From: Candidatus Thorarchaeota archaeon
GTDB lineage: Archaea > Asgardarchaeota > Thorarchaeia > Thorarchaeales > Thorarchaeaceae
Length of the DNA: 56,894 nucleotides
Reading direction: 5' to 3'
Assembly (NCBI GenBank): GCA_016839245.1
Contig: JAEOUN010000046.1
Coordinates: 1-56,894, forward strand
Each line of letters opens with the position of its first letter. The stretch's first letter is position 1. The notes beneath the pieces were generated by a model. That model was given only the letters and a program-made list of their open reading frames with translations. It was not told where the DNA came from and did not search any database. A program made the position numbers and the translations under genes. Below are positions 1-56,894 of this stretch, piece by piece.

Positions 1-515
1 AGTTTTGCACCAGTGTAGATAGCTTTTATGTTCACTTGTGATTTTGGGCCAAGAATCTCAACTATTGCTTTTTCTAGAACATCAAGAGGAAAGATGCCAG
101 ACTTTTGAACGAGTGCACCGAGCATTACCATGTTTGATACTAATCTCAATCCAAGTTCATCAGCAGTCTTCATAGCTGGTACTTTGATAACGTCATACCC
201 TTTGATAGTGTCTGCCTTCACAAGGTCGGGATCTACCAGTACGATACTACCCGTTTTAGCATCTTGAAGATACATATCCAATGCTTTCTGAGACATGGCA
301 ACTAAATAGTCAGACTTTCGCACTTTAGGATACTTGATTGGTTCGTTGCTAATTATTACCTCGCTCTTTGCAGCAGTACCTCGCGCCTCGGATCCATAGC
401 TTTGACTTTGAATAGCCTCGAGTCCACCATAGACAACAGCAGCATGTCCAAGAATGACACCAGCTAAGACTACGCCCATACCACCAGTACCTGCAAAACG
501 AATCTCTGTCCTCAT
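1..515 (-). CDS. korC: 2-oxoacid:ferredoxin oxidoreductase, gamma subunit (partial)
   Basis: Gamma subunit of a 2-oxoacid (probably 2-oxoglutarate type) ferredoxin oxidoreductase, the coenzyme-A-dependent oxidative decarboxylase of anaerobic archaea. The ATG is at 513-515 on the complement and the translation starts MRTEIRFAGTGGMGVVLAG, the glycine-rich opening typical of KorC/PorC gamma subunits, followed by an SYGSEARGT segment, also conserved in the family. The gene runs off the left edge of the window, so the C-terminus is missing. It follows the beta subunit by about 10 bases on the same strand, so the two are surely co-transcribed. Substrate (2-oxoglutarate, pyruvate or other 2-oxoacid) cannot be fixed from this subunit alone. 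Confidence 0.9.
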   Translation of the reverse strand, partial: MRTEIRFAGTGGMGVVLAGVILGHAAVVYGGLEAIQSQSYGSEARGTAAKSEVIISNEPIKYPKVRKSDYLVAMSQKALDMYLQDAKTGSIVLVDPDLVKADTIKGYDVIKVPAMKTADELGLRLVSNMVMLGALVQKSGIFPLDVLEKAIVEILGPKSQVNIKAIYTGAK

Positions 516-524
516 TGACTTCTA

Positions 525-1361
525 TCACTCCGCTTTCTCATAGATTGCTTTCATTGAGTCTATGAATTCAATTTCCTCTCTATCTGCGAAGACACCAAGA
601 TCAACACCTTCTCGTGTAGGAGTATGCAGACCTATAGGATCGTCCTTTTTGCGTACAGGAAATCTCTTGAACCAAGCCAACATCTCAGGTCCATCCCCAG
701 ATTTTGTTCGTCGACCGTATGCAGTAGGACATTGAGATATCATTTCAACAAAGGTGAAACCCTTTCTTTCAATGGCAGTTCGTATGGCACGTGAAGCCTG
801 AACAGGGTGAGCTGTAGTCCAACGAGCAACATAGTTCGCTCCTGCAGCAGCCACCAATCGTGCCAAGTCAAATGGTCGTTCCGGATTACCATATGGAGAG
901 GTTGTCGTTTTATCACCAGTGAATGTGGTGGGACCTACCTGTCCACCAGTCATTCCATAGATATAATTGTTCGAACAGATTACTGTCATATCGATATTTC
1001 TGCGAGCTGCATGGATAAGGTGATTGCCGCCAATCGCAGCAAGATCCCCATCACCACTAATCACAACTACTTGTAGTTCAGGACGAGATAATTTCAGTCC
1101 TGTGGCAAATGCTATCGCTCGTCCATGAGTAGTGTGAAGGGTATCTGCTTTGAAGTGGGGAGAGGGAATCCATGCACCACAACCAATACCTGAAACGAAG
1201 GCAAACTTGCTGAAATCTTCGTAACCTAAATCGCGAATTGCCTTGATGAAGCAATTAATCGTGATTCCATTTCCACATGAGGGGCAAAACGGGGAGGGCA
1301 ATGCCTCTTCTCGGAGATATTGTCTTGCAAAGTGTTTTGATTGTGAAGACATAGCATTCAC
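525..1361 (-). CDS. korB: 2-oxoacid:ferredoxin oxidoreductase, beta subunit (TPP-binding)
   Basis: Thiamine-pyrophosphate-binding beta subunit of a 2-oxoacid:ferredoxin oxidoreductase. The 278-residue length fits the family. Visible hallmarks are the N-terminal CPSCGNG segment, the GIGC segment that follows, and the TPP/Mg motif GDGD...NN (ISGDGDLAAIGGNH then SNNYIYGMTGGQ). The HTTHGRA segment is shared by KorB proteins. Translation may start at the fourth codon (MSSQSK). Together with the downstream gamma subunit it forms the end of a kor-type operon; the alpha and delta subunits are not in this window. The KorB-style motif arrangement slightly favours 2-oxoglutarate over pyruvate, but this is inference. 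Confidence 0.93.
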   Translation of the reverse strand: MNAMSSQSKHFARQYLREEALPSPFCPSCGNGITINCFIKAIRDLGYEDFSKFAFVSGIGCGAWIPSPHFKADTLHTTHGRAIAFATGLKLSRPELQVVVISGDGDLAAIGGNHLIHAARRNIDMTVICSNNYIYGMTGGQVGPTTFTGDKTTTSPYGNPERPFDLARLVAAAGANYVARWTTAHPVQASRAIRTAIERKGFTFVEMISQCPTAYGRRTKSGDGPEMLAWFKRFPVRKKDDPIGLHTPTREGVDLGVFADREEIEFIDSMKAIYEKAE

Positions 1362-1555
1362 CTTTGGACACTTGCATCCGTGATGTGCTAGGTTAATAAT
1401 CCATTCCTTATGGAACTGAAAAAATAATGATATAGTGCATCCAAATATCCTTTGAAGGAGTCAATATGATGTCAGAGCATAGCTCTCATTGTGGTCGGAT
1501 TGGATGAAACTCAAGGAGGACTGATGACATCCTTCTCCCAGGCAGTATAGTAGCA

Positions 1556-1717
1556 ATGATTTCGTTTCTGTCTGTACCAGATTGGTTACTCATCCCATTA
1601 CCAATTCAGATGATAGTAGGTCTACTAATTCTCTGGAGAACCCCACTGCCTGAACCAAGTAAGCCTTGGGACACCAAAGAATCTAGCCATTGGTGGCAGA
1701 AAGGTAGTTTCCGCTAA
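1556..1717 (+). CDS. Possible small membrane peptide or gene remnant in the korB upstream gap
   Basis: The 377-base gap 1362-1738 holds no recognised gene. It does contain a 53-codon frame from ATG 1556 whose first half is one hydrophobic segment (MISFLSVPDWLLIPLPIQ and on) and whose end is polar and tryptophan-rich. The open frame extends upstream without a start as far as a TGA, in a way that looks like part of a longer membrane protein. A strong ribosome-binding-like AGGAGG at about 1514-1519 precedes a different, out-of-frame ATG that yields only an 8-residue peptide. Together these suggest a decayed gene rather than a working one. No function is proposed. Confidence 0.2.
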   Translation: MISFLSVPDWLLIPLPIQMIVGLLILWRTPLPEPSKPWDTKESSHWWQKGSFR

Positions 1718-1738
1718 AGTGCATAATAACACACTAAT

Positions 1739-2428
1739 CTAGCATGAAATAGCAGTCAGCTGAGCTACCTCTTGGCGGGATGATTTTAGTTCCTTGGAAT
1801 ACCAAGGATTGATGATGGCTATTAGAACACTTACCATCGAGAATGTCAGTAGTACATCTGGAATATAGAACAGTGGGGAAGTCATAAGAGGAACGCGCAA
1901 TAATTGACTAGCAATCATGAGAAGAAAAGCAAGTACCAAGAGCTCATTTCTGACTTCCTTTAGTCGACCTGTCTTCCAAGTGATAATGAAAGTTGTCATC
2001 ATAATCAGACTGATGATGATTAATACTGGAATTATCAGAGTCATGATTATCACCTCAGAGTACCCAAAAAGAGCCACTAAGAATAGGTATGATGCTATTG
2101 AGAGAAGTAACTTGTTGTGATATTTTTGATATGTTGGAATCCATATCTGGAACAATGCACCAAGAAAGGGAATTGTTGATCCACCTATTACCATTGCCCG
2201 GATTTTGAATAACTCAAGTGTAGGTTCCAATACACCAATATTTGGTAATGTTAGTATCAACATATTCAAAGCTTGAAATATTCCTGATACCGCAAAGACT
2301 AGCGGAAGGTCTGTGGTGAGTCTGACTTCTTGTGTATACCATTTTCGACCTAAGATGAAACTCATCACTAGTGACATCATAATTGTTACTAAACTTGAGA
2401 GTATAACAAATTCAACGCCGGTTTGCAT
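1739..2428 (-). CDS. Multi-pass membrane protein of unknown function
   Basis: A 229-residue protein made almost entirely of hydrophobic segments: I count about six to seven candidate membrane helices (near residues 5-25, 42-62, 75-95, 105-125, 127-150, 160-175 and 182-205), with short polar links and an RKW..EVRL patch after the first helix. No catalytic motif, signature or cofactor site is recognisable. The gene stands alone: the neighbours on both sides are on the other strand or separated by long gaps. The start ATG at 2428 is followed directly by the first helix, so no cleavable signal is needed. I do not recognise the family. Confidence 0.6.
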   Translation of the reverse strand: MQTGVEFVILSSLVTIMMSLVMSFILGRKWYTQEVRLTTDLPLVFAVSGIFQALNMLILTLPNIGVLEPTLELFKIRAMVIGGSTIPFLGALFQIWIPTYQKYHNKLLLSIASYLFLVALFGYSEVIIMTLIIPVLIIISLIMMTTFIITWKTGRLKEVRNELLVLAFLLMIASQLLRVPLMTSPLFYIPDVLLTFSMVSVLIAIINPWYSKELKSSRQEVAQLTAISC

Positions 2429-2587
2429 TTCCTACACCTTGATTTATTGCAATTCTTACTGATTTGATTCTAAATCATCTGCTACTTGTCCATGATTTTG
2501 CTTATTATTCCCCACGAAAATATGCTGAAACCTCTAAGTTGCACCATTCTCCCATCTGAAGAGAAAATATTCAGACACTAACAGCAA

Positions 2588-2595
2588 TTTTAAAA
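2588..2595 (+). promoter_or_regulatory. Archaeal TATA box upstream of the Lsm gene
   Basis: TTTTAAAA lies 55 bases before the Lsm ATG at 2650. Archaeal transcription usually starts about 25 bases after the box, which would leave a leader of about 30 bases. The same octamer is found upstream of rpl3 in this window. Confidence 0.5.
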
Positions 2596-2649
2596 CTGGA
2601 TGGGGGCAGCCCTCAATGAGTAAACTACTGGCTTTAGTGGTGAAACTGT

Positions 2650-3084
2650 ATGGCAGATGTCGCAGCAATGAAAGCCTTCAATCGTGAACTTGCAGCGATT
2701 GTAGGAGCTACAATAGAAGTTACAATTAAAGATGGCAAGACATATTCCGGAACCCTCAAGGGTATCGACATGACGACCATGAGCATTGTTCTATCAGATG
2801 TTATTGATCTTGGGAATAATTCCAAGATACCGAAAATCTTCATCTATGGTAGTAATATTGTTTCGTTCTCAGTTGCTGAGAGAGAAGTCAGTCTTGAAGG
2901 TCTCGCAAAGGAACTTGAGAAATCATTCCCACCTGGTGGAGTGAGATTCTACCCTGAAACTGGCGTGATTGTTGTAATGAACCGCATAAGGATAACTCCA
3001 GAAGGAGTAGATGGTACAGGTCCATTAAAGGAACGTGTAGAAGCAATTGCAGAGGAATGGTTGAAAGAACACGGACTCAAATAA
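2650..3084 (+). CDS. Sm-like archaeal protein, SmAP3 type with C-terminal domain
   Basis: Sm/Lsm-fold RNA-binding protein expected to form ring oligomers that bind U-rich RNA. Residues about 7-78 carry the Sm fold: the Sm1-like part has VTIKDGKTYSGTLKGID, with the conserved G-x-L-x-x-x-D pattern, and the Sm2-like part has the segment IFIYGSNIVSFSV in place of the usual I-R-G. Residues 79-144 are a separate C-terminal domain, as in the SmAP3 subgroup, making the 144-residue protein about twice the size of a minimal archaeal Lsm. The gene has its own TATA box. Its 3' end is duplicated about 4.1 kb downstream (see 7111-7206), so it forms the left border of the accessory module between the two copies. 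Confidence 0.85.
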   Translation: MADVAAMKAFNRELAAIVGATIEVTIKDGKTYSGTLKGIDMTTMSIVLSDVIDLGNNSKIPKIFIYGSNIVSFSVAEREVSLEGLAKELEKSFPPGGVRFYPETGVIVVMNRIRITPEGVDGTGPLKERVEAIAEEWLKEHGLK

Positions 3085-3170
3085 TAACAATCTGTACGCA
3101 TGGGATGAAAGAGTCACTAAATTCCTTGATATAGATTAGTGCAATTTGGATTCATTGCTGTGGTTGATAT
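2992..3170 (+). repeat. Left copy of a diverged direct repeat (Lsm 3' end and downstream flank)
   Basis: This stretch covers the last 30 or so codons of the Lsm gene and about 85 bases beyond its stop. It matches 7114-7290 in the same order: coding part (EGVDG.GPL.ERV.AIA..WLKEHGL), then GGATGAAAGAG, then ATTC, then GATTCATTGCTG. The two copies bound the 3171-7113 segment. Confidence 0.75.
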
Positions 3171-3327
3171 CTCCTGAATCTTTAGCTTCAATGAGTGATA
3201 TTGAATATCCCCTTGCATTCATCTCATTACAAATATGTTTGTACCGTATATAATCAGATTGAATCCAATCTATTACCTTCAATCTTTTTTGTTTGTCATC
3301 AGGAGCTGCAATCACTGCTACAATCAT
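3136..3327 (-). CDS. Cytosolic fragment, probably the frameshifted C-terminal part of the upstream membrane gene
   Basis: The 63-codon frame from ATG 3327 reads like a genuine protein (MIVAVIAAPDDKQKRLKVID and on). Coding character continues upstream of this ATG in the same frame without any ATG, GTG or TTG, as ENLGTGRVSVLWRARTKTLDGA, until an in-frame TGA near 3406. The membrane gene 3392-3724 ends just there in another frame. The simplest reading is one gene (membrane domain plus cytosolic domain) broken by a one-base shift near 3390-3400; the alternative is two overlapping genes. The last dozen residues lie inside the left Lsm repeat. Function unknown. Confidence 0.4.
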   Translation of the reverse strand: MIVAVIAAPDDKQKRLKVIDWIQSDYIRYKHICNEMNARGYSISLIEAKDSGDINHSNESKLH

Positions 3328-3391
3328 GGCTCCATCCAGTGTTTTTGTTCTTGCTCTCCAAAGAACAGAAACACGACCAGTTCCTAAATTT

Positions 3392-3724
3392 TCACGTAGA
3401 GCCCAAACTCAACAGATGTTTATCTTCAAAGAAGACTAGAAGTCCTAGTATTATCAGATATGCTGCAATATTGGAAATCGAGTGTTTGAACCATATCTCT
3501 TCTGCAGAACCTCCTGTGTAGGTGATGAAACGAAGAGCTACAAAGAGAATTTGCCAGAGAATAAACAACACAAAGAACTCTCCCAATCTGAGAGCCCAGA
3601 GGCGAAATCCTCTCTCTCCCTTTCTATACCCAATGGTGATTATTATGACAATCAGGACTACTGTAGCAGCAACCACGAAAAACAGGTCAATGAAGACTCC
3701 AATACTCGTCAGCATCACAATCAC
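3392..3724 (-). CDS. Small three-helix membrane protein
   Basis: A 110-residue protein with three clear hydrophobic helices (about residues 5-32, 46-68 and 83-100) and a short positively charged loop (YRKGERGFR) between the first two. GTG at 3724 lies directly after the TAA of the secreted protease gene, with TAAGGTG acting as ribosome-binding site, so the two are translationally coupled. No family is recognised. The C-terminus KHLLSLGST runs into a stop at a point where the other reading frame continues as good coding sequence (see 3136-3327), so the real product may be longer. Confidence 0.55.
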   Translation of the reverse strand: MIVMLTSIGVFIDLFFVVAATVVLIVIIITIGYRKGERGFRLWALRLGEFFVLFILWQILFVALRFITYTGGSAEEIWFKHSISNIAAYLIILGLLVFFEDKHLLSLGST

Positions 3725-3725
3725 C

Positions 3726-5939
3726 TTACCAGCCAGGCCATCTACGCAGGGACCAGTGATGTTCGCAGTACCATGGATAATTCACTATATTAAAATCAGC
3801 GGTACTCATTGCGCAATACCAATTATTGCAATATCGTTCATCATTATTTGTATATCTATCTATTATATTGATATGATGTCCATACTCATGAAATATGACC
3901 GACCGTCGATAGGCTGAAATCGGTGGAGTCCAAGGCCAATACGCAAGGTCCATTAGTAGTTGGTCGTGAATCACTATTCCATAGTGAGGCCTTATATGAT
4001 AGCCAAGAGAACCAGATCTCTCTCCGTTACAAGATATGTAATTTAAGCATAGCATCCACTCCCACCTCCAATCTCCTGCATGGTCCCTATACGCATCAGA
4101 ATAATCCCAGTATTGCTGACTCAGGTATCCCTCATTAGCTAAATCAAACTCGTAAACAAAAGGAACCAAGTCATCAATATAGAACTTAGATCTTTGGTAT
4201 CCCATATTGATGTAATATGCTTCTAACACGCTGATGTCATCCTGAGTGGGTGCATGACCATCCATGTAATCGATTTCAACCTGACCTGCAAGATAATGTA
4301 CTCTGTTAATTGAGAGTTTCTTCCCCCATTCTGCAAATGCACCATATTGCAACTCGATAATTACTTCATGTAATGAATCATAGGTGTAATCACCAATCGA
4401 CCACTCCCACGCGTTATCACCTATGGCTGAGTGTTTTAGTTGGCCATCAACATAAACTCGTGTGGTTCTTATAATTGTGTCTTGGTCAGCTTCTTGTTTG
4501 ATATTGATTTTAGTATCTGGTCCTAAGCGTGCAAGATAAGTCAAACGTGCGGGATTCATTTGAGGGAAATATTCACTTACAACTTCTAGTGGCTCACCAT
4601 TAGCTCTCTCTGGATAAAAGTATGTCAACTTCCATCCCTTTTCAACATACGCGCCCCATCTAATTTGAAGAACAACCTTTTGAACATTAACGAGATACGG
4701 TATAGTCACAACGCCATCAAACCCTGAAACCGTGTTGATAACACCTGAGTAAAATTCTATGTTGTTTACTATGACAGTAAACGTACGAGCATATATGTCT
4801 TGGTCACATTCGATTCGAATCCTCAGATTATAATATAAGTCTGCAAAGGGTTGATCCACCTCAAAATACAAGCGTGAATAAGCTGTTTTAGGGAACCAAT
4901 GACTATCCATGGCAGGAGAGAGTGGCGTTGCAGGATACCCGGTATTCGGATTCGTATCAACACTCAGGAGAATCGAATCGATGAACTTTGAGGCATAGTT
5001 CTGATCTTTAATCCTGCCAAAATAGATTGCGACAGTCTTAGCAAACCGTGTGAGCTCCTCTTCGGATGGATTAGTGACGAGTGTGAAAGATGCATCAGGT
5101 ACGTTTGCTTTGATAGAATCTGATTCCTTGTCATACCAGATCTTCAAGATCCCACTCCATGTTCCGCTTTTTTGTACAGACTGAATGGACGCACTAGAAC
5201 CAAGAAAATAATATCCAACATATGCATCACTTCGTTGTCCATACCATCCATCATGTATCCAAGCATGGAAAATGATTTCATCATTAAAATCGTATACTGC
5301 GACGCCCACACGACCCATTTTATTATCTTGGTATATATGTTGAAGATTTACTTCTAGATTAAGACCTTCGCCAACCGCAGCCGGGAAGTCTAATGTCTTT
5401 GTCCACATTGGTCCATGTACATAGACACCTGGAAGAGCTGGAATATCCCCACTTTTATATCGTCCATCACTCACTTGTAGAGCGATGCCGGTCTGTAATT
5501 GTGTCATAAGTAGATCTCCGGGCCAGTTGCTCTGTGAAATCCAACCCGAAGTACAACAACAATCGTCTTGGAAAAGAACAGTCCCAGAACCAACTCCTGA
5601 AGTCAATAGAAGAGGTTCATAAGTAGAGTTGAGGTTTTCCGAGGAGTCAAAACTTCCCCGGTTTGCCAATGAAGGTGGTTCTTGCGCGTCAATTGTGCTG
5701 TTATTCTCCTCTTCTTCAGCACTGCACTCCGCTTCCGTTTTCCAGCTTGTGTTCACAAACTTATCAATAATCGACTGAATGGATGTGGGGGGTTCATCAT
5801 TGTCCTCTTGATAACATTCATCTGGAGGAGTATTAGTAGCAGGCAAACCTACTATTTCTGGATTTGAATTGCTATCCAAGTCTGATGTCGAACTTTCAGC
5901 GAGTATTTGTGGTGCACTAGACATTGATACTATTATCAA
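3726..5939 (-). CDS. Secreted metzincin-like zinc metalloprotease
   Basis: A 737-residue protein whose last 55 residues carry a zincin active site: HEYGHHINIID (H684, E685, H688, D694) fits the HExxHxxGxxD metzincin pattern with Asp as third ligand and N in place of G, and is followed by CAMST, a plausible Met-turn. Several cysteines cluster around it (YCNNWYC, WYCEHH). The N-terminal half has a low-complexity acidic Ser/Asn/Pro linker, then a beta-rich domain starting near DDCCCTSGW that resembles part of the surface protein at 53827-55137. Two repeated-looking beta modules (YSRLYFEVDQPFADLY..., ARLTYLARLGPDTKI...) precede the protease domain. TTG at 5939 starts inside a hydrophobic segment; the full signal peptide needs a one-base change in a poly-T tract (see 5938-5946). 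Likely a surface or exported protease; substrate unknown. Confidence 0.7.
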   Translation of the reverse strand: MIIVSMSSAPQILAESSTSDLDSNSNPEIVGLPATNTPPDECYQEDNDEPPTSIQSIIDKFVNTSWKTEAECSAEEEENNSTIDAQEPPSLANRGSFDSSENLNSTYEPLLLTSGVGSGTVLFQDDCCCTSGWISQSNWPGDLLMTQLQTGIALQVSDGRYKSGDIPALPGVYVHGPMWTKTLDFPAAVGEGLNLEVNLQHIYQDNKMGRVGVAVYDFNDEIIFHAWIHDGWYGQRSDAYVGYYFLGSSASIQSVQKSGTWSGILKIWYDKESDSIKANVPDASFTLVTNPSEEELTRFAKTVAIYFGRIKDQNYASKFIDSILLSVDTNPNTGYPATPLSPAMDSHWFPKTAYSRLYFEVDQPFADLYYNLRIRIECDQDIYARTFTVIVNNIEFYSGVINTVSGFDGVVTIPYLVNVQKVVLQIRWGAYVEKGWKLTYFYPERANGEPLEVVSEYFPQMNPARLTYLARLGPDTKINIKQEADQDTIIRTTRVYVDGQLKHSAIGDNAWEWSIGDYTYDSLHEVIIELQYGAFAEWGKKLSINRVHYLAGQVEIDYMDGHAPTQDDISVLEAYYINMGYQRSKFYIDDLVPFVYEFDLANEGYLSQQYWDYSDAYRDHAGDWRWEWMLCLNYISCNGERSGSLGYHIRPHYGIVIHDQLLMDLAYWPWTPPISAYRRSVIFHEYGHHINIIDRYTNNDERYCNNWYCAMSTADFNIVNYPWYCEHHWSLRRWPGW

Positions 5940-5946
5940 AAAAAAA
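5938..5946 (-). repeat. Poly-T tract in the signal peptide of the metalloprotease
   Basis: Nine T on the coding (minus) strand. With nine, a GTG frame beginning at 5982 stops after the tract; with eight it would join the protease frame and give MNGRLLIRIKSFFLIIVSMS followed by SAPQILAES, a textbook signal peptide. As sequenced, only a TTG at 5939 inside the hydrophobic core opens the frame. Candidate phase-variable switch or a homopolymer sequencing error. Confidence 0.5.
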
Positions 5947-6639
5947 GAATGACTTGATTCTAATTAATAATCGACCATTCACTTTTTTGCAATAAATTAA
6001 TTCATACCCCTCCAATTCGCTTAACACATAAGTGTTATTTAATATTGATATAAAATTATCCTATTAAGGATTTTTTAAAATTACTCCCGATCAGGGCTGC
6101 GTATGAAAAGTAATCTCCTATCACACTCCAAGTATAAGTCTAGTTGTTCCAGATTATGAAGAATCACCCTGACAAGCAGTTCTCACTGCAGCTCCTTGAA
6201 TCTCCTCGAAGTCTGACTCCCGGTGAATCTCACCTTATCCTGAAATTAAAGGAAGTAATTGCTACATCAAATATTAAGCAATAGTCAGGAACAATTGACT
6301 ATAGATTTCTTATTTTCTACAAAGTCCAAGTTCAGTTGAAAATCAATGACATCATTCAGTATTCTCTAATTGTTGTCATATTTATCCCTCAGTTAATGGA
6401 ACCATGGCACAGCTGATAATATTGAACTGGTTTATTTTTGATTGAAATAATCTTACACTCAAAATAGATGAGATTATGATACTTTATTTTGGAAATTGTC
6501 ATATCCATTCAAAGACGAATCGCTGAACAGCGAAAATAACATGAAACAAAAAAAAGATATTTCTGCGGTTGTTTCTATTTTTAATGTGTTAGAGGGGTAC
6601 AGACTTGATTGCTGCTGACAAATTGAGGTTTGATATCAA
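5947..6639. other. AT-rich gap without a recognisable gene
   Basis: About 700 bases between the protease gene and the next membrane protein. Stop codons are frequent in all frames and I see no RNA gene, repeat array or coding remnant with protein-like texture. The left edge holds the putative GTG start region of the protease (5980-5982) and its upstream sequence. The stretch 6455-6640 is very AT-rich and should hold the promoter of the 6640 gene, but no single convincing TATA/BRE pair stands out. Confidence 0.5.
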
Positions 6640-7074
6640 ATGAACAATAGAAAACAAGAGATATGTTTTATTGCTTGCATAGTAATTTGGTTTCTTATTA
6701 TCGGAGTACTTTTCGTACTTGTAAACGTAGTAGGATTAGTTCAAGGAATAGAATTTCTTGATGAACTGGGTTTAGGCATGGGAGCCGGAATCGTTCAAAG
6801 TGTCGCCCTTATTGGGTTATATCTCAAATACAATGATGAAAATAATCCAATAGATATTGATGATGAATATGGACCACCAGATACATGGATTGTACGGATT
6901 GGTTTCTTTAAATGGATGCGTGGAAAACTTGTAGATAAAGTAGAAATAGATAGTCCAACAGGAATCGGTGTCCTGTATAGTCCTCTTCGTTCTAGTAGAT
7001 TTGGATCAAATAATTACTTCAAAGTCCAAAAATTTTCAAAATATGCGGGATTATATGAAGTGCTAAGAGGTTAG
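6640..7074 (+). CDS. Small membrane protein of unknown function
   Basis: A 144-residue protein with two N-terminal hydrophobic helices (about residues 8-32 and 42-63, the second containing a glycine-rich LGLGMGAGIVQS stretch), then an acidic linker (NDENNPIDIDDEYGPPD) and a basic C-terminal part with a KWMRGKLVDK segment. No motif is recognised. It lies inside the segment bounded by the two Lsm-derived repeats and ends only about 40 bases before the truncated Lsm copy, which suggests it belongs to the inserted or rearranged module and not to the core chromosome. Confidence 0.5.
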   Translation: MNNRKQEICFIACIVIWFLIIGVLFVLVNVVGLVQGIEFLDELGLGMGAGIVQSVALIGLYLKYNDENNPIDIDDEYGPPDTWIVRIGFFKWMRGKLVDKVEIDSPTGIGVLYSPLRSSRFGSNNYFKVQKFSKYAGLYEVLRG

Positions 7075-7110
7075 TTTACAATAATGTGAAAATTGAGAAG
7101 ATATAGTTCA

Positions 7111-7206
7111 AAGGTCACACCAGAAGGCGTTGACGGTTCAGGTCCACTCTACGAACGTGTAGCCGCAATTGCGGATGACTGGCTGAAAGAACATGGTCTA
7201 GCATAG
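7111..7206 (+). pseudogene. Truncated Lsm (SmAP3) paralogue, C-terminal 31 codons only
   Basis: The frame KVTPEGVDGSGPLYERVAAI followed by ADDWLKEHGLA and a stop is the C-terminus of an SmAP3-type Lsm protein. It matches residues about 115-144 of the intact gene at 2650-3084 at roughly 80 percent identity, while many third codon positions differ. That pattern suggests the copy evolved as a functional paralogue before losing its 5' part. There is no start codon and no Sm domain. The downstream flank is also conserved between the two copies. Confidence 0.8.
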
Positions 7207-7290
7207 AAATAACTAATGGGCACAGGATGAAAGAGCAAGAATTCCCGGATTCAAGTTAGTCCAAAATAGATTCATTGCTGCGGGGGATAT
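7114..7290 (+). repeat. Right copy of the diverged direct repeat (Lsm 3' end and flank)
   Basis: Matches 2992-3170 in order and orientation, including non-coding flank after the stop codon (GGATGAAAGAG, GAATTC, GATTCATTGCTG). It stands just downstream of the convergent ftsZ gene. The arrangement suggests that the chromosome once read lsm then ftsZ, and that 3171-7113 was introduced with a duplication of this border, or that two tandem lsm genes recombined. Confidence 0.75.
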
Positions 7291-7316
7291 TTGCTTGGTG
7301 CATTCACTAGGTTCGA

Positions 7317-8576
7317 CTACTCAAGAAGTTTCTTCAGACCGAGCTCTTCAAGATCCTTCTTTTTGACAGCTTCGGCTCTCTGTTTACGGCTGGTCAATGT
7401 CTTTTCAAGTGGTTTGAGTCGCTCTTCCCATGTTGCACGGGTGGTCTCAGGAATCTTGCCGAATGCTCGTTCTCTTGCACGTGTTGAACCCAGTGTTGTC
7501 TGAGAACCAATAATACCAAACTCAGCGAGTCGTTTTGTTGCAACTGACATGCTCGATTCTTCTTTTGATCGAGGTAATAGCTGTGGACTCTTAACCCCGG
7601 TCAAGATGAGCATGACTCGGAGAACACCACTTAGACGAGGATCGACTCTGGCGCCCCAGATGACATTTGCTTCAGGACTCATCTTCTCTGAGACAAGTTC
7701 ACCGACTTTATTTGCCTCTGCAAGACTCATGTCTGGACCACCAGTGATGTGGATTAAAGCACCTGTAGCACCACTCCATTCTACTTCTAAGAGGGGGCTA
7801 TTCAATGCATTCTTGATTGCATCATTTGCGCGGTCAGTTCCTGTTGCTTCACCAAGACCGACCAGCGCAACACCACCGTTACAGATGATTGACCTAACAT
7901 CTGCATAGTCCAAGTTGATAAGACTGGGCATAGTAATGGTCTCAGTGATACCTTTCACCATGTTTGCGAGAACTTCATCTGCAACACCAAAAGCCTCCTC
8001 CAAGGGAAGGTCTGGAACGAGTTCCATTAATTTCTGGTTGTCAATGACAACAGCAGTATCTACATTTTCCTGAAGCCGAGCAAGACCAGCCTTGGCTTTG
8101 TCGATTCTTGTCCGTTCTAGATGAAATGGCATTGTAATGACGCCAACAACAATGGCATCATTTTTCTTGGCAATCTCAGCCACGATGGGAGCACTCCCGG
8201 TACCAGTGCCACCACCCATACCAGCTGCAATAAAGACAAGGTCAGCATCACGAAGAAGCTCTGTAAGCTGTCCAGCAGACTCTTCTGCTGCAGCCTTTCC
8301 AACGTGAGGATAACCACCTGCTCCGAGACCCCGCGTAATCCGTTCTCCAATCAGAAGTTTTCTGTGAGCTGTGGTGACAGCTAGATGTTGCCTATCAGTA
8401 TTAATGGCTATACACTCCGCACCTTGAATGCCAATCGTCATAAGGCGTTTGACTGTGTTATTTCCCGCTCCTCCGCAACCAACAACAACAATACGAGCCT
8501 GACCAATATCACGTACGGTGGAAGAGCTTCTCTCAATGCGACTATTTTCTCTTGCCGAGTCAATGAATGAACGCAT
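7317..8576 (-). CDS. ftsZ: Cell division GTPase FtsZ
   Basis: Tubulin-family GTPase that polymerises into the division ring. The 419-residue protein has the first nucleotide loop GCGGAGNN (residues 33-40), the tubulin signature GGGTGTGSAP (121-130), and the catalytic T7-loop Asp region NLDYADVRS (about residue 221). An N-terminal extension of about 25 residues precedes the fold and a charged C-terminal tail (LTSRKQRAEAVKKKDLEELG) follows, without an obvious hydrophobic FtsA-type peptide. The ATG overlaps the stop of the upstream ribbon-helix-helix gene, so the two are translationally coupled. The window also encodes an actin-family protein, as is common in Asgard genomes, which keep FtsZ. Confidence 0.97.
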   Translation of the reverse strand: MRSFIDSARENSRIERSSSTVRDIGQARIVVVGCGGAGNNTVKRLMTIGIQGAECIAINTDRQHLAVTTAHRKLLIGERITRGLGAGGYPHVGKAAAEESAGQLTELLRDADLVFIAAGMGGGTGTGSAPIVAEIAKKNDAIVVGVITMPFHLERTRIDKAKAGLARLQENVDTAVVIDNQKLMELVPDLPLEEAFGVADEVLANMVKGITETITMPSLINLDYADVRSIICNGGVALVGLGEATGTDRANDAIKNALNSPLLEVEWSGATGALIHITGGPDMSLAEANKVGELVSEKMSPEANVIWGARVDPRLSGVLRVMLILTGVKSPQLLPRSKEESSMSVATKRLAEFGIIGSQTTLGSTRARERAFGKIPETTRATWEERLKPLEKTLTSRKQRAEAVKKKDLEELGLKKLLE

Positions 8577-8758
8577 TATCCTATGACCTCACTTATCCTC
8601 TCTTTCTGGGCCATACTTTGATCCCATAACTCTCGTTTCAGAAGATCGCGGATAGCTATCCTGATTGCCTCTGAACGATTTGGATAGAGTCCCTTAGTCA
8701 CAAGTTGCTCTATATCAGTCAGAATCCTATCAGGTAAGTGTACAGCTATGAGACGCAT
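8576..8758 (-). CDS. Ribbon-helix-helix regulator upstream of ftsZ (CdrS-like)
   Basis: A 60-residue ribbon-helix-helix (CopG/MetJ fold) DNA-binding protein: MRLIAVHLPDRILTDIEQLV gives the beta strand and first helix, then a turn with NRSEAIRIAIRDLLKRELW as second helix. The start is ATG 8758, preceded by GAGGACTG, a good ribosome-binding site; the longer upstream frame has no homologous look. The stop codon overlaps the ftsZ start. In haloarchaea, CdrS, a small RHH protein encoded beside ftsZ2, controls cell-division genes; this gene has the same fold and position, so a CdrS role is a reasonable inference. Confidence 0.8.
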   Translation of the reverse strand: MRLIAVHLPDRILTDIEQLVTKGLYPNRSEAIRIAIRDLLKRELWDQSMAQKERISEVIG

Positions 8759-8830
8759 TTTCAGTCCTCTATGATAGCCAGTAAGTATGGAGATATGGAT
8801 ATGTGTAATACTCACGCAATGTTTGTAAAA

Positions 8831-8871
8831 TAAGAAAAAAAGAAGAGAAGAGAGAAGAGCTGCCTCTTCTC
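8831..8871 (-). terminator. Terminator after rpl2
   Basis: On the minus strand, eight-base arms GAGAAGAG and CTCTTCTC (8864-8871 and 8852-8859) with a four-base loop are followed by a long pyrimidine tract with seven consecutive T. It sits just after the rpl2 stop, so the ribosomal cluster ends here and the RHH-ftsZ pair must have its own promoter. Confidence 0.7.
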
Positions 8872-8881
8872 AATCTATCCT

Positions 8882-9604
8882 TTACTTTGTCTTGCGACCA
8901 GTTCGTCTAGCTGCGATATTACCGACCTTTCTACCGGGTGGAGTATTTCTGCTGACAGTAGTTGGGCGACCAGGAGACTGGTGCGAACCACCACCGTGAG
9001 GATGTGAGGCTGCATTCATCGCAGCTCCTCTCACTACTGGCCATTTTCGTGCCTTTCCACGGGTATGATGCCAGACAGTACCAGCTTTAAGGAATGGCTT
9101 CTCAGATCGACCACCACCAGCAACAATACCAATTGTCGCACGGCATCGTGGACTGAAAGATTTCTGTCCTCCACTTGGTAATCGAACGATTGCCTTGGTC
9201 TTATCAATTGAGATGATAGTTGCAGTCAGACCTGAAGCCTTGACATATTTTCCACCATCACCAGGACTGCCCTCGATATTATACACTGGAGTACCTTCTG
9301 GAATATATTCGAGCATCAGGGTGTTACCATTTGCTAAGGTTGCATCTTCACCACACTCAATGACTTGTCCGACATATGCGCCTTCAGGTGCGACCATATA
9401 ATGCGTCTTGGTCTCATCTTCATATTTGACCTCAGCAAGAGGAGCACCTCTACCTGATTCGTGAATCAGATTTGTTATTGTGCCAACATAGGTCTTGCCA
9501 GGAGCCCATTTAGGATGACGGGCTGGTGCAATCTTCTTGTGGCTAGGAGACCGCCATTGAGTGGTACCTCGACCTTTTCGCTGTACAAGTATACGCTTTC
9601 CCAT
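8882..9604 (-). CDS. rpl2: Ribosomal protein uL2
   Basis: Large-subunit protein at the peptidyl-transferase region. 240 residues, archaeal length. Starts MGKRILVQRKGRGTTQWRSP and contains the strongly conserved NAASHPHGGGSHQSPGRP segment near the C-terminus, with the universally conserved histidine loop (HPHGGG). Last gene of the uL3-uL4-uL23-uL2 block; 12 bases separate it from rpl23 upstream, and a strong terminator follows. In many archaea uS19, uL22, uS3 and others continue the operon; they are absent here. Confidence 0.98.
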   Translation of the reverse strand: MGKRILVQRKGRGTTQWRSPSHKKIAPARHPKWAPGKTYVGTITNLIHESGRGAPLAEVKYEDETKTHYMVAPEGAYVGQVIECGEDATLANGNTLMLEYIPEGTPVYNIEGSPGDGGKYVKASGLTATIISIDKTKAIVRLPSGGQKSFSPRCRATIGIVAGGGRSEKPFLKAGTVWHHTRGKARKWPVVRGAAMNAASHPHGGGSHQSPGRPTTVSRNTPPGRKVGNIAARRTGRKTK

Positions 9605-9616
9605 TTTTCAGCCTCC

Positions 9617-9880
9617 TTAGAATATCCCGAGGTTTGTCGCAACCTCTGCAGCACTATATTCAGGTGCCAGCTTCACGAATGCCTTCTTTGTTCCATCAGG
9701 CATTATCAGTGTGTTAACCTTTTCAACTACGACTTCGTAGAGGGATTCCACAGCCCATCGGATAGTGTTTTTGTTCGCTCGTCTGTCAACGTAAAAGATG
9801 AGTTTGTTGTCTTTATCTACCGCCTCAAGACTGGCTTCAGTCACTACTGGCCGGATAATCACTTCATTAGGATCTGTCAT
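9617..9880 (-). CDS. rpl23: Ribosomal protein uL23
   Basis: Large-subunit protein that lines the exit-tunnel opening and docks the signal recognition particle. 87 residues. The segment IIRPVVTEASLEAVDKDNKL and the RANKNTIRWAVESLYEV stretch are typical uL23 (rRNA-binding loop with N-K-x-x-I/V-x-x-A-V). It lies between rpl4 and rpl2 with gaps of 11 and 12 bases, in the standard S10-operon order. Confidence 0.97.
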   Translation of the reverse strand: MTDPNEVIIRPVVTEASLEAVDKDNKLIFYVDRRANKNTIRWAVESLYEVVVEKVNTLIMPDGTKKAFVKLAPEYSAAEVATNLGIF

Positions 9881-9891
9881 CTTGATTCACC

Positions 9892-10683
9892 TCAGAGGAA
9901 TAGATTCTCCTTCCCAAGCCTATCAATGGCGGATGTTGTCCAGACCACTAGGCGACCAGCATGTGTTCCAGGAGCAAGAAGCTCCGCATTCAACCCGTGA
10001 ACCTCTGCAATGTCTACCCCAGGCAGATTCCTTGCGGCTTTGCCTATTCCGGAGTCCTGACCGATAATAATCAGGATGGACTTGGGCACCTTCATCTTTC
10101 GACCACGCATTTTGCCCTTACCAGCTCTGATACTTCGACCATTACTTGCTCTATCAAGATCATCTCCGCAGCCAAGAGCTGTAAGAATATCCTGAACCTC
10201 TTTTGTCGTCGAAAGTGACTCTAGTCTGCTACTCACAATTAGAGGAATGTTGGGAATATTGTCAATCTTGTGACCACGAGCAGCAACCAGCTTTGGGTTC
10301 GCTGAAGCGGCAATAGCTGAACGGATTGCTAGTCGATTCTCTTTAGCATTAATTTGTTCAACAAGTATCTTTCGAGCCTCAGGTGGATGTGCCACCCTAC
10401 CGCCAACGGTTCCAGGAGCAAAAGCAGCCTTGTTTGCAGCTCCAGTACCACTACCTTTGACACGAGGCACTCTTGATCTACCATGGCCAGTCTGCCAGCT
10501 CTCAGCAGTGTTACGTTTACCTGCGAGTTCGTCAACGCCATGTGGCTGACGTCTACGAGATTGTAAAGCTAGCACTGCTCTCCTGATTACATCAGGACGA
10601 TAGGGAGTATCAAACTGCGCTGGAAGGTCGAGTGACTCTTTACTAGCTTTTCCTGTTAGTGTATAAGTCTTAATAGTTGCCAT
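9892..10683 (-). CDS. rpl4: Ribosomal protein uL4
   Basis: Large-subunit assembly protein of 263 residues, archaeal/eukaryotic L4 type. The characteristic internal loop is visible: SRRRQPHGVDELAGKRN followed by SWQTGHGRSRVPRVKGSG, which reaches towards the exit tunnel. GRKMKVPKSILIIIGQDSGI is the conserved C-terminal fold. It follows rpl3 by 14 bases. Confidence 0.97.
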   Translation of the reverse strand: MATIKTYTLTGKASKESLDLPAQFDTPYRPDVIRRAVLALQSRRRQPHGVDELAGKRNTAESWQTGHGRSRVPRVKGSGTGAANKAAFAPGTVGGRVAHPPEARKILVEQINAKENRLAIRSAIAASANPKLVAARGHKIDNIPNIPLIVSSRLESLSTTKEVQDILTALGCGDDLDRASNGRSIRAGKGKMRGRKMKVPKSILIIIGQDSGIGKAARNLPGVDIAEVHGLNAELLAPGTHAGRLVVWTTSAIDRLGKENLFL

Positions 10684-10697
10684 AGACTGTCATCCTC

Positions 10698-11705
10698 CTA
10701 TTGTTTTGATGACGTACTTACGTAACTCACCTGTACTGGACCATCTATGTGGCCTTTCGAGGGGCGTATTGCCATTCTGAGTCGTACTGGACGTTTTGTT
10801 GCTCCAGGAACAGAACCACGAACCATTATGTAGTCACCACGGATTACACCATAGTTCACAAAACCTCCAGACGGAGTTATTTCCTCACCACGTTCACCCA
10901 TCTTCACAATCTTGTTGTTCAAGCTGGTTCGTGTGTGAAAACCAGTCTGACCAGGTCTGGGTACTGTATATCTGATGCTACCTGGTGTCCACGGACCTAT
11001 ACATCCTACACCACGTTTCGTCTTTCGTGACTTGTGTTGAAGAATTCTAATTCCCCAACGACGTACTGGACCTTGGAATCCATGACCTTTGGTCACAGCA
11101 ATAGAGTCAACCAGAATACCTTCATCAAAGATATCTGCAACACGAACATCAGTACCAAGTATACTCTTTGCATATTCAAAAGCTTCGTGCATACTTGACG
11201 CGCCGACCTTGTATTCCATTATGTCAGGCTTTTTCTTTGGAATCCCCGCAAGTCTTGGCTGAGTATGAATTAACATCCGAATCTCGGCAAATGAGTCGAT
11301 CTTTTCTTCGAACTCTTTCAGCTTAGCTTCATGGTCGTAATCTTTCGGTAATGGCATTGTTTTCTTTAAATCTTCAGAGAGATTTGTAGCCAAAACCTCT
11401 GTTGAGAGTCTGATACCATAAGATGTGGACTCATACCCTCGAATCGAGAACGGCCTAATCGGTGGCGTATCAATCACGGTGACCGGGACAACGGTCTCTT
11501 GCCCTGAGAAGGGGCTATTTGGATTGCCAACTGTCATGACAACATGAGTCATTCCAGCTTTGTAGCCGATGAAACCAAGTAGTTTTGCAGCCGAGTCTGA
11601 ATACTCAGGCCAACTTGTGATACGGGGCACAAACTTAGAAGCCTTACCTCGTGGCAAGTAAGCTAAACTGCCACGTCTTGGTGCATTCTTCTTTCTGTGT
11701 GCCAT
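10698..11705 (-). CDS. rpl3: Ribosomal protein uL3
   Basis: Large-subunit protein near the peptidyl-transferase centre. I place the start at ATG 11705 (MAHRKKNAPRRGSLAYLPRG), which is the family N-terminus; four extra in-frame codons upstream exist. The segment GFLGYKAGMTH appears as LLGFIGYKAGMTHVV, and the tip loop is GFQGPVRRWGIRILQHKSRK with W and H as in archaeal/eukaryotic uL3. First gene of the block, behind its own TATA box at 11791-11798. Confidence 0.97.
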   Translation of the reverse strand: MAHRKKNAPRRGSLAYLPRGKASKFVPRITSWPEYSDSAAKLLGFIGYKAGMTHVVMTVGNPNSPFSGQETVVPVTVIDTPPIRPFSIRGYESTSYGIRLSTEVLATNLSEDLKKTMPLPKDYDHEAKLKEFEEKIDSFAEIRMLIHTQPRLAGIPKKKPDIMEYKVGASSMHEAFEYAKSILGTDVRVADIFDEGILVDSIAVTKGHGFQGPVRRWGIRILQHKSRKTKRGVGCIGPWTPGSIRYTVPRPGQTGFHTRTSLNNKIVKMGERGEEITPSGGFVNYGVIRGDYIMVRGSVPGATKRPVRLRMAIRPSKGHIDGPVQVSYVSTSSKQ

Positions 11706-11790
11706 ATTTAACACCACATTGATATCCGTATCGAATGGCCGTTGGACTAGGCTATTCGTACTACAACAGACCCGCAGGATGGAAGTATCT

Positions 11791-11798
11791 TTTTAAAA
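11791..11798 (-). promoter_or_regulatory. TATA box of the rpl3 operon
   Basis: TTTTAAAA preceded on the minus strand by GGCAAG, a BRE-like purine stretch. It lies 86 bases before the rpl3 ATG, allowing a leader of about 60 bases. It separates rpl3 transcriptionally from the glycyl radical enzyme gene upstream on the same strand. Confidence 0.55.
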
Positions 11799-11973
11799 CT
11801 TGCCTCATGACCACGAAGATTGTAAGAATCAAAAATTGTGGCAAAAGATAGAGATATCTAAAACAGCAATTCCAAAATCCAAATAGTTGAAGCCAGTTTC
11901 TGTATCCAGACCACAAGTATGCCAGATAGTTTTAGAGAGATTGCATCACCCAAATTGACAATATCAAGTCAAA

Positions 11974-14340
11974 TCAGAACTGATTCTGCTCTGTTCGAGC
12001 AAGAATCTCATTCTGGAGATCTTTCCCAATGTTGACAAAGTAGTCCGAATAACCAGCTACCCGAACAATCAAGTTCTGATAGTTTTCAGGATGTAGTTGA
12101 GCGTCACGAAGTGTTTCAGCCTTGACAACATTGAATTGAATATGATGACCACCCATTTTGAAGTAAGATTTAACAAGATCAGCCAGTTTTCGACGTCCTT
12201 CTTGGTCATCCAGTACTTCTGGCATGAATTTCTGATTTAGAAGAGTTCCTCCAGTCTTAGAGTGATCTATCTTTGCTACCGATCTGATGACTGCTGTAGG
12301 TCCTTTCTTATCAGCTCCATGACTTGGGGAAATTCCATCAGATAGAGGAAATCCTGCCTGTCTGCCATCAGGTGTTGCTCCAGTCATCTGACCAAAATAG
12401 ATGTGTACAGTCGTCGGAAGTAGATTGACTCTATATTCTCCACCTTTTGTGTTGGGTCTGCCATCAATGGCTTTAAAGTATGCATCAAAGACCAACCTTG
12501 CCAAGTCATCAGCAAAATCGTCATCATTTCCATACTTGGGTGTCTTATTCAAGAGAGTCATTCGCATAACTTCATTATTCTCAAAATTGCTCTTCAGGCC
12601 TTGAAGAAGCTCTTTCATCGAAAATCGTTGTTTTTCAAAGACATGATATTTGATTGCAGAGAGTGAGTCAGTGATTGTGCCCATGCCTACTCCTTGTATG
12701 TATGTGGAATTGTAACGAGGACCACCATCGTGATAGTCTTGACCTTTAGCAATACAATCATCAAATAGTAGAGACATAAACGGTGCAGGCATATACTCAG
12801 CATAGAGCCGTTCAATGATGTTGTTACCCTTTATTTTTACATCGATGAAATACTTGAGCTGTTTTCTATACGCCTCGAATAAGTCATTAAAAGAGGTGAA
12901 AGAGGTCGTATCTCCTGTTGTGATACCGACTTGCTTCCCTGATTGTGGGTCTATTCCATTATGTAGGGTAATCTCAAGTATCTTAGGCCAGTTGCAATAA
13001 CCAGTTAGGATGCAACTCTCCTTTCCAAAAGCACTAATTGTGACACATCCACTCGGACCTCCACTACGTGCATCCTCGAGTGATTTACCAGCTCGGAGAA
13101 ATTCCTTGATTATAACATCAGTGTTGAACATAGAAGGTTGACCAAAGCCTTCTTTCACAACATCAACTGCACTCATCAGAAATCTATCTGGATTCTTGGC
13201 ACTAAGCTGGATACAGACACTTGGTTGAATAAGTCGCATCTCATTACAGACTTCAAGGATGAGATATGAGACCTCGTTGACACCATTTTGTCCAGTGGGT
13301 GTCAGACCACCAGTGTTGATCAATGCAAAGTCCTGATATGTTCCGCTCTGCTGCTCAGTAATGTCAACCTTTGGAGGAGCAGGTTGGTTGTTGAATTTTA
13401 TCCAGAAACACTGGAGTAACTCCTTTGCAAACTCTCGGGTCAGAGTTCCATCAATGATACCTTGCTGATAGAAGGGATTGAGATGTTGATCAAGGCGGCC
13501 AGGATTAAAACTGTCCCAGACATTCAGCTCGGTAATTACACCCAAGTGAATAAACCAATAGGCTTGAAGAGCCTCCCAATAATTTCGAGGGGGATACGCA
13601 GGAACTTGTTCACAGATATCAGCAATCTGAAGTAGTTCTCGTTTCCGAACATCATCTTTTTCCAGATGGGCAAGTTCACGTGCCTCATCAGCATAACGTT
13701 TGGCAAACAAAATGACAACTTCGGCAGTAATTTTCATTGCTGTAAGTTCTTGCTCCTTGGCGTAAGCTTTAGGGTCATGATAATAATCAAGGTTGGAGAG
13801 ACTCGTGTTGATGTCATCAATAAGGGCAAAGAGACCCTTCTTGTAGATTTTGTCATCAAGAATTGCATGCCCGGGTGCGCGCTGTTCCATGAATTCAGTG
13901 AAGACGCCGGCCTCAAAAGCTGTCATCCATTCATCAGACATTGCAGCGAATACTCTTTCACGCATTGTCTGACCAGTCCAGAATGGAATTATTTCCTCAA
14001 CATAAGTAGACCTGGCCCTATCACTTACAAGGAAAGGAGTCCTCTCTCGTGAATTTGAAATGTCTAGGTCTCGAAGACTATGGCAACATAACTCGGGATA
14101 TGTAGGTGTCGCACATGGTGCAGACCCTCGTTCACCAACAATCAGTTCTCCATCGTTGATGATTATTGTCTTATTCTCTAAGATGTATTTGAAGGCTAAT
14201 GCTCGTGCGACAGGAGTGGACACGAGTGTAGCACCACCGCTTTGATAAAAATCAGTAAGAAGTTCTGCGCGTTCAGTACAGATATATGGTTTCGTACCAA
14301 CACTCTGTTCTCTCAACTTTTCAATTCTATCTGTCAACAT
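11974..14340 (-). CDS. Glycyl radical enzyme of the PFL/dehydratase superfamily
   Basis: Oxygen-sensitive radical enzyme of 788 residues, normal for the superfamily. The C-terminal glycyl radical loop is RVAGYSDYF, with G763 as radical site. The thiyl-radical cysteine is C432 in SGGPSGCVTISAFGKE. Most eliminases (glycerol, choline, hydroxyproline types) have GCVE there, where Glu acts as base; here it is Thr, and pyruvate formate-lyase would have two adjacent cysteines, which are also absent. The substrate is therefore open. No activating radical SAM enzyme is adjacent. The gene sits between rpl3 and the SPOUT methyltransferase that commonly neighbours rpl3 in archaea, so it looks like an insertion into a conserved cluster. 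It ends before the rpl3 promoter and is likely transcribed alone. Confidence 0.9.
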   Translation of the reverse strand: MLTDRIEKLREQSVGTKPYICTERAELLTDFYQSGGATLVSTPVARALAFKYILENKTIIINDGELIVGERGSAPCATPTYPELCCHSLRDLDISNSRERTPFLVSDRARSTYVEEIIPFWTGQTMRERVFAAMSDEWMTAFEAGVFTEFMEQRAPGHAILDDKIYKKGLFALIDDINTSLSNLDYYHDPKAYAKEQELTAMKITAEVVILFAKRYADEARELAHLEKDDVRKRELLQIADICEQVPAYPPRNYWEALQAYWFIHLGVITELNVWDSFNPGRLDQHLNPFYQQGIIDGTLTREFAKELLQCFWIKFNNQPAPPKVDITEQQSGTYQDFALINTGGLTPTGQNGVNEVSYLILEVCNEMRLIQPSVCIQLSAKNPDRFLMSAVDVVKEGFGQPSMFNTDVIIKEFLRAGKSLEDARSGGPSGCVTISAFGKESCILTGYCNWPKILEITLHNGIDPQSGKQVGITTGDTTSFTSFNDLFEAYRKQLKYFIDVKIKGNNIIERLYAEYMPAPFMSLLFDDCIAKGQDYHDGGPRYNSTYIQGVGMGTITDSLSAIKYHVFEKQRFSMKELLQGLKSNFENNEVMRMTLLNKTPKYGNDDDFADDLARLVFDAYFKAIDGRPNTKGGEYRVNLLPTTVHIYFGQMTGATPDGRQAGFPLSDGISPSHGADKKGPTAVIRSVAKIDHSKTGGTLLNQKFMPEVLDDQEGRRKLADLVKSYFKMGGHHIQFNVVKAETLRDAQLHPENYQNLIVRVAGYSDYFVNIGKDLQNEILARTEQNQF

Positions 14341-14425
14341 TGTTAAACCTCTAAATATTCTCAGAGTGTTTGAAAGTCACTCATTCCAGACATAATTCTC
14401 TAAAAAGCTCACGGATGTAGACAGA

Positions 14426-15286
14426 TTATTGGATATATCCAGGTCTAGCATAGAGTGATCCAAGCGAGTTATTCAAGAGACCAAGACAGATGAAAAGAGC
14501 CTCTTCAAGACGTACAGTTTCAGTTCCCTGATCGGGGATTGTATTTATCCAAAAGTCCACATTATACTTGACATCTTCCTTTTCTGTGTCAGCATAGATA
14601 TCCAATATTCCATGAGTCGGACTCCCGAACACAGCTAGTACTGAATGAGTATTAGAGATTGTCAATCGCAAGTCATCCTCAATTTTATTGAAATATGGAG
14701 CATTTCTTGAGAATCCAATCCTTGTGAACCTCTTAGATTGCTTTAGTAATTCCAACAAGCTTGTAACTCTATTGACCTCAAATCCCCAGTAGACTCCCAC
14801 ATCTGAACGTTTGATTGGTTCAAGTTCAATCTGAGGATTAGTACTCCTAATTCTAAAGAGTGTGGGTTCACGTTCACTAACTGTTTTATGATACTCCACA
14901 AAACTTTCAAGCCCCATGTCAATAAAGTTTGGTCGAACTTGAATTCCCCATCGAATGGTTCCTTCGGTTAGATTGCTTACAGAGGACTCAAGAGGATGGC
15001 TGAGAGTACGTAAGGGGGGAAGTGTTCCTGCAAATTGAAGAGAGGGCGATTTGGGGAAAGCCCTACGTCGGAGATATTGTGGTGTATCTAAATATCGTAG
15101 AAGTTTATCGAGGAGGTCCACATCTCTCTTCTTTGACGCTGCTAATTGGCCCGTCTTGTAAATGAATACGCTTTCCGCTCTAAAGATAGCTAACGCGCGT
15201 GCAATCTGTCCTACCTTTGCTGTCTTCTCTCGAAGATTTGGACAATCAACAAGACTAGTGTCTGGAATTGCTACGCTTATTGTCAT
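14426..15286 (-). CDS. SPOUT-fold RNA methyltransferase (COG2106 family)
   Basis: Predicted S-adenosylmethionine-dependent RNA methyltransferase with the knotted SPOUT fold, of the archaeal/eukaryotic group that includes human SPOUT1. 286 residues. The N-terminus MTISVAIPDTSLVDCPNLRE and the segment REKTAKVGQIARALAIFRAE are typical, as is the LLRYLDTPQYLRRRAF motif near residue 85. The knot region contains VLAVFGSPTHGILDIY. Genes of this family often lie directly upstream of rpl3 in archaea, which supports the call and an rRNA target, though the exact position is unknown. The gap to archease upstream is about 11 bases, indicating co-transcription. Confidence 0.88.
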   Translation of the reverse strand: MTISVAIPDTSLVDCPNLREKTAKVGQIARALAIFRAESVFIYKTGQLAASKKRDVDLLDKLLRYLDTPQYLRRRAFPKSPSLQFAGTLPPLRTLSHPLESSVSNLTEGTIRWGIQVRPNFIDMGLESFVEYHKTVSEREPTLFRIRSTNPQIELEPIKRSDVGVYWGFEVNRVTSLLELLKQSKRFTRIGFSRNAPYFNKIEDDLRLTISNTHSVLAVFGSPTHGILDIYADTEKEDVKYNVDFWINTIPDQGTETVRLEEALFICLGLLNNSLGSLYARPGYIQ

Positions 15287-15297
15287 TTTACTTTCTC

Positions 15298-15729
15298 CTA
15301 CAAATCAAGTGTGAACCAGAGTGTTGTTCGTTCGGGCTGTTGATCTATCCTCATATCAGCATAAGTCATTGCTTTGACTTCAGTACGCGTGACATGTCTT
15401 TCGAAATCAATTGCCTCTCCTAAAGCACGTCCTTTTAATGTAAATCCATCAGGCCCTTTTGAGATCTCGTCAACTTCAAACTTGGAGTAGAATCTTTCAT
15501 CTATATCTATTAATGAGATCAACTTACCAATCCATTCAACTAATAATTCCTGTAGATCGAATCCATGAGATATTATTTCAGCAGATTGAATAGGCCTTAC
15601 TGTTGATGTGTCCATAATGACCTCATACGTTGCAAGTGCTGCTTCCTCAAAAGCGGTTTCAAGAGTCGGTGCCCAACACTCAATGGTGATGTCTGCTGTG
15701 TGCTCATGAAATCTAAATCCGCGATTCAA
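15298..15729 (-). CDS. Archease, RtcB tRNA-ligase cofactor
   Basis: Small protein (143 residues) that promotes guanylylation and multiple turnover by the RtcB RNA ligase. The family signature is plain: FRFHEHTADITIECWAPTLE at the N-terminus, with the metal-binding Asp after H-T-A, FEEAALATYEVIMD, and VKAMTYADMRI near the end, closing with a C-terminal LWFTLDL. It stands next to, and divergent from, a tRNA-Ser gene that appears to need splicing, a fitting neighbourhood since archease acts in joining tRNA halves. Confidence 0.95.
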   Translation of the reverse strand: MNRGFRFHEHTADITIECWAPTLETAFEEAALATYEVIMDTSTVRPIQSAEIISHGFDLQELLVEWIGKLISLIDIDERFYSKFEVDEISKGPDGFTLKGRALGEAIDFERHVTRTEVKAMTYADMRIDQQPERTTLWFTLDL

Positions 15730-15764
15730 AGAAGTACTCTCCGAATATCAACCACGACAAGAAG

Positions 15765-15772
15765 CTTAAAAG
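15765..15772 (+). promoter_or_regulatory. TATA box of tRNA-Ser
   Basis: CTTAAAAG, centred about 30 bases before the first base of the tRNA, which is the usual archaeal distance between TATA box and transcript start. It lies in the divergent gap with archease. Confidence 0.5.
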
Positions 15773-15797
15773 GCATTTCCAACGGTGTCAGAAGCAA

Positions 15798-15946
15798 GCC
15801 GAGGTAGCCAAGCCCGGATTACGGCGCCGGTCTTGAAAACCGGTTTCTTCGGAAACTGTAGTCCAAGGCAACCGGTGTGCTCTGCACGCATGAGTTCAAA
15901 GACAATCACAACTCGTGATTTCGAGCATATCTCATCCTCGGCGCCA
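15798..15946 (+). tRNA. tRNA-Ser(UGA), with two introns
   Basis: Acceptor arms GCCGAGG (15798) and CCTCGGC (15936-15942) pair perfectly and a discriminator G and encoded CCA follow. The anticodon arm is CCGGT-CTTGAAA-ACCGG with TGA at 15834-15836. Directly after comes a second copy of AACCGG at 15870; removing 15838-15869 (32 bases, canonical site 37/38) restores the stem and leaves a proper class II variable arm (GTGC-TCT-GCAC). The T stem ATGAG (15890-15894) pairs with CTCAT at 15931-15935, but the loop holds 36 bases in place of 7; removing about 15901-15929, which contains an AATCAC/GTGATT hairpin, leaves TTCAAAT. The mature molecule would be 88 bases with CCA and fits all tRNA-Ser rules. 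The exact second splice points are uncertain by a few bases. Confidence 0.85.
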
Positions 15947-16000
15947 TTTCTTGTTTATGATAATGAAAGTTCTTAATCTTCTTCTAAGTTCACTGAATCT

Positions 16001-16018
16001 TTAGAACACGTGTTCTAA
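16001..16018. repeat. Perfect 18-base palindrome
   Basis: TTAGAACACGTGTTCTAA reads the same on both strands. It stands alone between the tRNA-Ser gene and the hydrolase remnant. Size and symmetry suit a binding site for a dimeric regulator; no adjacent regulator gene is seen. Confidence 0.5.
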
Positions 16019-16022
16019 ATTG

Positions 16023-16376
16023 CAAAAGTACGCAGATTGGTCGTTCAAATATTTCGATGTGGATGATGATGTGAAGGAGTAGCTCAAACAGAAGCAACTT
16101 AAATTAAAGAGAAACGGACTACTGAAAACCATTGATGCAATCTATTCATTCAAGCTCCTCCCGCGAGAGATCAACGAAGCTCCGACACTCATCATTATTG
16201 GAGAGAATGGACGAAAAGCTATTTTCACACATGTAGAGAGAATGCTTGAGTAGATTCCTAATTCAAAGAGTGTGGTAATAGCTGGAGCAGGACATACATC
16301 AAATCTTGAGATTCCTGAGCAATTCAATGAAAGATTGGAGGATTCTCGCAGAGAACTTGTCACATCTACGATTTAG
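16023..16376 (+). pseudogene. C-terminal remnant of an alpha/beta hydrolase with in-frame amber stops
   Basis: One continuous frame reads as the C-terminal part of an alpha/beta hydrolase: a cap-domain-like region (YADWSFKYFDVDDDVKE), then INEAPTLIIIGENGRKAIF (the strand carrying the acid residue region) and VVIAGAGHTSNLEIPEQFN, where H is the catalytic histidine. The frame is interrupted by TAG at 16080-16082 and again at 16251-16253 and closes with TAG at 16374-16376, with no frameshift between. There is no N-terminal half and no start codon. The stop overlaps the end of the convergent elp3. Decay by nonsense mutation is the simplest reading; amber decoding cannot be excluded from the sequence alone. 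Confidence 0.7.
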
Positions 16377-17980
16377 AGTTTCTTTGAGAGATATGGACCT
16401 TTATTGGTAAAGCCAAGCCCACGATAATACTCTTTGACACCAATACCACTATTGACCAAAATCTGGGTAGCATCAAATTCAGATTTGGCAATGTCCTCAG
16501 CAGCAACCAACATCTTTTCACCTAGCCCGAGATGCTGCCAAGCGTCCTCATCTCTCTTGCCAATATCGACAACGGGACCATATACACGCAGTTCTCGAAT
16601 GAGGAGAGAAGGATGTTCTATTATTTCAGGTCGATAGGCATCAACACTTGGGTACCGAAGTCGAATGAATCCAAAGAGTACATCAAGATGAGGATCTTCA
16701 AAGGAGAGAAATATTTCTGTGCCATTAGCAGCCTCATAATCACGTCGTATTAGTTGAATGTCATCAAGATTGATATGCTCATCAGATCTCATTTGAAAAT
16801 GACCGACCTCTCTGAATCGAATAGTAGGATTTCTCAATCCCTGTTCCTTCATCCGCCCCTGAACGAGCTCCCTGAGATTTCCCTGATTTAATCCAGCTTC
16901 TATTTGATGGAGTGGTATATCCCGCTGCATTCTCTGGATACGAACGTATTCAGGCATGGCGCTGACCGCAGTCGATACAACTGAAACGATTTGTTCATTC
17001 GTGAAGGGAGTATATGTTCCAGCTACCCACCAATCGTAGAGCTTAGTATTTTTCACTACAAGAGTCGGATAGATTTTCAACATATCAGGTCGAAATCTTG
17101 GATCAGAGAAGAGCTGTCTGAAGGTTTCAATATCGTGTTCAGGTGTTATTCCAGGAAGTCCCGGCATCATATGATAACACACTTTGAGACCGCTGTCACG
17201 TAGGAGCTTGGTCGCATTGACCGTAGCATCAACTCCATGACCACGCTGAACAGTTTCCAGTATTTCATCAGAAAGCGTCTGTACCCCAATCTCGACTCGC
17301 GTAGCACCCATCTTGAGAATGGCATCGATACTCTCTTTTGTGATCCAATCAGGGCGGGTTTCAAATGTCAATCCTACATTTCGAATAGAAGCGGTTTCAT
17401 TCCTTTTCATTGATTGTTCTAAGGTTTCACTGATACTTCCATTCATAGCATCAAGACAGCCTTTTACGAAAAACTGTTGATATTCCCCAGGTTTCGAACA
17501 CCAATCTCCACCCATGATTATCAGCTCAACCTTGTTCACACTGTGTCCAATGGTCTTCAGTTGAGTAAGTCTACTGTCTACTTGACGATATGGATCAAAG
17601 TCATTCTGAATACCTCTCATCGTAGCAGGCTCATACCCAGTATAACTCTGAGGAACACCTAAGTCTGGACCACCTGGACAATAAGCGCACTTTCCATGAG
17701 GACATTTGTGAGGTTCCGTCATGGCAGCAACTACAGCAACGCCCGAAATCGTTCGCACAGGTCGTTTCTGAAGAAAAGGTCGTAGAATCTCTTCCTCCTC
17801 AGGAATTGTGACTTGAAAGAGATCGGCATTTGAGGGAGGTCGGGAACAGCGATATTTTGCGCATACTTTATTCTTTATTCGATTGATAGTCCTTCGGCTA
17901 AGCTGTTCATTTGATGAGAGAAGTTCTTCAACTATCTCTCTGTATACTGCATAGTCATCAGGACCGGTCATATAATACAC
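16373..17980 (-). CDS. elp3: Elp3, tRNA uridine(34) acetyltransferase
   Basis: Radical SAM plus GNAT enzyme that makes carboxymethyl-type side chains at wobble uridine 34 of tRNAs. 535 residues, standard for the archaeal form. The Fe-S motif is CPHGKCAYC (C93, C98, C101; C-x4-C-x2-C), followed by CPGG. The LIIMGGDWCS and VGLTFETRPDW segments belong to the radical SAM core, and the C-terminal GNAT half has FIRLRYPS, RELRVYGPV and GLGEKMLVAAEDIA (acetyl-CoA loop). Translation may begin at ATG 17980 or three codons later. Monocistronic; Elp3 in archaea acts without the other Elongator subunits. Confidence 0.96.
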   Translation of the reverse strand: MYYMTGPDDYAVYREIVEELLSSNEQLSRRTINRIKNKVCAKYRCSRPPSNADLFQVTIPEEEEILRPFLQKRPVRTISGVAVVAAMTEPHKCPHGKCAYCPGGPDLGVPQSYTGYEPATMRGIQNDFDPYRQVDSRLTQLKTIGHSVNKVELIIMGGDWCSKPGEYQQFFVKGCLDAMNGSISETLEQSMKRNETASIRNVGLTFETRPDWITKESIDAILKMGATRVEIGVQTLSDEILETVQRGHGVDATVNATKLLRDSGLKVCYHMMPGLPGITPEHDIETFRQLFSDPRFRPDMLKIYPTLVVKNTKLYDWWVAGTYTPFTNEQIVSVVSTAVSAMPEYVRIQRMQRDIPLHQIEAGLNQGNLRELVQGRMKEQGLRNPTIRFREVGHFQMRSDEHINLDDIQLIRRDYEAANGTEIFLSFEDPHLDVLFGFIRLRYPSVDAYRPEIIEHPSLLIRELRVYGPVVDIGKRDEDAWQHLGLGEKMLVAAEDIAKSEFDATQILVNSGIGVKEYYRGLGFTNKGPYLSKKL

Positions 17981-18040
17981 AGAGTAAATGATTCTGTTTA
18001 ATAGAATATGGTGTGGACAGGGATGTCGTAAATATGAGAA

Positions 18041-18616
18041 CTAATTTTCAGGAGGAAAAATCACGTCGTCTATTATTGAATTCTCAGAGGAAGAACCATC
18101 AAGAACTGCAGGTAACCTGCCGATGAAGACTGTTTCAATTCCAAAACGTCTACATGTATCTTCCAAGGTTGAAATAGCGACTTTTGTCCATCCAGTCACA
18201 TCAATCTCACCAGGAACTGCGGCATCGCGAACCATGATACTAAACGCTTTTACATGCTCTGCTGTCAGTATTCTCGCAACACAGTTTAGAACAACGCGAC
18301 GATCCGAACTTATCGAACGTGCATAGACGAGGATGAGACTATCAACAATCTCAGAAGTGCCAATAGCAGTCATAGTATTTAGTCCAGTGAGCCATTCCTC
18401 ATAATCATCGGACTTGAGAAGATTCTCACAATAATCCATCAAATCGGGATCTTTGCGACGAGCTAGCTCTAGAAGAGCGGGTCTCCTGAGAACGAGATGT
18501 ACATTCTCATCATGAATTAAATCCCACAGCCGCGAACTATCAACGTCCACGTGCAGGGGGGTATGGTCTTCGAAAGAGAGGGACCTTGATAGTAGCCGCA
18601 GCTGTGAGTGGGTCAT
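18041..18616 (-). CDS. Helical-repeat protein of unknown function
   Basis: A 191-residue protein without recognised motif. Residues about 30-150 read as successive amphipathic helices with HEAT-like spacing (VHLVLRRPALLELARRKDPD, EEWLTGLNTMTAIGTSEIVD, VVLNCVARILTAEHVKAF). The C-terminal part (WTKVAISTLEDTCRRFGIET) is mixed. The reading frame ends about 60 bases before elp3, so co-transcription is likely. Its 5' side forms the left flank of the IS607-like composite element, starting within about 50 bases. Confidence 0.5.
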   Translation of the reverse strand: MTHSQLRLLSRSLSFEDHTPLHVDVDSSRLWDLIHDENVHLVLRRPALLELARRKDPDLMDYCENLLKSDDYEEWLTGLNTMTAIGTSEIVDSLILVYARSISSDRRVVLNCVARILTAEHVKAFSIMVRDAAVPGEIDVTGWTKVAISTLEDTCRRFGIETVFIGRLPAVLDGSSSENSIIDDVIFPPEN

Positions 18617-18663
18617 GAATGTGAGTGTTGGTTCAGATATTTAAGGTCATTAAATAATATGAG

Positions 18664-19080
18664 ATGTCTTTTACGAGTATGGATAGTCGGCATCTCCAGA
18701 AAGCCAAGAGTGACTCAGACAGTGAATTTAAGATATTCATTATTCATTGCAGGCAGCACTGTAAGACGCGATCCTTGATATTCACTGATATCGGTTCAGG
18801 CCTAAACATGAAGCGGCGTGACTTGCAACGGCTCCTGAGCTTTGCACAGAGAGGAGTCATCGAGACCCTGTTCATCACCCACAGGGATAGATTAGCTCGC
18901 TTTGGGGTTGACCTGCTACAGCGTATATTTCAGGACTGTAGCATCAGACTCATAGTTCTCATGGAGGAGGAAGAGAGAACGCTACAGAAGGAACTGGTCA
19001 CTGATATGATGGTCCTCATCCCTTCCTTCTCTGGACGCGTTTACGGACTCAGAGCTGCCTCTCTCTCAAGGCACAATAGC
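18664..19080 (+). pseudogene. tnpA: Decayed IS607-family serine recombinase (TnpA)
   Basis: The middle and C-terminal parts of an IS607 TnpA are recognisable: FTDIGSGLNMKRRDLQRLLS, then THRDRLARFGVDLLQRIF, then VLMEEEERTLQKELVTDMMV and SFSGRVYGLRAA. The N-terminal MerR-like DNA-binding domain is missing. Where intact proteins read Y-A-R-V-S-S-R-x-Q this one reads FTSMDSRHL, so the catalytic serine appears to be Asp. The family stop codon is also lost and the frame runs on to 19245 as meaningless antisense of the neighbouring gene. It is therefore a non-functional remnant. Confidence 0.75.
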
Positions 19081-19084
19081 CCTA

Positions 19085-22000
19085 TCATTTACGCTCTAGA
19101 AGACTTCGGATCATCTCTGGAATCTGCTGTTTCATTACATCATCCAAATTCGAGACCTCGCCCAGCTCTCCAACAACTTCACGCTCAAAGATTTCCTGCA
19201 TCTCGCGGATTGCTTCTCGTATTCCCACACCCGGGAGTGCTCTAGGGTCGTAGTATATCGCTCCTCTCTTATGTTCCTCTGACCCGCTTACTTCCGCCTT
19301 CCAGAGGATGGACTGCATGCCATCATCAAGAGTAAGGGTCACCTCATATTCCACAGGTTCCTCAGCATCCCATTCGACCTCCTGAATATGTTCAAGCACC
19401 CAGAAAAACAGGTGCTCCATGAAGTGCTCCACATTTCTGATATTGTAGGCACTTGCATCTCCCTCAGTGAGTCCAGTTGTAATCTCCTCCATAATTGCGT
19501 CAATACAACCTTCTCCAGCCTCAATACCAAAAGACTCCAAAGGCGTTCTCTGACTGTTCTCAGTGAGGAAGATACCATATCGAAACACCTCGTCGGACTG
19601 CTCGATGACCCTGAGTTCACATGCCGGACTGTTCTTCGAGTAGCCTCTATCCTTGAGTCCCATTATGATATGCTCCTCCAGTTCTGAGTACTCATGGATC
19701 TGTGCTGGTGGGATTTGGGAGGTGATGATGTTCAGAAGACGGTTACATTCCTCCTGAGCACTACGTCCATGGACAAGTTCCACAGTCTGATTATGTCCCT
19801 TGAAGGAGAGGCTTGAAACCGTTGATTCAGCTTGCCACTTGAAGTGTCTACCATCCCATCCGATGGAGATTATCCACTCTTGGTCGGGGACGTGTAAGAA
19901 CGTACCAGGTGGCAGCTTCTTGAAACGTAGTCCCTTACTACGAAAGAACATTCGGATATATCGTTCCTCGTGGAAGACAATGCTCTCATCCTTTTCAGAT
20001 ACTATAGGGGGTGTAAACTCAAAAGTGTAGAGTCGCCCTGTAAAGAGCCTTCCCGGGGCAAGGAGACCGTTTACTTCTTCTCCAGTCAGAGGCCTATCCA
20101 ATTGTTTCCTGACTCGAGTTGGACAATTGGAGGGTAGTTCGATTCTCCAGCAGGCCTCATGGTCCATACCTGTACCTGAAACAATAGGACAGACTGAGGC
20201 ATCATGAGATAGGCTGACGGAGAGAGATTTCACCTCATCAAAGAACTGGGACACTCTTTTGGGAAGTTCAACAGGAGTCTTTCGCGCAGCAGTATAGGTG
20301 ACATAGGGACGGATGAAGTCTAACTCTCCGTAGTCGATATCGTCAAAGATGCTCCACGTCACGTACTCTCCTGAATCAGTGAACATGGGACCTTCCTTGA
20401 CCGTGGGCCATCGTAAGAGTGCAATGAGGTCTGCGGTGTATTCAACAGGAATATCCTGCACCTCATTGTCTTCAGTATCTCTCAAGACTACGTGACATAG
20501 GTCATCCATCATCTCTAGATGAACACTGACAGGCGTAGGACTAGAGATGGAGGTGAAGTATCTTCTCAGGGTTTCCAAAGCTCTCTTGTAGAATGACTCT
20601 GATGGTCGTATACTCAGGGAAGGACTCTTTGCTGGCTCTTCTGTGACTGTTTGACGCACCGCTCGAAGGTGACCTGTGGTTGACCGACCTTGCCCTCTGA
20701 GTTCCAATGTCCCTGCAAAGAGTGTTGCCTCTCCATCAAGAGTACTCCATGTTTCCATTCCCTTCTCATTCTTCCTACCAATCAGTATTGTCTGTGGGAT
20801 ACCAAGAATCTCATCAAGAGTTTGTTGCGTTAGTACCTCGCGCCTATTCTCAGCCCAGAGGAATCCATCCTTATCAGGAGGTCTATCTGTGAAGCAGCCT
20901 GCAAGCAACCTTGAAGGATGGTCTGGATCTTGGACTACCATCCACCAAGACTGAATGTCATCATTCTCACTCTCAAATTTGACACCGAACAGCCACTCCT
21001 GATCAAGCTCTTCTCTACTATCAACAGCCTGTACTTCTCTTGTAGAAAGAGGCTGAGGGATTGTCTGAAGAGGTTGGGTCTGTAGTTTGTGCGGAGAACG
21101 GTAGAGACGTTGTGAGTTAATCTTACCGATGGTCATCTCTTGATACGATGAAGCATCTATTGTCTTTGGAAGCCTGAACCTCACCAGATCAAGTACACTA
21201 GGAGGTCTACATGGTGAACTAGGAAGAATAGTCGAAGTGATATCTAGTGGTTCATCTCCTCCATGATGTTGTTTACCTAGGAGAGTTATTTGTTCTTCAA
21301 GGGTCTCTGGGTAACCTTCGACAAGTCTTTCTTGAGGCCAGAGCTGCACCAACCATGGGATTATAGTCAGAGAGAGAAGCTTCAGACGGTCTCTTACTGT
21401 CTTCTCAGGAACTATGTCATCCAGTTCTTGTTCTCGAATTATTTTTCCACTCCCTTTGTTCCTGAACCGCTTCGACCATCCTCTCAAGAAGGGGACATGA
21501 GCCAGTTTTATACTGATATCAGTTGGACTATGACGGACAATGACTCTGATATCATCGTGCATGGGGGCATCACCAATTGTTGAGAGTCCCCACCTCTCTG
21601 GTTGTACTGCGCTCCTTGATGCAACTGGCAGATTCCAGATGATCTCTGTTACCATATCTCCGAGGGGAGAGGTCTCATAGAATGGAAGGAGTGCTCTGGT
21701 CGAGTACGACACAGACTTCTCTATTGAGGGCACGGGAGAGTCGAACCACACCACCATGGTCTTTTCATCATCGGGAAGACTACTCAGTAGATGATCTATA
21801 AGAAGAGAGAAACGATCCTGATAAGACATTGGAGTTGCATTACGGATGGTGTCTACTCCAGTGACGACAATCACTTGCCTCTTCTGTTTTGTATCCAAAA
21901 TAAATGACGGTAGACCACCGTCATTAAAGAGGAAGGTGAAACTCTCATCAAGGTAGCCTTGTACTTTGATTTCTTCAAAGAATAGTCTAGTATGGTCAGC

Positions 22001-24052
22001 GTGCACCTTTGCTAGTTCTTCTTCTGCATATCCTCTTGGTCTTAATCGAAGGCGTGCCTCTGCAAGATGTGGCTCATTGAATTGACTTGCTAGATCAATC
22101 CAGTGAAATTCAGCATTCTCATGTTTCTTTTTGATCTCATAGAGCATCTGAAGCCCGTGATAGTATCGTGCATTCCACGCAGCAGATTGTCCTGCAGAGG
22201 TTGGCGAATGTCCTGCAAGGTAGAGGATGAACTCTCTCTTTGACTTCTTCTTGGTCTTGAAGGGAGTATAGGTTGGATTCCATGGAACTTTAGTTTTCTC
22301 AACATCCTGCAAGTTTTGACTTGGTTGACTGTCAATAACTAGTGCAATCCGACCATTATCACATTTATCGGGTGTGAAGAAAGTACGTCTTACCTTGTGT
22401 ACTTTATGCTTCACCGACTCGTATCCCTTGATGATTAGTGGTTCCAGTATTCCGCGTATTTTAGAGATATCCGAAGAGGACTCTATAATCACAACTCCTC
22501 TCAAAATATGCCTCAGTTCCTGTTGCGTTGCCTCCTTGTAACTCTCACTCAGTGCTTGACAGTATATGTCCAGTTGTTTTCGAGCAGAAAGGGTTGGCGT
22601 TGAATTTACAATCATATCCCACATGTCCTCACTGAGAGGGTGGTCGCTGAGAGGAAAATTAGAGACCACCCGTTGTAAGGAACTCCCTTCAGGTCTGACT
22701 TCCGATTCCTTATAGTTCGCATCTATATAGAGACTCTGTCCTAACCTCGTCTTGATCTCAAGGGCAAAGACAGGTTCCCAGAAGGCATGTTTTCCATCAT
22801 CGCTAATAGTTCTCTTGCAGAGTATAAGATCTATCTTACCTAATCCATGAGCTGTCCGAATCGGTACTTCTGAGATGATGATATAGTCAGAGTGGCGAGC
22901 ATATCTGTCCCCGGATATAATAACATCCTTGATGTGCCAGGGGCTGAGAAACATATCTGAAATTCTACGGTGCATAATCGAGCCAGCAACTCGTGCTCTC
23001 TTTGCAACTTCGTTTCTGATATAATCCACATCATTCACTGTGAATATATTATCATCATCATCTCTCTTTGAATCATCCACCTCACGCTTTTCCTCTTTAT
23101 CATCTCCAAGATCTCCTCTCAACCTACTCAGCTCTTTGACTGCAACATGATCTCCATAGAACTCTCTTGCCTCTTCCTCTATTCTCTTGAATAAAGTTTC
23201 ATTCTCTTGCTGGATCTTGTCTCTATCGTCATCGAACTCAAGTTCTTTTGTCACTGTCCGTTTTTCGCACATGGTTGGCAGATAGCCATCTCTACGGATC
23301 AACTCCTTGATCTGTCGGAGTGCCCAGTTCACACCCTTCTGGAAATTCTTCTTTCCACACTCAGACTCGGAGTAGAGATACTCAAGATAGGGACGTACTA
23401 ATAGATAGAAGAGCTGGCAGTATCTGGTGGTTTCCTTTACAGGAACATTGTGAATGGCACAGAAAGTGGCGAGGTACTCGTTATGAGTACGAACTGCATC
23501 ACCAAAGTCTAATGACGGTAAGTCTGGATGTGCTAAGATAACCTTTGGACCAAAAGATGATCCATTGTATCCTGCACGCCTATACTTTTTGATCCCCTTT
23601 CCATCTCTTCTGGTATAGGTTCCAAAATCTACTGGAGTGGAAAACTGGAAATCAACCTCTGAGTTCTCTCTCACAATTGCTCCGCATGCATTCAATCGTT
23701 GGTTTAATGGGTCAACTGTATCATTGGAATTTTTCTGTCTGTTGACCTCAGTGAAACCATATTTGACTGCCTGCTCATAGAACATCTGTCGTGCATCTGT
23801 ACGAGTAGGCGCTTCTGCCATACTGATGTATGAGAAGTCAGGTTTCCCTCTCTCCTTTGTCAGCTGATAGACCTGTTGCCTGATGACAAATCGCTCACGT
23901 GATCTTTCATAGTATTTCTTCGTAGCCTTGTTGCTGATGTTCCGTTGAAGTTCAATGGTTGCTGAGAGCCCTGCTTTCACAGCTCTGGATATTATTCTCT
24001 CTGGATGTACTGGCATTGGTCTAACAGGTCGTCCTCGTAAGCGGGTCATCAC
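19085..24052 (-). CDS. 1655-residue protein with a PD-(D/E)XK nuclease motif and an ATPase-like middle region
   Basis: An intact 1655-codon gene with no family I can name. Residues about 1-340 are charged and helical and end in an acidic linker (DDDDNIF, 331-337). Residues about 380-445 carry a restriction-endonuclease-fold motif: E395 in IISEVPI, D408 in GKIDLIL and E432-I-K434 in FALEIKTRLG, the D-x(n)-E-x-K pattern of PD-(D/E)XK nucleases. Residues about 605-825 alternate strands and helices (FILYLAGHSPTSAGQSAAWN, RQVIVVTGVDTI, EKTMVVWFDSP) and resemble a P-loop ATPase whose Walker A Lys/Ser are missing. The last 800 residues are long beta-rich repeats. It is read away from tnpB, from a shared AT-rich promoter gap, and ends against tnpA. 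Roles in RNA-guided defence or transposon maintenance are possible but not shown. Confidence 0.75.
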   Translation of the reverse strand: MMTRLRGRPVRPMPVHPERIISRAVKAGLSATIELQRNISNKATKKYYERSRERFVIRQQVYQLTKERGKPDFSYISMAEAPTRTDARQMFYEQAVKYGFTEVNRQKNSNDTVDPLNQRLNACGAIVRENSEVDFQFSTPVDFGTYTRRDGKGIKKYRRAGYNGSSFGPKVILAHPDLPSLDFGDAVRTHNEYLATFCAIHNVPVKETTRYCQLFYLLVRPYLEYLYSESECGKKNFQKGVNWALRQIKELIRRDGYLPTMCEKRTVTKELEFDDDRDKIQQENETLFKRIEEEAREFYGDHVAVKELSRLRGDLGDDKEEKREVDDSKRDDDDNIFTVNDVDYIRNEVAKRARVAGSIMHRRISDMFLSPWHIKDVIISGDRYARHSDYIIISEVPIRTAHGLGKIDLILCKRTISDDGKHAFWEPVFALEIKTRLGQSLYIDANYKESEVRPEGSSLQRVVSNFPLSDHPLSEDMWDMIVNSTPTLSARKQLDIYCQALSESYKEATQQELRHILRGVVIIESSSDISKIRGILEPLIIKGYESVKHKVHKVRRTFFTPDKCDNGRIALVIDSQPSQNLQDVEKTKVPWNPTYTPFKTKKKSKREFILYLAGHSPTSAGQSAAWNARYYHGLQMLYEIKKKHENAEFHWIDLASQFNEPHLAEARLRLRPRGYAEEELAKVHADHTRLFFEEIKVQGYLDESFTFLFNDGGLPSFILDTKQKRQVIVVTGVDTIRNATPMSYQDRFSLLIDHLLSSLPDDEKTMVVWFDSPVPSIEKSVSYSTRALLPFYETSPLGDMVTEIIWNLPVASRSAVQPERWGLSTIGDAPMHDDIRVIVRHSPTDISIKLAHVPFLRGWSKRFRNKGSGKIIREQELDDIVPEKTVRDRLKLLSLTIIPWLVQLWPQERLVEGYPETLEEQITLLGKQHHGGDEPLDITSTILPSSPCRPPSVLDLVRFRLPKTIDASSYQEMTIGKINSQRLYRSPHKLQTQPLQTIPQPLSTREVQAVDSREELDQEWLFGVKFESENDDIQSWWMVVQDPDHPSRLLAGCFTDRPPDKDGFLWAENRREVLTQQTLDEILGIPQTILIGRKNEKGMETWSTLDGEATLFAGTLELRGQGRSTTGHLRAVRQTVTEEPAKSPSLSIRPSESFYKRALETLRRYFTSISSPTPVSVHLEMMDDLCHVVLRDTEDNEVQDIPVEYTADLIALLRWPTVKEGPMFTDSGEYVTWSIFDDIDYGELDFIRPYVTYTAARKTPVELPKRVSQFFDEVKSLSVSLSHDASVCPIVSGTGMDHEACWRIELPSNCPTRVRKQLDRPLTGEEVNGLLAPGRLFTGRLYTFEFTPPIVSEKDESIVFHEERYIRMFFRSKGLRFKKLPPGTFLHVPDQEWIISIGWDGRHFKWQAESTVSSLSFKGHNQTVELVHGRSAQEECNRLLNIITSQIPPAQIHEYSELEEHIIMGLKDRGYSKNSPACELRVIEQSDEVFRYGIFLTENSQRTPLESFGIEAGEGCIDAIMEEITTGLTEGDASAYNIRNVEHFMEHLFFWVLEHIQEVEWDAEEPVEYEVTLTLDDGMQSILWKAEVSGSEEHKRGAIYYDPRALPGVGIREAIREMQEIFEREVVGELGEVSNLDDVMKQQIPEMIRSLLERK

Positions 24053-24189
24053 ATCATCATATTATTCACACTCCTATTTATCTTTGTATTTTACGGGTCA
24101 ATATTTTATTGTGTATTTTGTAAATTGAATTTATTCTTTATAATATTCAGATATTGAATATCAAATATTCATCTAAATTTTAACACTGG

Positions 24190-24204
24190 TAACCAACGTT
24201 GCCC
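24190..24204 (+). repeat. TAACCAACGTTGCCC motif, copy 1
   Basis: Fifteen-base motif just before the palindrome and TATA box of tnpB. It recurs with a single difference (TAACCAACGTTACCC) at 24339-24353 in the same orientation, 149 bases further on, early in the tnpB frame. Possible protein-binding or guide-related repeat. Confidence 0.4.
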
Positions 24205-24219
24205 ATACGAAGTATGGGC
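24201..24219. promoter_or_regulatory. Palindrome next to the tnpB TATA box, possible operator
   Basis: GCCCATAC-GAA-GTATGGGC: two perfect eight-base arms with a three-base centre. It occupies the BRE position, directly abutting the TATA box at 24220, a place where a bound repressor would block TFB/TBP. The gap 24053-24252 is otherwise over 70 percent A+T and must also hold the promoter of the divergent 1655-residue gene. Confidence 0.55.
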
Positions 24220-24227
24220 TTATATAT
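24220..24227 (+). promoter_or_regulatory. TATA box of tnpB
   Basis: TTATATAT lies 26 bases before the first in-frame ATG of tnpB (24253), so the transcript would start at or next to that codon and be leaderless, which is common in archaea. Confidence 0.55.
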
Positions 24228-24252
24228 CTAGATTAGAACATCACCTTGGTGA

Positions 24253-26376
24253 ATGTTGATGAAGAAAGATTCGCGGCGTCATCCCCGCGTGCAAACAGTC
24301 TCTACTTCTGTAAGACCTGAGCATATAACAATGGATGATAACCAACGTTACCCTTCATCAACACTTCTAGTTCAAAAATTCTCTCTTAATTCATATCACA
24401 GAATTGTATCGCGAGAAGGACATCATAGAACACCATTGACCTCTATTGTTCCATCAGATATACTTCGTAAACTCAGTGGTCGAAAATGTAACACCCTTGA
24501 TTTCGAAGTTTTATCTCTAAATTTTGATAATTTTAGGAAAGCTGTAAATTTGATACTTGAGAGAGTGTTCTCAGATTCATCCTATGCTCAATTTTTAGGT
24601 CGTGAAATAGAGAAGAGTAATGGTATGACCTATCTTGTCTTTCGGAGAGAGAATAGTCTAAAATGGAAAATAGATAATGAGTTTGGAAGACTGGTATATG
24701 AAAGACTACATCGTAACGCTCTTGAAACCGCAGCTCGTATAATCTACAGCCAGTATTCACGACGCAGACTCACCATGTCACTTCTAGACATTTTAGATTC
24801 TAACGAACAACTACTCCTGCGACTTATGACTAATAGAAGAATTCCCTCTGATCTTGCTCGCAAGACACAGGAAACTATTGAGAAGAAGTCTAGAGGTTCC
24901 TACCATTATGCTCTCTCAATATGCAGGCAAGTGAGGAGTGTATTAGAAAAAGAGGTCTACAAAACGAATCCTCTGAAAGAAGGTGAGCGAAGAAAGAGTG
25001 TTCGTGAACTACTAAAGAAAGGATCTCCTGATAAGGCACGGACTGAAACTCTAATCGTCGATAAGGTTAAGGAGTGGACACAGAATGGATTTCCCTTCAT
25101 CACTCCAACCTTCCAAAAGAACATTGTAGATTTTTCAGCTTCTACAGAGAATACTACTGGTCAGGGATATTGGTTTGAAGTGGATCCCGAACGAGATAAT
25201 GAGGTCATTCTCTACATTAAGACACCTCCTGGAATAGTAGGACATGAACTTGATACCTCTTCTCCATACAAGAGCCAGACTGTGCGATTGCGGTTCTTAA
25301 ACTGGTTTCCAAGAAAAGCTGAGAGATCTAAGAGAAAGGCACAGGCAGCAAGAGCACAGGGTCATATCCAGCGAGCTATTCAGCTTGAGTATCGGGCATC
25401 TCAGTTCGATGACATGAGTAGACAATTGATGAACACTATCAGGCTACAGCAGTTCACTCGTGAGCTTGCTAGGGAGCAAGCGCAATCTGAGAAAGACGAA
25501 GTTCGAATAAATGACCTGAAGAAGATAATCCACGAGTTGAAAAAGAGTAGACGTTCAGCACCGCCACTCATTAAGATAGAAGGAACTAGAGTATCTCTAC
25601 ATATTCCCTTCATGGCTCCAGATGAGAAATTGCTCAAAGCAACATTACGAGGAGTTTCTGCAATGAAGAGAAAAGCTGGTATTGATAGAGGCCTTAGACA
25701 TTCTATGGTAGTATCTATCAAAAATGGAGATGATTCTTATGAGGAAACCTTGATAGGAAAACAGGAACTATACGAGAGGCGGGAAAGACTCAGAAAAAAG
25801 ACACGAGTCTTGATGTCAGAAGTGGCACTAAAGCGGAACAACTGGGAGAAGAAGCATTCTAAGCAGCAGCCTCCAGCCATCCTTCTAAAGAAGGGAAGAG
25901 AGCTGGAGTCCGTATGGATTAAGATTCGTCGTTTAGATATGGAAATCTCTCATCAAGTAGCCGCTGAAACCGTCTGGTTCTGTGAGCAGCATGGCGTGAA
26001 GACCATCTACTTTGAAGACCTCCGTTCCTTTCAGGGAAAAGGAGGAATGGGAAGGCACAGCTGGAACCTCTCTACAAATCTATGGGGAATGATGATCGAG
26101 GGAGTCCACTACAGGCGAGAGGCTCTTGGTCACAGGAATGGTGGGATCTGGCTGGTAAATCCCGCATGGACCTCTCAGACTTGTCATGTCTGTGGAGAGC
26201 GCGGAGTCCGAGTCGAGAATACTATCTCTACATCTGAGAAAAAAGGAGGTGAATACTTCTACTGCTCAAGGTGCGATAGGCACTATCACGCTGATGTCAA
26301 TGCTGCACGGAACATTATGGATGTTCAACAACCTCTAGAGTCCACTGCCGTTGGTGGGCGGGCTGCTTCGACCTAG
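24253..26376 (+). CDS. tnpB: Giant TnpB-type RuvC nuclease
   Basis: RNA-guided DNA endonuclease family (IS605/IS607 TnpB, ancestor of Cas12 and Fanzor). All three RuvC residues are present: D478 in AGIDRGLRHS, E588 in IYFEDLRSF and D681 in HADVNAARNI. The inserted zinc finger is C644-x2-C647 and C671-x2-C674. At 707 residues it is much longer than typical TnpB (about 350-450). The excess is N-terminal: about 470 residues precede RuvC-I, including a basic coiled-coil-like stretch at 352-435. ATG 24253 follows the TATA box by 26 bases; ATG 24331 (residue 27) is an alternative start. The guide RNA in this family comes from the 3' end of the gene and the element's right end. Codons and catalytic residues look intact, so it is likely active. 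Confidence 0.93.
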   Translation: MLMKKDSRRHPRVQTVSTSVRPEHITMDDNQRYPSSTLLVQKFSLNSYHRIVSREGHHRTPLTSIVPSDILRKLSGRKCNTLDFEVLSLNFDNFRKAVNLILERVFSDSSYAQFLGREIEKSNGMTYLVFRRENSLKWKIDNEFGRLVYERLHRNALETAARIIYSQYSRRRLTMSLLDILDSNEQLLLRLMTNRRIPSDLARKTQETIEKKSRGSYHYALSICRQVRSVLEKEVYKTNPLKEGERRKSVRELLKKGSPDKARTETLIVDKVKEWTQNGFPFITPTFQKNIVDFSASTENTTGQGYWFEVDPERDNEVILYIKTPPGIVGHELDTSSPYKSQTVRLRFLNWFPRKAERSKRKAQAARAQGHIQRAIQLEYRASQFDDMSRQLMNTIRLQQFTRELAREQAQSEKDEVRINDLKKIIHELKKSRRSAPPLIKIEGTRVSLHIPFMAPDEKLLKATLRGVSAMKRKAGIDRGLRHSMVVSIKNGDDSYEETLIGKQELYERRERLRKKTRVLMSEVALKRNNWEKKHSKQQPPAILLKKGRELESVWIKIRRLDMEISHQVAAETVWFCEQHGVKTIYFEDLRSFQGKGGMGRHSWNLSTNLWGMMIEGVHYRREALGHRNGGIWLVNPAWTSQTCHVCGERGVRVENTISTSEKKGGEYFYCSRCDRHYHADVNAARNIMDVQQPLESTAVGGRAAST

Positions 26377-26404
26377 TGTCCAAGTTTGCCCATTTAACAA
26401 TCAA

Positions 26405-26429
26405 CGGTCATGTATTGCGGTATTGACCG
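26405..26429 (+). ncRNA. Hairpin downstream of tnpB, candidate part of the guide (omega/re) RNA
   Basis: CGGTCA (26405-26410) and TGACCG (26424-26429) form a six-base stem around a 13-base loop, about 30 bases after the tnpB stop. In TnpB systems the guide RNA scaffold spans the tnpB 3' end and the right element end, with the guide immediately outside, so this position is right. No expression or covariance evidence is available, and the hairpin could instead belong to the eS30 promoter region. Confidence 0.3.
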
Positions 26430-26547
26430 GTGTTATTAAGGTCGTCAGACTTTTTCAAGTTAAAAAAAGACAATAAAATACGGTGTCAATTGGATACCTT
26501 TTTATGACAACTTTTCAAAATTATATCTAGTCAAAGGTGAAGATTAG

Positions 26548-26709
26548 ATGCCAGGTTCACATGGTTCACTAACAAAGGCAGGAAAAGTCCGTGAGTCCAC
26601 ACCAAAAGTGAAAGGACGCGAGAGACATACTCCAATCCCTCGTATTAGAAATAAGAGGAACTATGTAAAGAGATATGTCAGAGGACAGATCATTGGAGTA
26701 AGAAAATAA
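26548..26709 (+). CDS. rps30e: Ribosomal protein eS30
   Basis: Small-subunit protein shared by eukaryotes and some archaea. The 53-residue product MPGSHGSLTKAGKVRESTPK... continues with a KGRERHTPIPRIRNKRNYVK stretch and ends RGQIIGVRK, the eS30 core (H-G-S-L-x-R/K-A-G-K-V-R at the N-terminus, K-x-x-P-R-x-x-N-R/K at the end). There is no ubiquitin-like fusion. It is too short for a usual ORF cut-off but complete from ATG to TAA. Standing alone between the mobile element and pyrK, it has its own AT-rich promoter region. Confidence 0.93.
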   Translation: MPGSHGSLTKAGKVRESTPKVKGRERHTPIPRIRNKRNYVKRYVRGQIIGVRK

Positions 26710-26725
26710 TCATCTTTCTTTAGAT

Positions 26726-27547
26726 TCAAAACGATTTCTTTATTCCCACCGCGTCCCGGTGATATTTTCCAAAATCAGTAAGTTTTGAGAGTTGAACTCC
26801 AGTAAAGACAGGACCATCATGACAGACAAGATACCCCGTGGGATCAATAGCGCAGGTACCACAGATGCCACATCCACATTTCATAAATCGTTCAAGAGAA
26901 GCTTGAATAGGAATTCTATGATTCACTGCTAATTTGTGAAGAGTAGCCATCATGAGTTCAGGACCACAGGTATACATCATATCAAAATCATGAGTAGTAA
27001 GGAGTTGCTCAGCAGCGTCAGTTGCTAGACCTTTGTATCCTAGGCTGCCATCATCTGTAGCAATTTCAAGATTGAAGTTTGATGATGTATTGATGGAAAA
27101 CTCGTTGTGATAGAGTAGTTCATCTTTTGTCTTAGCGGCTATCAAGAGTGTAACCTCTACGTCTTTCTTAAGTAGAGTATAGACTAGCGGTCTCAGAGGT
27201 GCCATTCCTACACCACCTCCAATTACTAAAGCCTTCTTTGGAATACTATTGAAGAATGTACCAAATGGACCTCGAATTCCAATCCAGTCACGAGGTGCCA
27301 GCGAACATAATCTACTGGTAGCCTCACCTATTGGTGAAACTGTTATTGCAATCGATGAAGCATCCTGCTCTGAGATGCTCATGGGAATTTCATCAACTTC
27401 AGGAATCCATACCATGAGAAATTGTCCCGGCTGAAATTCTGTCAGAGTTTCAGAGGTAAATTTCAGAGTTCGTATCGATGGAGTTTCTTGGATTATTTCA
27501 GAGATTCTCACAGAGTGTGGATTGCCCATCAAATGTTCCGTGTTCAT
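26726..27547 (-). CDS. pyrK: Dihydroorotate dehydrogenase electron-transfer subunit
   Basis: FAD and [2Fe-2S] subunit that passes electrons from dihydroorotate dehydrogenase to NAD in pyrimidine synthesis. 273 residues. FAD-binding segment QPGQFLMVWIPEVDE is followed by PIGEATSRL, the NAD-binding part has VIGGGVGMAPLRPLV, and the C-terminal cluster ligands are CGCGICGTC...C. The ATG overlaps the pyrD stop (ATGA), the normal coupling of the type 1B enzyme pair. Confidence 0.94.
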   Translation of the reverse strand: MNTEHLMGNPHSVRISEIIQETPSIRTLKFTSETLTEFQPGQFLMVWIPEVDEIPMSISEQDASSIAITVSPIGEATSRLCSLAPRDWIGIRGPFGTFFNSIPKKALVIGGGVGMAPLRPLVYTLLKKDVEVTLLIAAKTKDELLYHNEFSINTSSNFNLEIATDDGSLGYKGLATDAAEQLLTTHDFDMMYTCGPELMMATLHKLAVNHRIPIQASLERFMKCGCGICGTCAIDPTGYLVCHDGPVFTGVQLSKLTDFGKYHRDAVGIKKSF

Positions 27548-28419
27548 TGCAGTTTCCCTCCCGCCTTACCAATAATTTCCGAGATGTTTCGATATCCTCT
27601 CTCGTCAAGATAGGATTTGATACCTTGCTTAATCTTTGAAAAGACTGCCATATCCTCCATGACTGCTGTTCCAATTTGAATTGCACTGGCTCCTGCAAGA
27701 TGCATCTCTATAGCATCTTTCCAATTGGATACACCTCCAACACCTATAATTGGGATGGAGAGAGCATTATAGAGATCGTACACACACCGTACGGCAATCG
27801 GAAAGATTGGTGGACCCGAGAGACCTCCAACTTTGTTCCCAAGAACTGGAGTCATTTGTTGAATATCGATCCTCATTCCGCGAACAGTATTGATTGCTAC
27901 AATTGCATCCGCGCCTGCATCTTGAGCAGCCATACCGACTGCAACATAATCAGATGCATTAGGAGTTATCTTGGCAAACACAGGCAAGTCAGTGACTTTT
28001 TTCACTGCTTTGACATATTCTGATGTGAGCTGAGGGCTATGAGAAATCTGACTGATTTCAGCATGAGGACAGGAGAGATTCAATTCAATAGCGCTAGGGC
28101 TCATCAGACTTCCTCGTTCAGCAAGTTCTGCTATCCCTTTAGATGTTTCAGAAAAAATACTAAGGATAAAAGTGGCTTTTGCTTTTCTAAGGATTTCCAG
28201 TTCATCTTGGATAGAATTGATACCAGGGTTAGTGAGCCCTACAGCATTTAAGAGACCGCCATGAGACTCAGCAAGAGCCGGTCCCGGATGCCCTTTTCTT
28301 GGACTGGTGCCAATCGATTTTGTAACAACAGCATCTGCTCCATGTTCCAAAACTCTAAGCATTGTGGATGCAGCAACTCCCAAGATACCCGATGCTAGCC
28401 AATAGCCTTGAATTTTCAA
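27544..28419 (-). CDS. pyrD: Dihydroorotate dehydrogenase, type 1B catalytic subunit
   Basis: FMN enzyme that oxidises dihydroorotate to orotate. Visible family segments: WLASGILGVAAS at the N-terminus, LNLSCPHAE (with the active-site loop further on), VFAKITPNASDYV, and the FMN phosphate site IIGVGGVSNWKDAIEM. I place the start at TTG 28419, preceded by the ribosome-binding-like AGGGTGA; a longer frame from ATG 28473 overlaps the divergent nop5 start and adds residues unlike the family. Co-transcribed with pyrK downstream. It shares a gap of 44 bases with nop5. Confidence 0.93.
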   Translation of the reverse strand: MKIQGYWLASGILGVAASTMLRVLEHGADAVVTKSIGTSPRKGHPGPALAESHGGLLNAVGLTNPGINSIQDELEILRKAKATFILSIFSETSKGIAELAERGSLMSPSAIELNLSCPHAEISQISHSPQLTSEYVKAVKKVTDLPVFAKITPNASDYVAVGMAAQDAGADAIVAINTVRGMRIDIQQMTPVLGNKVGGLSGPPIFPIAVRCVYDLYNALSIPIIGVGGVSNWKDAIEMHLAGASAIQIGTAVMEDMAVFSKIKQGIKSYLDERGYRNISEIIGKAGGKLQ

Positions 28420-28463
28420 TTGGTCACCCTGAAAAAACTGTATACTGCTTCGTAATAAGCTAG

Positions 28464-29801
28464 TTGGCAACATTTATTCGCACAGTTGATATTCAAGCAA
28501 TCCATCCAAATAAGGAAGGAATCATTGTGCCTGTCTATCTTGCATTGTCTGCCTTTGGAGTGTTCATACTCGATGAGAAGAATAATGTGGTTGCGAAATA
28601 TCTCTTTTATCCGGATGCATCTCAGGCAGCCACCAACCTCCTCACAATAAGTGAGGAAAAACCATCATCATTAGTTGCCACAATAGCTGATGAAATTAAG
28701 AAACTAGGAGAGAAGCAAGTAATCATTGAGGACCAGATGTTAGCACGATTACTGTCAAAAAGCGGGGAAATCACCGTAAGGTTCGAATCCAATAAGGTGA
28801 CAAAATGGTTTAGAGAGAATCAATTCGACTACCTCAATAAACTAGGGATTGTTAATACAATTGAAGAAGTCGCATCTTATAGACACGATGTTGCAATTAG
28901 ATTAGCAAAATCCAAAGTCAGTATAGCAAGTGAAGAAAAAGACCTTCTTGTCAAGAATGCCATAGATGCTATCGATGAAGTAGATAAATCGATAAACGTA
29001 CTTGTAATGAGATTACGAGAATGGTACTCGGTCCATCATCCCTCACTAAGTACTATCGTAGAGGACCAGGATCAATTTGCTCGGATTCTGAGAGAAGTCA
29101 GTGGCAAAGAACGCATGAGTCGTAAATCGTTAGAAGACGCAGGCGTCCCTTCTAACATCATAGATCGAGTACTTGACGCCATTCCTGGTGACATTGGAGG
29201 ACAACTACGAGAATCGGATCTTGCAATTATTAGAAACCTAGCCGCTGCTATAGATACATTATATGATTCAAGAAAGAGTCTTGAGGAATATGTTAGTGAA
29301 GTAATGAACATAGTTGCACCAAATGTGACAACCCTTGTTGGACCATTGATTGGAGCTCGTTTAATAAGCCTTGCAGGGTCTCTGAAAGATTTAGCTAGTA
29401 AACCTTCAAGTACAGTACAGGTTTTTGGAGCAGAAAAAGCACTATTTAGGAGTCTGAAGACTGGAGCAGATCCTCCCAAACATGGGATTATCTATAGGGT
29501 TCCAGAAGTACATAATGCATTATATTGGCAACGAGGAAAAGTTGCACGGGCACTTGCTGGAAAATTGTCAATTGCAGCTAGGATAGACGCATATTCGGAT
29601 AGAAACGAAGGAGAAACGCTCAAAGAAGACTTCATGTCAAGAGTCGAAGAAATCAAGAAACAAAATCCAGAACCTCCGCCAGTCAAGCCACACAAACCCA
29701 AAGAAGTAGAGAAAAAGAAGGTACCAAGAAAGGGACAGGACCGTAGAGGTCGTGGAAAGAAAAACTCAGATTATAAACAGAGAGGAGGAAAACGGAAGTA
29801 A
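28464..29801 (+). CDS. nop5: Nop5 (Nop56/58), box C/D sRNP core protein
   Basis: Scaffold protein of the box C/D ribonucleoprotein that directs 2'-O-methylation of rRNA and tRNA by fibrillarin. 445 residues. N-terminal domain, central coiled coil, and the Nop domain with VAPNVTTLVGPLIGARLISL and LASKPSSTVQVFGAEKALFR are all recognisable. The C-terminal 50 residues are a lysine-rich tail (KPHKPKEVEKKKVPRKG...), as in eukaryotic Nop56/58. TTG start. Its TAA overlaps the fibrillarin ATG. Confidence 0.96.
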   Translation: MATFIRTVDIQAIHPNKEGIIVPVYLALSAFGVFILDEKNNVVAKYLFYPDASQAATNLLTISEEKPSSLVATIADEIKKLGEKQVIIEDQMLARLLSKSGEITVRFESNKVTKWFRENQFDYLNKLGIVNTIEEVASYRHDVAIRLAKSKVSIASEEKDLLVKNAIDAIDEVDKSINVLVMRLREWYSVHHPSLSTIVEDQDQFARILREVSGKERMSRKSLEDAGVPSNIIDRVLDAIPGDIGGQLRESDLAIIRNLAAAIDTLYDSRKSLEEYVSEVMNIVAPNVTTLVGPLIGARLISLAGSLKDLASKPSSTVQVFGAEKALFRSLKTGADPPKHGIIYRVPEVHNALYWQRGKVARALAGKLSIAARIDAYSDRNEGETLKEDFMSRVEEIKKQNPEPPPVKPHKPKEVEKKKVPRKGQDRRGRGKKNSDYKQRGGKRK

Positions 29802-30499
29802 TGACATCAATAGAACCATACAAGTTCACAGGAGTATACACTGTTAGAGATGATGACCAAAGTTCAATTGCAACTAGATCAATTGCTCCTGGAAAAAGTG
29901 TTTATGGAGAGAAATTGATTGCTCACGAAAGCAATGAATATCGACTCTGGTCACCAAGAAGATCCAAACTTGCAGCAGCCATCAAGTTAGGATTATCAGA
30001 GATGCCGATACAACCAGGCTCTAAAGTTCTCTACCTTGGTGCAGCATCTGGTACCACCGTAAGTCATTGTTCAGATATTGTAGCTAAGAGCGGAGTTATC
30101 TATGCAGTAGAGTTCTCTCAACGTACAGTGCGAGATCTGATTCAACTCGCAACCGTACGGAAAAATATCGTTCCAATTTTAGATGATGCAAGACACCCTG
30201 CACGTTATGCCCCTCTGATATCAGATACGATAGAGGTTGTCTATCAAGATGTAGCGCAACCAAATCAAGCAAGTATACTATATGAGAATCTGAAAACCTT
30301 CTGTTCTTTTGGAGCTTGGGGTATGCTAGCGATTAAAGCAAGAAGTATTGATTCAACATCGAGCCTAGATGAGGTCTATGGCAGAGAGGTTGCGGAACTT
30401 GATAGTAGAGGACTCGAAATCGTTGAAAACATTGATTTGAATCCGCTAGAGAAGGACCATAGATTCATTGTCTGTAGAGTGACGGAGGATATGGGTTGA
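29801..30499 (+). CDS. flpA: Fibrillarin-like rRNA/tRNA 2'-O-methyltransferase
   Basis: S-adenosylmethionine-dependent catalytic subunit of the box C/D sRNP. 232 residues. The SAM site GSKVLYLGAASGTTVSHCSD, the acidic strand VIYAVEFSQRTVRDL and the NIVPILDDARHP segment (with the catalytic Asp) are standard, followed by VVYQDVAQPNQA. It overlaps nop5 by one base upstream and the UPF0216 gene by four bases downstream, so the operon is tight. Confidence 0.96.
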   Translation: MTSIEPYKFTGVYTVRDDDQSSIATRSIAPGKSVYGEKLIAHESNEYRLWSPRRSKLAAAIKLGLSEMPIQPGSKVLYLGAASGTTVSHCSDIVAKSGVIYAVEFSQRTVRDLIQLATVRKNIVPILDDARHPARYAPLISDTIEVVYQDVAQPNQASILYENLKTFCSFGAWGMLAIKARSIDSTSSLDEVYGREVAELDSRGLEIVENIDLNPLEKDHRFIVCRVTEDMG

Positions 30500-30978
30500 G
30501 CCCAAGTATCGACAATTTTCTTCAGCACGAAATTGAAACTTTAAACGATCATCTTCCCGAATTCAGAGTGACATTGAAGGAGTTACTCATTCAAGACGAA
30601 CCGAAATTTTATACACGATGCGGAGATGTGTCCGTCTTTCGTATCGAAGATATTGAATTTCTTAGAGATGAAGTTCCCGAAATATTCCATGATGATATTC
30701 GGTTACCAATTATAATTCTTAGACGCCTTGATTATGGACCAGGTATCTATACAGTAGCTGGAAATAAAGCAGAACTGTTTACAATTCATAAAGTCCTAGG
30801 ATATGATAACCTATCATGGGAAAATTTCAGTAGTTGGGTACCTGTCGAGCAGCTAGCAAGACCACAAATTCAAAAAATCAGACAGAAAATGCCCTCTACA
30901 ACGACTATTGGGATAGTTTTTACTACAGACAAGAAGAAATCAAAAACTGATAATTCCATGAGTGAATTTCAGTATTAG
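30496..30978 (+). CDS. UPF0216 (DUF61) family protein
   Basis: A 160-residue archaeal conserved protein of unknown function. The segment LPEFRVTLKELL with a later FRIEDIEFLRDEVPE and the LPIIILRRLDYGPGIYTVAG motif correspond to the DUF61 core as I remember it. TTG start overlapping the fibrillarin stop. Position after nop5-flpA hints at a link to RNA metabolism, which is inference only. Confidence 0.7.
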   Translation: MSPSIDNFLQHEIETLNDHLPEFRVTLKELLIQDEPKFYTRCGDVSVFRIEDIEFLRDEVPEIFHDDIRLPIIILRRLDYGPGIYTVAGNKAELFTIHKVLGYDNLSWENFSSWVPVEQLARPQIQKIRQKMPSTTTIGIVFTTDKKKSKTDNSMSEFQY

Positions 30979-31015
30979 ATATCCTGAAAAGGGTTGACAA
31001 CTAATTTAGGATTGG

Positions 31016-31981
31016 TTGATAATATTGACCAAGGCTCGAACTCAACTGACAGAGGAGGTAATATCTCAGTTAGATGAGGTTGGGTTTAGTCTTTCTTCAC
31101 AATGCGATGTTCGGCCAAGTTGTTTTGATCTTGTGGCACGTAAAGGAGATAGATTACTTCTTGTTAAAGTTCTAGCTAACATTGATGCATTAACAAAGGA
31201 TGATGCAGAAGCTTTGCAGCTCGTTGCGCAATTCTTTAATGCAACACCATTGATAGTTGGAAAAAAGACAAGAAAGGGCGATCTCGACTCAGGTGTGGTA
31301 TACAAACGCCATGGACTTTCGAGCATTACACCTCATAGTTTTCAGAGCATAATCACCGAAGACCGAATGCCAAAGGAGTTTGCACAGCGAGGTGGTCGTC
31401 TGGTTGCAATCGATGGAGCAAAACTTCGGGAAGCAAGGTTGAAACACAAAATGAGTACTGGAAACCTTGCTGAATGTGTCCAGGTTTCAGCACGAGCAAT
31501 TCTTGCCTATGAAAAGGATGAGATGGATGTCAGTATTGATACTGCGGAACGTCTTGAAGAGGTTCTTGAAACAGATCTCATGATTCCAATTGATGTTCTA
31601 AAGGAACCACGAGAGGTACTTACCTCGAAGATCAGCACACCAACGGATTTTCTTGAAGTCCGTGTGAATGAATTCTTTGCACGACTAGGAATGAGAGTAT
31701 TATGGACAGATAGAGCACCATTCCATGTTGCTGCAAAAGAAGAGGGAACTCCAGTGATATCTGGAGTTGGGTCAATTAAGAGTTGGAGTCTGAAGAAAAG
31801 GACGGAAATTTTGAAGAGTGTTTCTCATGTTTCCGAGTCAGATGCGGTGATTTTCGTGGAAGAGGGAGTCAGCGAGGAAAGTGTTTCAGACATCCCGGTC
31901 ATAAGACAGCTTGAATTAGATGGTATCGATAAACCAAGAGAACTCAAGAAGATAATAACAGAACGGTCTGGAGAACAATAG
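31016..31981 (+). CDS. HTH transcriptional regulator (COG1395 type)
   Basis: A 321-residue archaeal regulator. Residues about 1-115 look like a nuclease-fold-like N-terminal domain (DVRPSCFDLVARKGDRLLLV with the D...K arrangement of a degenerate restriction-like fold). Residues about 130-195 form an XRE-family helix-turn-helix (LREARLKHKMSTGNLAECVQ then SARAILAYEKDEMDVSIDTA). The last third is a conserved domain without known role. TTG 31016 or TTG 31025 could start it. Downstream of, and probably in one operon with, nop5-flpA-UPF0216. Confidence 0.8.
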   Translation: MIILTKARTQLTEEVISQLDEVGFSLSSQCDVRPSCFDLVARKGDRLLLVKVLANIDALTKDDAEALQLVAQFFNATPLIVGKKTRKGDLDSGVVYKRHGLSSITPHSFQSIITEDRMPKEFAQRGGRLVAIDGAKLREARLKHKMSTGNLAECVQVSARAILAYEKDEMDVSIDTAERLEEVLETDLMIPIDVLKEPREVLTSKISTPTDFLEVRVNEFFARLGMRVLWTDRAPFHVAAKEEGTPVISGVGSIKSWSLKKRTEILKSVSHVSESDAVIFVEEGVSEESVSDIPVIRQLELDGIDKPRELKKIITERSGEQ

Positions 31982-31984
31982 AAA

Positions 31985-32668
31985 CTAATCAAGTCGTGTC
32001 TGGTGCATGGATTCTTCATCGATGATTCTTCTAACAGAATTCCAGCTCTTTCTAACAATTGTTGGTAATTTGTAATTCATCCGTACTATATCCCTAACAA
32101 ACTGCACAGTCTTCGGATCATTAGGATACCCGGACCCAAAATCACCGTAGGTTTCATGAAATCGACCAATGATACTATCCCTCTCTACTTTCGCTAGTAT
32201 CGAAGCTGCGGATACAATTTGGTACTTTGAATCAGCTTTGTGCTCTGAAACTATTTTTGTCCCAAGAGACATCAAACCACTTAATTTACCGATTTTTATA
32301 CCGAACCTGTCAGGCAAGACATCAGCAGCATCTAAATAGAGTTCACTTGGTCTCAGTGCCTTTGCAATGGCAGCAAACTCGGTAACTTCGATTTCATTTA
32401 GTGTTGTGTGCTTTCTCCGCTTGTCAATATCCTGCGCTGATACTTTTCGGATTATTACCTTCTTTGCAATCTGCTCTATCTGCCTTTTGAGTTTGACACG
32501 ACGTAATGGAGTAAGTGCTTTAGAGTCCTTAACGCCAATAGATTGCAGAGTCGCCATCTCCTCACTGTCAATAATAACACCGCAGAAGACCATAGGTCCA
32601 ATCATCGGACCTCGTCCAGCCTCATCAATCCCTGCAATACCTTGGAGATGAGTTCCTCCTGAAGTCAT
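31985..32668 (-). CDS. rnhB: Ribonuclease HII
   Basis: Endonuclease that removes ribonucleotides and RNA primers from DNA-RNA hybrids. 227 residues. Active-site residues are visible: GIDEAGRGPMIGPMV (first Asp-Glu pair), LYLDAADVLPDRF (third acid) and HKADSKYQIVSAASILAKVERD (fourth acid and conserved Tyr/Ser region). Convergent with the HTH gene, only three bases apart. Confidence 0.95.
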   Translation of the reverse strand: MTSGGTHLQGIAGIDEAGRGPMIGPMVFCGVIIDSEEMATLQSIGVKDSKALTPLRRVKLKRQIEQIAKKVIIRKVSAQDIDKRRKHTTLNEIEVTEFAAIAKALRPSELYLDAADVLPDRFGIKIGKLSGLMSLGTKIVSEHKADSKYQIVSAASILAKVERDSIIGRFHETYGDFGSGYPNDPKTVQFVRDIVRMNYKLPTIVRKSWNSVRRIIDEESMHQTRLD

Positions 32669-32728
32669 ACTTTCTCAAAGAACAGTGTTGCTTATTACCA
32701 TCGCGGATGTTGATAGAATAAGAAAGAG

Positions 32729-32862
32729 TGGTGGGGCGAGAGGGATTTGAACCCTCGATCGACGAGTTTCGCCTGGCGACAGTTTTTATGACCCGCTCAT
32801 TTCAGACGCGTAGTGCGTCACGATCTGGAGCCCGTCGCCATACCGGTCTAGGCCACCGCCCC
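32729..32862 (-). tRNA. tRNA-Trp(CCA) with intron
   Basis: Read on the minus strand. Acceptor GGGGCGG (from 32862) pairs with TCGCCCC, discriminator A at 32732 and CCA encoded at 32731-32729. D arm GCC...GGC; anticodon stem ACGGG pairs with CTCGT across the intron; loop CTCCAGA gives anticodon CCA; T arm GAGGG-TTCAAAT-CCCTC. About 57 bases are inserted after position 37 of the anticodon loop, the canonical archaeal intron site. The intron can form a GACGC/GCGTC hairpin. Archaeal tRNA-Trp introns often double as box C/D guides; only one CUGA (D'-like) box is clear here. Confidence 0.92.
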
Positions 32863-33330
32863 GCTGTTGAGAGGCAGGACATGAATTTGCGTTAAGAAGT
32901 TTTCGACAAGAATCAATGCATAAGAAGAGAAAGATGCCAGCATGTAAATATTATTGATAATTGCTCAAAATAAAGAGCACTGAATATGTACTTTGATTTC
33001 ATCAAAAAAGGCTGTTTTTTTCCAAAATCGCCTATGTGCCTTACAAATATAATTCACTTGACATAATTCTTGTATTTTTCGTATACAGAATAGTGGAAGT
33101 GAAAAAGACGATGATACCAGATGCAAAACCAAGTATTCCGGAGCCATGGTGATCCGATCTATCTCTATGGCTGTTGAACTGGTTTCGATGTTTACAGCCA
33201 TTCTAATATCCTCGATCTGAGGATATTCTATTTTATTTCAGTTAACAAGCAAATTAAACACCCGTATGGACAATTCTAAAAGGGCAAGTCATAACTTCAA
33301 TTTGGATATTCTCTTGAGGAGCATACCCAA
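32863..33330. other. Gap between tRNA-Trp and the 672-residue protein
   Basis: About 470 bases. A 78-codon minus-strand frame (32965-33201) has one hydrophobic stretch (YLVLHLVSSSFSLPLFCI) but no family resemblance and a poorly supported start; I do not count it as a gene. The right part holds a strong inverted repeat (33205-33227) and the promoter region of the next gene. Confidence 0.4.
33205..33227. repeat. Nine-base inverted repeat before the 672-residue gene
   Basis: AATATCCTC-GATCT-GAGGATATT: perfect nine-base arms around five bases, followed on the plus strand by a T-rich run (CTATTTTATTTC). It may be an operator for the gene starting at 33331 or a hairpin terminator for weak upstream transcription. 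Confidence 0.45.
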
Positions 33331-35349
33331 TTGGCTATTGACACTGCTGTAAGGGTTAGGTTCTGGTTGAGGGATGACTCTAGTTTTGGTTCTATCGTTA
33401 TTAATCAACAAGGAATGTCAATAAAAGACAAATCAGGTCAGAAAGTATTCTCAAATGAACTTGATATTGTCTATGAGATGAGAGAACAAATAATTCCCAG
33501 ACTAGATGGTAAACAAGACAAAATTGTTTTGGAATCACCAGTAAGAGTGGTCCTTAAACCTTTGGTACAAAAATCTAGAATGTATAATCCATCAGGAGAA
33601 CAATTTATTGAAGATATATTTCCTCCATCAAGCTATGGATTCTATGGTAGAATGAAGAATGGTGATTCAGAATTCCTCTATATTGTTCAAGAAGTAATAG
33701 ATGATTCTAGGTATTGGCTTACAATAGCAAATCCAAATAATAGCCATATACATGAAGCACATTTCATAAACCAATTTGAGGCAGAAGCACTATCATTAAT
33801 TGATAGTCAAGAATTCAGGAACATATGGTATGCAAGCATTTGGTCTAAAATTCCTACATCGGAAAGAAGTGAAATTCTAGATATTTTAGACGAACCAAGT
33901 GTATCGTGGAAGGAACTAGCAAAGCTGCTGCGAGATATTTCAATACCAAATCTAAAAATAGGGAAGACAATGCGAGAGACTCTCTCTCAGCTTGTTCCAC
34001 AAACTTTTCCAATTGATGTGCAAGAACAGCTGATGCTTTTCCTTTCGATTGTGTTAAAGAAAGGTCTTCCAAAAACAGATCCAATCAACTATTTGTACAA
34101 ATACTGGTCTTTTCCAATTGTCGGGGCATTATTAGAGGGACATTTGATATGTTTGGTTGAAGGAGTAGAATGGCCTTCGTATCTGAAAATTTTGACACTT
34201 GCCGGTAGAAAACATTTGACAGATCCAGTAAGAGCAATAGATAGTAATGTTTCAGAATCACCGTGGTTAATGTTTTGGGAGAAGGTTTCAGAACAATTTC
34301 CAGACTGGTTTGATATTGCAGCAAATATGGTTAGAGAATTGAATATTCGAGGAGAGATCATATCAAAATTCCCAATAACCGCGGCAGATGCAAAGACTTC
34401 GATTGATTCGTGGAAAAAGAGACTTTCAACATTGATATATGAACTCAGACTTATAGGTAGACTTGATCCGCAATCATTAGGCCTTGTTGAACTTGTATAT
34501 CTTGGCGCAGCGTATAGATGGCCACATAAACATATGAAGTACATCACAAAATTGGGCTCTAAGGTAGAAAACCAACCATATCTTCAGGTGATGGTTATGC
34601 CCCCCTCTGCAGCTCTAAAGGTGAAGAGGATACTTCCTTCAATCATGAATGTAATTTGGACTTGTAGAACGTATAATATTGATCTTTTTAATGTCAAGAA
34701 TAAGTCTTGGGAAGTGCCCATCAACAGAATTATGTCGTCAGTAGAAGACGTAAGCTCTTTTAGAAGAATAGCAAAGAGGACTGGTATCTGGACAAATATA
34801 AATAATTACAGACTCACTCAGGAAGAAGCAAAGGCTATTGATTTAGCCTCTGAAGGGATTAGACTTGCAGGTCTGGAAAGGAAAGAATATCTTGAACCGT
34901 GGGGGTTTGACAGCAAGAGGATTCAGTATCTGTTATCAGACTTGTCTAAGAGAGGTATAATTCATTGTTCCTATGAGGCTACAAATGACAAACTTATCTC
35001 ACTATCCACGATTATTCATGGACCTCCAGAAAAAGTCACTTCGGTATGTGATGCATTTCTTGAGTGCACACCTACATCTTTAGTTAAACTGGGAGAGAAG
35101 TATCAACAGGCTGTCATCCTATCAAGATTACCCGAAACTCTAGCTTACAACCTCGTATCACATCTTCCTAAAATGGGAATGGAACAGGATTTGATAATCA
35201 GATGTCTTCGTCCAACGACATTTCAAAGTTATACTCACAATCTTCTTCAAAGACTGCTCAAGAATAATGGAACTTGGGACGATGATGTGAGCGGATTTCT
35301 CTCTCAGGCACGCTCGAGGAAAAAAGAGTTGTCAGAGAGTAATGCTTAA
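33331..35349 (+). CDS. Large protein of unknown function (672 aa)
   Basis: No family is recognised. The N-terminal 100 residues look beta-rich (VRVRFWLRDDSSFGSIVINQ and on), followed by a mostly helical body and a C-terminal region with winged-helix-like spacing (DSKRIQYLLSDLSKRGIIHC). No membrane helix, signal peptide, cysteine cluster or nucleotide loop is visible, so it is probably a soluble cytoplasmic protein. TTG 33331 is the first plausible start. It lies alone upstream of the 5S rRNA gene, 28 bases apart. Asgard-restricted origin is possible but unverified. Confidence 0.6.
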   Translation: MAIDTAVRVRFWLRDDSSFGSIVINQQGMSIKDKSGQKVFSNELDIVYEMREQIIPRLDGKQDKIVLESPVRVVLKPLVQKSRMYNPSGEQFIEDIFPPSSYGFYGRMKNGDSEFLYIVQEVIDDSRYWLTIANPNNSHIHEAHFINQFEAEALSLIDSQEFRNIWYASIWSKIPTSERSEILDILDEPSVSWKELAKLLRDISIPNLKIGKTMRETLSQLVPQTFPIDVQEQLMLFLSIVLKKGLPKTDPINYLYKYWSFPIVGALLEGHLICLVEGVEWPSYLKILTLAGRKHLTDPVRAIDSNVSESPWLMFWEKVSEQFPDWFDIAANMVRELNIRGEIISKFPITAADAKTSIDSWKKRLSTLIYELRLIGRLDPQSLGLVELVYLGAAYRWPHKHMKYITKLGSKVENQPYLQVMVMPPSAALKVKRILPSIMNVIWTCRTYNIDLFNVKNKSWEVPINRIMSSVEDVSSFRRIAKRTGIWTNINNYRLTQEEAKAIDLASEGIRLAGLERKEYLEPWGFDSKRIQYLLSDLSKRGIIHCSYEATNDKLISLSTIIHGPPEKVTSVCDAFLECTPTSLVKLGEKYQQAVILSRLPETLAYNLVSHLPKMGMEQDLIIRCLRPTTFQSYTHNLLQRLLKNNGTWDDDVSGFLSQARSRKKELSESNA

Positions 35350-35377
35350 AACCAAATGTTCTAGCAACTCATCTTGA

Positions 35378-35493
35378 TGGCGGCCATAGTCCAGAGGGTT
35401 CACCTGATCTCGGCCGAACTCAGAAGTTAAGCCTCTGTTGACGTTCATGGAGGTGTGCGTTGCGCGAGCGCGTGACAGGCCATGGAGCTGCCA
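35378..35493 (+). rRNA. rrf: 5S ribosomal RNA
   Basis: A 116-base gene starting TGGCGGCCATAGTCC and ending GGAGCTGCCA; the two ends pair as helix I (TGGCGGC with GCTGCCA). The highly conserved loop segment CCGAACTCAGAAGTTAAGCC is present (35419 onward). A T-rich run directly after the 3' end can act as terminator. It is unlinked to 16S and 23S genes in this window, as is common in Asgard and some other archaea. Confidence 0.95.
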
Positions 35494-35561
35494 CTTTTTC
35501 TTCTTCTAACAAATGTACTAATACAAAAATGTAGAGATAGAAGCCATTAAAAGAATACAAA

Positions 35562-36704
35562 ATGCAATCGGATTTGATTTACATGCAGATAGGCGGAACA
35601 AACGAATTCAGTTGGATAATAAATATTGCATTCTTTGCGTTCATCATGCTATTCAGTCTCTATGGAGCCAAATTTCAGATATGGCAATGGCTGAAGCAGA
35701 TTGAGATAGGATTAGCTGAGATCAAGAAGATGTTTGTCGAATCACGACAGACTGCTATTGATACGTTCAAAGAATTAGGAAAATCAGAAGAAGAGGTTGC
35801 AAAAGAATTAGATCGGTTCATGGACTTCTTTACAATCATGCCTGTCGACCTCGATCCCGCAGGTATCCTAAAACGGTTAGACCATCTGCTAGATGAGCGT
35901 CGAGATAGATTCCAGGAGTTTGTTCAGGATCTTGCACCAGATTCAGATTCCAGCATTCACCAAAACATGGAAAACACATTGGAAGTAACGCAGGTTCTGA
36001 ATCTCATCTATAGAGTCGTCAGACATTTCTATATTCTTGGCAAAAAGACCGGAAGTCAAATTATGATTATGCAAATTCAGATGCAGATGCCAGATCTACT
36101 CAGATTGTCAAAGGCATACTTCGATGCAATAGGCGCGTTCTCAGATGGAAAACCCATTGGAGATGGTATTGGACCACTTGTAATAACAAAATTCGCCAGA
36201 GAGTATGGTGCTTCTCCTCAAAGTTACATTCATGAGATATCAAAAGAAGTAGGATATTATAAGGTCGAAACCGAAGGACGTACAGTCTATGCTCTCCGAG
36301 CAACAGGACCTGGTGGCACAGTTGGAAAACCAGGATTTGGAGTAAAGAGATTGGTAGAAGAGGTTGGTAGTAAGAATATTAGTAGAATTATCACTGTAGA
36401 TGCCGCTCTGAAGTACGAGGGTGAAGAACTAGGTCGAATATCTGAAGGATCTGGGGCTGCAATAGGCGATCCTGGTCCTGAAAAGTATGCCATAGAACAG
36501 ACAGCTACTGAGTATGGAATTGGCATTGAGGCAATTGTGGTCAAGGAGGATGAGGCTGCCGCAATAGGTGTTATGGATAAGAAGATTCTAGATGCAATTC
36601 CAGAAGTGATTAATAGAATAAAGACTTCAATCCAAAAGCGTACAAAACCAGGAGATAGTATCATTCTAGCTGGGATTGGTAACACTATGGGCATAGGTCT
36701 ATGA
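35562..36704 (+). CDS. DUF1512 family membrane-anchored protein
   Basis: A 380-residue archaeal conserved protein. One N-terminal membrane helix (about residues 18-40, IINIAFFAFIMLFSLYG), then a helical region with the FFTIMPVDLDPAGILKRLDH motif and a C-terminal alpha/beta half (GPGGTVGKPGFGVKRLVEEV, IITVDAALKYEGEELG, GAAIGDPGPEKYAIEQ). The combination agrees with DUF1512 as I recall it. The biochemical role is unknown. The next gene follows within about 10 bases, and methionine aminopeptidase lies convergently beyond it. Confidence 0.75.
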   Translation: MQSDLIYMQIGGTNEFSWIINIAFFAFIMLFSLYGAKFQIWQWLKQIEIGLAEIKKMFVESRQTAIDTFKELGKSEEEVAKELDRFMDFFTIMPVDLDPAGILKRLDHLLDERRDRFQEFVQDLAPDSDSSIHQNMENTLEVTQVLNLIYRVVRHFYILGKKTGSQIMIMQIQMQMPDLLRLSKAYFDAIGAFSDGKPIGDGIGPLVITKFAREYGASPQSYIHEISKEVGYYKVETEGRTVYALRATGPGGTVGKPGFGVKRLVEEVGSKNISRIITVDAALKYEGEELGRISEGSGAAIGDPGPEKYAIEQTATEYGIGIEAIVVKEDEAAAIGVMDKKILDAIPEVINRIKTSIQKRTKPGDSIILAGIGNTMGIGL

Positions 36705-36714
36705 GGTGAAAATT

Positions 36715-37074
36715 ATGGGTGTACTATCAAAAGTGATTGGAATTGTTTTTGCAGGCATAGGATTCATCATTCTGTTCTATGGAATGGGTGATACGACTCT
36801 TCTATCATATGTTTGGTCATTCTTAGGGCTGCTTGTTATGTCAATGGGATTTGCCTTACTGACTTCGGGTAGACCAAAGGAAGAGAAACCACCTCCGCCT
36901 ACAGTTACCGAGATTAAATGCAATGCCTGTGACTTCAAGGAAATCCGTGATTTTCAGAAAGGAGATTACATACTAAAACCTGTTGAACAGACTTGCCCCA
37001 AGTGTCAGAGTGCAATGACTATCGACGGAGTCTATGTAATAAGAGAGGAACCAGAGGATAAAATCGAGGTTTAA
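36715..37074 (+). CDS. Membrane protein with C-terminal zinc ribbon
   Basis: A 119-residue protein: two N-terminal membrane helices (about residues 6-25 and 30-48), a proline-rich linker (EEKPPPPTV) and a zinc ribbon CNAC...CPKC. ATG 36715 is preferred because GAGGTG precedes it at the right distance; a GTG nine bases upstream is possible. In operon with the DUF1512 gene. Its stop overlaps the stop of the convergent aminopeptidase gene. Confidence 0.65.
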   Translation: MGVLSKVIGIVFAGIGFIILFYGMGDTTLLSYVWSFLGLLVMSMGFALLTSGRPKEEKPPPPTVTEIKCNACDFKEIRDFQKGDYILKPVEQTCPKCQSAMTIDGVYVIREEPEDKIEV

Positions 37075-38000
37075 TCGCGTTTTGTGAGATTCACTGGTCC
37101 ATCTTCAGAGATGAAAATAGTATGCTCGGCCTGACTGACAGGTCGAGTCTTCTTTTCTATTTGCATTGGATATCCTCGAATAGCTTTTTCACGAATTAGC
37201 TGTTTTAATTCATTAACTATATCAATATCCGTAGCGCTAGTTCCAATCCATCGTGAAGCAAATGGTAATGGACCGTAGGTGTTCCGCAGATATGTTCGTA
37301 GTTTCTCTGTTGTTCCTTCGAGAGGTTCATTAATACCAGTATTAGCAAAAATGAAAACATAGTCACTATCTTCTACTTTTCCAATTCCACTTGTAGCAAA
37401 TGGTTCGATTGCATAATACTCGCCAACCTCGACAAGGGGTGTACCACGGCTCTTTGTATTAGGAACTTGTTTTCCTGCATGAAGTTGATACCTCTTGAGA
37501 TTGTGTCCAGTCAAGTTAGATATTGATTTTAATCCATATTCCTTGATTACATGCTCAATTACTGCTCCTACTTCTCCAAGAGCAACTCCTGGACTAATAG
37601 TGGCAATTGCCTCAGTAAGAGCGTCATCTGTAGCAGCAATAAAACCCTCAAGCGTTCCATCAATATCAACTGTCAAGGCAGTATCAGCAATATAGCCATC
37701 AACATGTACGCCAATATCAAGTTTGACTAGACCAAAATCAGGAATTTCACTCTTATCTCCACGAGGAGATGTGCTGTGGGCAGCAATATGATTAATTGAT
37801 ACATTGCAAGGGAAAGCTGGGATTCCACCATATTCTCTGATCTTCTTCTCTGCAGTTGCGCAAATTTTGATTATGCGTGTCTTTGGTTCTACCATTGTAC
37901 TGATTTCTTTCAGGACTCGAGCTGCAATCTTGCCTGCTTTAACGGATTCAGGATTAGGAATAGTGACCACACTAACACCTAAAACCGAGGTAAACATCAA
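37071..38000 (-). CDS. map: Methionine aminopeptidase, type II, copy 1
   Basis: Removes N-terminal methionine from nascent proteins. 309 residues. The five metal ligands of the pita-bread fold are in place: first Asp pair region LVKLDIGVHVDGYIADTALTV, His in LTGHNLKRYQLHAG, Glu in YYAIEPFATSG, and the final Glu in SQAEHTIFI. The insertion between His and Glu marks the eukaryotic/archaeal type II. It lies directly downstream of a second intact copy on the same strand. Confidence 0.93.
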   Translation of the reverse strand: MMFTSVLGVSVVTIPNPESVKAGKIAARVLKEISTMVEPKTRIIKICATAEKKIREYGGIPAFPCNVSINHIAAHSTSPRGDKSEIPDFGLVKLDIGVHVDGYIADTALTVDIDGTLEGFIAATDDALTEAIATISPGVALGEVGAVIEHVIKEYGLKSISNLTGHNLKRYQLHAGKQVPNTKSRGTPLVEVGEYYAIEPFATSGIGKVEDSDYVFIFANTGINEPLEGTTEKLRTYLRNTYGPLPFASRWIGTSATDIDIVNELKQLIREKAIRGYPMQIEKKTRPVSQAEHTIFISEDGPVNLTKRD

Positions 38001-38025
38001 TTACTCTTAAGCGGTTCCATGTCCG

Positions 38026-38943
38026 CTATGAGAGCTCATTGTCGCGTCGAGTGGAAACAATTGCTCCTTCCGGACCAACAAAGACACTGTGTTCAAACTG
38101 TGAAACCATTCCATTTTTGCCTTCGAGGAGTACAGGATATCCATGAATTGCTCCTGCATGGTAAAGAGCCTTGATTGCAACATCGATATCTATACCAGTC
38201 ATCTTTCCATGTAGCCATCTTGGTGCCCATGGAAGAGTCTTGAATAATAGTCTGGCAGCATTTCGTACTCTCAAGGTCGTACGATCAAGTTTCTTCTTAT
38301 TCTTCAAATCATTCGAGAAAATGTATGCATTTGGACCATTCTTAATCGTACCATTTCCATTTGTAGCAAATGGTTCAATTGCATACATCTCTCCAACACT
38401 CATGGATGGAGATACCCTCATAGAAACATTTGGAACATTGTTTCCTGCATGAAGAATCCACTGTTTTAATTGATGACCAGATAATTGATGAACTGGACGA
38501 AGACCATATCTCTTTATTGTCTGTTCTATCTCACGACCAACCTCGCCAACATGGACTTGTGGTTGTACAGCTTGAATAGCCGCCTCTAAGGCGTCCTTTG
38601 CTGCATTGATGAATTTCTCATAAGTTCCATCTAAATCAACAGTGATTGCAGTGTCAGAAATGAAACCGTTAACATGAGCGCCAATATCTATCTTGACTAA
38701 TCCACGATCAGGAAATTTCTTTGTATCATTTGGCGGACTGGTATAATGTGCTGCCTCTTCATTTATAGAAACATTGCAAGGAAACGCAAGTCCTGTAGCT
38801 CCTAATTCCAAGATTTTCTCTTCAGCAAGTTTGCAAATCTTCAGGACAAGGACTCCTGGACGAACCTCTTTTTCAACAATACTTAGAACCTTTCCAGCAA
38901 TTCGTCCTGCTTTCATAAAATCAGGATGAGGTCTTGTATCCAT
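38026..38943 (-). CDS. map: Methionine aminopeptidase, type II, copy 2
   Basis: A second full-length type II methionine aminopeptidase of 305 residues, about 25 bases upstream of copy 1. Metal ligands are again complete (LVKIDIGAHVNGFISDTAITV, LSGHQLKQWILHAG, MYAIEPFATNGNG, SQFEHSVFV). The two proteins differ widely in the C-terminal third, so the duplication is old. Both keep the catalytic set, so different substrate preference or expression is likely. Confidence 0.93.
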   Translation of the reverse strand: MDTRPHPDFMKAGRIAGKVLSIVEKEVRPGVLVLKICKLAEEKILELGATGLAFPCNVSINEEAAHYTSPPNDTKKFPDRGLVKIDIGAHVNGFISDTAITVDLDGTYEKFINAAKDALEAAIQAVQPQVHVGEVGREIEQTIKRYGLRPVHQLSGHQLKQWILHAGNNVPNVSMRVSPSMSVGEMYAIEPFATNGNGTIKNGPNAYIFSNDLKNKKKLDRTTLRVRNAARLLFKTLPWAPRWLHGKMTGIDIDVAIKALYHAGAIHGYPVLLEGKNGMVSQFEHSVFVGPEGAIVSTRRDNELS

Positions 38944-39061
38944 AATCTTTCATCTCAAGAAGACAATCTCCTAGTATTTAAGTTTCAGATACAAACCTAT
39001 AGGTCATTCTACGAAGCATAAAATTGATAGAATAGTAGGAACGGGCATAATAGGTGATAAG

Positions 39062-39739
39062 ATGATGAAAGTTACATATCTAGGACATGCTTCGCTTAAA
39101 ATTGAGTCTGATGGAAAAACTGTGCTTGTTGATCCTTGGTTAAATGGACCAACTTCTCCGATTAAGGTACGAGATGTTGAGAGAGCAGACTTAGTACTTG
39201 TAACACATGATCATGGAGACCATGGTTATAGTGAGGCTATTGAAATCTGTAAGAAGACCGGAGCATATTTCATGGCAATCAATGAACTTGCTATCCAAGC
39301 AAAATCAGATGGACTCAAGAACGTACATACTATGAACATTGGGGGAAGTGTTGATGTCGATAATGTGATAGTAACTCTCGTTCAAGCATTTCATTCATGT
39401 TCCAAGGGTGCACCGACAGGATTCATTGTCAGATTCCCACATGGTTCATTTTATCATCCTGGAGATACAGGAGTATTTTCAAGTATGGAACTTTTTGGTG
39501 AACTGTATAAACCAGACGTGTTTTTCTGTCCCGTTGGCTCAACATATACAATGGATATTAATCAAGGAGCATTAGCGACGAGGTTAGTAAAACCAAAAGT
39601 AGTAATTCCAATGCATTACAACACTTTTCCAGTAATCGAAACAGATCCTGAGAAATTCAGAGAAGCAGTTGGTAAAACCTCACCTGATGTGAGGGTAGAG
39701 ATATTGAAACCAGGGTCTTCAAAGGAACTGAAATTCTAA
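39062..39739 (+). CDS. MBL-fold metal-dependent hydrolase (UPF0173 type)
   Basis: Metallo-beta-lactamase-fold protein of 225 residues. MKVTYLGHASLKIESDGKTV, VDPWLNGP and the metal motif VTHDHGDHGYSEA are visible, followed by ligands in FHPGDTG-like YHPGDTGVFSS and PMHYNTFP. Length and the LGHAS opening match the UPF0173/YtkL group of unknown substrate. ATG 39062 or the next codon can start it. Stands alone before a gene-poor stretch. Confidence 0.88.
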   Translation: MMKVTYLGHASLKIESDGKTVLVDPWLNGPTSPIKVRDVERADLVLVTHDHGDHGYSEAIEICKKTGAYFMAINELAIQAKSDGLKNVHTMNIGGSVDVDNVIVTLVQAFHSCSKGAPTGFIVRFPHGSFYHPGDTGVFSSMELFGELYKPDVFFCPVGSTYTMDINQGALATRLVKPKVVIPMHYNTFPVIETDPEKFREAVGKTSPDVRVEILKPGSSKELKF

Positions 39740-40456
39740 TGAAACAATCCAAGAAGAGAGGAGCCGGTACCTGTATCCGTACACACTAACTCCCAGCTTC
39801 ATAGCATCAGAAATGCTTCTGGCTCTGCTGAGCTGTCTCGTGTCAGGAATTACGATACCGACCAACCTGACAATGTACGAAACCTGGGTGACCCACTAAT
39901 CATCTGAAGGATGAATATCCTCATCATGCAAGTCCGTTGAGGTTCGTCCAAAAGGTCTTTGTCAGGTGCATGTTCAAGAATAAATCCTGAACATGCTATT
40001 ATGGGAATGAGATGTTATTAGCATTCCCACTTGGCGCTAAATAGATAGGCATAGATAATGTCCAAAAACAAGAGTTCCAAGTGTGTTTATGGCAATAACG
40101 ACAGCTTCAAATACGCTTGGCGATGAACAGGGCATGATTAGCACAGCCGGATAGAATCAGCAGTGCTTTTGCAAATCATCATATCATCATATCACGTGCG
40201 CTACGGGCTCACCGACTTCAAAACCGAAACAAAGTCAATGAGCCAGCTCGCGCTAGTCTTAGGACTATTATCATTCACAGGATCATTTCATTACGATTAT
40301 CATATCATATAATCCAGACTCGGAGATTATTGGAGAGTCGTGGCAGACTGATTGAAAAAGTCATGAGGCAAATGCCCTAGGGCGTAGTAAGACGCAGGCA
40401 GGTTCAACGTAGATAAGAATGAGGGAGTTCGTGGTAGTATAGCACAGGAGACGTGC
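39740..40456. other. Gene-poor stretch with possible decayed coding fragments
   Basis: About 720 bases without an intact gene. On the minus strand, two short frames have protein-like texture: one at about 39755-39885 (VSYIVRLVGIVIPDTRQLSR and on) and one at about 40022-40160 with a C-terminal membrane-helix look (SVFEAVVIAINTLGTLVFGH, then a stop). Both lack starts, so they look like relics. I searched by eye for RNase P and SRP RNA signatures here and found none. The last 60 bases belong to the dnaG upstream region. Confidence 0.35.
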
Positions 40457-41767
40457 ATAAAAATAGGAACAGATTTCGACCAAAGTACAGCTAAATATGT
40501 AATTAGAGCTAGGATTGAGATAGATGGCGTGGTCGACAAACCAGATGTAGTCGGGGCTGTCTTCGGGCAGACTGAAGGACTACTTGGTGAAGATTTAGAC
40601 TTACGAGAACTTCAAAGAACTGGACGCATAGGAAGAATCCAGATTGCAATCAGAACTCAAGGTGGTAACAGCACAGGTGAAGTCGTAATACCTGTCTCAC
40701 TAAATAAGACCGCGACAGCTATTCTTGCAGCAGCTCTAGAAACAGTTGATAGAGTTGGGCCGTGTACAGCAAAAGTAATCCTTGAAAAGGTTGAAGATAT
40801 TCGCGGAGCAAAGAGAAGAAAAGTTGTCAGTAGAGCAATCAGCATTTTGAAAGGGTGGGAAGAAGATATCGCCCCAGGGACTGATGAGATAACAACTGCG
40901 GTTACTAAAGGACGCAAAGTATCTGTATCAAAATATGGTCCGGATGGATTACCAGCAGGTCCAGAATTAGCAAATGCATCAGAAATAATCATTGTCGAAG
41001 GTCGCGCAGATGTCATCAATCTCATGAAGTGTGGGATTTTGAACACAATAGCAGTAGAAGGTACCCATATTCCAAAGACAATTGTAGATTTAACAAAGAA
41101 GCGAGGAAAGAAAGTCATCGCTTTTCTTGATGGAGACCGTGGAGGAGATTTGATTCTCAGAGAACTCATGCAGGTGGCCAATGTGCATTATATTGCTCGA
41201 GCACCTGAAGGAAAAGAGGTCGAAGAACTAACAGGACACGAAGTCGCTAAAGCACTCCAGACACAGATTCCAGCAGAACAAGCTTTGGAATTAGTACAAC
41301 CAAAGAAAATGTCAACAAAAAGAAGAGGAACTCAGAAAGACACCATAACCAAAGCATCCACTAGGACTACCTCAAAATCCAAACGTGAAACAAAAAGAAG
41401 AGATGAATTTCCATCTCATCGTGAGACAGGCTCAGTAGATGCATTTAGAAAGCCAATCAAACGTCAGGTTGTTTCAGTGGATGAAGAATATATTAAAAAA
41501 ATCGGTGAGATCAAGGAAGCCTTCAAGGCAGTTCTCTTCAATTCGAAAAAGGAGATCATTGTTGAATGCGGGGTCGCAGAACTTGCAAAGAAGCTAGATG
41601 AGCTTGATACTGTTTCAACAATTGTGTTTGATGGTGTTATCACACAGCGTCTAGTTGATAGTGCTGTGAGAAAAAACACCGGATTAATTATTGGTGCAGC
41701 TGTGGCAGATATTGAGAAAAAAACTGACAGTCTTCAAATAGTGACCTTTGATGACCTTGGATTATAG
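40457..41767 (+). CDS. dnaG: Archaeal DnaG-type primase, apparent ATA start
   Basis: Toprim-domain DnaG homologue, in archaea linked to the exosome and possibly to priming. TAKYVIRARIEIDGVVDKPD followed by VVGAVFGQTEGLLGEDLDLR is the conserved N-terminus, and the Toprim motif is IIVEGRADVINLMK with FLDGDRGGD. The only in-frame GTG is at 40529, inside the conserved block. Upstream of it, back to a TAA, no ATG, GTG or TTG exists in frame. ATA 40457 sits six bases after GGAG and would give the right N-terminal length (IKIGTDFDQSTAKYVI). Residues about 265-330 are a charged linker, then a C-terminal domain. A hairpin terminator follows. Confidence 0.9.
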   Translation: MKIGTDFDQSTAKYVIRARIEIDGVVDKPDVVGAVFGQTEGLLGEDLDLRELQRTGRIGRIQIAIRTQGGNSTGEVVIPVSLNKTATAILAAALETVDRVGPCTAKVILEKVEDIRGAKRRKVVSRAISILKGWEEDIAPGTDEITTAVTKGRKVSVSKYGPDGLPAGPELANASEIIIVEGRADVINLMKCGILNTIAVEGTHIPKTIVDLTKKRGKKVIAFLDGDRGGDLILRELMQVANVHYIARAPEGKEVEELTGHEVAKALQTQIPAEQALELVQPKKMSTKRRGTQKDTITKASTRTTSKSKRETKRRDEFPSHRETGSVDAFRKPIKRQVVSVDEEYIKKIGEIKEAFKAVLFNSKKEIIVECGVAELAKKLDELDTVSTIVFDGVITQRLVDSAVRKNTGLIIGAAVADIEKKTDSLQIVTFDDLGL

Positions 41768-41794
41768 ATAATTGATTATATTTTCTAAAAGGCG

Positions 41795-41811
41795 AGACCA
41801 CATTGTGGTCT
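41795..41811 (+). terminator. Hairpin terminator after dnaG
   Basis: AGACCAC-ATT-GTGGTCT, perfect seven-base arms around three bases, 28 bases after the dnaG stop and followed by a pyrimidine-rich run (TCCCTTTCTCTTATTTTT). Confidence 0.6.
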
Positions 41812-41893
41812 TCCCTTTCTCTTATTTTTCATAGGGCTCAAGTAATACTCACAATTATCTCGATGCGGCAAAATAGCATAGAATGGAGCATAT

Positions 41894-43342
41894 GTGAGGC
41901 TTTTGACTTTGACATCGCTTCTGGATACAATGGAAACAACTGCACAGGTTGAAACTCCAATTGACCTATTCCAGAGAGTAATAGGTCAAGATCATGCTGT
42001 CAAAATTGTAAAATCTGCAGTGCAACAGCATAGGCACGTTCTTTTTTGTGGAGTACCAGGCATTGGTAAGTCAATGTTGGCAAAGGCAGCATATTCACTT
42101 CTCAAACCACCAATACAAGAGATTAGACTGAAGAAAAATCAATCAATGCCTGATAGACCCATTGTAATAATTTCAACTAGTGATACAAAGGAGAACTCAG
42201 ACGACAAGGACAAAGCAGGGAATCAGGTTTTCTATATACAACCCGATAGATTACCATACAAGATTGCAGTAAAGATGGGCTATAGATGTCAAGTATGTGG
42301 GAGTATAGCAATGCCTGATGAGCCTACTTGCAGTGAGTGTGGTGCACAAAAGAGGTACGACTGGACAAATGGTGACTTCTATCATGGCCTCTTTAGAGTC
42401 CTCGATGTTGTGAGTGAACCAGCACTGAAAGTAGTGACATGTATTGAGGAGATTGCAGATTCATCCTTCCATATAACCTATGAGCGGACAAGATTAGATG
42501 AGATTTCTGTAACAAAAAAGAGATTACACCATAAGGCACTACCAGGCGTTACTCAAGAAACAGAGGAAGAGCAGGTCTTAGTAGCAAGAGAATCTAATAG
42601 ATTCATTAGAGTAAGTGGCGCAAGTCATGTCGAACTTTTGGGAGATGTGAAACATGATCCTTATGGTAGTGCAGAGTTTCTTGGAAGAGCTGCTCATCAA
42701 CGAGTTATTCCAGGAGCAATCCATGAGGCTCACGAGGGAATCTTGTACATTGATGAAATTTCAGCTCTAGGACCATATCAGAGTCATTTACTCACAGCAA
42801 TGCAGGATAAGGTCTACTCGATATCGGGACATAACCCTCTTAGTTCTGGAGCGGCCGTAAGAGTTGATAATGTCCCATGTGATTTTATCTTATTTGCTTC
42901 ATGTAATACTGAGAACATCAAAGACATTCTACCAGCTCTCAGATCAAGAATCAGAGGTTACGGGTACGAGATTATGCTCTCATCATGGATGGAAAAGAAT
43001 GAAACAAATATTGATAGTCTGATTCGTTTTATTACACAGACTGTTGAAGAAGATGGAAAAGTTCCTCATTTTTCATTAGACTCTGTAAAAGATGTAATTA
43101 GTATTGCTGAGAAAAATGCATTCCTTTATGATGGCAAGAAGAATGCACTCACACTTCGTCTGCGAGAACTTGGTGGTCTGATACGTATTGCGGGAGATTT
43201 GGCTGTACAGGAGGATGATGGCCTAGTACAGCCGCACCATGTGAAAGATGCAGAAATATTAAGTAAAGGGATTGAACTAGATGCTCCCTATCAATCAACT
43301 CACGACACATCAGAATCAATAAGTAGAGACTATTTCTTCTGA
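41894..43342 (+). CDS. LonB-like AAA+ ATPase with zinc-ribbon insert, lacking the protease domain
   Basis: 482 residues. VIGQDHAVKIVKSAVQQHRH followed by the Walker A GVPGIGKS (53-60) and Walker B GILYIDEISAL is the AAA+ module of archaeal LonB/Mg-chelatase-like proteins. Between the Walker motifs lies a zinc ribbon with CQVC and CSEC (about 135-153), unlike standard LonB, whose insert carries membrane helices. The C-terminal Ser-Lys protease domain is absent: the protein ends shortly after the AAA+ lid helices. GTG 41894 is used; ATG 41927 + a few codons (METTAQVE) is an alternative. Possible unfoldase or remodelling role, perhaps on ribosomes or RNA because of the ribbon and the Pelota gene 27 bases downstream; this is inference. 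Confidence 0.7.
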   Translation: MRLLTLTSLLDTMETTAQVETPIDLFQRVIGQDHAVKIVKSAVQQHRHVLFCGVPGIGKSMLAKAAYSLLKPPIQEIRLKKNQSMPDRPIVIISTSDTKENSDDKDKAGNQVFYIQPDRLPYKIAVKMGYRCQVCGSIAMPDEPTCSECGAQKRYDWTNGDFYHGLFRVLDVVSEPALKVVTCIEEIADSSFHITYERTRLDEISVTKKRLHHKALPGVTQETEEEQVLVARESNRFIRVSGASHVELLGDVKHDPYGSAEFLGRAAHQRVIPGAIHEAHEGILYIDEISALGPYQSHLLTAMQDKVYSISGHNPLSSGAAVRVDNVPCDFILFASCNTENIKDILPALRSRIRGYGYEIMLSSWMEKNETNIDSLIRFITQTVEEDGKVPHFSLDSVKDVISIAEKNAFLYDGKKNALTLRLRELGGLIRIAGDLAVQEDDGLVQPHHVKDAEILSKGIELDAPYQSTHDTSESISRDYFF

Positions 43343-43369
43343 GCCTAGAACCTACTCGGTGGTGGCAAA

Positions 43370-44458
43370 TTGAAAATACTAAAACGTGCCCTCAAGGACG
43401 GATTAATCGTCCTTAAGATTGAAACTCTAGATGATCTATGGCACTTGTATAATACAGTAGGTCCTGAAGATATAGTAATATCAAGAACGACGCGGCGAGT
43501 ACGTGTTGGTGATGAAGATAGTAGGAAACAGGAAAGTGTTAGAAAACCGATGACACTCAAACTGAGTGTACAAGATGTTGCGTTTCATACGTTTTCTAAT
43601 CGTGTCAGGATCAAAGGACAAATCTTAGAGGGACCGAGTGATCTTGTAAATATCGGCGCGTATCATACAATAAACATTGAACCAGGTGACACAATTTCAA
43701 TAATAAAGGAACATTGGCCAAAATATGTTCTTGATAGGCTAAATAATGCAACTAAGGATCAGCTTCGACCGGTATCGTTGTTAGTGACGATAGAGGATGG
43801 AACTGCAGAATTATTCCTTGCCGCAGACTATGGTCTCAAGGAAGTAGTAAGTATTCGTACTAGTATCTCAAGAAAAAGAGGAGATCAGAAATCTTACGAT
43901 AGTACAATGAAAGAGTTTTTTGATGATATCAATCTCGCTATCAAAGCCCAGCTCGAACAGGGAAACATTGGCCTCATTGTCATTGCAGGACCAGGATTTA
44001 CTAAAGATCACTTCAAAGACTACTTGACTGGTACGGGTATCAAGAATCTCCCCCCTGTTGTTGCTGAAAGTACAAATTCTATAGGATTGCCAGGTGCAAA
44101 GGAAATCCTCTTCAGAGGAGTCATTGGCAAGGCCATCACTGAGCTGAAACTGGAGACTGAGACACGTCTTGTGGAAGCCTTGGTTGAACATATCTCTAAG
44201 GATGATGGACTTGGAACATATGGTTTTGCAGAGGTAGAGAGAGCCGTTCAATTTGGCGCTGTTGAAGAATTACTCATTACAGATAAGAAACTTCGAGAGG
44301 ACACAAATGAGGATCGTAGAAAAATGGATGCATTAATCCGAAATACTGAAGCAACGCGAGGAACATTCCATATCGTATCAACTGAGCACCCGACTGGAGA
44401 GCAACTTCATCGTTTGGGAGGTATAGCAGCTATTCTCCGTTTCAGAATTGAATACTAG
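43370..44458 (+). CDS. pelA: Pelota (Dom34), ribosome rescue factor
   Basis: mRNA surveillance factor that, with aEF1A/ABCE1, dissociates stalled ribosomes. 362 residues. N-terminal Sm-like domain (DLWHLYNTVGPEDIVISRTT), central domain (LFLAADYGLKEVVSIRTSIS, LIVIAGPGFTKDHFKDYL) and C-terminal L7Ae-like domain (AVEELLITDKKLR) are in order. TTG start 43370. The product is intact. It follows the LonB-like gene closely on the same strand and is convergent with a radical SAM gene. Confidence 0.95.
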   Translation: MKILKRALKDGLIVLKIETLDDLWHLYNTVGPEDIVISRTTRRVRVGDEDSRKQESVRKPMTLKLSVQDVAFHTFSNRVRIKGQILEGPSDLVNIGAYHTINIEPGDTISIIKEHWPKYVLDRLNNATKDQLRPVSLLVTIEDGTAELFLAADYGLKEVVSIRTSISRKRGDQKSYDSTMKEFFDDINLAIKAQLEQGNIGLIVIAGPGFTKDHFKDYLTGTGIKNLPPVVAESTNSIGLPGAKEILFRGVIGKAITELKLETETRLVEALVEHISKDDGLGTYGFAEVERAVQFGAVEELLITDKKLREDTNEDRRKMDALIRNTEATRGTFHIVSTEHPTGEQLHRLGGIAAILRFRIEY

Positions 44459-45574
44459 CTAAATTGGCTCAAATAATGTCTGAAGACGATCCCAAGAGGG
44501 ATACTCATATGAGATACCAATTTCAAGAACACCAAGTTCTTGTAGATTAGTCTTGATAGTATCACCCTGCTCATCAAGAATCCACGGTGCCAGTTCTATT
44601 CTCATTCTGCTAGTGTCTAGATTCAAATCTGATTCATCTATCTCAAGTCTATCTTGGAGTATACGAAGAATTTGTACTAGTTGATGCATACTTAGATTAT
44701 GACCACTTGGAGCTCTAATGATGCCAAGAATGAGTAGCGGGTCTGATTCGTCCCGTTCTTCGAACTCTCGTATTGTCTGTTCAAGACGCCGCTCAAGTCG
44801 ATTACGTAGCTGAATCGCATCTTTATATCCAGCTGAACAGAAGTGTACAGTAAGTTTCTTCAAGTGAATACTGGCCCATTTTAAGACTTGATGCGCCGTA
44901 TCTTCACTACCCACTATGCTTGCGCTACCTAGGTCTGTTAAGCGCATTCCAAGTGCTCTCAGATTTGCAAAGTTGGTCTCACTCGCTTCAAGCTCATTGA
45001 TATTTAGAAAAGATACACCCAAGTCTTCTGCTCGTTGTGCAGTTTCCTTTAATTTTGCTATCTCCCCAGGAATAGCAGGTACTTCAATACCAACGTGAAG
45101 ACCTAAAGATAATGCTTCTTCTATTCCACTCCAGTCATTATTCTGTGGATGAAACCGAATCTCATCAAGGCCAGCATCTATCAATTTATCGAGTTCGTCA
45201 TGAGTGATGGTAGTCTTACTTGTATAAAGGTGAATATGAAAATCAGGACCATATGTATGCTTAAGCAGAGCAATATAATGTACAGTCCGTTCCAATGTAC
45301 AGAGGGGGTCTCCACCACTTATTCCTGCGCCTTCTCCTTGTATAGCATCAACCTCAAACAGAACATCATCATCATTGGTCACTGGCATTTCATCAGCAAA
45401 TATCGCATCTACTTTTGTTCGGGCTTCTGATATCGGACAATAATAACAGGAACTGCTGCACAGACCAGTAACAAAAAGAACCATCTTTGAGCCCTTAGTA
45501 CAGAACTTGCAGCCCATAGGAAGACTCCCAACAATGAGTGAGCCACCTGGGAGTTGTTTCACCTTACGAACCAA
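44459..45574 (-). CDS. Radical SAM protein (COG2108 type)
   Basis: A 371-residue radical SAM enzyme. The cluster motif is CSSSCYYCPIS (C-x3-C-x2-C), preceded by further cysteines GCKFCTKGSK, and GGDPL follows as the SAM-interacting glycine segment. This N-terminal arrangement matches the COG2108 group annotated as pyruvate-formate-lyase-activase-related. It is not clearly a glycyl radical activase, since it lacks the ferredoxin-like insert, and it lies 30 kb from the glycyl radical enzyme. TTG 45574 start; three bases downstream of the nucleotidyltransferase gene. Confidence 0.8.
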   Translation of the reverse strand: MVRKVKQLPGGSLIVGSLPMGCKFCTKGSKMVLFVTGLCSSSCYYCPISEARTKVDAIFADEMPVTNDDDVLFEVDAIQGEGAGISGGDPLCTLERTVHYIALLKHTYGPDFHIHLYTSKTTITHDELDKLIDAGLDEIRFHPQNNDWSGIEEALSLGLHVGIEVPAIPGEIAKLKETAQRAEDLGVSFLNINELEASETNFANLRALGMRLTDLGSASIVGSEDTAHQVLKWASIHLKKLTVHFCSAGYKDAIQLRNRLERRLEQTIREFEERDESDPLLILGIIRAPSGHNLSMHQLVQILRILQDRLEIDESDLNLDTSRMRIELAPWILDEQGDTIKTNLQELGVLEIGISYEYPSWDRLQTLFEPI

Positions 45575-45577
45575 AAC

Positions 45578-46297
45578 TCATCGCCTCCGTCCCTGACGCC
45601 GATCAATCGTACGCCTGAGTGCAGGATCATTGTCCTGTAATCGTTTTGCTACCTCTTCAAAACTCTCAGAATCTTTTAGTCGATAATTCAAATATACACC
45701 AGTCCGTCCTACGCTATCACGTCGTGTCAAGACTCTTACCCGTTCGTATGCAATATCTATGTTTACGTTGAGCTTTTTTGCTGTTACATATTCATTATTG
45801 ATAACTCCAGATTCAATGTGGCCGGTTGGTGTTGGTTCAATCAGGATCAATCGTTTGTCTACCCCGAGAATCCTGACATCAGATTCGATGTCATGGGAAC
45901 TAATGATACCACCCCAACGATAGAATTCCTCTTCCCGCGTCAGCGTCTTAAACATGGGAAAACTTACAACAATATCACCAGGAAGATGAATATGTCCTTT
46001 TAGAATACTAGAGGGAGTAGCTTGCACCAATTCACGTAGAATACTACTACCAAGCGCGAGCTCAACCTTATAGCTTGAAATCTGTTGAAGAATTATGATA
46101 TCGATATCTGACGATGGAGAGACATCTCCTCTCGCAACAGACCCGTATACCATTGGTCTCACACCCACTTCCTCGATCTGCTTCATCACCTGCAGCGCCT
46201 TTACACGCAATCGACTAAGCATTTTCCAGTGTATTTCATCATAGGTAACGATACGTCTATCATGAAGAATTTCTGGTCGCTTTGTCATTGAAATCAT
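45578..46297 (-). CDS. Predicted archaeal nucleotidyltransferase
   Basis: A 239-residue protein with a Pol-beta-like nucleotidyltransferase core: VYGSVARGDVSPSSDIDIII contains the G-S-x(n)-R-G and D-x-D catalytic pattern. The remaining residues form a conserved archaeal extension (VVSFPMFKTLTREEEFYRWG). The acceptor molecule is unknown. It overlaps the TtuA-type gene by four bases and precedes the radical SAM gene by three, so the three genes form one operon, perhaps for RNA or thiolation-related chemistry. Confidence 0.8.
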   Translation of the reverse strand: MISMTKRPEILHDRRIVTYDEIHWKMLSRLRVKALQVMKQIEEVGVRPMVYGSVARGDVSPSSDIDIIILQQISSYKVELALGSSILRELVQATPSSILKGHIHLPGDIVVSFPMFKTLTREEEFYRWGGIISSHDIESDVRILGVDKRLILIEPTPTGHIESGVINNEYVTAKKLNVNIDIAYERVRVLTRRDSVGRTGVYLNYRLKDSESFEEVAKRLQDNDPALRRTIDRRQGRRR

Positions 46298-47247
46298 CTC
46301 CTGATAGTATCAAGTAGTTCACAGGTCTTACAGAGTTTTGATGGAGAGGGAGCATTACATCTCTCACAAAGCGTGAGACTCCATTTTTGTTGTGAGCTTC
46401 TAAATGCTTCAGTTATTGCTTCAGAGGATCGAAGAATGGCTAATAATGTTCCAGGACGCCTATATTCCATGTCATTCAAAAAGGCACGTACATCATTGCG
46501 ATAAGCAGTTTCAGCATAGGGACACGGAACATCGTGATATGTAAGATTAAGATGATGAGCATAGGCAACTATGTCACGTTCTGTCAACTCTGTAATAGGT
46601 TTGACACGAGGTATCAGACCAGGAATCGAGTCTTCTCTATGGATATTCATCCTTACGATTCTTGGACTATCACCTCGTAAGATGTTCATTAGAATTGTTT
46701 GATCCTCATCATCAAGATTATGACCTATAGCAATGATATCAGCACCAAGTTGTTGTGCAGCTATATTGAGAGCTCGCCGCCGCAACACACCACAATAGGA
46801 GCAAGCACCAACAGATTTTGGCGGTTTTAATCGAACAATTTCATCCAGAGTGTAGTCAAATATTTCTTGAAATGAGAGTATCTGAAGTTCGAGATCAAGA
46901 CTTCGTGATAGAGAGACTGCAGAGTCTAGAGCTTTATCTCTATAACCACGTATCCCTTCATCAATGGTGACAGGAATTATCTCGGACTTTGGAAAGGCAC
47001 TCTCAATCTGATGGAGAATATGAAGAAGAACTGCGCTGTCTTTTCCACCAGAGATGGCAACAGCTATCCGATCATCTTCTCGAAACATCTTTTGTTTATT
47101 AATTGTCCTTCGGACTCTATCAATTGTAGTGTCAACTAAGCATCTACCACAGAGGTATTCGGATGTATATCTACGATAATAGATTGCAGGACTACTGCAC
47201 TTTGAACATCCAGATGGCATTTTGACGACTACTCCAAGTCGTCTCAT
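46294..47247 (-). CDS. tRNA 2-thiolation enzyme, TtuA/Ncs6 family
   Basis: PP-loop ATP pyrophosphatase that thiolates a tRNA uridine (U54 in TtuA, U34 in Ncs6). 317 residues. N-terminal zinc finger CSKC...CGRC, PP-loop ISGGKDSAVLLHIL, central CSYCGVLRRRALN (Fe-S/catalytic cysteine pair) and C-terminal zinc finger CERC...CKTC are all present. The motif set cannot decide between U54 and U34. First gene of a three-gene operon with the nucleotidyltransferase and the radical SAM protein. Confidence 0.9.
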   Translation of the reverse strand: MRRLGVVVKMPSGCSKCSSPAIYYRRYTSEYLCGRCLVDTTIDRVRRTINKQKMFREDDRIAVAISGGKDSAVLLHILHQIESAFPKSEIIPVTIDEGIRGYRDKALDSAVSLSRSLDLELQILSFQEIFDYTLDEIVRLKPPKSVGACSYCGVLRRRALNIAAQQLGADIIAIGHNLDDEDQTILMNILRGDSPRIVRMNIHREDSIPGLIPRVKPITELTERDIVAYAHHLNLTYHDVPCPYAETAYRNDVRAFLNDMEYRRPGTLLAILRSSEAITEAFRSSQQKWSLTLCERCNAPSPSKLCKTCELLDTIRR

Positions 47248-47296
47248 TATGACCTATCAAGTTAAAGCTATTCAAAGAGCAGGAAAGAGGTCACAC

Positions 47297-47719
47297 TTAC
47301 CCTTTCATTTTCGAATCCATATTTTCTTTGCTTTTCATATCATCAATAATCTTTACTCGCCGGAGTTGAAGCGAGGCCTTTGAAGCTCTGAAGTTAGCCG
47401 CTTGTATTATATCATCCACAGTTCTGTGCCATTCCGCTGGAGATAGTGTGTTATATATCTCTTTGAATGAATCACTAAGTCGTTCAATGCGAGCTAGACA
47501 TTCTACACGATCTTCAGGAAGACGTTTTTCGTCGAGATAGGTAAGGGTATGACCTTTAAGTGCCTCCCAGTCAATCTCATTATTGGATAGGAGGAGTATT
47601 CGAATTTTTTCCATTGGATCCTTCCAAGAGTCAGGAATAAACATAGTAAGATAGTCCGCAAGAGCTTTCCTAGCTTTCTCGCGAAGATCTTGACTCGAAC
47701 TTATCTGATGTGTCATCAT
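47297..47719 (-). CDS. Small helical protein of unknown function
   Basis: A 140-residue soluble protein predicted to be all-helical, charged, without cysteine clusters or recognisable motifs. Segments such as DWEALKGHTLTYLDEKRLPE and WHRTVDDIIQAANFRASKAS suggest a helical bundle. Between the site-2 protease and TtuA-type genes on the same strand; gaps of about 50-60 bases make a loose operon possible. Function not recognised. Confidence 0.5.
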   Translation of the reverse strand: MMTHQISSSQDLREKARKALADYLTMFIPDSWKDPMEKIRILLLSNNEIDWEALKGHTLTYLDEKRLPEDRVECLARIERLSDSFKEIYNTLSPAEWHRTVDDIIQAANFRASKASLQLRRVKIIDDMKSKENMDSKMKG

Positions 47720-47781
47720 CTTGCATCATAAATTAATCACATCTTTCCCTTTTTAGCTCCCATAAAACAGGAAAATCCTGT

Positions 47782-48948
47782 CTAGAAGAGACCTTTACCC
47801 ATGATAAAGCTAAGAACTATACTCAATACTACAATGAGGATTGCTGCTATACGGATTGGGTACATGATCATTCGTACTTTCTTTTCATCTTTAATAAGAA
47901 GACTCAATCCATTAGAGAGTAATTTATCACCATCAAGCATCGGAACCGGTAGCAAATTGAATAGTGCTAGGGATATCAGGATTAGATAGCACCAAAATAC
48001 TATCTGTTGAGCATGAAATATGAACATGGGTGTTAGAAATAGATTCCAACCAGCCTTAGGTTGCCAGTAGTCAGTCCCATACACTCCAATATACCCTTTA
48101 GTTGCATTTGCTTCATTTGCAGCCAAAATAATGGTGACATCTCCATCAAGGGTATGAATCGTAAGTTGAGAACCAGCGGTGGCATTTGCCATAAATACAC
48201 TTACAGCACTCCATGAGTCTATCTCAGTATCATTTAGGCCAATAATAACATCACCAACTGCGAGAACCTCAGCACCAGGACTTTCTGGACTCAATTGGTA
48301 TATGTAAGCACCGCTTGGAGGGTTATAAGCAATTGATGCAATTGATCCAAAGTTTACCAGAATCATCAGAAAGACAAAGCTCCAAGCAAGATTTGCATAG
48401 GATCCAGCAGCTAACAATCGCATTCTTGCTTTAGGTGTAGCTTTCTTTTCGAATTCTTCCTCATCAGGTTCAACAAAGGCTCCAAAAAGAACAAAGAAGG
48501 CAAGAAGACCTGAGCTTTTGATAGTGATATTGTCTCTAGAAGACGCAAGTCCGTGTGCAAATTCATGGGTCAAGATTGCGACAGCTAAGGCAATTAGCAG
48601 ATACACGAGGGGCAATCCTGTGATTGTGACACCGGGAATTATCGGAACTACCCCTCCAGCCTCAGCAGGCTGAACAAAGAACTTGATGAGATTTTCACCA
48701 AACATCCAAAATGCAAAAATCATTCCACCAAAACCAACAACAATCCCTATATTGAAGAATACAGTTGGAAATTTCTTTCCCATTCTTGTGAGAAAAGCAT
48801 TCAGACGCTCTGTCTTCCACATAAAGAAGAGGGGCGTTCCAGCCTCAATCCCTTTTTCCTGTAGCCGTTCAACTCCAATATATTGTGCAATAAAGTAGAT
48901 TACAAGCCAAAAGACACCAATGATAGCTAATGTGGTTAAGGCGTCCAT
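47782..48948 (-). CDS. Site-2 protease family (M50) membrane metalloprotease
   Basis: Intramembrane zinc protease of 388 residues. The active-site motif LTHEFAHGLASS (HExxH) lies within the second or third membrane helix, and the second motif NLLPVPMLDGDKLLS contains the N-x-x-P-x-x-x-L-D-G pattern with the third ligand Asp. About six hydrophobic helices are visible, and a PDZ-like region (SPESPGAEVLAVGDVIIGLN) lies between them. Likely cleaves membrane-bound regulators or signal-peptide remnants; substrate unknown. Confidence 0.9.
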   Translation of the reverse strand: MDALTTLAIIGVFWLVIYFIAQYIGVERLQEKGIEAGTPLFFMWKTERLNAFLTRMGKKFPTVFFNIGIVVGFGGMIFAFWMFGENLIKFFVQPAEAGGVVPIIPGVTITGLPLVYLLIALAVAILTHEFAHGLASSRDNITIKSSGLLAFFVLFGAFVEPDEEEFEKKATPKARMRLLAAGSYANLAWSFVFLMILVNFGSIASIAYNPPSGAYIYQLSPESPGAEVLAVGDVIIGLNDTEIDSWSAVSVFMANATAGSQLTIHTLDGDVTIILAANEANATKGYIGVYGTDYWQPKAGWNLFLTPMFIFHAQQIVFWCYLILISLALFNLLPVPMLDGDKLLSNGLSLLIKDEKKVRMIMYPIRIAAILIVVLSIVLSFIMGKGLF

Positions 48949-49136
48949 GAATTATTACTTCCTAAAGTGAGATGGATGAGCAAATTGTGAGCAAGTTATA
49001 ATGATTCCGCACCGGGTATTTTCGAAGAGGGGTCTGAAACATCGACCGACCGCAATCCTCATAAAGTGACTTCTTTAGCCTTCGCTAGTGTGTCTACTAG
49101 GGCACATACAACAGATCTAGGTAGGCGAACAAATAA

Positions 49137-49520
49137 TTGCCATTCAAACTAGTAATTTCAGATCCTGAAACAGGAAAAGCTATCCAGTATGAGCTTGATG
49201 ATACCAAGACTAATGCATTAGTCGGTAAACAAGTTGGAGAGATTGTAGAAGGAGATGTTCTGGGCCTACCAGGATATAAACTAAAGATAACTGGTGGAAG
49301 TGACGCAGCTGGATTTCCAGTCCGCCCAGATGTACACGGAAGTGGAAAGAAACGCATACTAATTAGTGGACCACCGGGATTTCAATCAGATAGAAAAGGA
49401 ATATCCAAACGAAAAACAGTTCGTGGTAGAGAATTAAGTTTAGATATTTCACAGGTAAATATGAGAGTTGAAGAAAGAGGTAGTACTCCTCTCGAAGAAC
49501 TTGTCATTAAGGCTGTATAA
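49137..49520 (+). CDS. rps6e: Ribosomal protein eS6
   Basis: Small-subunit protein, 127 residues, archaeal length. FKLVISDPETGKAIQYELDD and the conserved ITGGSDAAGFPVRPDVHGSG loop identify it, and the RKGISKRKTVRGREL segment is typical. TTG start 49137. First gene of the eS6-aIF2gamma-PIN-rpoE1-rpoE2-eS24-eS27 cluster, an arrangement common in archaea. Confidence 0.96.
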   Translation: MPFKLVISDPETGKAIQYELDDTKTNALVGKQVGEIVEGDVLGLPGYKLKITGGSDAAGFPVRPDVHGSGKKRILISGPPGFQSDRKGISKRKTVRGRELSLDISQVNMRVEERGSTPLEELVIKAV

Positions 49521-49633
49521 CATGCATTTTCATGGCAGCGGCATTCATCATTAGTGTAAACCATATACTTCTTATGTGCATCGGGAAACGTGTGAATAAG
49601 CTCAAACAAGTCACATTTGGAAGTGAAGATTAG

Positions 49634-50881
49634 GTGACCAGAAAAGACAAGTACGAAGGGCAGTCAGAAATCAGCATTGGTACCTTAGGTCATGTAGACC
49701 ATGGGAAAACCACACTAGTCTCCTATCTCACTGGAGAATGGACTGATAGACATTCGGATGAGATAAGACGAGGTATCTCAATCCGACTTGGATACGCTTC
49801 AACAGTCCTCATGAAGTGCAAGAAATGCCCAGGACCTGAAGCATATACCACGAAACATTTGGCAAAGGATGGTAAATGCAAGAATTGTGGCGGCGAACTC
49901 GAAGTCCTTCGTGAAATATCATTCGTTGATAGTCCAGGTCATGAGTCACTAATGGCAACATGCCTAAGCGGAGCAAGCTTGATGGATGGTGCAATCCTTG
50001 TCATTTCAGCTGATGAACCATGTCCAATGCCACAGACAGCGGAACACCTTCATGCACTTGAAATTGTAGGAGTAAATAAAATTATTATTATTCAGAATAA
50101 AATCGAACTTGTCAGTAAAGAAGCAGCGAAGAAACACTATAAACAGATCTTAGATTTTGTGAAAGGTACAATAGCAGAAAAAGCCCCAATAATTCCCATA
50201 TCCGCTGTCTTTGGTGCGAATATTGACCTTTTAATTAAAACGATAGAAGAAGTCATTCCAACACCTAATCGTGATGATGCAGCACCACCAAAGATGTTTG
50301 TTGCACGCTCATTTGATATCAATCGACCTGGAACATCTCCTGAGAAGATGGCGGGCGGTGTTGTTGGGGGATCCATTGTTCAAGGGAAACTGAAAATCGG
50401 TGATGAGATAGAGATCGCTCCGGGAACAAAAACCGACAAGGGTTTCAAACCAATAAGAGCTACAATAACTAGTCTCCTCTCAGGAAGTGGAAACAATCTA
50501 GAGGAAGCCTACCCAGGAGGCCTCATTGGAGTTGGCACTGCATTAGATCCAGCTTCGACACGTGCTGACCGTCTTCTAGGGAATGTTGTAGGTAAAGTCG
50601 GGAAGATGCCCAAAATCTACGAAAAACTGATGATAAAACCCGAGCTCATGAAGAGAGTGGTTGGTATCGAAACTGAGAGAGAGGTGGAAAATCTAAAGCT
50701 TAACGAACCGATGATGATTGTTGTTGGGACTGCGCCTACAGTTGGAGTGATTACGAGACTGCATGGAGATGAGATTGAACTCACACTGAAACGTCCTGTG
50801 GCTGCTGAGAGAGGACAGAGAATAGCTATTGGTCGCAGAGTCGAAAACAAATGGCGACTCATTGGGTATGCTGAAGTGTAG
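49634..50881 (+). CDS. eif2g: Translation initiation factor aIF2, gamma subunit
   Basis: GTPase that carries initiator tRNA to the small subunit. 415 residues. G1 GTLGHVDHGKTTL, G3 FVDSPGHESLMATCLSGASL, G4 IIQNKIELV and the zinc knuckle CKKC...CKNC are visible. GTG start at 49634. Its 3' end overlaps in space with the longer frame of the PIN gene, whose true start lies 26 bases after the stop. Confidence 0.97.
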   Translation: MTRKDKYEGQSEISIGTLGHVDHGKTTLVSYLTGEWTDRHSDEIRRGISIRLGYASTVLMKCKKCPGPEAYTTKHLAKDGKCKNCGGELEVLREISFVDSPGHESLMATCLSGASLMDGAILVISADEPCPMPQTAEHLHALEIVGVNKIIIIQNKIELVSKEAAKKHYKQILDFVKGTIAEKAPIIPISAVFGANIDLLIKTIEEVIPTPNRDDAAPPKMFVARSFDINRPGTSPEKMAGGVVGGSIVQGKLKIGDEIEIAPGTKTDKGFKPIRATITSLLSGSGNNLEEAYPGGLIGVGTALDPASTRADRLLGNVVGKVGKMPKIYEKLMIKPELMKRVVGIETEREVENLKLNEPMMIVVGTAPTVGVITRLHGDEIELTLKRPVAAERGQRIAIGRRVENKWRLIGYAEV

Positions 50882-50906
50882 AAACGGTGAAGGATTAATA
50901 CCTTGG

Positions 50907-51320
50907 GTGGTACGAGTGCCTGTAACTGTAGTACTTGATACAAATATATTGACCGTACCCGCTCAGTTTGGACTAGATATCTTTGAAGAAGCAAAGAGAG
51001 AACTAGAGAGGAGTGTAGACTTTGTTGTTATCGAACCTGTGGTTTGGGAGCTCGAAAAGAAAATCGAACAACTTTCAGGACCAGAGAAACAAAAATTCAA
51101 GGTTGCATTAGATCTTGTTAAGAGATGTACAATAAAGAGTATGAATGAAGCATATGCGATGCAATCTGTTGATCAACAACTTCTAGTATTTGCTAAGTCA
51201 ATTAAAGGAATCATTGCAACGAATGACAAGGGTCTCATTAATCAGGCAGTATCGGAAGGAATTCCAGTTTTATTCCTAAGAGGAAAAAAGCGTCTTGAAC
51301 TTCAAGGAACCATCAGTTGA
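50907..51320 (+). CDS. PIN-domain RNase, Fcf1/Utp24-like
   Basis: Predicted endoribonuclease related to the eukaryotic rRNA-processing nuclease Fcf1/Utp24. VTVVLDTNILTVPAQFGLDI holds the first acidic residue, VIEPVVWELEK the second and IKGIIATNDKGLINQAV the third and fourth. I place the start at GTG 50907, after GGTGAAGGA; upstream codons overlap the aIF2-gamma gene and are not conserved-looking. The position between aIF2-gamma and rpoE1 is the usual archaeal one. A role in 16S maturation is inferred from the family. Confidence 0.88.
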   Translation: MVRVPVTVVLDTNILTVPAQFGLDIFEEAKRELERSVDFVVIEPVVWELEKKIEQLSGPEKQKFKVALDLVKRCTIKSMNEAYAMQSVDQQLLVFAKSIKGIIATNDKGLINQAVSEGIPVLFLRGKKRLELQGTIS

Positions 51321-51451
51321 GACTATGTCACAATGTTTTTATGGTTTCCACAGCGATTCTGCCGCTGGCCAGCAGGTGCAGACCCCAGAATATATCAACT
51401 AGTTCGGATTATTCGGGAATTATTATCCTCTTGCGCTAGGAGTATCTTACA

Positions 51452-52036
51452 TTGTATAGTATTGTCACAGTAAAGGATGTCGTTCGTATTCCTCCAGATC
51501 AATTTGGAGAGGAGATAGAAAAAGCGGCAATGACTCACCTTAGAAAGCAGCATGAGAATGTCCTAGATCGAGATATTGGCCTAATGATTGCAGTCACTGA
51601 AATCGAAGATATCGGTGCTGGCCGTCTAATGCCTGGTGATGGGGCAACATATCACCCAGTTACCTATCGTGTGCTAGTATTCAAACCTCTTCGAGGTGAG
51701 CTTATCGAAGGCAATGTTGTGGAATTAATGGACTTTGGAGCTTTCATACGAATGGGACCTCTCGATGGACTATGCCATGTCAGTCAGATATGTGATGACT
51801 TCATCACTCAAGATTCAAAGGGTAGCTCACTCCTGGGTAAAGAAACAGGAAGAACTCTTGCTGAAGGTGATATGGTCAGAGCTAGAGTGACATCGATTAG
51901 CTTTGAGTCAGGCAATAAATCTGGAAAACTTGGACTTACTATGCGACAACCATTCCTCGGCAAGATAGGACCTGATAACTCCTGGATTGAGGAGGATGTA
52001 AAAGCGGCTCGTGGTGAGTCAAAGAAGAAGAAATAA
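51452..52036 (+). CDS. rpoE1: RNA polymerase subunit Rpo7 (RpoE1, Rpb7 homologue)
   Basis: Stalk subunit of archaeal RNA polymerase. 194 residues. The N-terminal RNP domain (VKDVVRIPPDQFGEEIEKAA) and the S1 domain (GNVVELMDFGAFIRMGPLDG, HVSQICDDF) are plain. TTG start 51452, 131 bases after the PIN gene. Its TAA is followed within 16 bases by rpoE2. Confidence 0.96.
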   Translation: MYSIVTVKDVVRIPPDQFGEEIEKAAMTHLRKQHENVLDRDIGLMIAVTEIEDIGAGRLMPGDGATYHPVTYRVLVFKPLRGELIEGNVVELMDFGAFIRMGPLDGLCHVSQICDDFITQDSKGSSLLGKETGRTLAEGDMVRARVTSISFESGNKSGKLGLTMRQPFLGKIGPDNSWIEEDVKAARGESKKKK

Positions 52037-52051
52037 CTGGAGGAAATTGAA

Positions 52052-52264
52052 ATAGCAAAACTGAAAGCCTGTAGAGCATGTCACTATCTCACCAGTGAGA
52101 ACATATGCCCAAACTGCAAAAGCACTAATCTCTCGACATCGTATACAGGAATCGTTGTGATTCTTCCAGGAAAAGACGGCCCCGAGGATCCTAGAAAGAG
52201 CTCGTATATTGCATCACGGCTCAATATTGATAAACCAGGTAAATATGCACTTAAAGTTCGGTAA
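52052..52264 (+). CDS. spt4: RpoE2 (Spt4 elongation factor), apparent ATA start
   Basis: Small zinc-ribbon protein that pairs with Spt5 as a universal elongation factor. 70 residues: AKLKACRACHYLTSENICPN contains the ribbon cysteines C-x2-C and C-x2-C (CPNC), followed by SYTGIVVILPGKDGP and an ending LNIDKPGKYALKVR, all typical. The frame is open from the rpoE1 stop (TAA 52034-52036) and contains CTG, GAG, GAA, ATT, GAA, then ATA at 52052, exactly where Met is expected (M-A-K-L-K-A-C), with GGAGG eight bases before it. No ATG, GTG or TTG is available. Confidence 0.93.
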   Translation: MAKLKACRACHYLTSENICPNCKSTNLSTSYTGIVVILPGKDGPEDPRKSSYIASRLNIDKPGKYALKVR

Positions 52265-52365
52265 ATCAGTCACAGTCGTGTCACTGGTGAAAGCTTTATT
52301 AGACAACCAAAAGTCGGAACCCTGACCCACAACTGTTGGGGTCTGATTCTCAGTATGTGATAGCC

Positions 52366-52668
52366 ATGAAAATTGAGATTCTTAGCGAAAAAGAGAACAA
52401 ACTTCTCGCCAGAAAGGAAATCACCTTTAGAGTAGATCATTCTGGCGCAAAGACTCCTAGTCGAATCGATATTCAAAGCAAGCTTGTTGCACAGTTCGAC
52501 GCAGACCCAGCAGCAGTTGTCATTAAGGCTCTGGATACCAAGTATGGAATTGGTCTTACTGAAGGCTCTGCGTGTATCTATACCAATCCTGAAGACATGA
52601 AGCAAATTGAACTCGATCATATTGTGAAAAGAAATGAGCCAAAGAAGAAATCGGAGAGCGGAGAATAA
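52366..52668 (+). CDS. rps24e: Ribosomal protein eS24
   Basis: Small-subunit protein of 100 residues. The start is ATG 52366 ([20 protein letters not shown]), the family N-terminus; the longer upstream TTG frame is not conserved-looking. [20 protein letters not shown] and [14 protein letters not shown] with the ending [12 protein letters not shown] fit eS24. One-base overlap with the eS27 start. Confidence 0.95.
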
Positions 52669-52832
52669 TGGCAAAGACACAATCTAATTACAAGGTGGAC
52701 AAGTCAGGCAAGGTTACATCTGTCAAGAAATCATGTCCCAGATGTGAGAAAGGAACCTACATGGCTGAGCACTTTGATCGATATTCTTGCGGTCGCTGTG
52801 GATATACAGAGTTCAAACGCAAAGAGAAGTAG
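52668..52832 (+). CDS. rps27ae: Ribosomal protein eS31 (S27ae)
   Basis: Zinc-ribbon small-subunit protein, 54 residues: [20 protein letters not shown] then CPRC and CGRC ligands with a GGYTEF-like [10 protein letters not shown] end. This is the archaeal S27ae, the part that in eukaryotes is fused behind ubiquitin; no ubiquitin is present here. The TAA of eS24 overlaps the ATG by one base. Too short for a routine ORF cut-off but complete. Confidence 0.93.
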
Positions 52833-52886
52833 TAGAGCTTTATCTACACTAATTTAATCGTATTTCATTCATTTTCAGTGGATTTT

Positions 52887-53213
52887 CTATTCTCCAACTA
52901 TGGCCATGACCCATCGAATGAAGAGAAGCACTCCAACGATTATTGTCAATAGAGCATCAATCAAGAATACACCAGGAACTGTAAACTCAACTATTGCAGC
53001 GAGAATCAAAGCTATTGGAAAAGTCAAAATAAATGGAAGTGTTGCGACTGTGAGAGATATCTCTTCACTCGAGACCATCACATTCACTAACAACACAATC
53101 CAGATTGCGTAAATTGCCACAAGAAGGGATAGCTCTACTAGCATTGAATGTCGCTCCACTGAAATGGCAGGGTTTCTGTGATAGAACAATGTGTGTATCA
53201 CAGAGGAACTCAT
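52887..53213 (-). CDS. Small membrane protein
   Basis: A 108-residue protein with three hydrophobic helices (about residues 25-47, 53-75 and 80-105) and little else. No motif recognised. It is convergent to the eS27 gene and lies before the zinc-ribbon gene on the same strand. Confidence 0.5.
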   Translation of the reverse strand: MSSSVIHTLFYHRNPAISVERHSMLVELSLLVAIYAIWIVLLVNVMVSSEEISLTVATLPFILTFPIALILAAIVEFTVPGVFLIDALLTIIVGVLLFIRWVMAIVGE

Positions 53214-53267
53214 ACACTCATTGAACCTAACGGTACCTTTTCATCTCATATCAAGCATCTCTAAACG

Positions 53268-53654
53268 CTAGAGACTTGCACCACAATTCTCGCACGTGCG
53301 AGCATCTTCCAAGTTCCGATGACCACAATAGGGACAGGACTGGAGAACCGTCTTCTTCTCTTCGTCAGTGAGCGAGATACTCCGTATTCCAAGACGCTGC
53401 ATGGTCTCAACAAGCTCTTCCTCATCCATCTCTGAGATTGATTTTCCAGCATCATCCTCGATATTCTCTGCATCTTCTCGTCTGAGCTTTACAGCCTGAT
53501 CTGTACCCGCAATCCGGTACAGAAAGAACGACCCAATGCTAAGTCTAAGCAGTCGTCGTGCAATACGTTGCCTAGGTGAGCGTCGGAATGGAAATACCGG
53601 GCGTCGAGCAACTCTCGGGCGTCGACCAGGACCTCTCCCTCTCATAATATTCAC
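53268..53654 (-). CDS. Zinc-ribbon protein with basic N-terminus
   Basis: A 128-residue protein: an arginine-rich N-terminus (GRGPGRRPRVARRPVFPFRR), a short hydrophobic patch, a SHOCT-like acidic stretch (SISEMDEEELVETMQRLGIR) and a C-terminal zinc ribbon CPYC...CENC. The order resembles small archaeal proteins that pair a membrane-proximal basic region with a zinc ribbon. Function unknown. Confidence 0.55.
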   Translation of the reverse strand: MNIMRGRGPGRRPRVARRPVFPFRRSPRQRIARRLLRLSIGSFFLYRIAGTDQAVKLRREDAENIEDDAGKSISEMDEEELVETMQRLGIRSISLTDEEKKTVLQSCPYCGHRNLEDARTCENCGASL

Positions 53655-53826
53655 ATCTAGAGATTTGTTCTGAATATATGGTTATAATCCTTCATGAATG
53701 ATTCGTACATAGTAGAGAGTGTGTCATTTTTAATCGAAGATGCTGGATACCTCTATAGGTTATGTCAAATTCATCCAAAAGATTAACATCCTTTTGTTAT
53801 ATTTGAAAACATAGCCAAGAATCGTT

Positions 53827-55137
53827 GTGGAGATGGTTGGGATTAGGAGTCGTCGTGCTCTAGAGGTCATCGTTCTTTTAGTCATTTGTTGTTCGATTTT
53901 CATGCCTCTTAATCAGGCTAGTGAAACAACTGATGAATTGTCTGAAGTGACATCACAATTACTTCTACTACCAAATTCTCAAGAACCAGTAGTCAAGATG
54001 TGGCACCATGACTGTTCGAATACCACTGGATTTGAGTACATGGAGATTCCAACCGACTATCATTGGACAGATTATGATTGGACATACACTGAAATCGAAT
54101 TGGAATCAGATGGACAGAGTTTTCCAATGCCAAATATGACCAATACATCATATGTCGAAAACTATTATGGTCCTGTATACTTGTACACATTGCCTGATGT
54201 CTTTCCTCTATCTGGACTACGCAATTTTAGTGTTCAGATGGAACTCAACAATAGCGACTCCGCTTATGTTGGTGTTGTTCGTGTAGGTCTATTTGATTCA
54301 TCATATACTCCAGTTCTAGCAGCGAAGATTCATGATAGAGATTATCTCGACTCCGAAGGATTGTGTTACTGTGACTACTACTTACGAAATCTGACAATAC
54401 ATGAGCAAATTATAGAAAATGACCAAGCAGATGAGTATGGTCTGAGATATTTTCTGGGCAGGATGGAATTTGTCAATGCAACATGGTCATCCTTTTTTGA
54501 TCCTTCACATGGATTGAATGGTAGTATTTCACCATTAGTATGGGGAGATTTGGTTTTGCCAAAAGTGAATGTTACATTTACGCCTCTCGAGGAGGTTGAA
54601 ACTGCACGTGACATTAGATATTTGGTTCTAATGTTCGGGGGATATTATGCATGGCAATACCAACCATTACCCCCGATTCGCATACATGATATCTTCTTGA
54701 AGTATGAAGTTGACGGACAAATAGATACAGTACCACCAGTTCTCAATTCACCAGCAGACATAGAATATCAATTCGGACAGACAGGAAATAAGATAGAGTG
54801 GAACTGCTCTGATGACAATCCATATCGTTATTGGCTAGTTGACTATGAATATTCATACTTTCTCTCCGGGACAAATCGTAAGGAGGGTTTTTGGAATGGC
54901 ACAGATTATGCTGTGTCAGTCGATGGTTTTCCAGTCGGGAATAGGACCTTTCTCTTAATACTTCAAGACAGGGCTGGTTTCATAGTGTGGGATTGGGTGA
55001 CAGTAACGGTCCTTGAACATCCACTATCCATATTTCTCAGGACATATGGCCCACTTCTTGTAATTACATCCATCTCGGCCTTGGTGGTAGTGGTCGGATA
55101 TCTTATTGCAAAGAGAGATAGTATGAATACCACATGA
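53827..55137 (+). CDS. Large secreted/membrane-anchored surface protein
   Basis: A 436-residue protein with an N-terminal signal peptide (MVGIRSRRALEVIVLLVICCS from ATG 53833; a GTG two codons earlier is also open) and one C-terminal membrane helix (YGPLLVITSISALVVVVGYL) before a short cytosolic tail. The extracellular part is beta-rich with many Tyr/Trp and potential N-glycosylation sites (about 10 N-x-S/T). The first half resembles the beta domain of the secreted metzincin at 3726-5939: D-C-x-x-T-x-G, then G-P-x-x-x-x-T-L, then the V-G-V-x-x-Y/L-F-D and H-D pattern. The second half has an Ig-like GNKIEWNCSDDNPYRYWLVD stretch. Probably an archaeal surface or adhesion protein. Confidence 0.6.
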   Translation: MEMVGIRSRRALEVIVLLVICCSIFMPLNQASETTDELSEVTSQLLLLPNSQEPVVKMWHHDCSNTTGFEYMEIPTDYHWTDYDWTYTEIELESDGQSFPMPNMTNTSYVENYYGPVYLYTLPDVFPLSGLRNFSVQMELNNSDSAYVGVVRVGLFDSSYTPVLAAKIHDRDYLDSEGLCYCDYYLRNLTIHEQIIENDQADEYGLRYFLGRMEFVNATWSSFFDPSHGLNGSISPLVWGDLVLPKVNVTFTPLEEVETARDIRYLVLMFGGYYAWQYQPLPPIRIHDIFLKYEVDGQIDTVPPVLNSPADIEYQFGQTGNKIEWNCSDDNPYRYWLVDYEYSYFLSGTNRKEGFWNGTDYAVSVDGFPVGNRTFLLILQDRAGFIVWDWVTVTVLEHPLSIFLRTYGPLLVITSISALVVVVGYLIAKRDSMNTT

Positions 55138-55262
55138 CTCATACTAGGGAAATCCGCCCTCTACGAATAACTTTAAAACTTGCCAGCTTGTTCCTCCCTG
55201 TGAACACTGCGGATTACCTCATTCCGAGTCTTCTTGCTTTGTTCAAACAATTATCTAAGTAA

Positions 55263-55362
55263 AGCGGGCTGGGGAAGCCAGGCCTATCCCGCAGGGCTCA
55301 TAGGAGCCTTGCAGCTCGGAGACACCCTGAGATCGGATGTTCAAATCATCCGCCCGCTACCA
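55263..55362 (+). tRNA. Initiator tRNA-Met(CAU) with intron
   Basis: AGCGGGC at the 5' end pairs with GCCCGCT (55352-55358), discriminator A and encoded CCA follow. The A1:U72 pair and the three G:C pairs (CAGGG with CCCTG) of the anticodon stem are initiator features. Anticodon CAT is at 55299-55301. A 21-base insertion (55303-55323) lies at the canonical site after position 37; its removal gives loop CTCATAA. T arm is GGATG-TTCAAAT-CATCC. The 3' end recurs twice downstream (see the repeat entries). Confidence 0.94.
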
Positions 55363-55363
55363 T
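55347..55363 (+). repeat. tRNA-iMet 3' end, reference copy of the attachment-like repeat
   Basis: CATCCGCCCGCTACCAT: the T-arm 3' half, acceptor 3' strand, CCA and one base more. An identical 17-base copy occurs at 56766-56782 and a 14-of-17 copy at 55860-55876, all in the same orientation. Confidence 0.8.
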
Positions 55364-55467
55364 TCCTTTTCCTCTCAGATTTATCAACAGATTAAAAAAT
55401 AACATCAGAATTGGATATAGATAGTACTAGGGAGTAATCTTTACACATCTTCTAACTGTGAAAGGAT

Positions 55468-55860
55468 GTGAGTTCTATATTGCAAGCGTGTCCCGAATTA
55501 GTATGGTCATTTTGGCAGTTAGTTGGAGTGATTCTTACAACTCCAATTGCATTTTTCTGGTTTAAGCGTTCGCTCAAGAAGTGGAATTTCCGTGAAGCTA
55601 TTGAAGATGACATAATTCCTCTCCGAATTGTATCTGGATTTGCAATCTTTGTCTTACCGCTTCTTGTTGGAGAAACTTTAGCAGTGGTTGCATGCCTATT
55701 GACCTATCCAGACGCAAGTGAATCAATCCTGTCTAGAGGATTCAGATACTATCTTGTGGCATTTGGTACTATTTTTCTTATGTTTTCCCTATTTTACCTT
55801 AGTAATCGAAGAAGGAAGAAGAACAGTGACGATTATCCCACGCGAATTCAGGAGGAATAA
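55468..55860 (+). CDS. Small membrane protein between tRNA-end repeats
   Basis: A 130-residue protein with three hydrophobic helices (about residues 18-34, 53-78 and 92-112) and a basic C-terminal tail (RRRKKNSDD). GTG start 55468. No family recognised. It is enclosed by the tRNA-iMet gene and the degenerate second copy of its 3' end; the stop codon TAA even overlaps that copy. This suggests it arrived as the cargo of an integration at the tRNA gene. Confidence 0.5.
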   Translation: MSSILQACPELVWSFWQLVGVILTTPIAFFWFKRSLKKWNFREAIEDDIIPLRIVSGFAIFVLPLLVGETLAVVACLLTYPDASESILSRGFRYYLVAFGTIFLMFSLFYLSNRRRKKNSDDYPTRIQEE

Positions 55861-55876
55861 ATCCGCCTGCCACCAT
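55860..55876 (+). repeat. Degenerate copy of the tRNA-iMet 3' end
   Basis: AATCCGCCTGCCACCAT, 14 of 17 bases identical to the tRNA 3' end and including the CCA. It separates the membrane-protein module from the actin-like module. Confidence 0.6.
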
Positions 55877-55902
55877 TTACTATAGTTAATTTTTGTCTTT
55901 CC

Positions 55903-56697
55903 TTAACGATTTCCGAATATGCTTCCTCCTATCCAAGGAAGATAGAGTCTTTCAGGAAGAGCAATAATTCTGAATGGTTTTTCCGAAAAGACAGCCTCTT
56001 GAAGCTCTGTATACAAAGTTGTTTCAAAATTCGCTGTCGTTGTGGAACTCCCTGTAAGCACAATATTATCACATAATTCTGTATGAATGTCAGGATCAAC
56101 TTGGTCGAGTATTATACCGATTTGTTTTGTGATGAGAGAGATTTCCAATCCGGCTGTCGTAGGAGGATCATGAATCTGCATCGCGTGAGGGATAGATTTC
56201 TCGTCATATACAGAGACTATGGAAATATATTCAGGTTCAAAATCAATTACAATTCCTGTTCTTTTCCGAATCGCTATCAATGTTAACACAGAACGAGGTG
56301 CATGAAAAAGATGACTTACTCCAAAATCGTGAAATAGCATTTGGGTAATCCTTTCCTTGTTCTTTCTGGGATTGAAGTCATTTTCAGTTAACAGAACACG
56401 AGTATTGGACAGGTTCACCTCAAGCAGACTCAGTGCATGAGCATAGATTGCTTCAATGGCACTCCAATCCTCAATAAATCCCCCCTTTATTGGATAAACG
56501 AGTCGAAGAGGTATGGATTTGAGAGATTCTTGTCCGACGTAGTACTCTGCGTCATCTTTTGCAGTTTCCATAGATGGATAACCAACCACTGTAGGAAATG
56601 TAAATCGTGGATATTGTTCTCCCGTAAAGCCAACCATAGTAAGACGCGTACTAATATCGATGACTACTGATGGATTTTTAATCCGAGTTATGCCCAT
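55903..56697 (-). CDS. Reduced, divergent actin-family protein
   Basis: A 264-residue actin homologue. Alignable blocks: GFTGEQYPRFTFPTVVGYPS (subdomain 1), YYVGQESLKSIPLRLVYPIK, VLLTENDFNPRKNKERITQM, SVLTLIAIRKRTGIVID, and near the end NIVLTGSSTT and ALPERLYLPWIGGSIFG. Actin residues of about 194-285 (subdomain 4) and the last 30 are missing, hence the short length against about 375. The nucleotide loops are altered: the first (D-N-G-S-G in actin) is DISTR, the second (D-S-G-D-G) is DFEPE. It is probably a non-hydrolysing actin relative (Arp-like) or a regulator of filaments. It stands between two copies of the tRNA-iMet 3' end. Confidence 0.85.
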   Translation of the reverse strand: MGITRIKNPSVVIDISTRLTMVGFTGEQYPRFTFPTVVGYPSMETAKDDAEYYVGQESLKSIPLRLVYPIKGGFIEDWSAIEAIYAHALSLLEVNLSNTRVLLTENDFNPRKNKERITQMLFHDFGVSHLFHAPRSVLTLIAIRKRTGIVIDFEPEYISIVSVYDEKSIPHAMQIHDPPTTAGLEISLITKQIGIILDQVDPDIHTELCDNIVLTGSSTTTANFETTLYTELQEAVFSEKPFRIIALPERLYLPWIGGSIFGNR

Positions 56698-56765
56698 TGA
56701 GATTCTCCAATTAAGATTCTGTGTAAATCCTTAGTCATTACTCCTTCATAAAATATTCATTCCTA

Positions 56766-56782
56766 CATCCGCCCGCTACCAT
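56766..56782 (+). repeat. Exact copy of the tRNA-iMet 3' end
   Basis: CATCCGCCCGCTACCAT, identical to 55347-55363 over 17 bases. No further tRNA sequence precedes it (the T-arm 5' half and body are absent), so it is a tRNA-end duplicate of the kind left by integration, not a tRNA gene. It forms the right border of the actin-like module, in the actin gene's upstream region. The remaining sequence to 56894 shows no gene. Confidence 0.7.
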
Positions 56783-56894
56783 CTCTTTCTACTAATCATC
56801 CTCAAGGGCACTATCGAGAACGTCATTTACCTCTTAAGTTGTGGAATCTAGGATTCAAACTATTGTTGCATCTCCTTGACTTTGAGCTGTCGAT

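Follow-up and report, generated by a model that had tools for sequence, protein, structure and literature searches.

A stretch of 56,894 nucleotides from a Candidatus Thorarchaeota archaeon (assembly GCA_016839245.1, contig JAEOUN010000046.1), hereafter called the window, contains a gene for a 1655-residue protein and a gene for a TnpB-type nuclease that diverge from each other beside the remains of a recombinase gene. This raises the question whether the two large proteins form one working unit and, if so, whether that unit serves the cell or its own movement. Members of the TnpB family are predicted RNA-guided DNA cutters. The gene for the larger protein, which we call the giant, lies at positions 19085-24052 on the minus strand; a divergent intergenic region of 200 bp (24053-24252), similar to the spacing in relatives, separates it from the gene for the 707-residue TnpB (24253-26376, plus strand). 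Both frames are open, as stated in a preliminary description made from the sequence alone, and neither is due to chance, because the databases hold, besides the two proteins themselves, 52 relatives of the giant and 285 of the TnpB. The TnpB matched PF07282 (E-value 1.4e-12) and, below the cut-off of that model, NF040570 (E-value 2.9e-19). It has the intact RuvC D-E-D triad and zinc ribbon that are the hallmark of TnpB and OMEGA nucleases, and the triad residues D478, E588 and D681 were kept in 19 of 19 aligned TnpB sequences.

The pair recurs. Among the 14 giant relatives carrying an organism label, 13 were assigned to Thorarchaeota and one to Hermodarchaeota, and the labelled TnpB relatives among the 120 matches listed (of 285) were from Thorarchaeota. 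Counted by eye, 23 of the 52 giant relatives agree in the length of their longest contig with a TnpB relative among the matches listed. A scan of one genome per species yielded 12 giant loci, one of which (L001) showed by tblastn the order of the window, with a recombinase gene convergent with the giant gene and the TnpB gene divergent from it. Within the class to which L001 belongs, 30 of 47 genomes contained the giant at an E-value of 1e-60 or better; of the 88 places listed, 80 were retrieved and their gene neighbours read. A divergent TnpB gene was present at 600 bp or less in 56 of the 65 giants, the window included, that had an N-terminus and at least 1 kb of upstream sequence. Three of the nine exceptions (L097, L100 and L105) have a TnpB gene at about 1.1 kb, with an extra gene in between, and the remaining six (L111, L113, L116, L119, L130 and L138) appear to constitute a subgroup of giants of about 1430 residues with a different layout. 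A single genome contained 34 giant matches, copies and pieces together. At the scale of the phylum, which from the Thorarchaeota labels we take to be the Asgard archaea, the giant was detected in 36 of 195 sampled genomes, all of which except G122 and G194 also belong to the 47-genome class sample.

Several additional genes were seen at these loci. The interposed gene encodes about 230-260 residues (L100:9486-10163, L105:9604-10386 and L097:2059-2751), and the L100 and L097 copies had no Pfam match. A Rad51-family gene (PF08423) is located 3' of the giant gene on the same strand in L111 (2137-3135, minus strand, E-value 5e-23) and L113 (11065-12075, plus strand, E-value 5e-21). In L113, an intact recombinase gene precedes the giant gene and the Rad51-family gene follows it, so that the same parts occur in another layout. 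Beside giants of about 1415-1456 residues, a convergent gene for a related protein of 205-236 residues takes the place of the recombinase (L069:11167-11793, L075:6326-6940, L076:6240-6947, L077:11222-11929, L081:6262-6921, L089:6205-6906 and L043:4653-5279); the L077 copy had no Pfam match.

The TnpB partners fall into two clades, that of the window (T1) and a second one (T2). Of 56 partners, 17 matched the T1 profile only, 35 the T2 profile only, and 4 both, the last with a far better T2 match. The T2 proteins measure about 545-670 residues from stop to stop, and 37 of 41 matched the Pfam TNB domain. They carry a glycine at the canonical RuvC-II glutamate position (40 of 40), and an alternative glutamate, E416, six residues ahead of the first zinc cysteine, was present in all 38 sequences with a residue at that position. 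According to PMC10711439, this is the arrangement of Fanzor-related TnpBs. When the partner label was mapped onto a quick tree of 57 giants, it required 8 changes, at least 7 of them forced by supported branches. Such repeated replacement of TnpB in place identifies the giant as the constant part of the element, and nothing else speaks as strongly for a working link between the two proteins, a link that had originally been proposed from the layout.

The evidence for the converse dependence, of TnpB on the giant, is weaker. We inspected 20 further T1 TnpBs, 14 of which had at least 1 kb of upstream sequence. A divergent giant or its remnant was found in 3 of the 14 (a giant in L296, known beforehand from the phylum-scale sample, and remnants in L280 and L284), a giant piece on the same strand in 3, and a recombinase piece upstream in the same direction, as is usual for IS607, with no divergent giant in 4 (L282, L283, L291 and L294); the other 4 showed none of these arrangements. 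Of the two outcomes that the preliminary description named as breaking the link, a giant mostly without TnpB is not what we see, giants being seldom without it; TnpBs of this clade, however, do occur apart from the giant, and 11 of the 14 further ones lack a divergent giant. One sequence, P0179 (498 residues), reads like the beginning of a giant fused to the terminal part of a TnpB, which may have come about by an internal deletion in an element or by an assembly join.

The recombinase of the window copy is indeed broken, as the preliminary description had held. Its remnant (18664-19098 on the plus strand, or ending at about 19086 by another estimate) was delimited by NF033518, by alignment with intact relatives and by alignment of left ends. 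It matched NF033518, the model for the IS607-type serine recombinase (TnpA), with an E-value of 9e-29 from profile position 81 only, and what remains is the C-terminal portion of the catalytic domain, with neither the HTH nor the YARVS serine motif. Five relatives (L064, L080, L113, L129 and L137) have an intact recombinase with both of these features. Seven relatives share a left end that begins at GG ahead of the recombinase gene, and this end has been lost in the window. On the other side, conservation stops at position 26407, so that the element span of 18650-26430 given earlier is nearly exact. The T1 right ends are conserved through AACGG and diverge beyond it. A GG terminus was observed on 14 of the 16 covered T1 right ends, that of the window included, and T2 right ends differ.

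The insertion point, TGGG^TCATG, is at the start of a host gene for 191 residues (18041-18616, minus strand), and downstream of the insertion lies a host gene for a 53-residue protein, presumably ribosomal protein eS30 (26548-26709, plus strand). The genes flanking the element were adjacent, representing an empty site, in 8 of 30 loci examined around the neighbouring gene, and these eight empty sites were aligned; the remaining loci were too short or arranged differently. This alignment revealed about 45-55 bp of target sequence on each side of the element as an imperfect direct repeat, with the left copy (18610-18664) comprising the start of the 191-residue gene and its upstream region, and the right copy located at 26406-26450. 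Because the target is present on both sides, the 191-residue gene regains a start. The first 21 nucleotides of the right flank (26408-26428, plus strand), which comparison with the empty sites suggests as the guide, differ from the empty site in L151 by 3 mismatches and from the others by more, and a guide taken from there could therefore recognise uninserted DNA.

Some copies (those in the window and in L135) lie between imperfect target duplications of about 50-80 bp, which exceeds the usual length of a target-site duplication. A decayed T1 copy, L088, is flanked by exact repeats of 43, 21 and 17 bp that keep their order on both sides, at 1496 nt from the giant piece and 172 nt past the TnpB piece; to the eye they resemble a tRNA gene. 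In L134, the left end shares 13 bp with what follows the right end, possibly because of a second copy or a circle joint.

Where the sequence extends for 1 kb or more on the relevant side, a recombinase or a piece of one was found in 5 of 10 T1 loci but in 0 of 30 T2 loci. The T2 locus L107 is bounded by empty sites: a gap of about 300 bp separates its flanking genes in 10 of the 14 other genomes for which a locus was obtained, with a longer gap in 2 and 2 cut off. Since only about 170 bp beyond the stop codon of the giant gene belong to this element, its gene content is limited to the giant and TnpB. At some other T2 loci an additional convergent gene is present. A tRNA gene was located within 200 nt downstream of the tnpB stop codon, a width chosen after the loci had been seen, in 6 of 44 scanned loci (3 T1 and 3 T2) versus 0.145 expected, and all six face the element with their 3' end. 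Exact flanking repeats at the right end measured 16 bp in L084, 17 bp in L109 and 22 bp in L135, whereas the longest among 127 mismatched control pairs was 13 bp. Repeats above the null were seen in 3 of 20 loci. PMC6977970 attributes to casposases duplications of 14-15 bp and a preference for tRNA 3' ends. L084 also has a whole tRNA-like sequence at the giant stop codon, a 20-nt piece of which directly follows the right end, as if a guide had been copied from the tRNA.

A structured RNA is supported at the right end, in the region where the preliminary description had proposed to look for a guide RNA. The T2 right ends fit a three-way junction with both-sided changes at 17 of 20 pairs and 91% of cells pairing; compared with 500 shuffles, four of five measures were above all and the fifth was reached by 14. 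The T1 right ends have a predicted structure of 10 pairs, 6 of which show both-sided changes. In the window, the right end (26340-26407, plus strand) includes the covarying hairpin, which overlaps the 3' end of tnpB, and the terminal AACGG. The covarying RNA ends at the insertion point, and it is predicted from these alignments to be the guide-RNA scaffold of TnpB.

Across the family, giants have about 1400-1960 residues, and no family recurred among their matches in profile searches that included Pfam and PADLOC. Three folds are predicted for the giant. The first, a Cas1-like domain at residues 13-250 (23303-24016, minus strand), did not feature in the preliminary description. Its candidate catalytic residues of Cas1 type are nearly invariant (E80, N117, H175, D182, D185 and R188 are conserved); in Cas1 itself, the active site of the helical domain is made up of E, H and D/E. 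The giant is accordingly predicted to be a new Cas1-like DNA-inserting enzyme. The relation to Cas1 is below HMM detection, Pfam Cas1 matching none of 23 and 25 giants.

Residues 335-560 (22373-23050, minus strand) are predicted from motifs and strand order to form a PD-(D/E)XK nuclease domain. The E395/D408/E432-x-K434 motif proposed earlier proved to be conserved across 74 aligned giants (E395 in 73, D408 and K434 in 74, and position 432 as 58 E and 16 D), as were H361, Q493 and Y497 (74 of 74 each). The domain thereby has the RecB/Cas4-type set H361, D408, E432-x-K434 and Q493xxxY497, and the structure model shows the order helix-strand-strand-strand-helix-strand with insertions. The signal of Cas4 profiles was weak and covered only the stretch around QxxxY. 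Residues 335-560 contain no conserved cysteine, and a Cas4-type iron-sulphur cluster is therefore not expected. The middle of the giant (residues 604-905; 21338-22243, minus strand) resembles the RecA/Rad51 fold in a structure search. An ATPase-like character had been ascribed to it before, but a Walker A motif was absent from all 74 aligned giants and ATP hydrolysis is therefore unlikely. The C-terminal part (residues 931-1655; 19088-21262, minus strand) was modelled with a pLDDT of 88 and a pTM of 0.65, and no clear fold match was found for it.

We consider it about an even bet, or slightly less, that the window contains a shortened copy of a transposon from Thorarchaeota whose giant is an integrase and end-processing enzyme and TnpB, together with the right-end RNA, cuts the empty site. 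The Cas1-like domain would join the element ends to target DNA, the RecB/Cas4-type nuclease would trim the ends, and the RecA-like domain may hold DNA without hydrolysing ATP. By cutting element-free DNA with the RNA from the right end, TnpB would act as a factor for retention and spread. The window belongs to the IS607-type branch, where cutting and joining would probably be the work of the serine recombinase, assisted by the giant; in the branch with no detected recombinase, the giant would carry out this step unaided. More tentatively, these elements may represent a new class of transposons, whose transposase is a Cas1-type integrase of about 1400-1960 residues fused to a RecB/Cas4-type nuclease and a RecA-like fold for holding DNA, while the target site would be cleared or marked by an RNA-guided TnpB that can be exchanged.

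The main rival to this transposon reading, possible though rather doubtful in our judgement, is that the giant assists in repair and is no integrase: guided by RNA, TnpB would cleave the empty site, the giant would process the break, with its Cas1-like domain acting as a branched-DNA nuclease beside the RecB-type nuclease and the Rad51-like fold, and the element would be copied by homologous recombination in a homing or gene-drive cycle. This would suit the resection-type nuclease motifs and Rad51-like fold of the giant, the Rad51-family gene beside it in both scanned loci of the 1430-residue subgroup, and the one-sided association, in which a giant is almost never without a neighbouring TnpB but a TnpB may occur without a giant; the long imperfect target duplications could then be repair scars. 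However, spread to unrelated sites requires an integrase, for which L107 offers no other candidate, and the near invariance of the Cas1-type residues also argues against a helper role.

It is improbable that the giant is cargo of an IS607 transposon and serves some purpose other than transposition, for instance by defending the host or by protecting the element from rivals. T1 relatives do have intact IS607 recombinases and GG ends, and the 4 of 14 further T1 TnpBs in ordinary IS607 order are consistent with this possibility, but the T2 loci have no detected recombinase although one of them is bounded by empty sites, and cargo is usually variable, whereas the giant is the constant part. Nor is the earlier suggestion of defence borne out by PADLOC, none of whose models matched the giant.

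The preliminary description favoured an immobilised, domesticated module of two nucleases, kept for a cellular role because both frames are intact despite the broken recombinase. We regard this as very improbable: intact recombinases in relatives, 34 matches in one genome and empty sites indicate a multi-copy mobile family, and the orthologous site is empty in all 8 alignable relatives. Finally, TnpB genes are common in these genomes, yet it is barely credible that the two genes became neighbours by chance or hitchhike together without being functionally linked, since 56 of 65 copies keep one orientation and a comparable spacing and TnpB was repeatedly replaced in place.

Compared with known systems, the elements resemble IS607 transposons in their recombinase (a remnant in the window, intact in relatives), GG right ends and TnpB with right-end RNA, but differ in that a divergent gene of 5 kb is constant and a second branch has no detected recombinase. 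With casposons, whose transposase is a Cas1-solo protein, they share the predicted Cas1-like fold with its conserved candidate residues and, in some copies, insertion at tRNA ends and candidate target duplications (PMC6977970); Cas4-like nucleases are encoded by some casposons (PMC6452270). Casposons combine the Cas1 transposase with a B-family DNA polymerase and have terminal inverted repeats and duplications of 14-15 bp. L107, by contrast, leaves no space for such a polymerase, the partner is TnpB, and the protein has about 1400-1960 residues. Type V CRISPR-Cas systems with a Cas1/Cas4 adaptation module similarly place a Cas12-related nuclease beside Cas1-like and Cas4-type domains, but the guide would here derive from the insertion flank, and no CRISPR array was present in 17500-27500. 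The giant shares the H, D, ExK and QxxxY motifs with Cas4/RecB-family nucleases, whereas Cas4 needs four cysteines for its iron-sulphur cluster and residues 335-560 have none conserved. The aloposons of Heimdallarchaeum are likewise Asgard transposons with giant genes and tRNA-gene integration, but are set apart by their description in the portion of PMC8813620 available, which gives Otus/Ephialtes proteins of 3000-6000 residues and a ParA-like ATPase and mentions neither TnpB nor a serine recombinase. Our searches of open papers turned up no element with the TnpB-giant pair, which is no proof of its being unpublished.

CRISPR-Cas is thought to have taken Cas1 from casposons and type V effectors from TnpB transposons, two separate classes of elements. 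TnpB transposons appear as a separate source in a CRISPR classification (PMC12669027), as do both TnpB transposons and casposons in an origin review (PMC6452270). If the transposon reading is correct, the two probable sources of CRISPR would have relatives that cooperate within a single mobile unit of Asgard archaea, one that is independent of CRISPR arrays. This would show that TnpB can be coupled to a Cas1-fold integrase and a Cas4-like nuclease outside CRISPR, and the elements would offer a testable natural model of integrase-effector coupling and possibly a large integrase with an RNA-guided partner. The giant itself points to a large uncharacterised superfamily of Asgard proteins, with up to 34 matches, copies and pieces, per genome.
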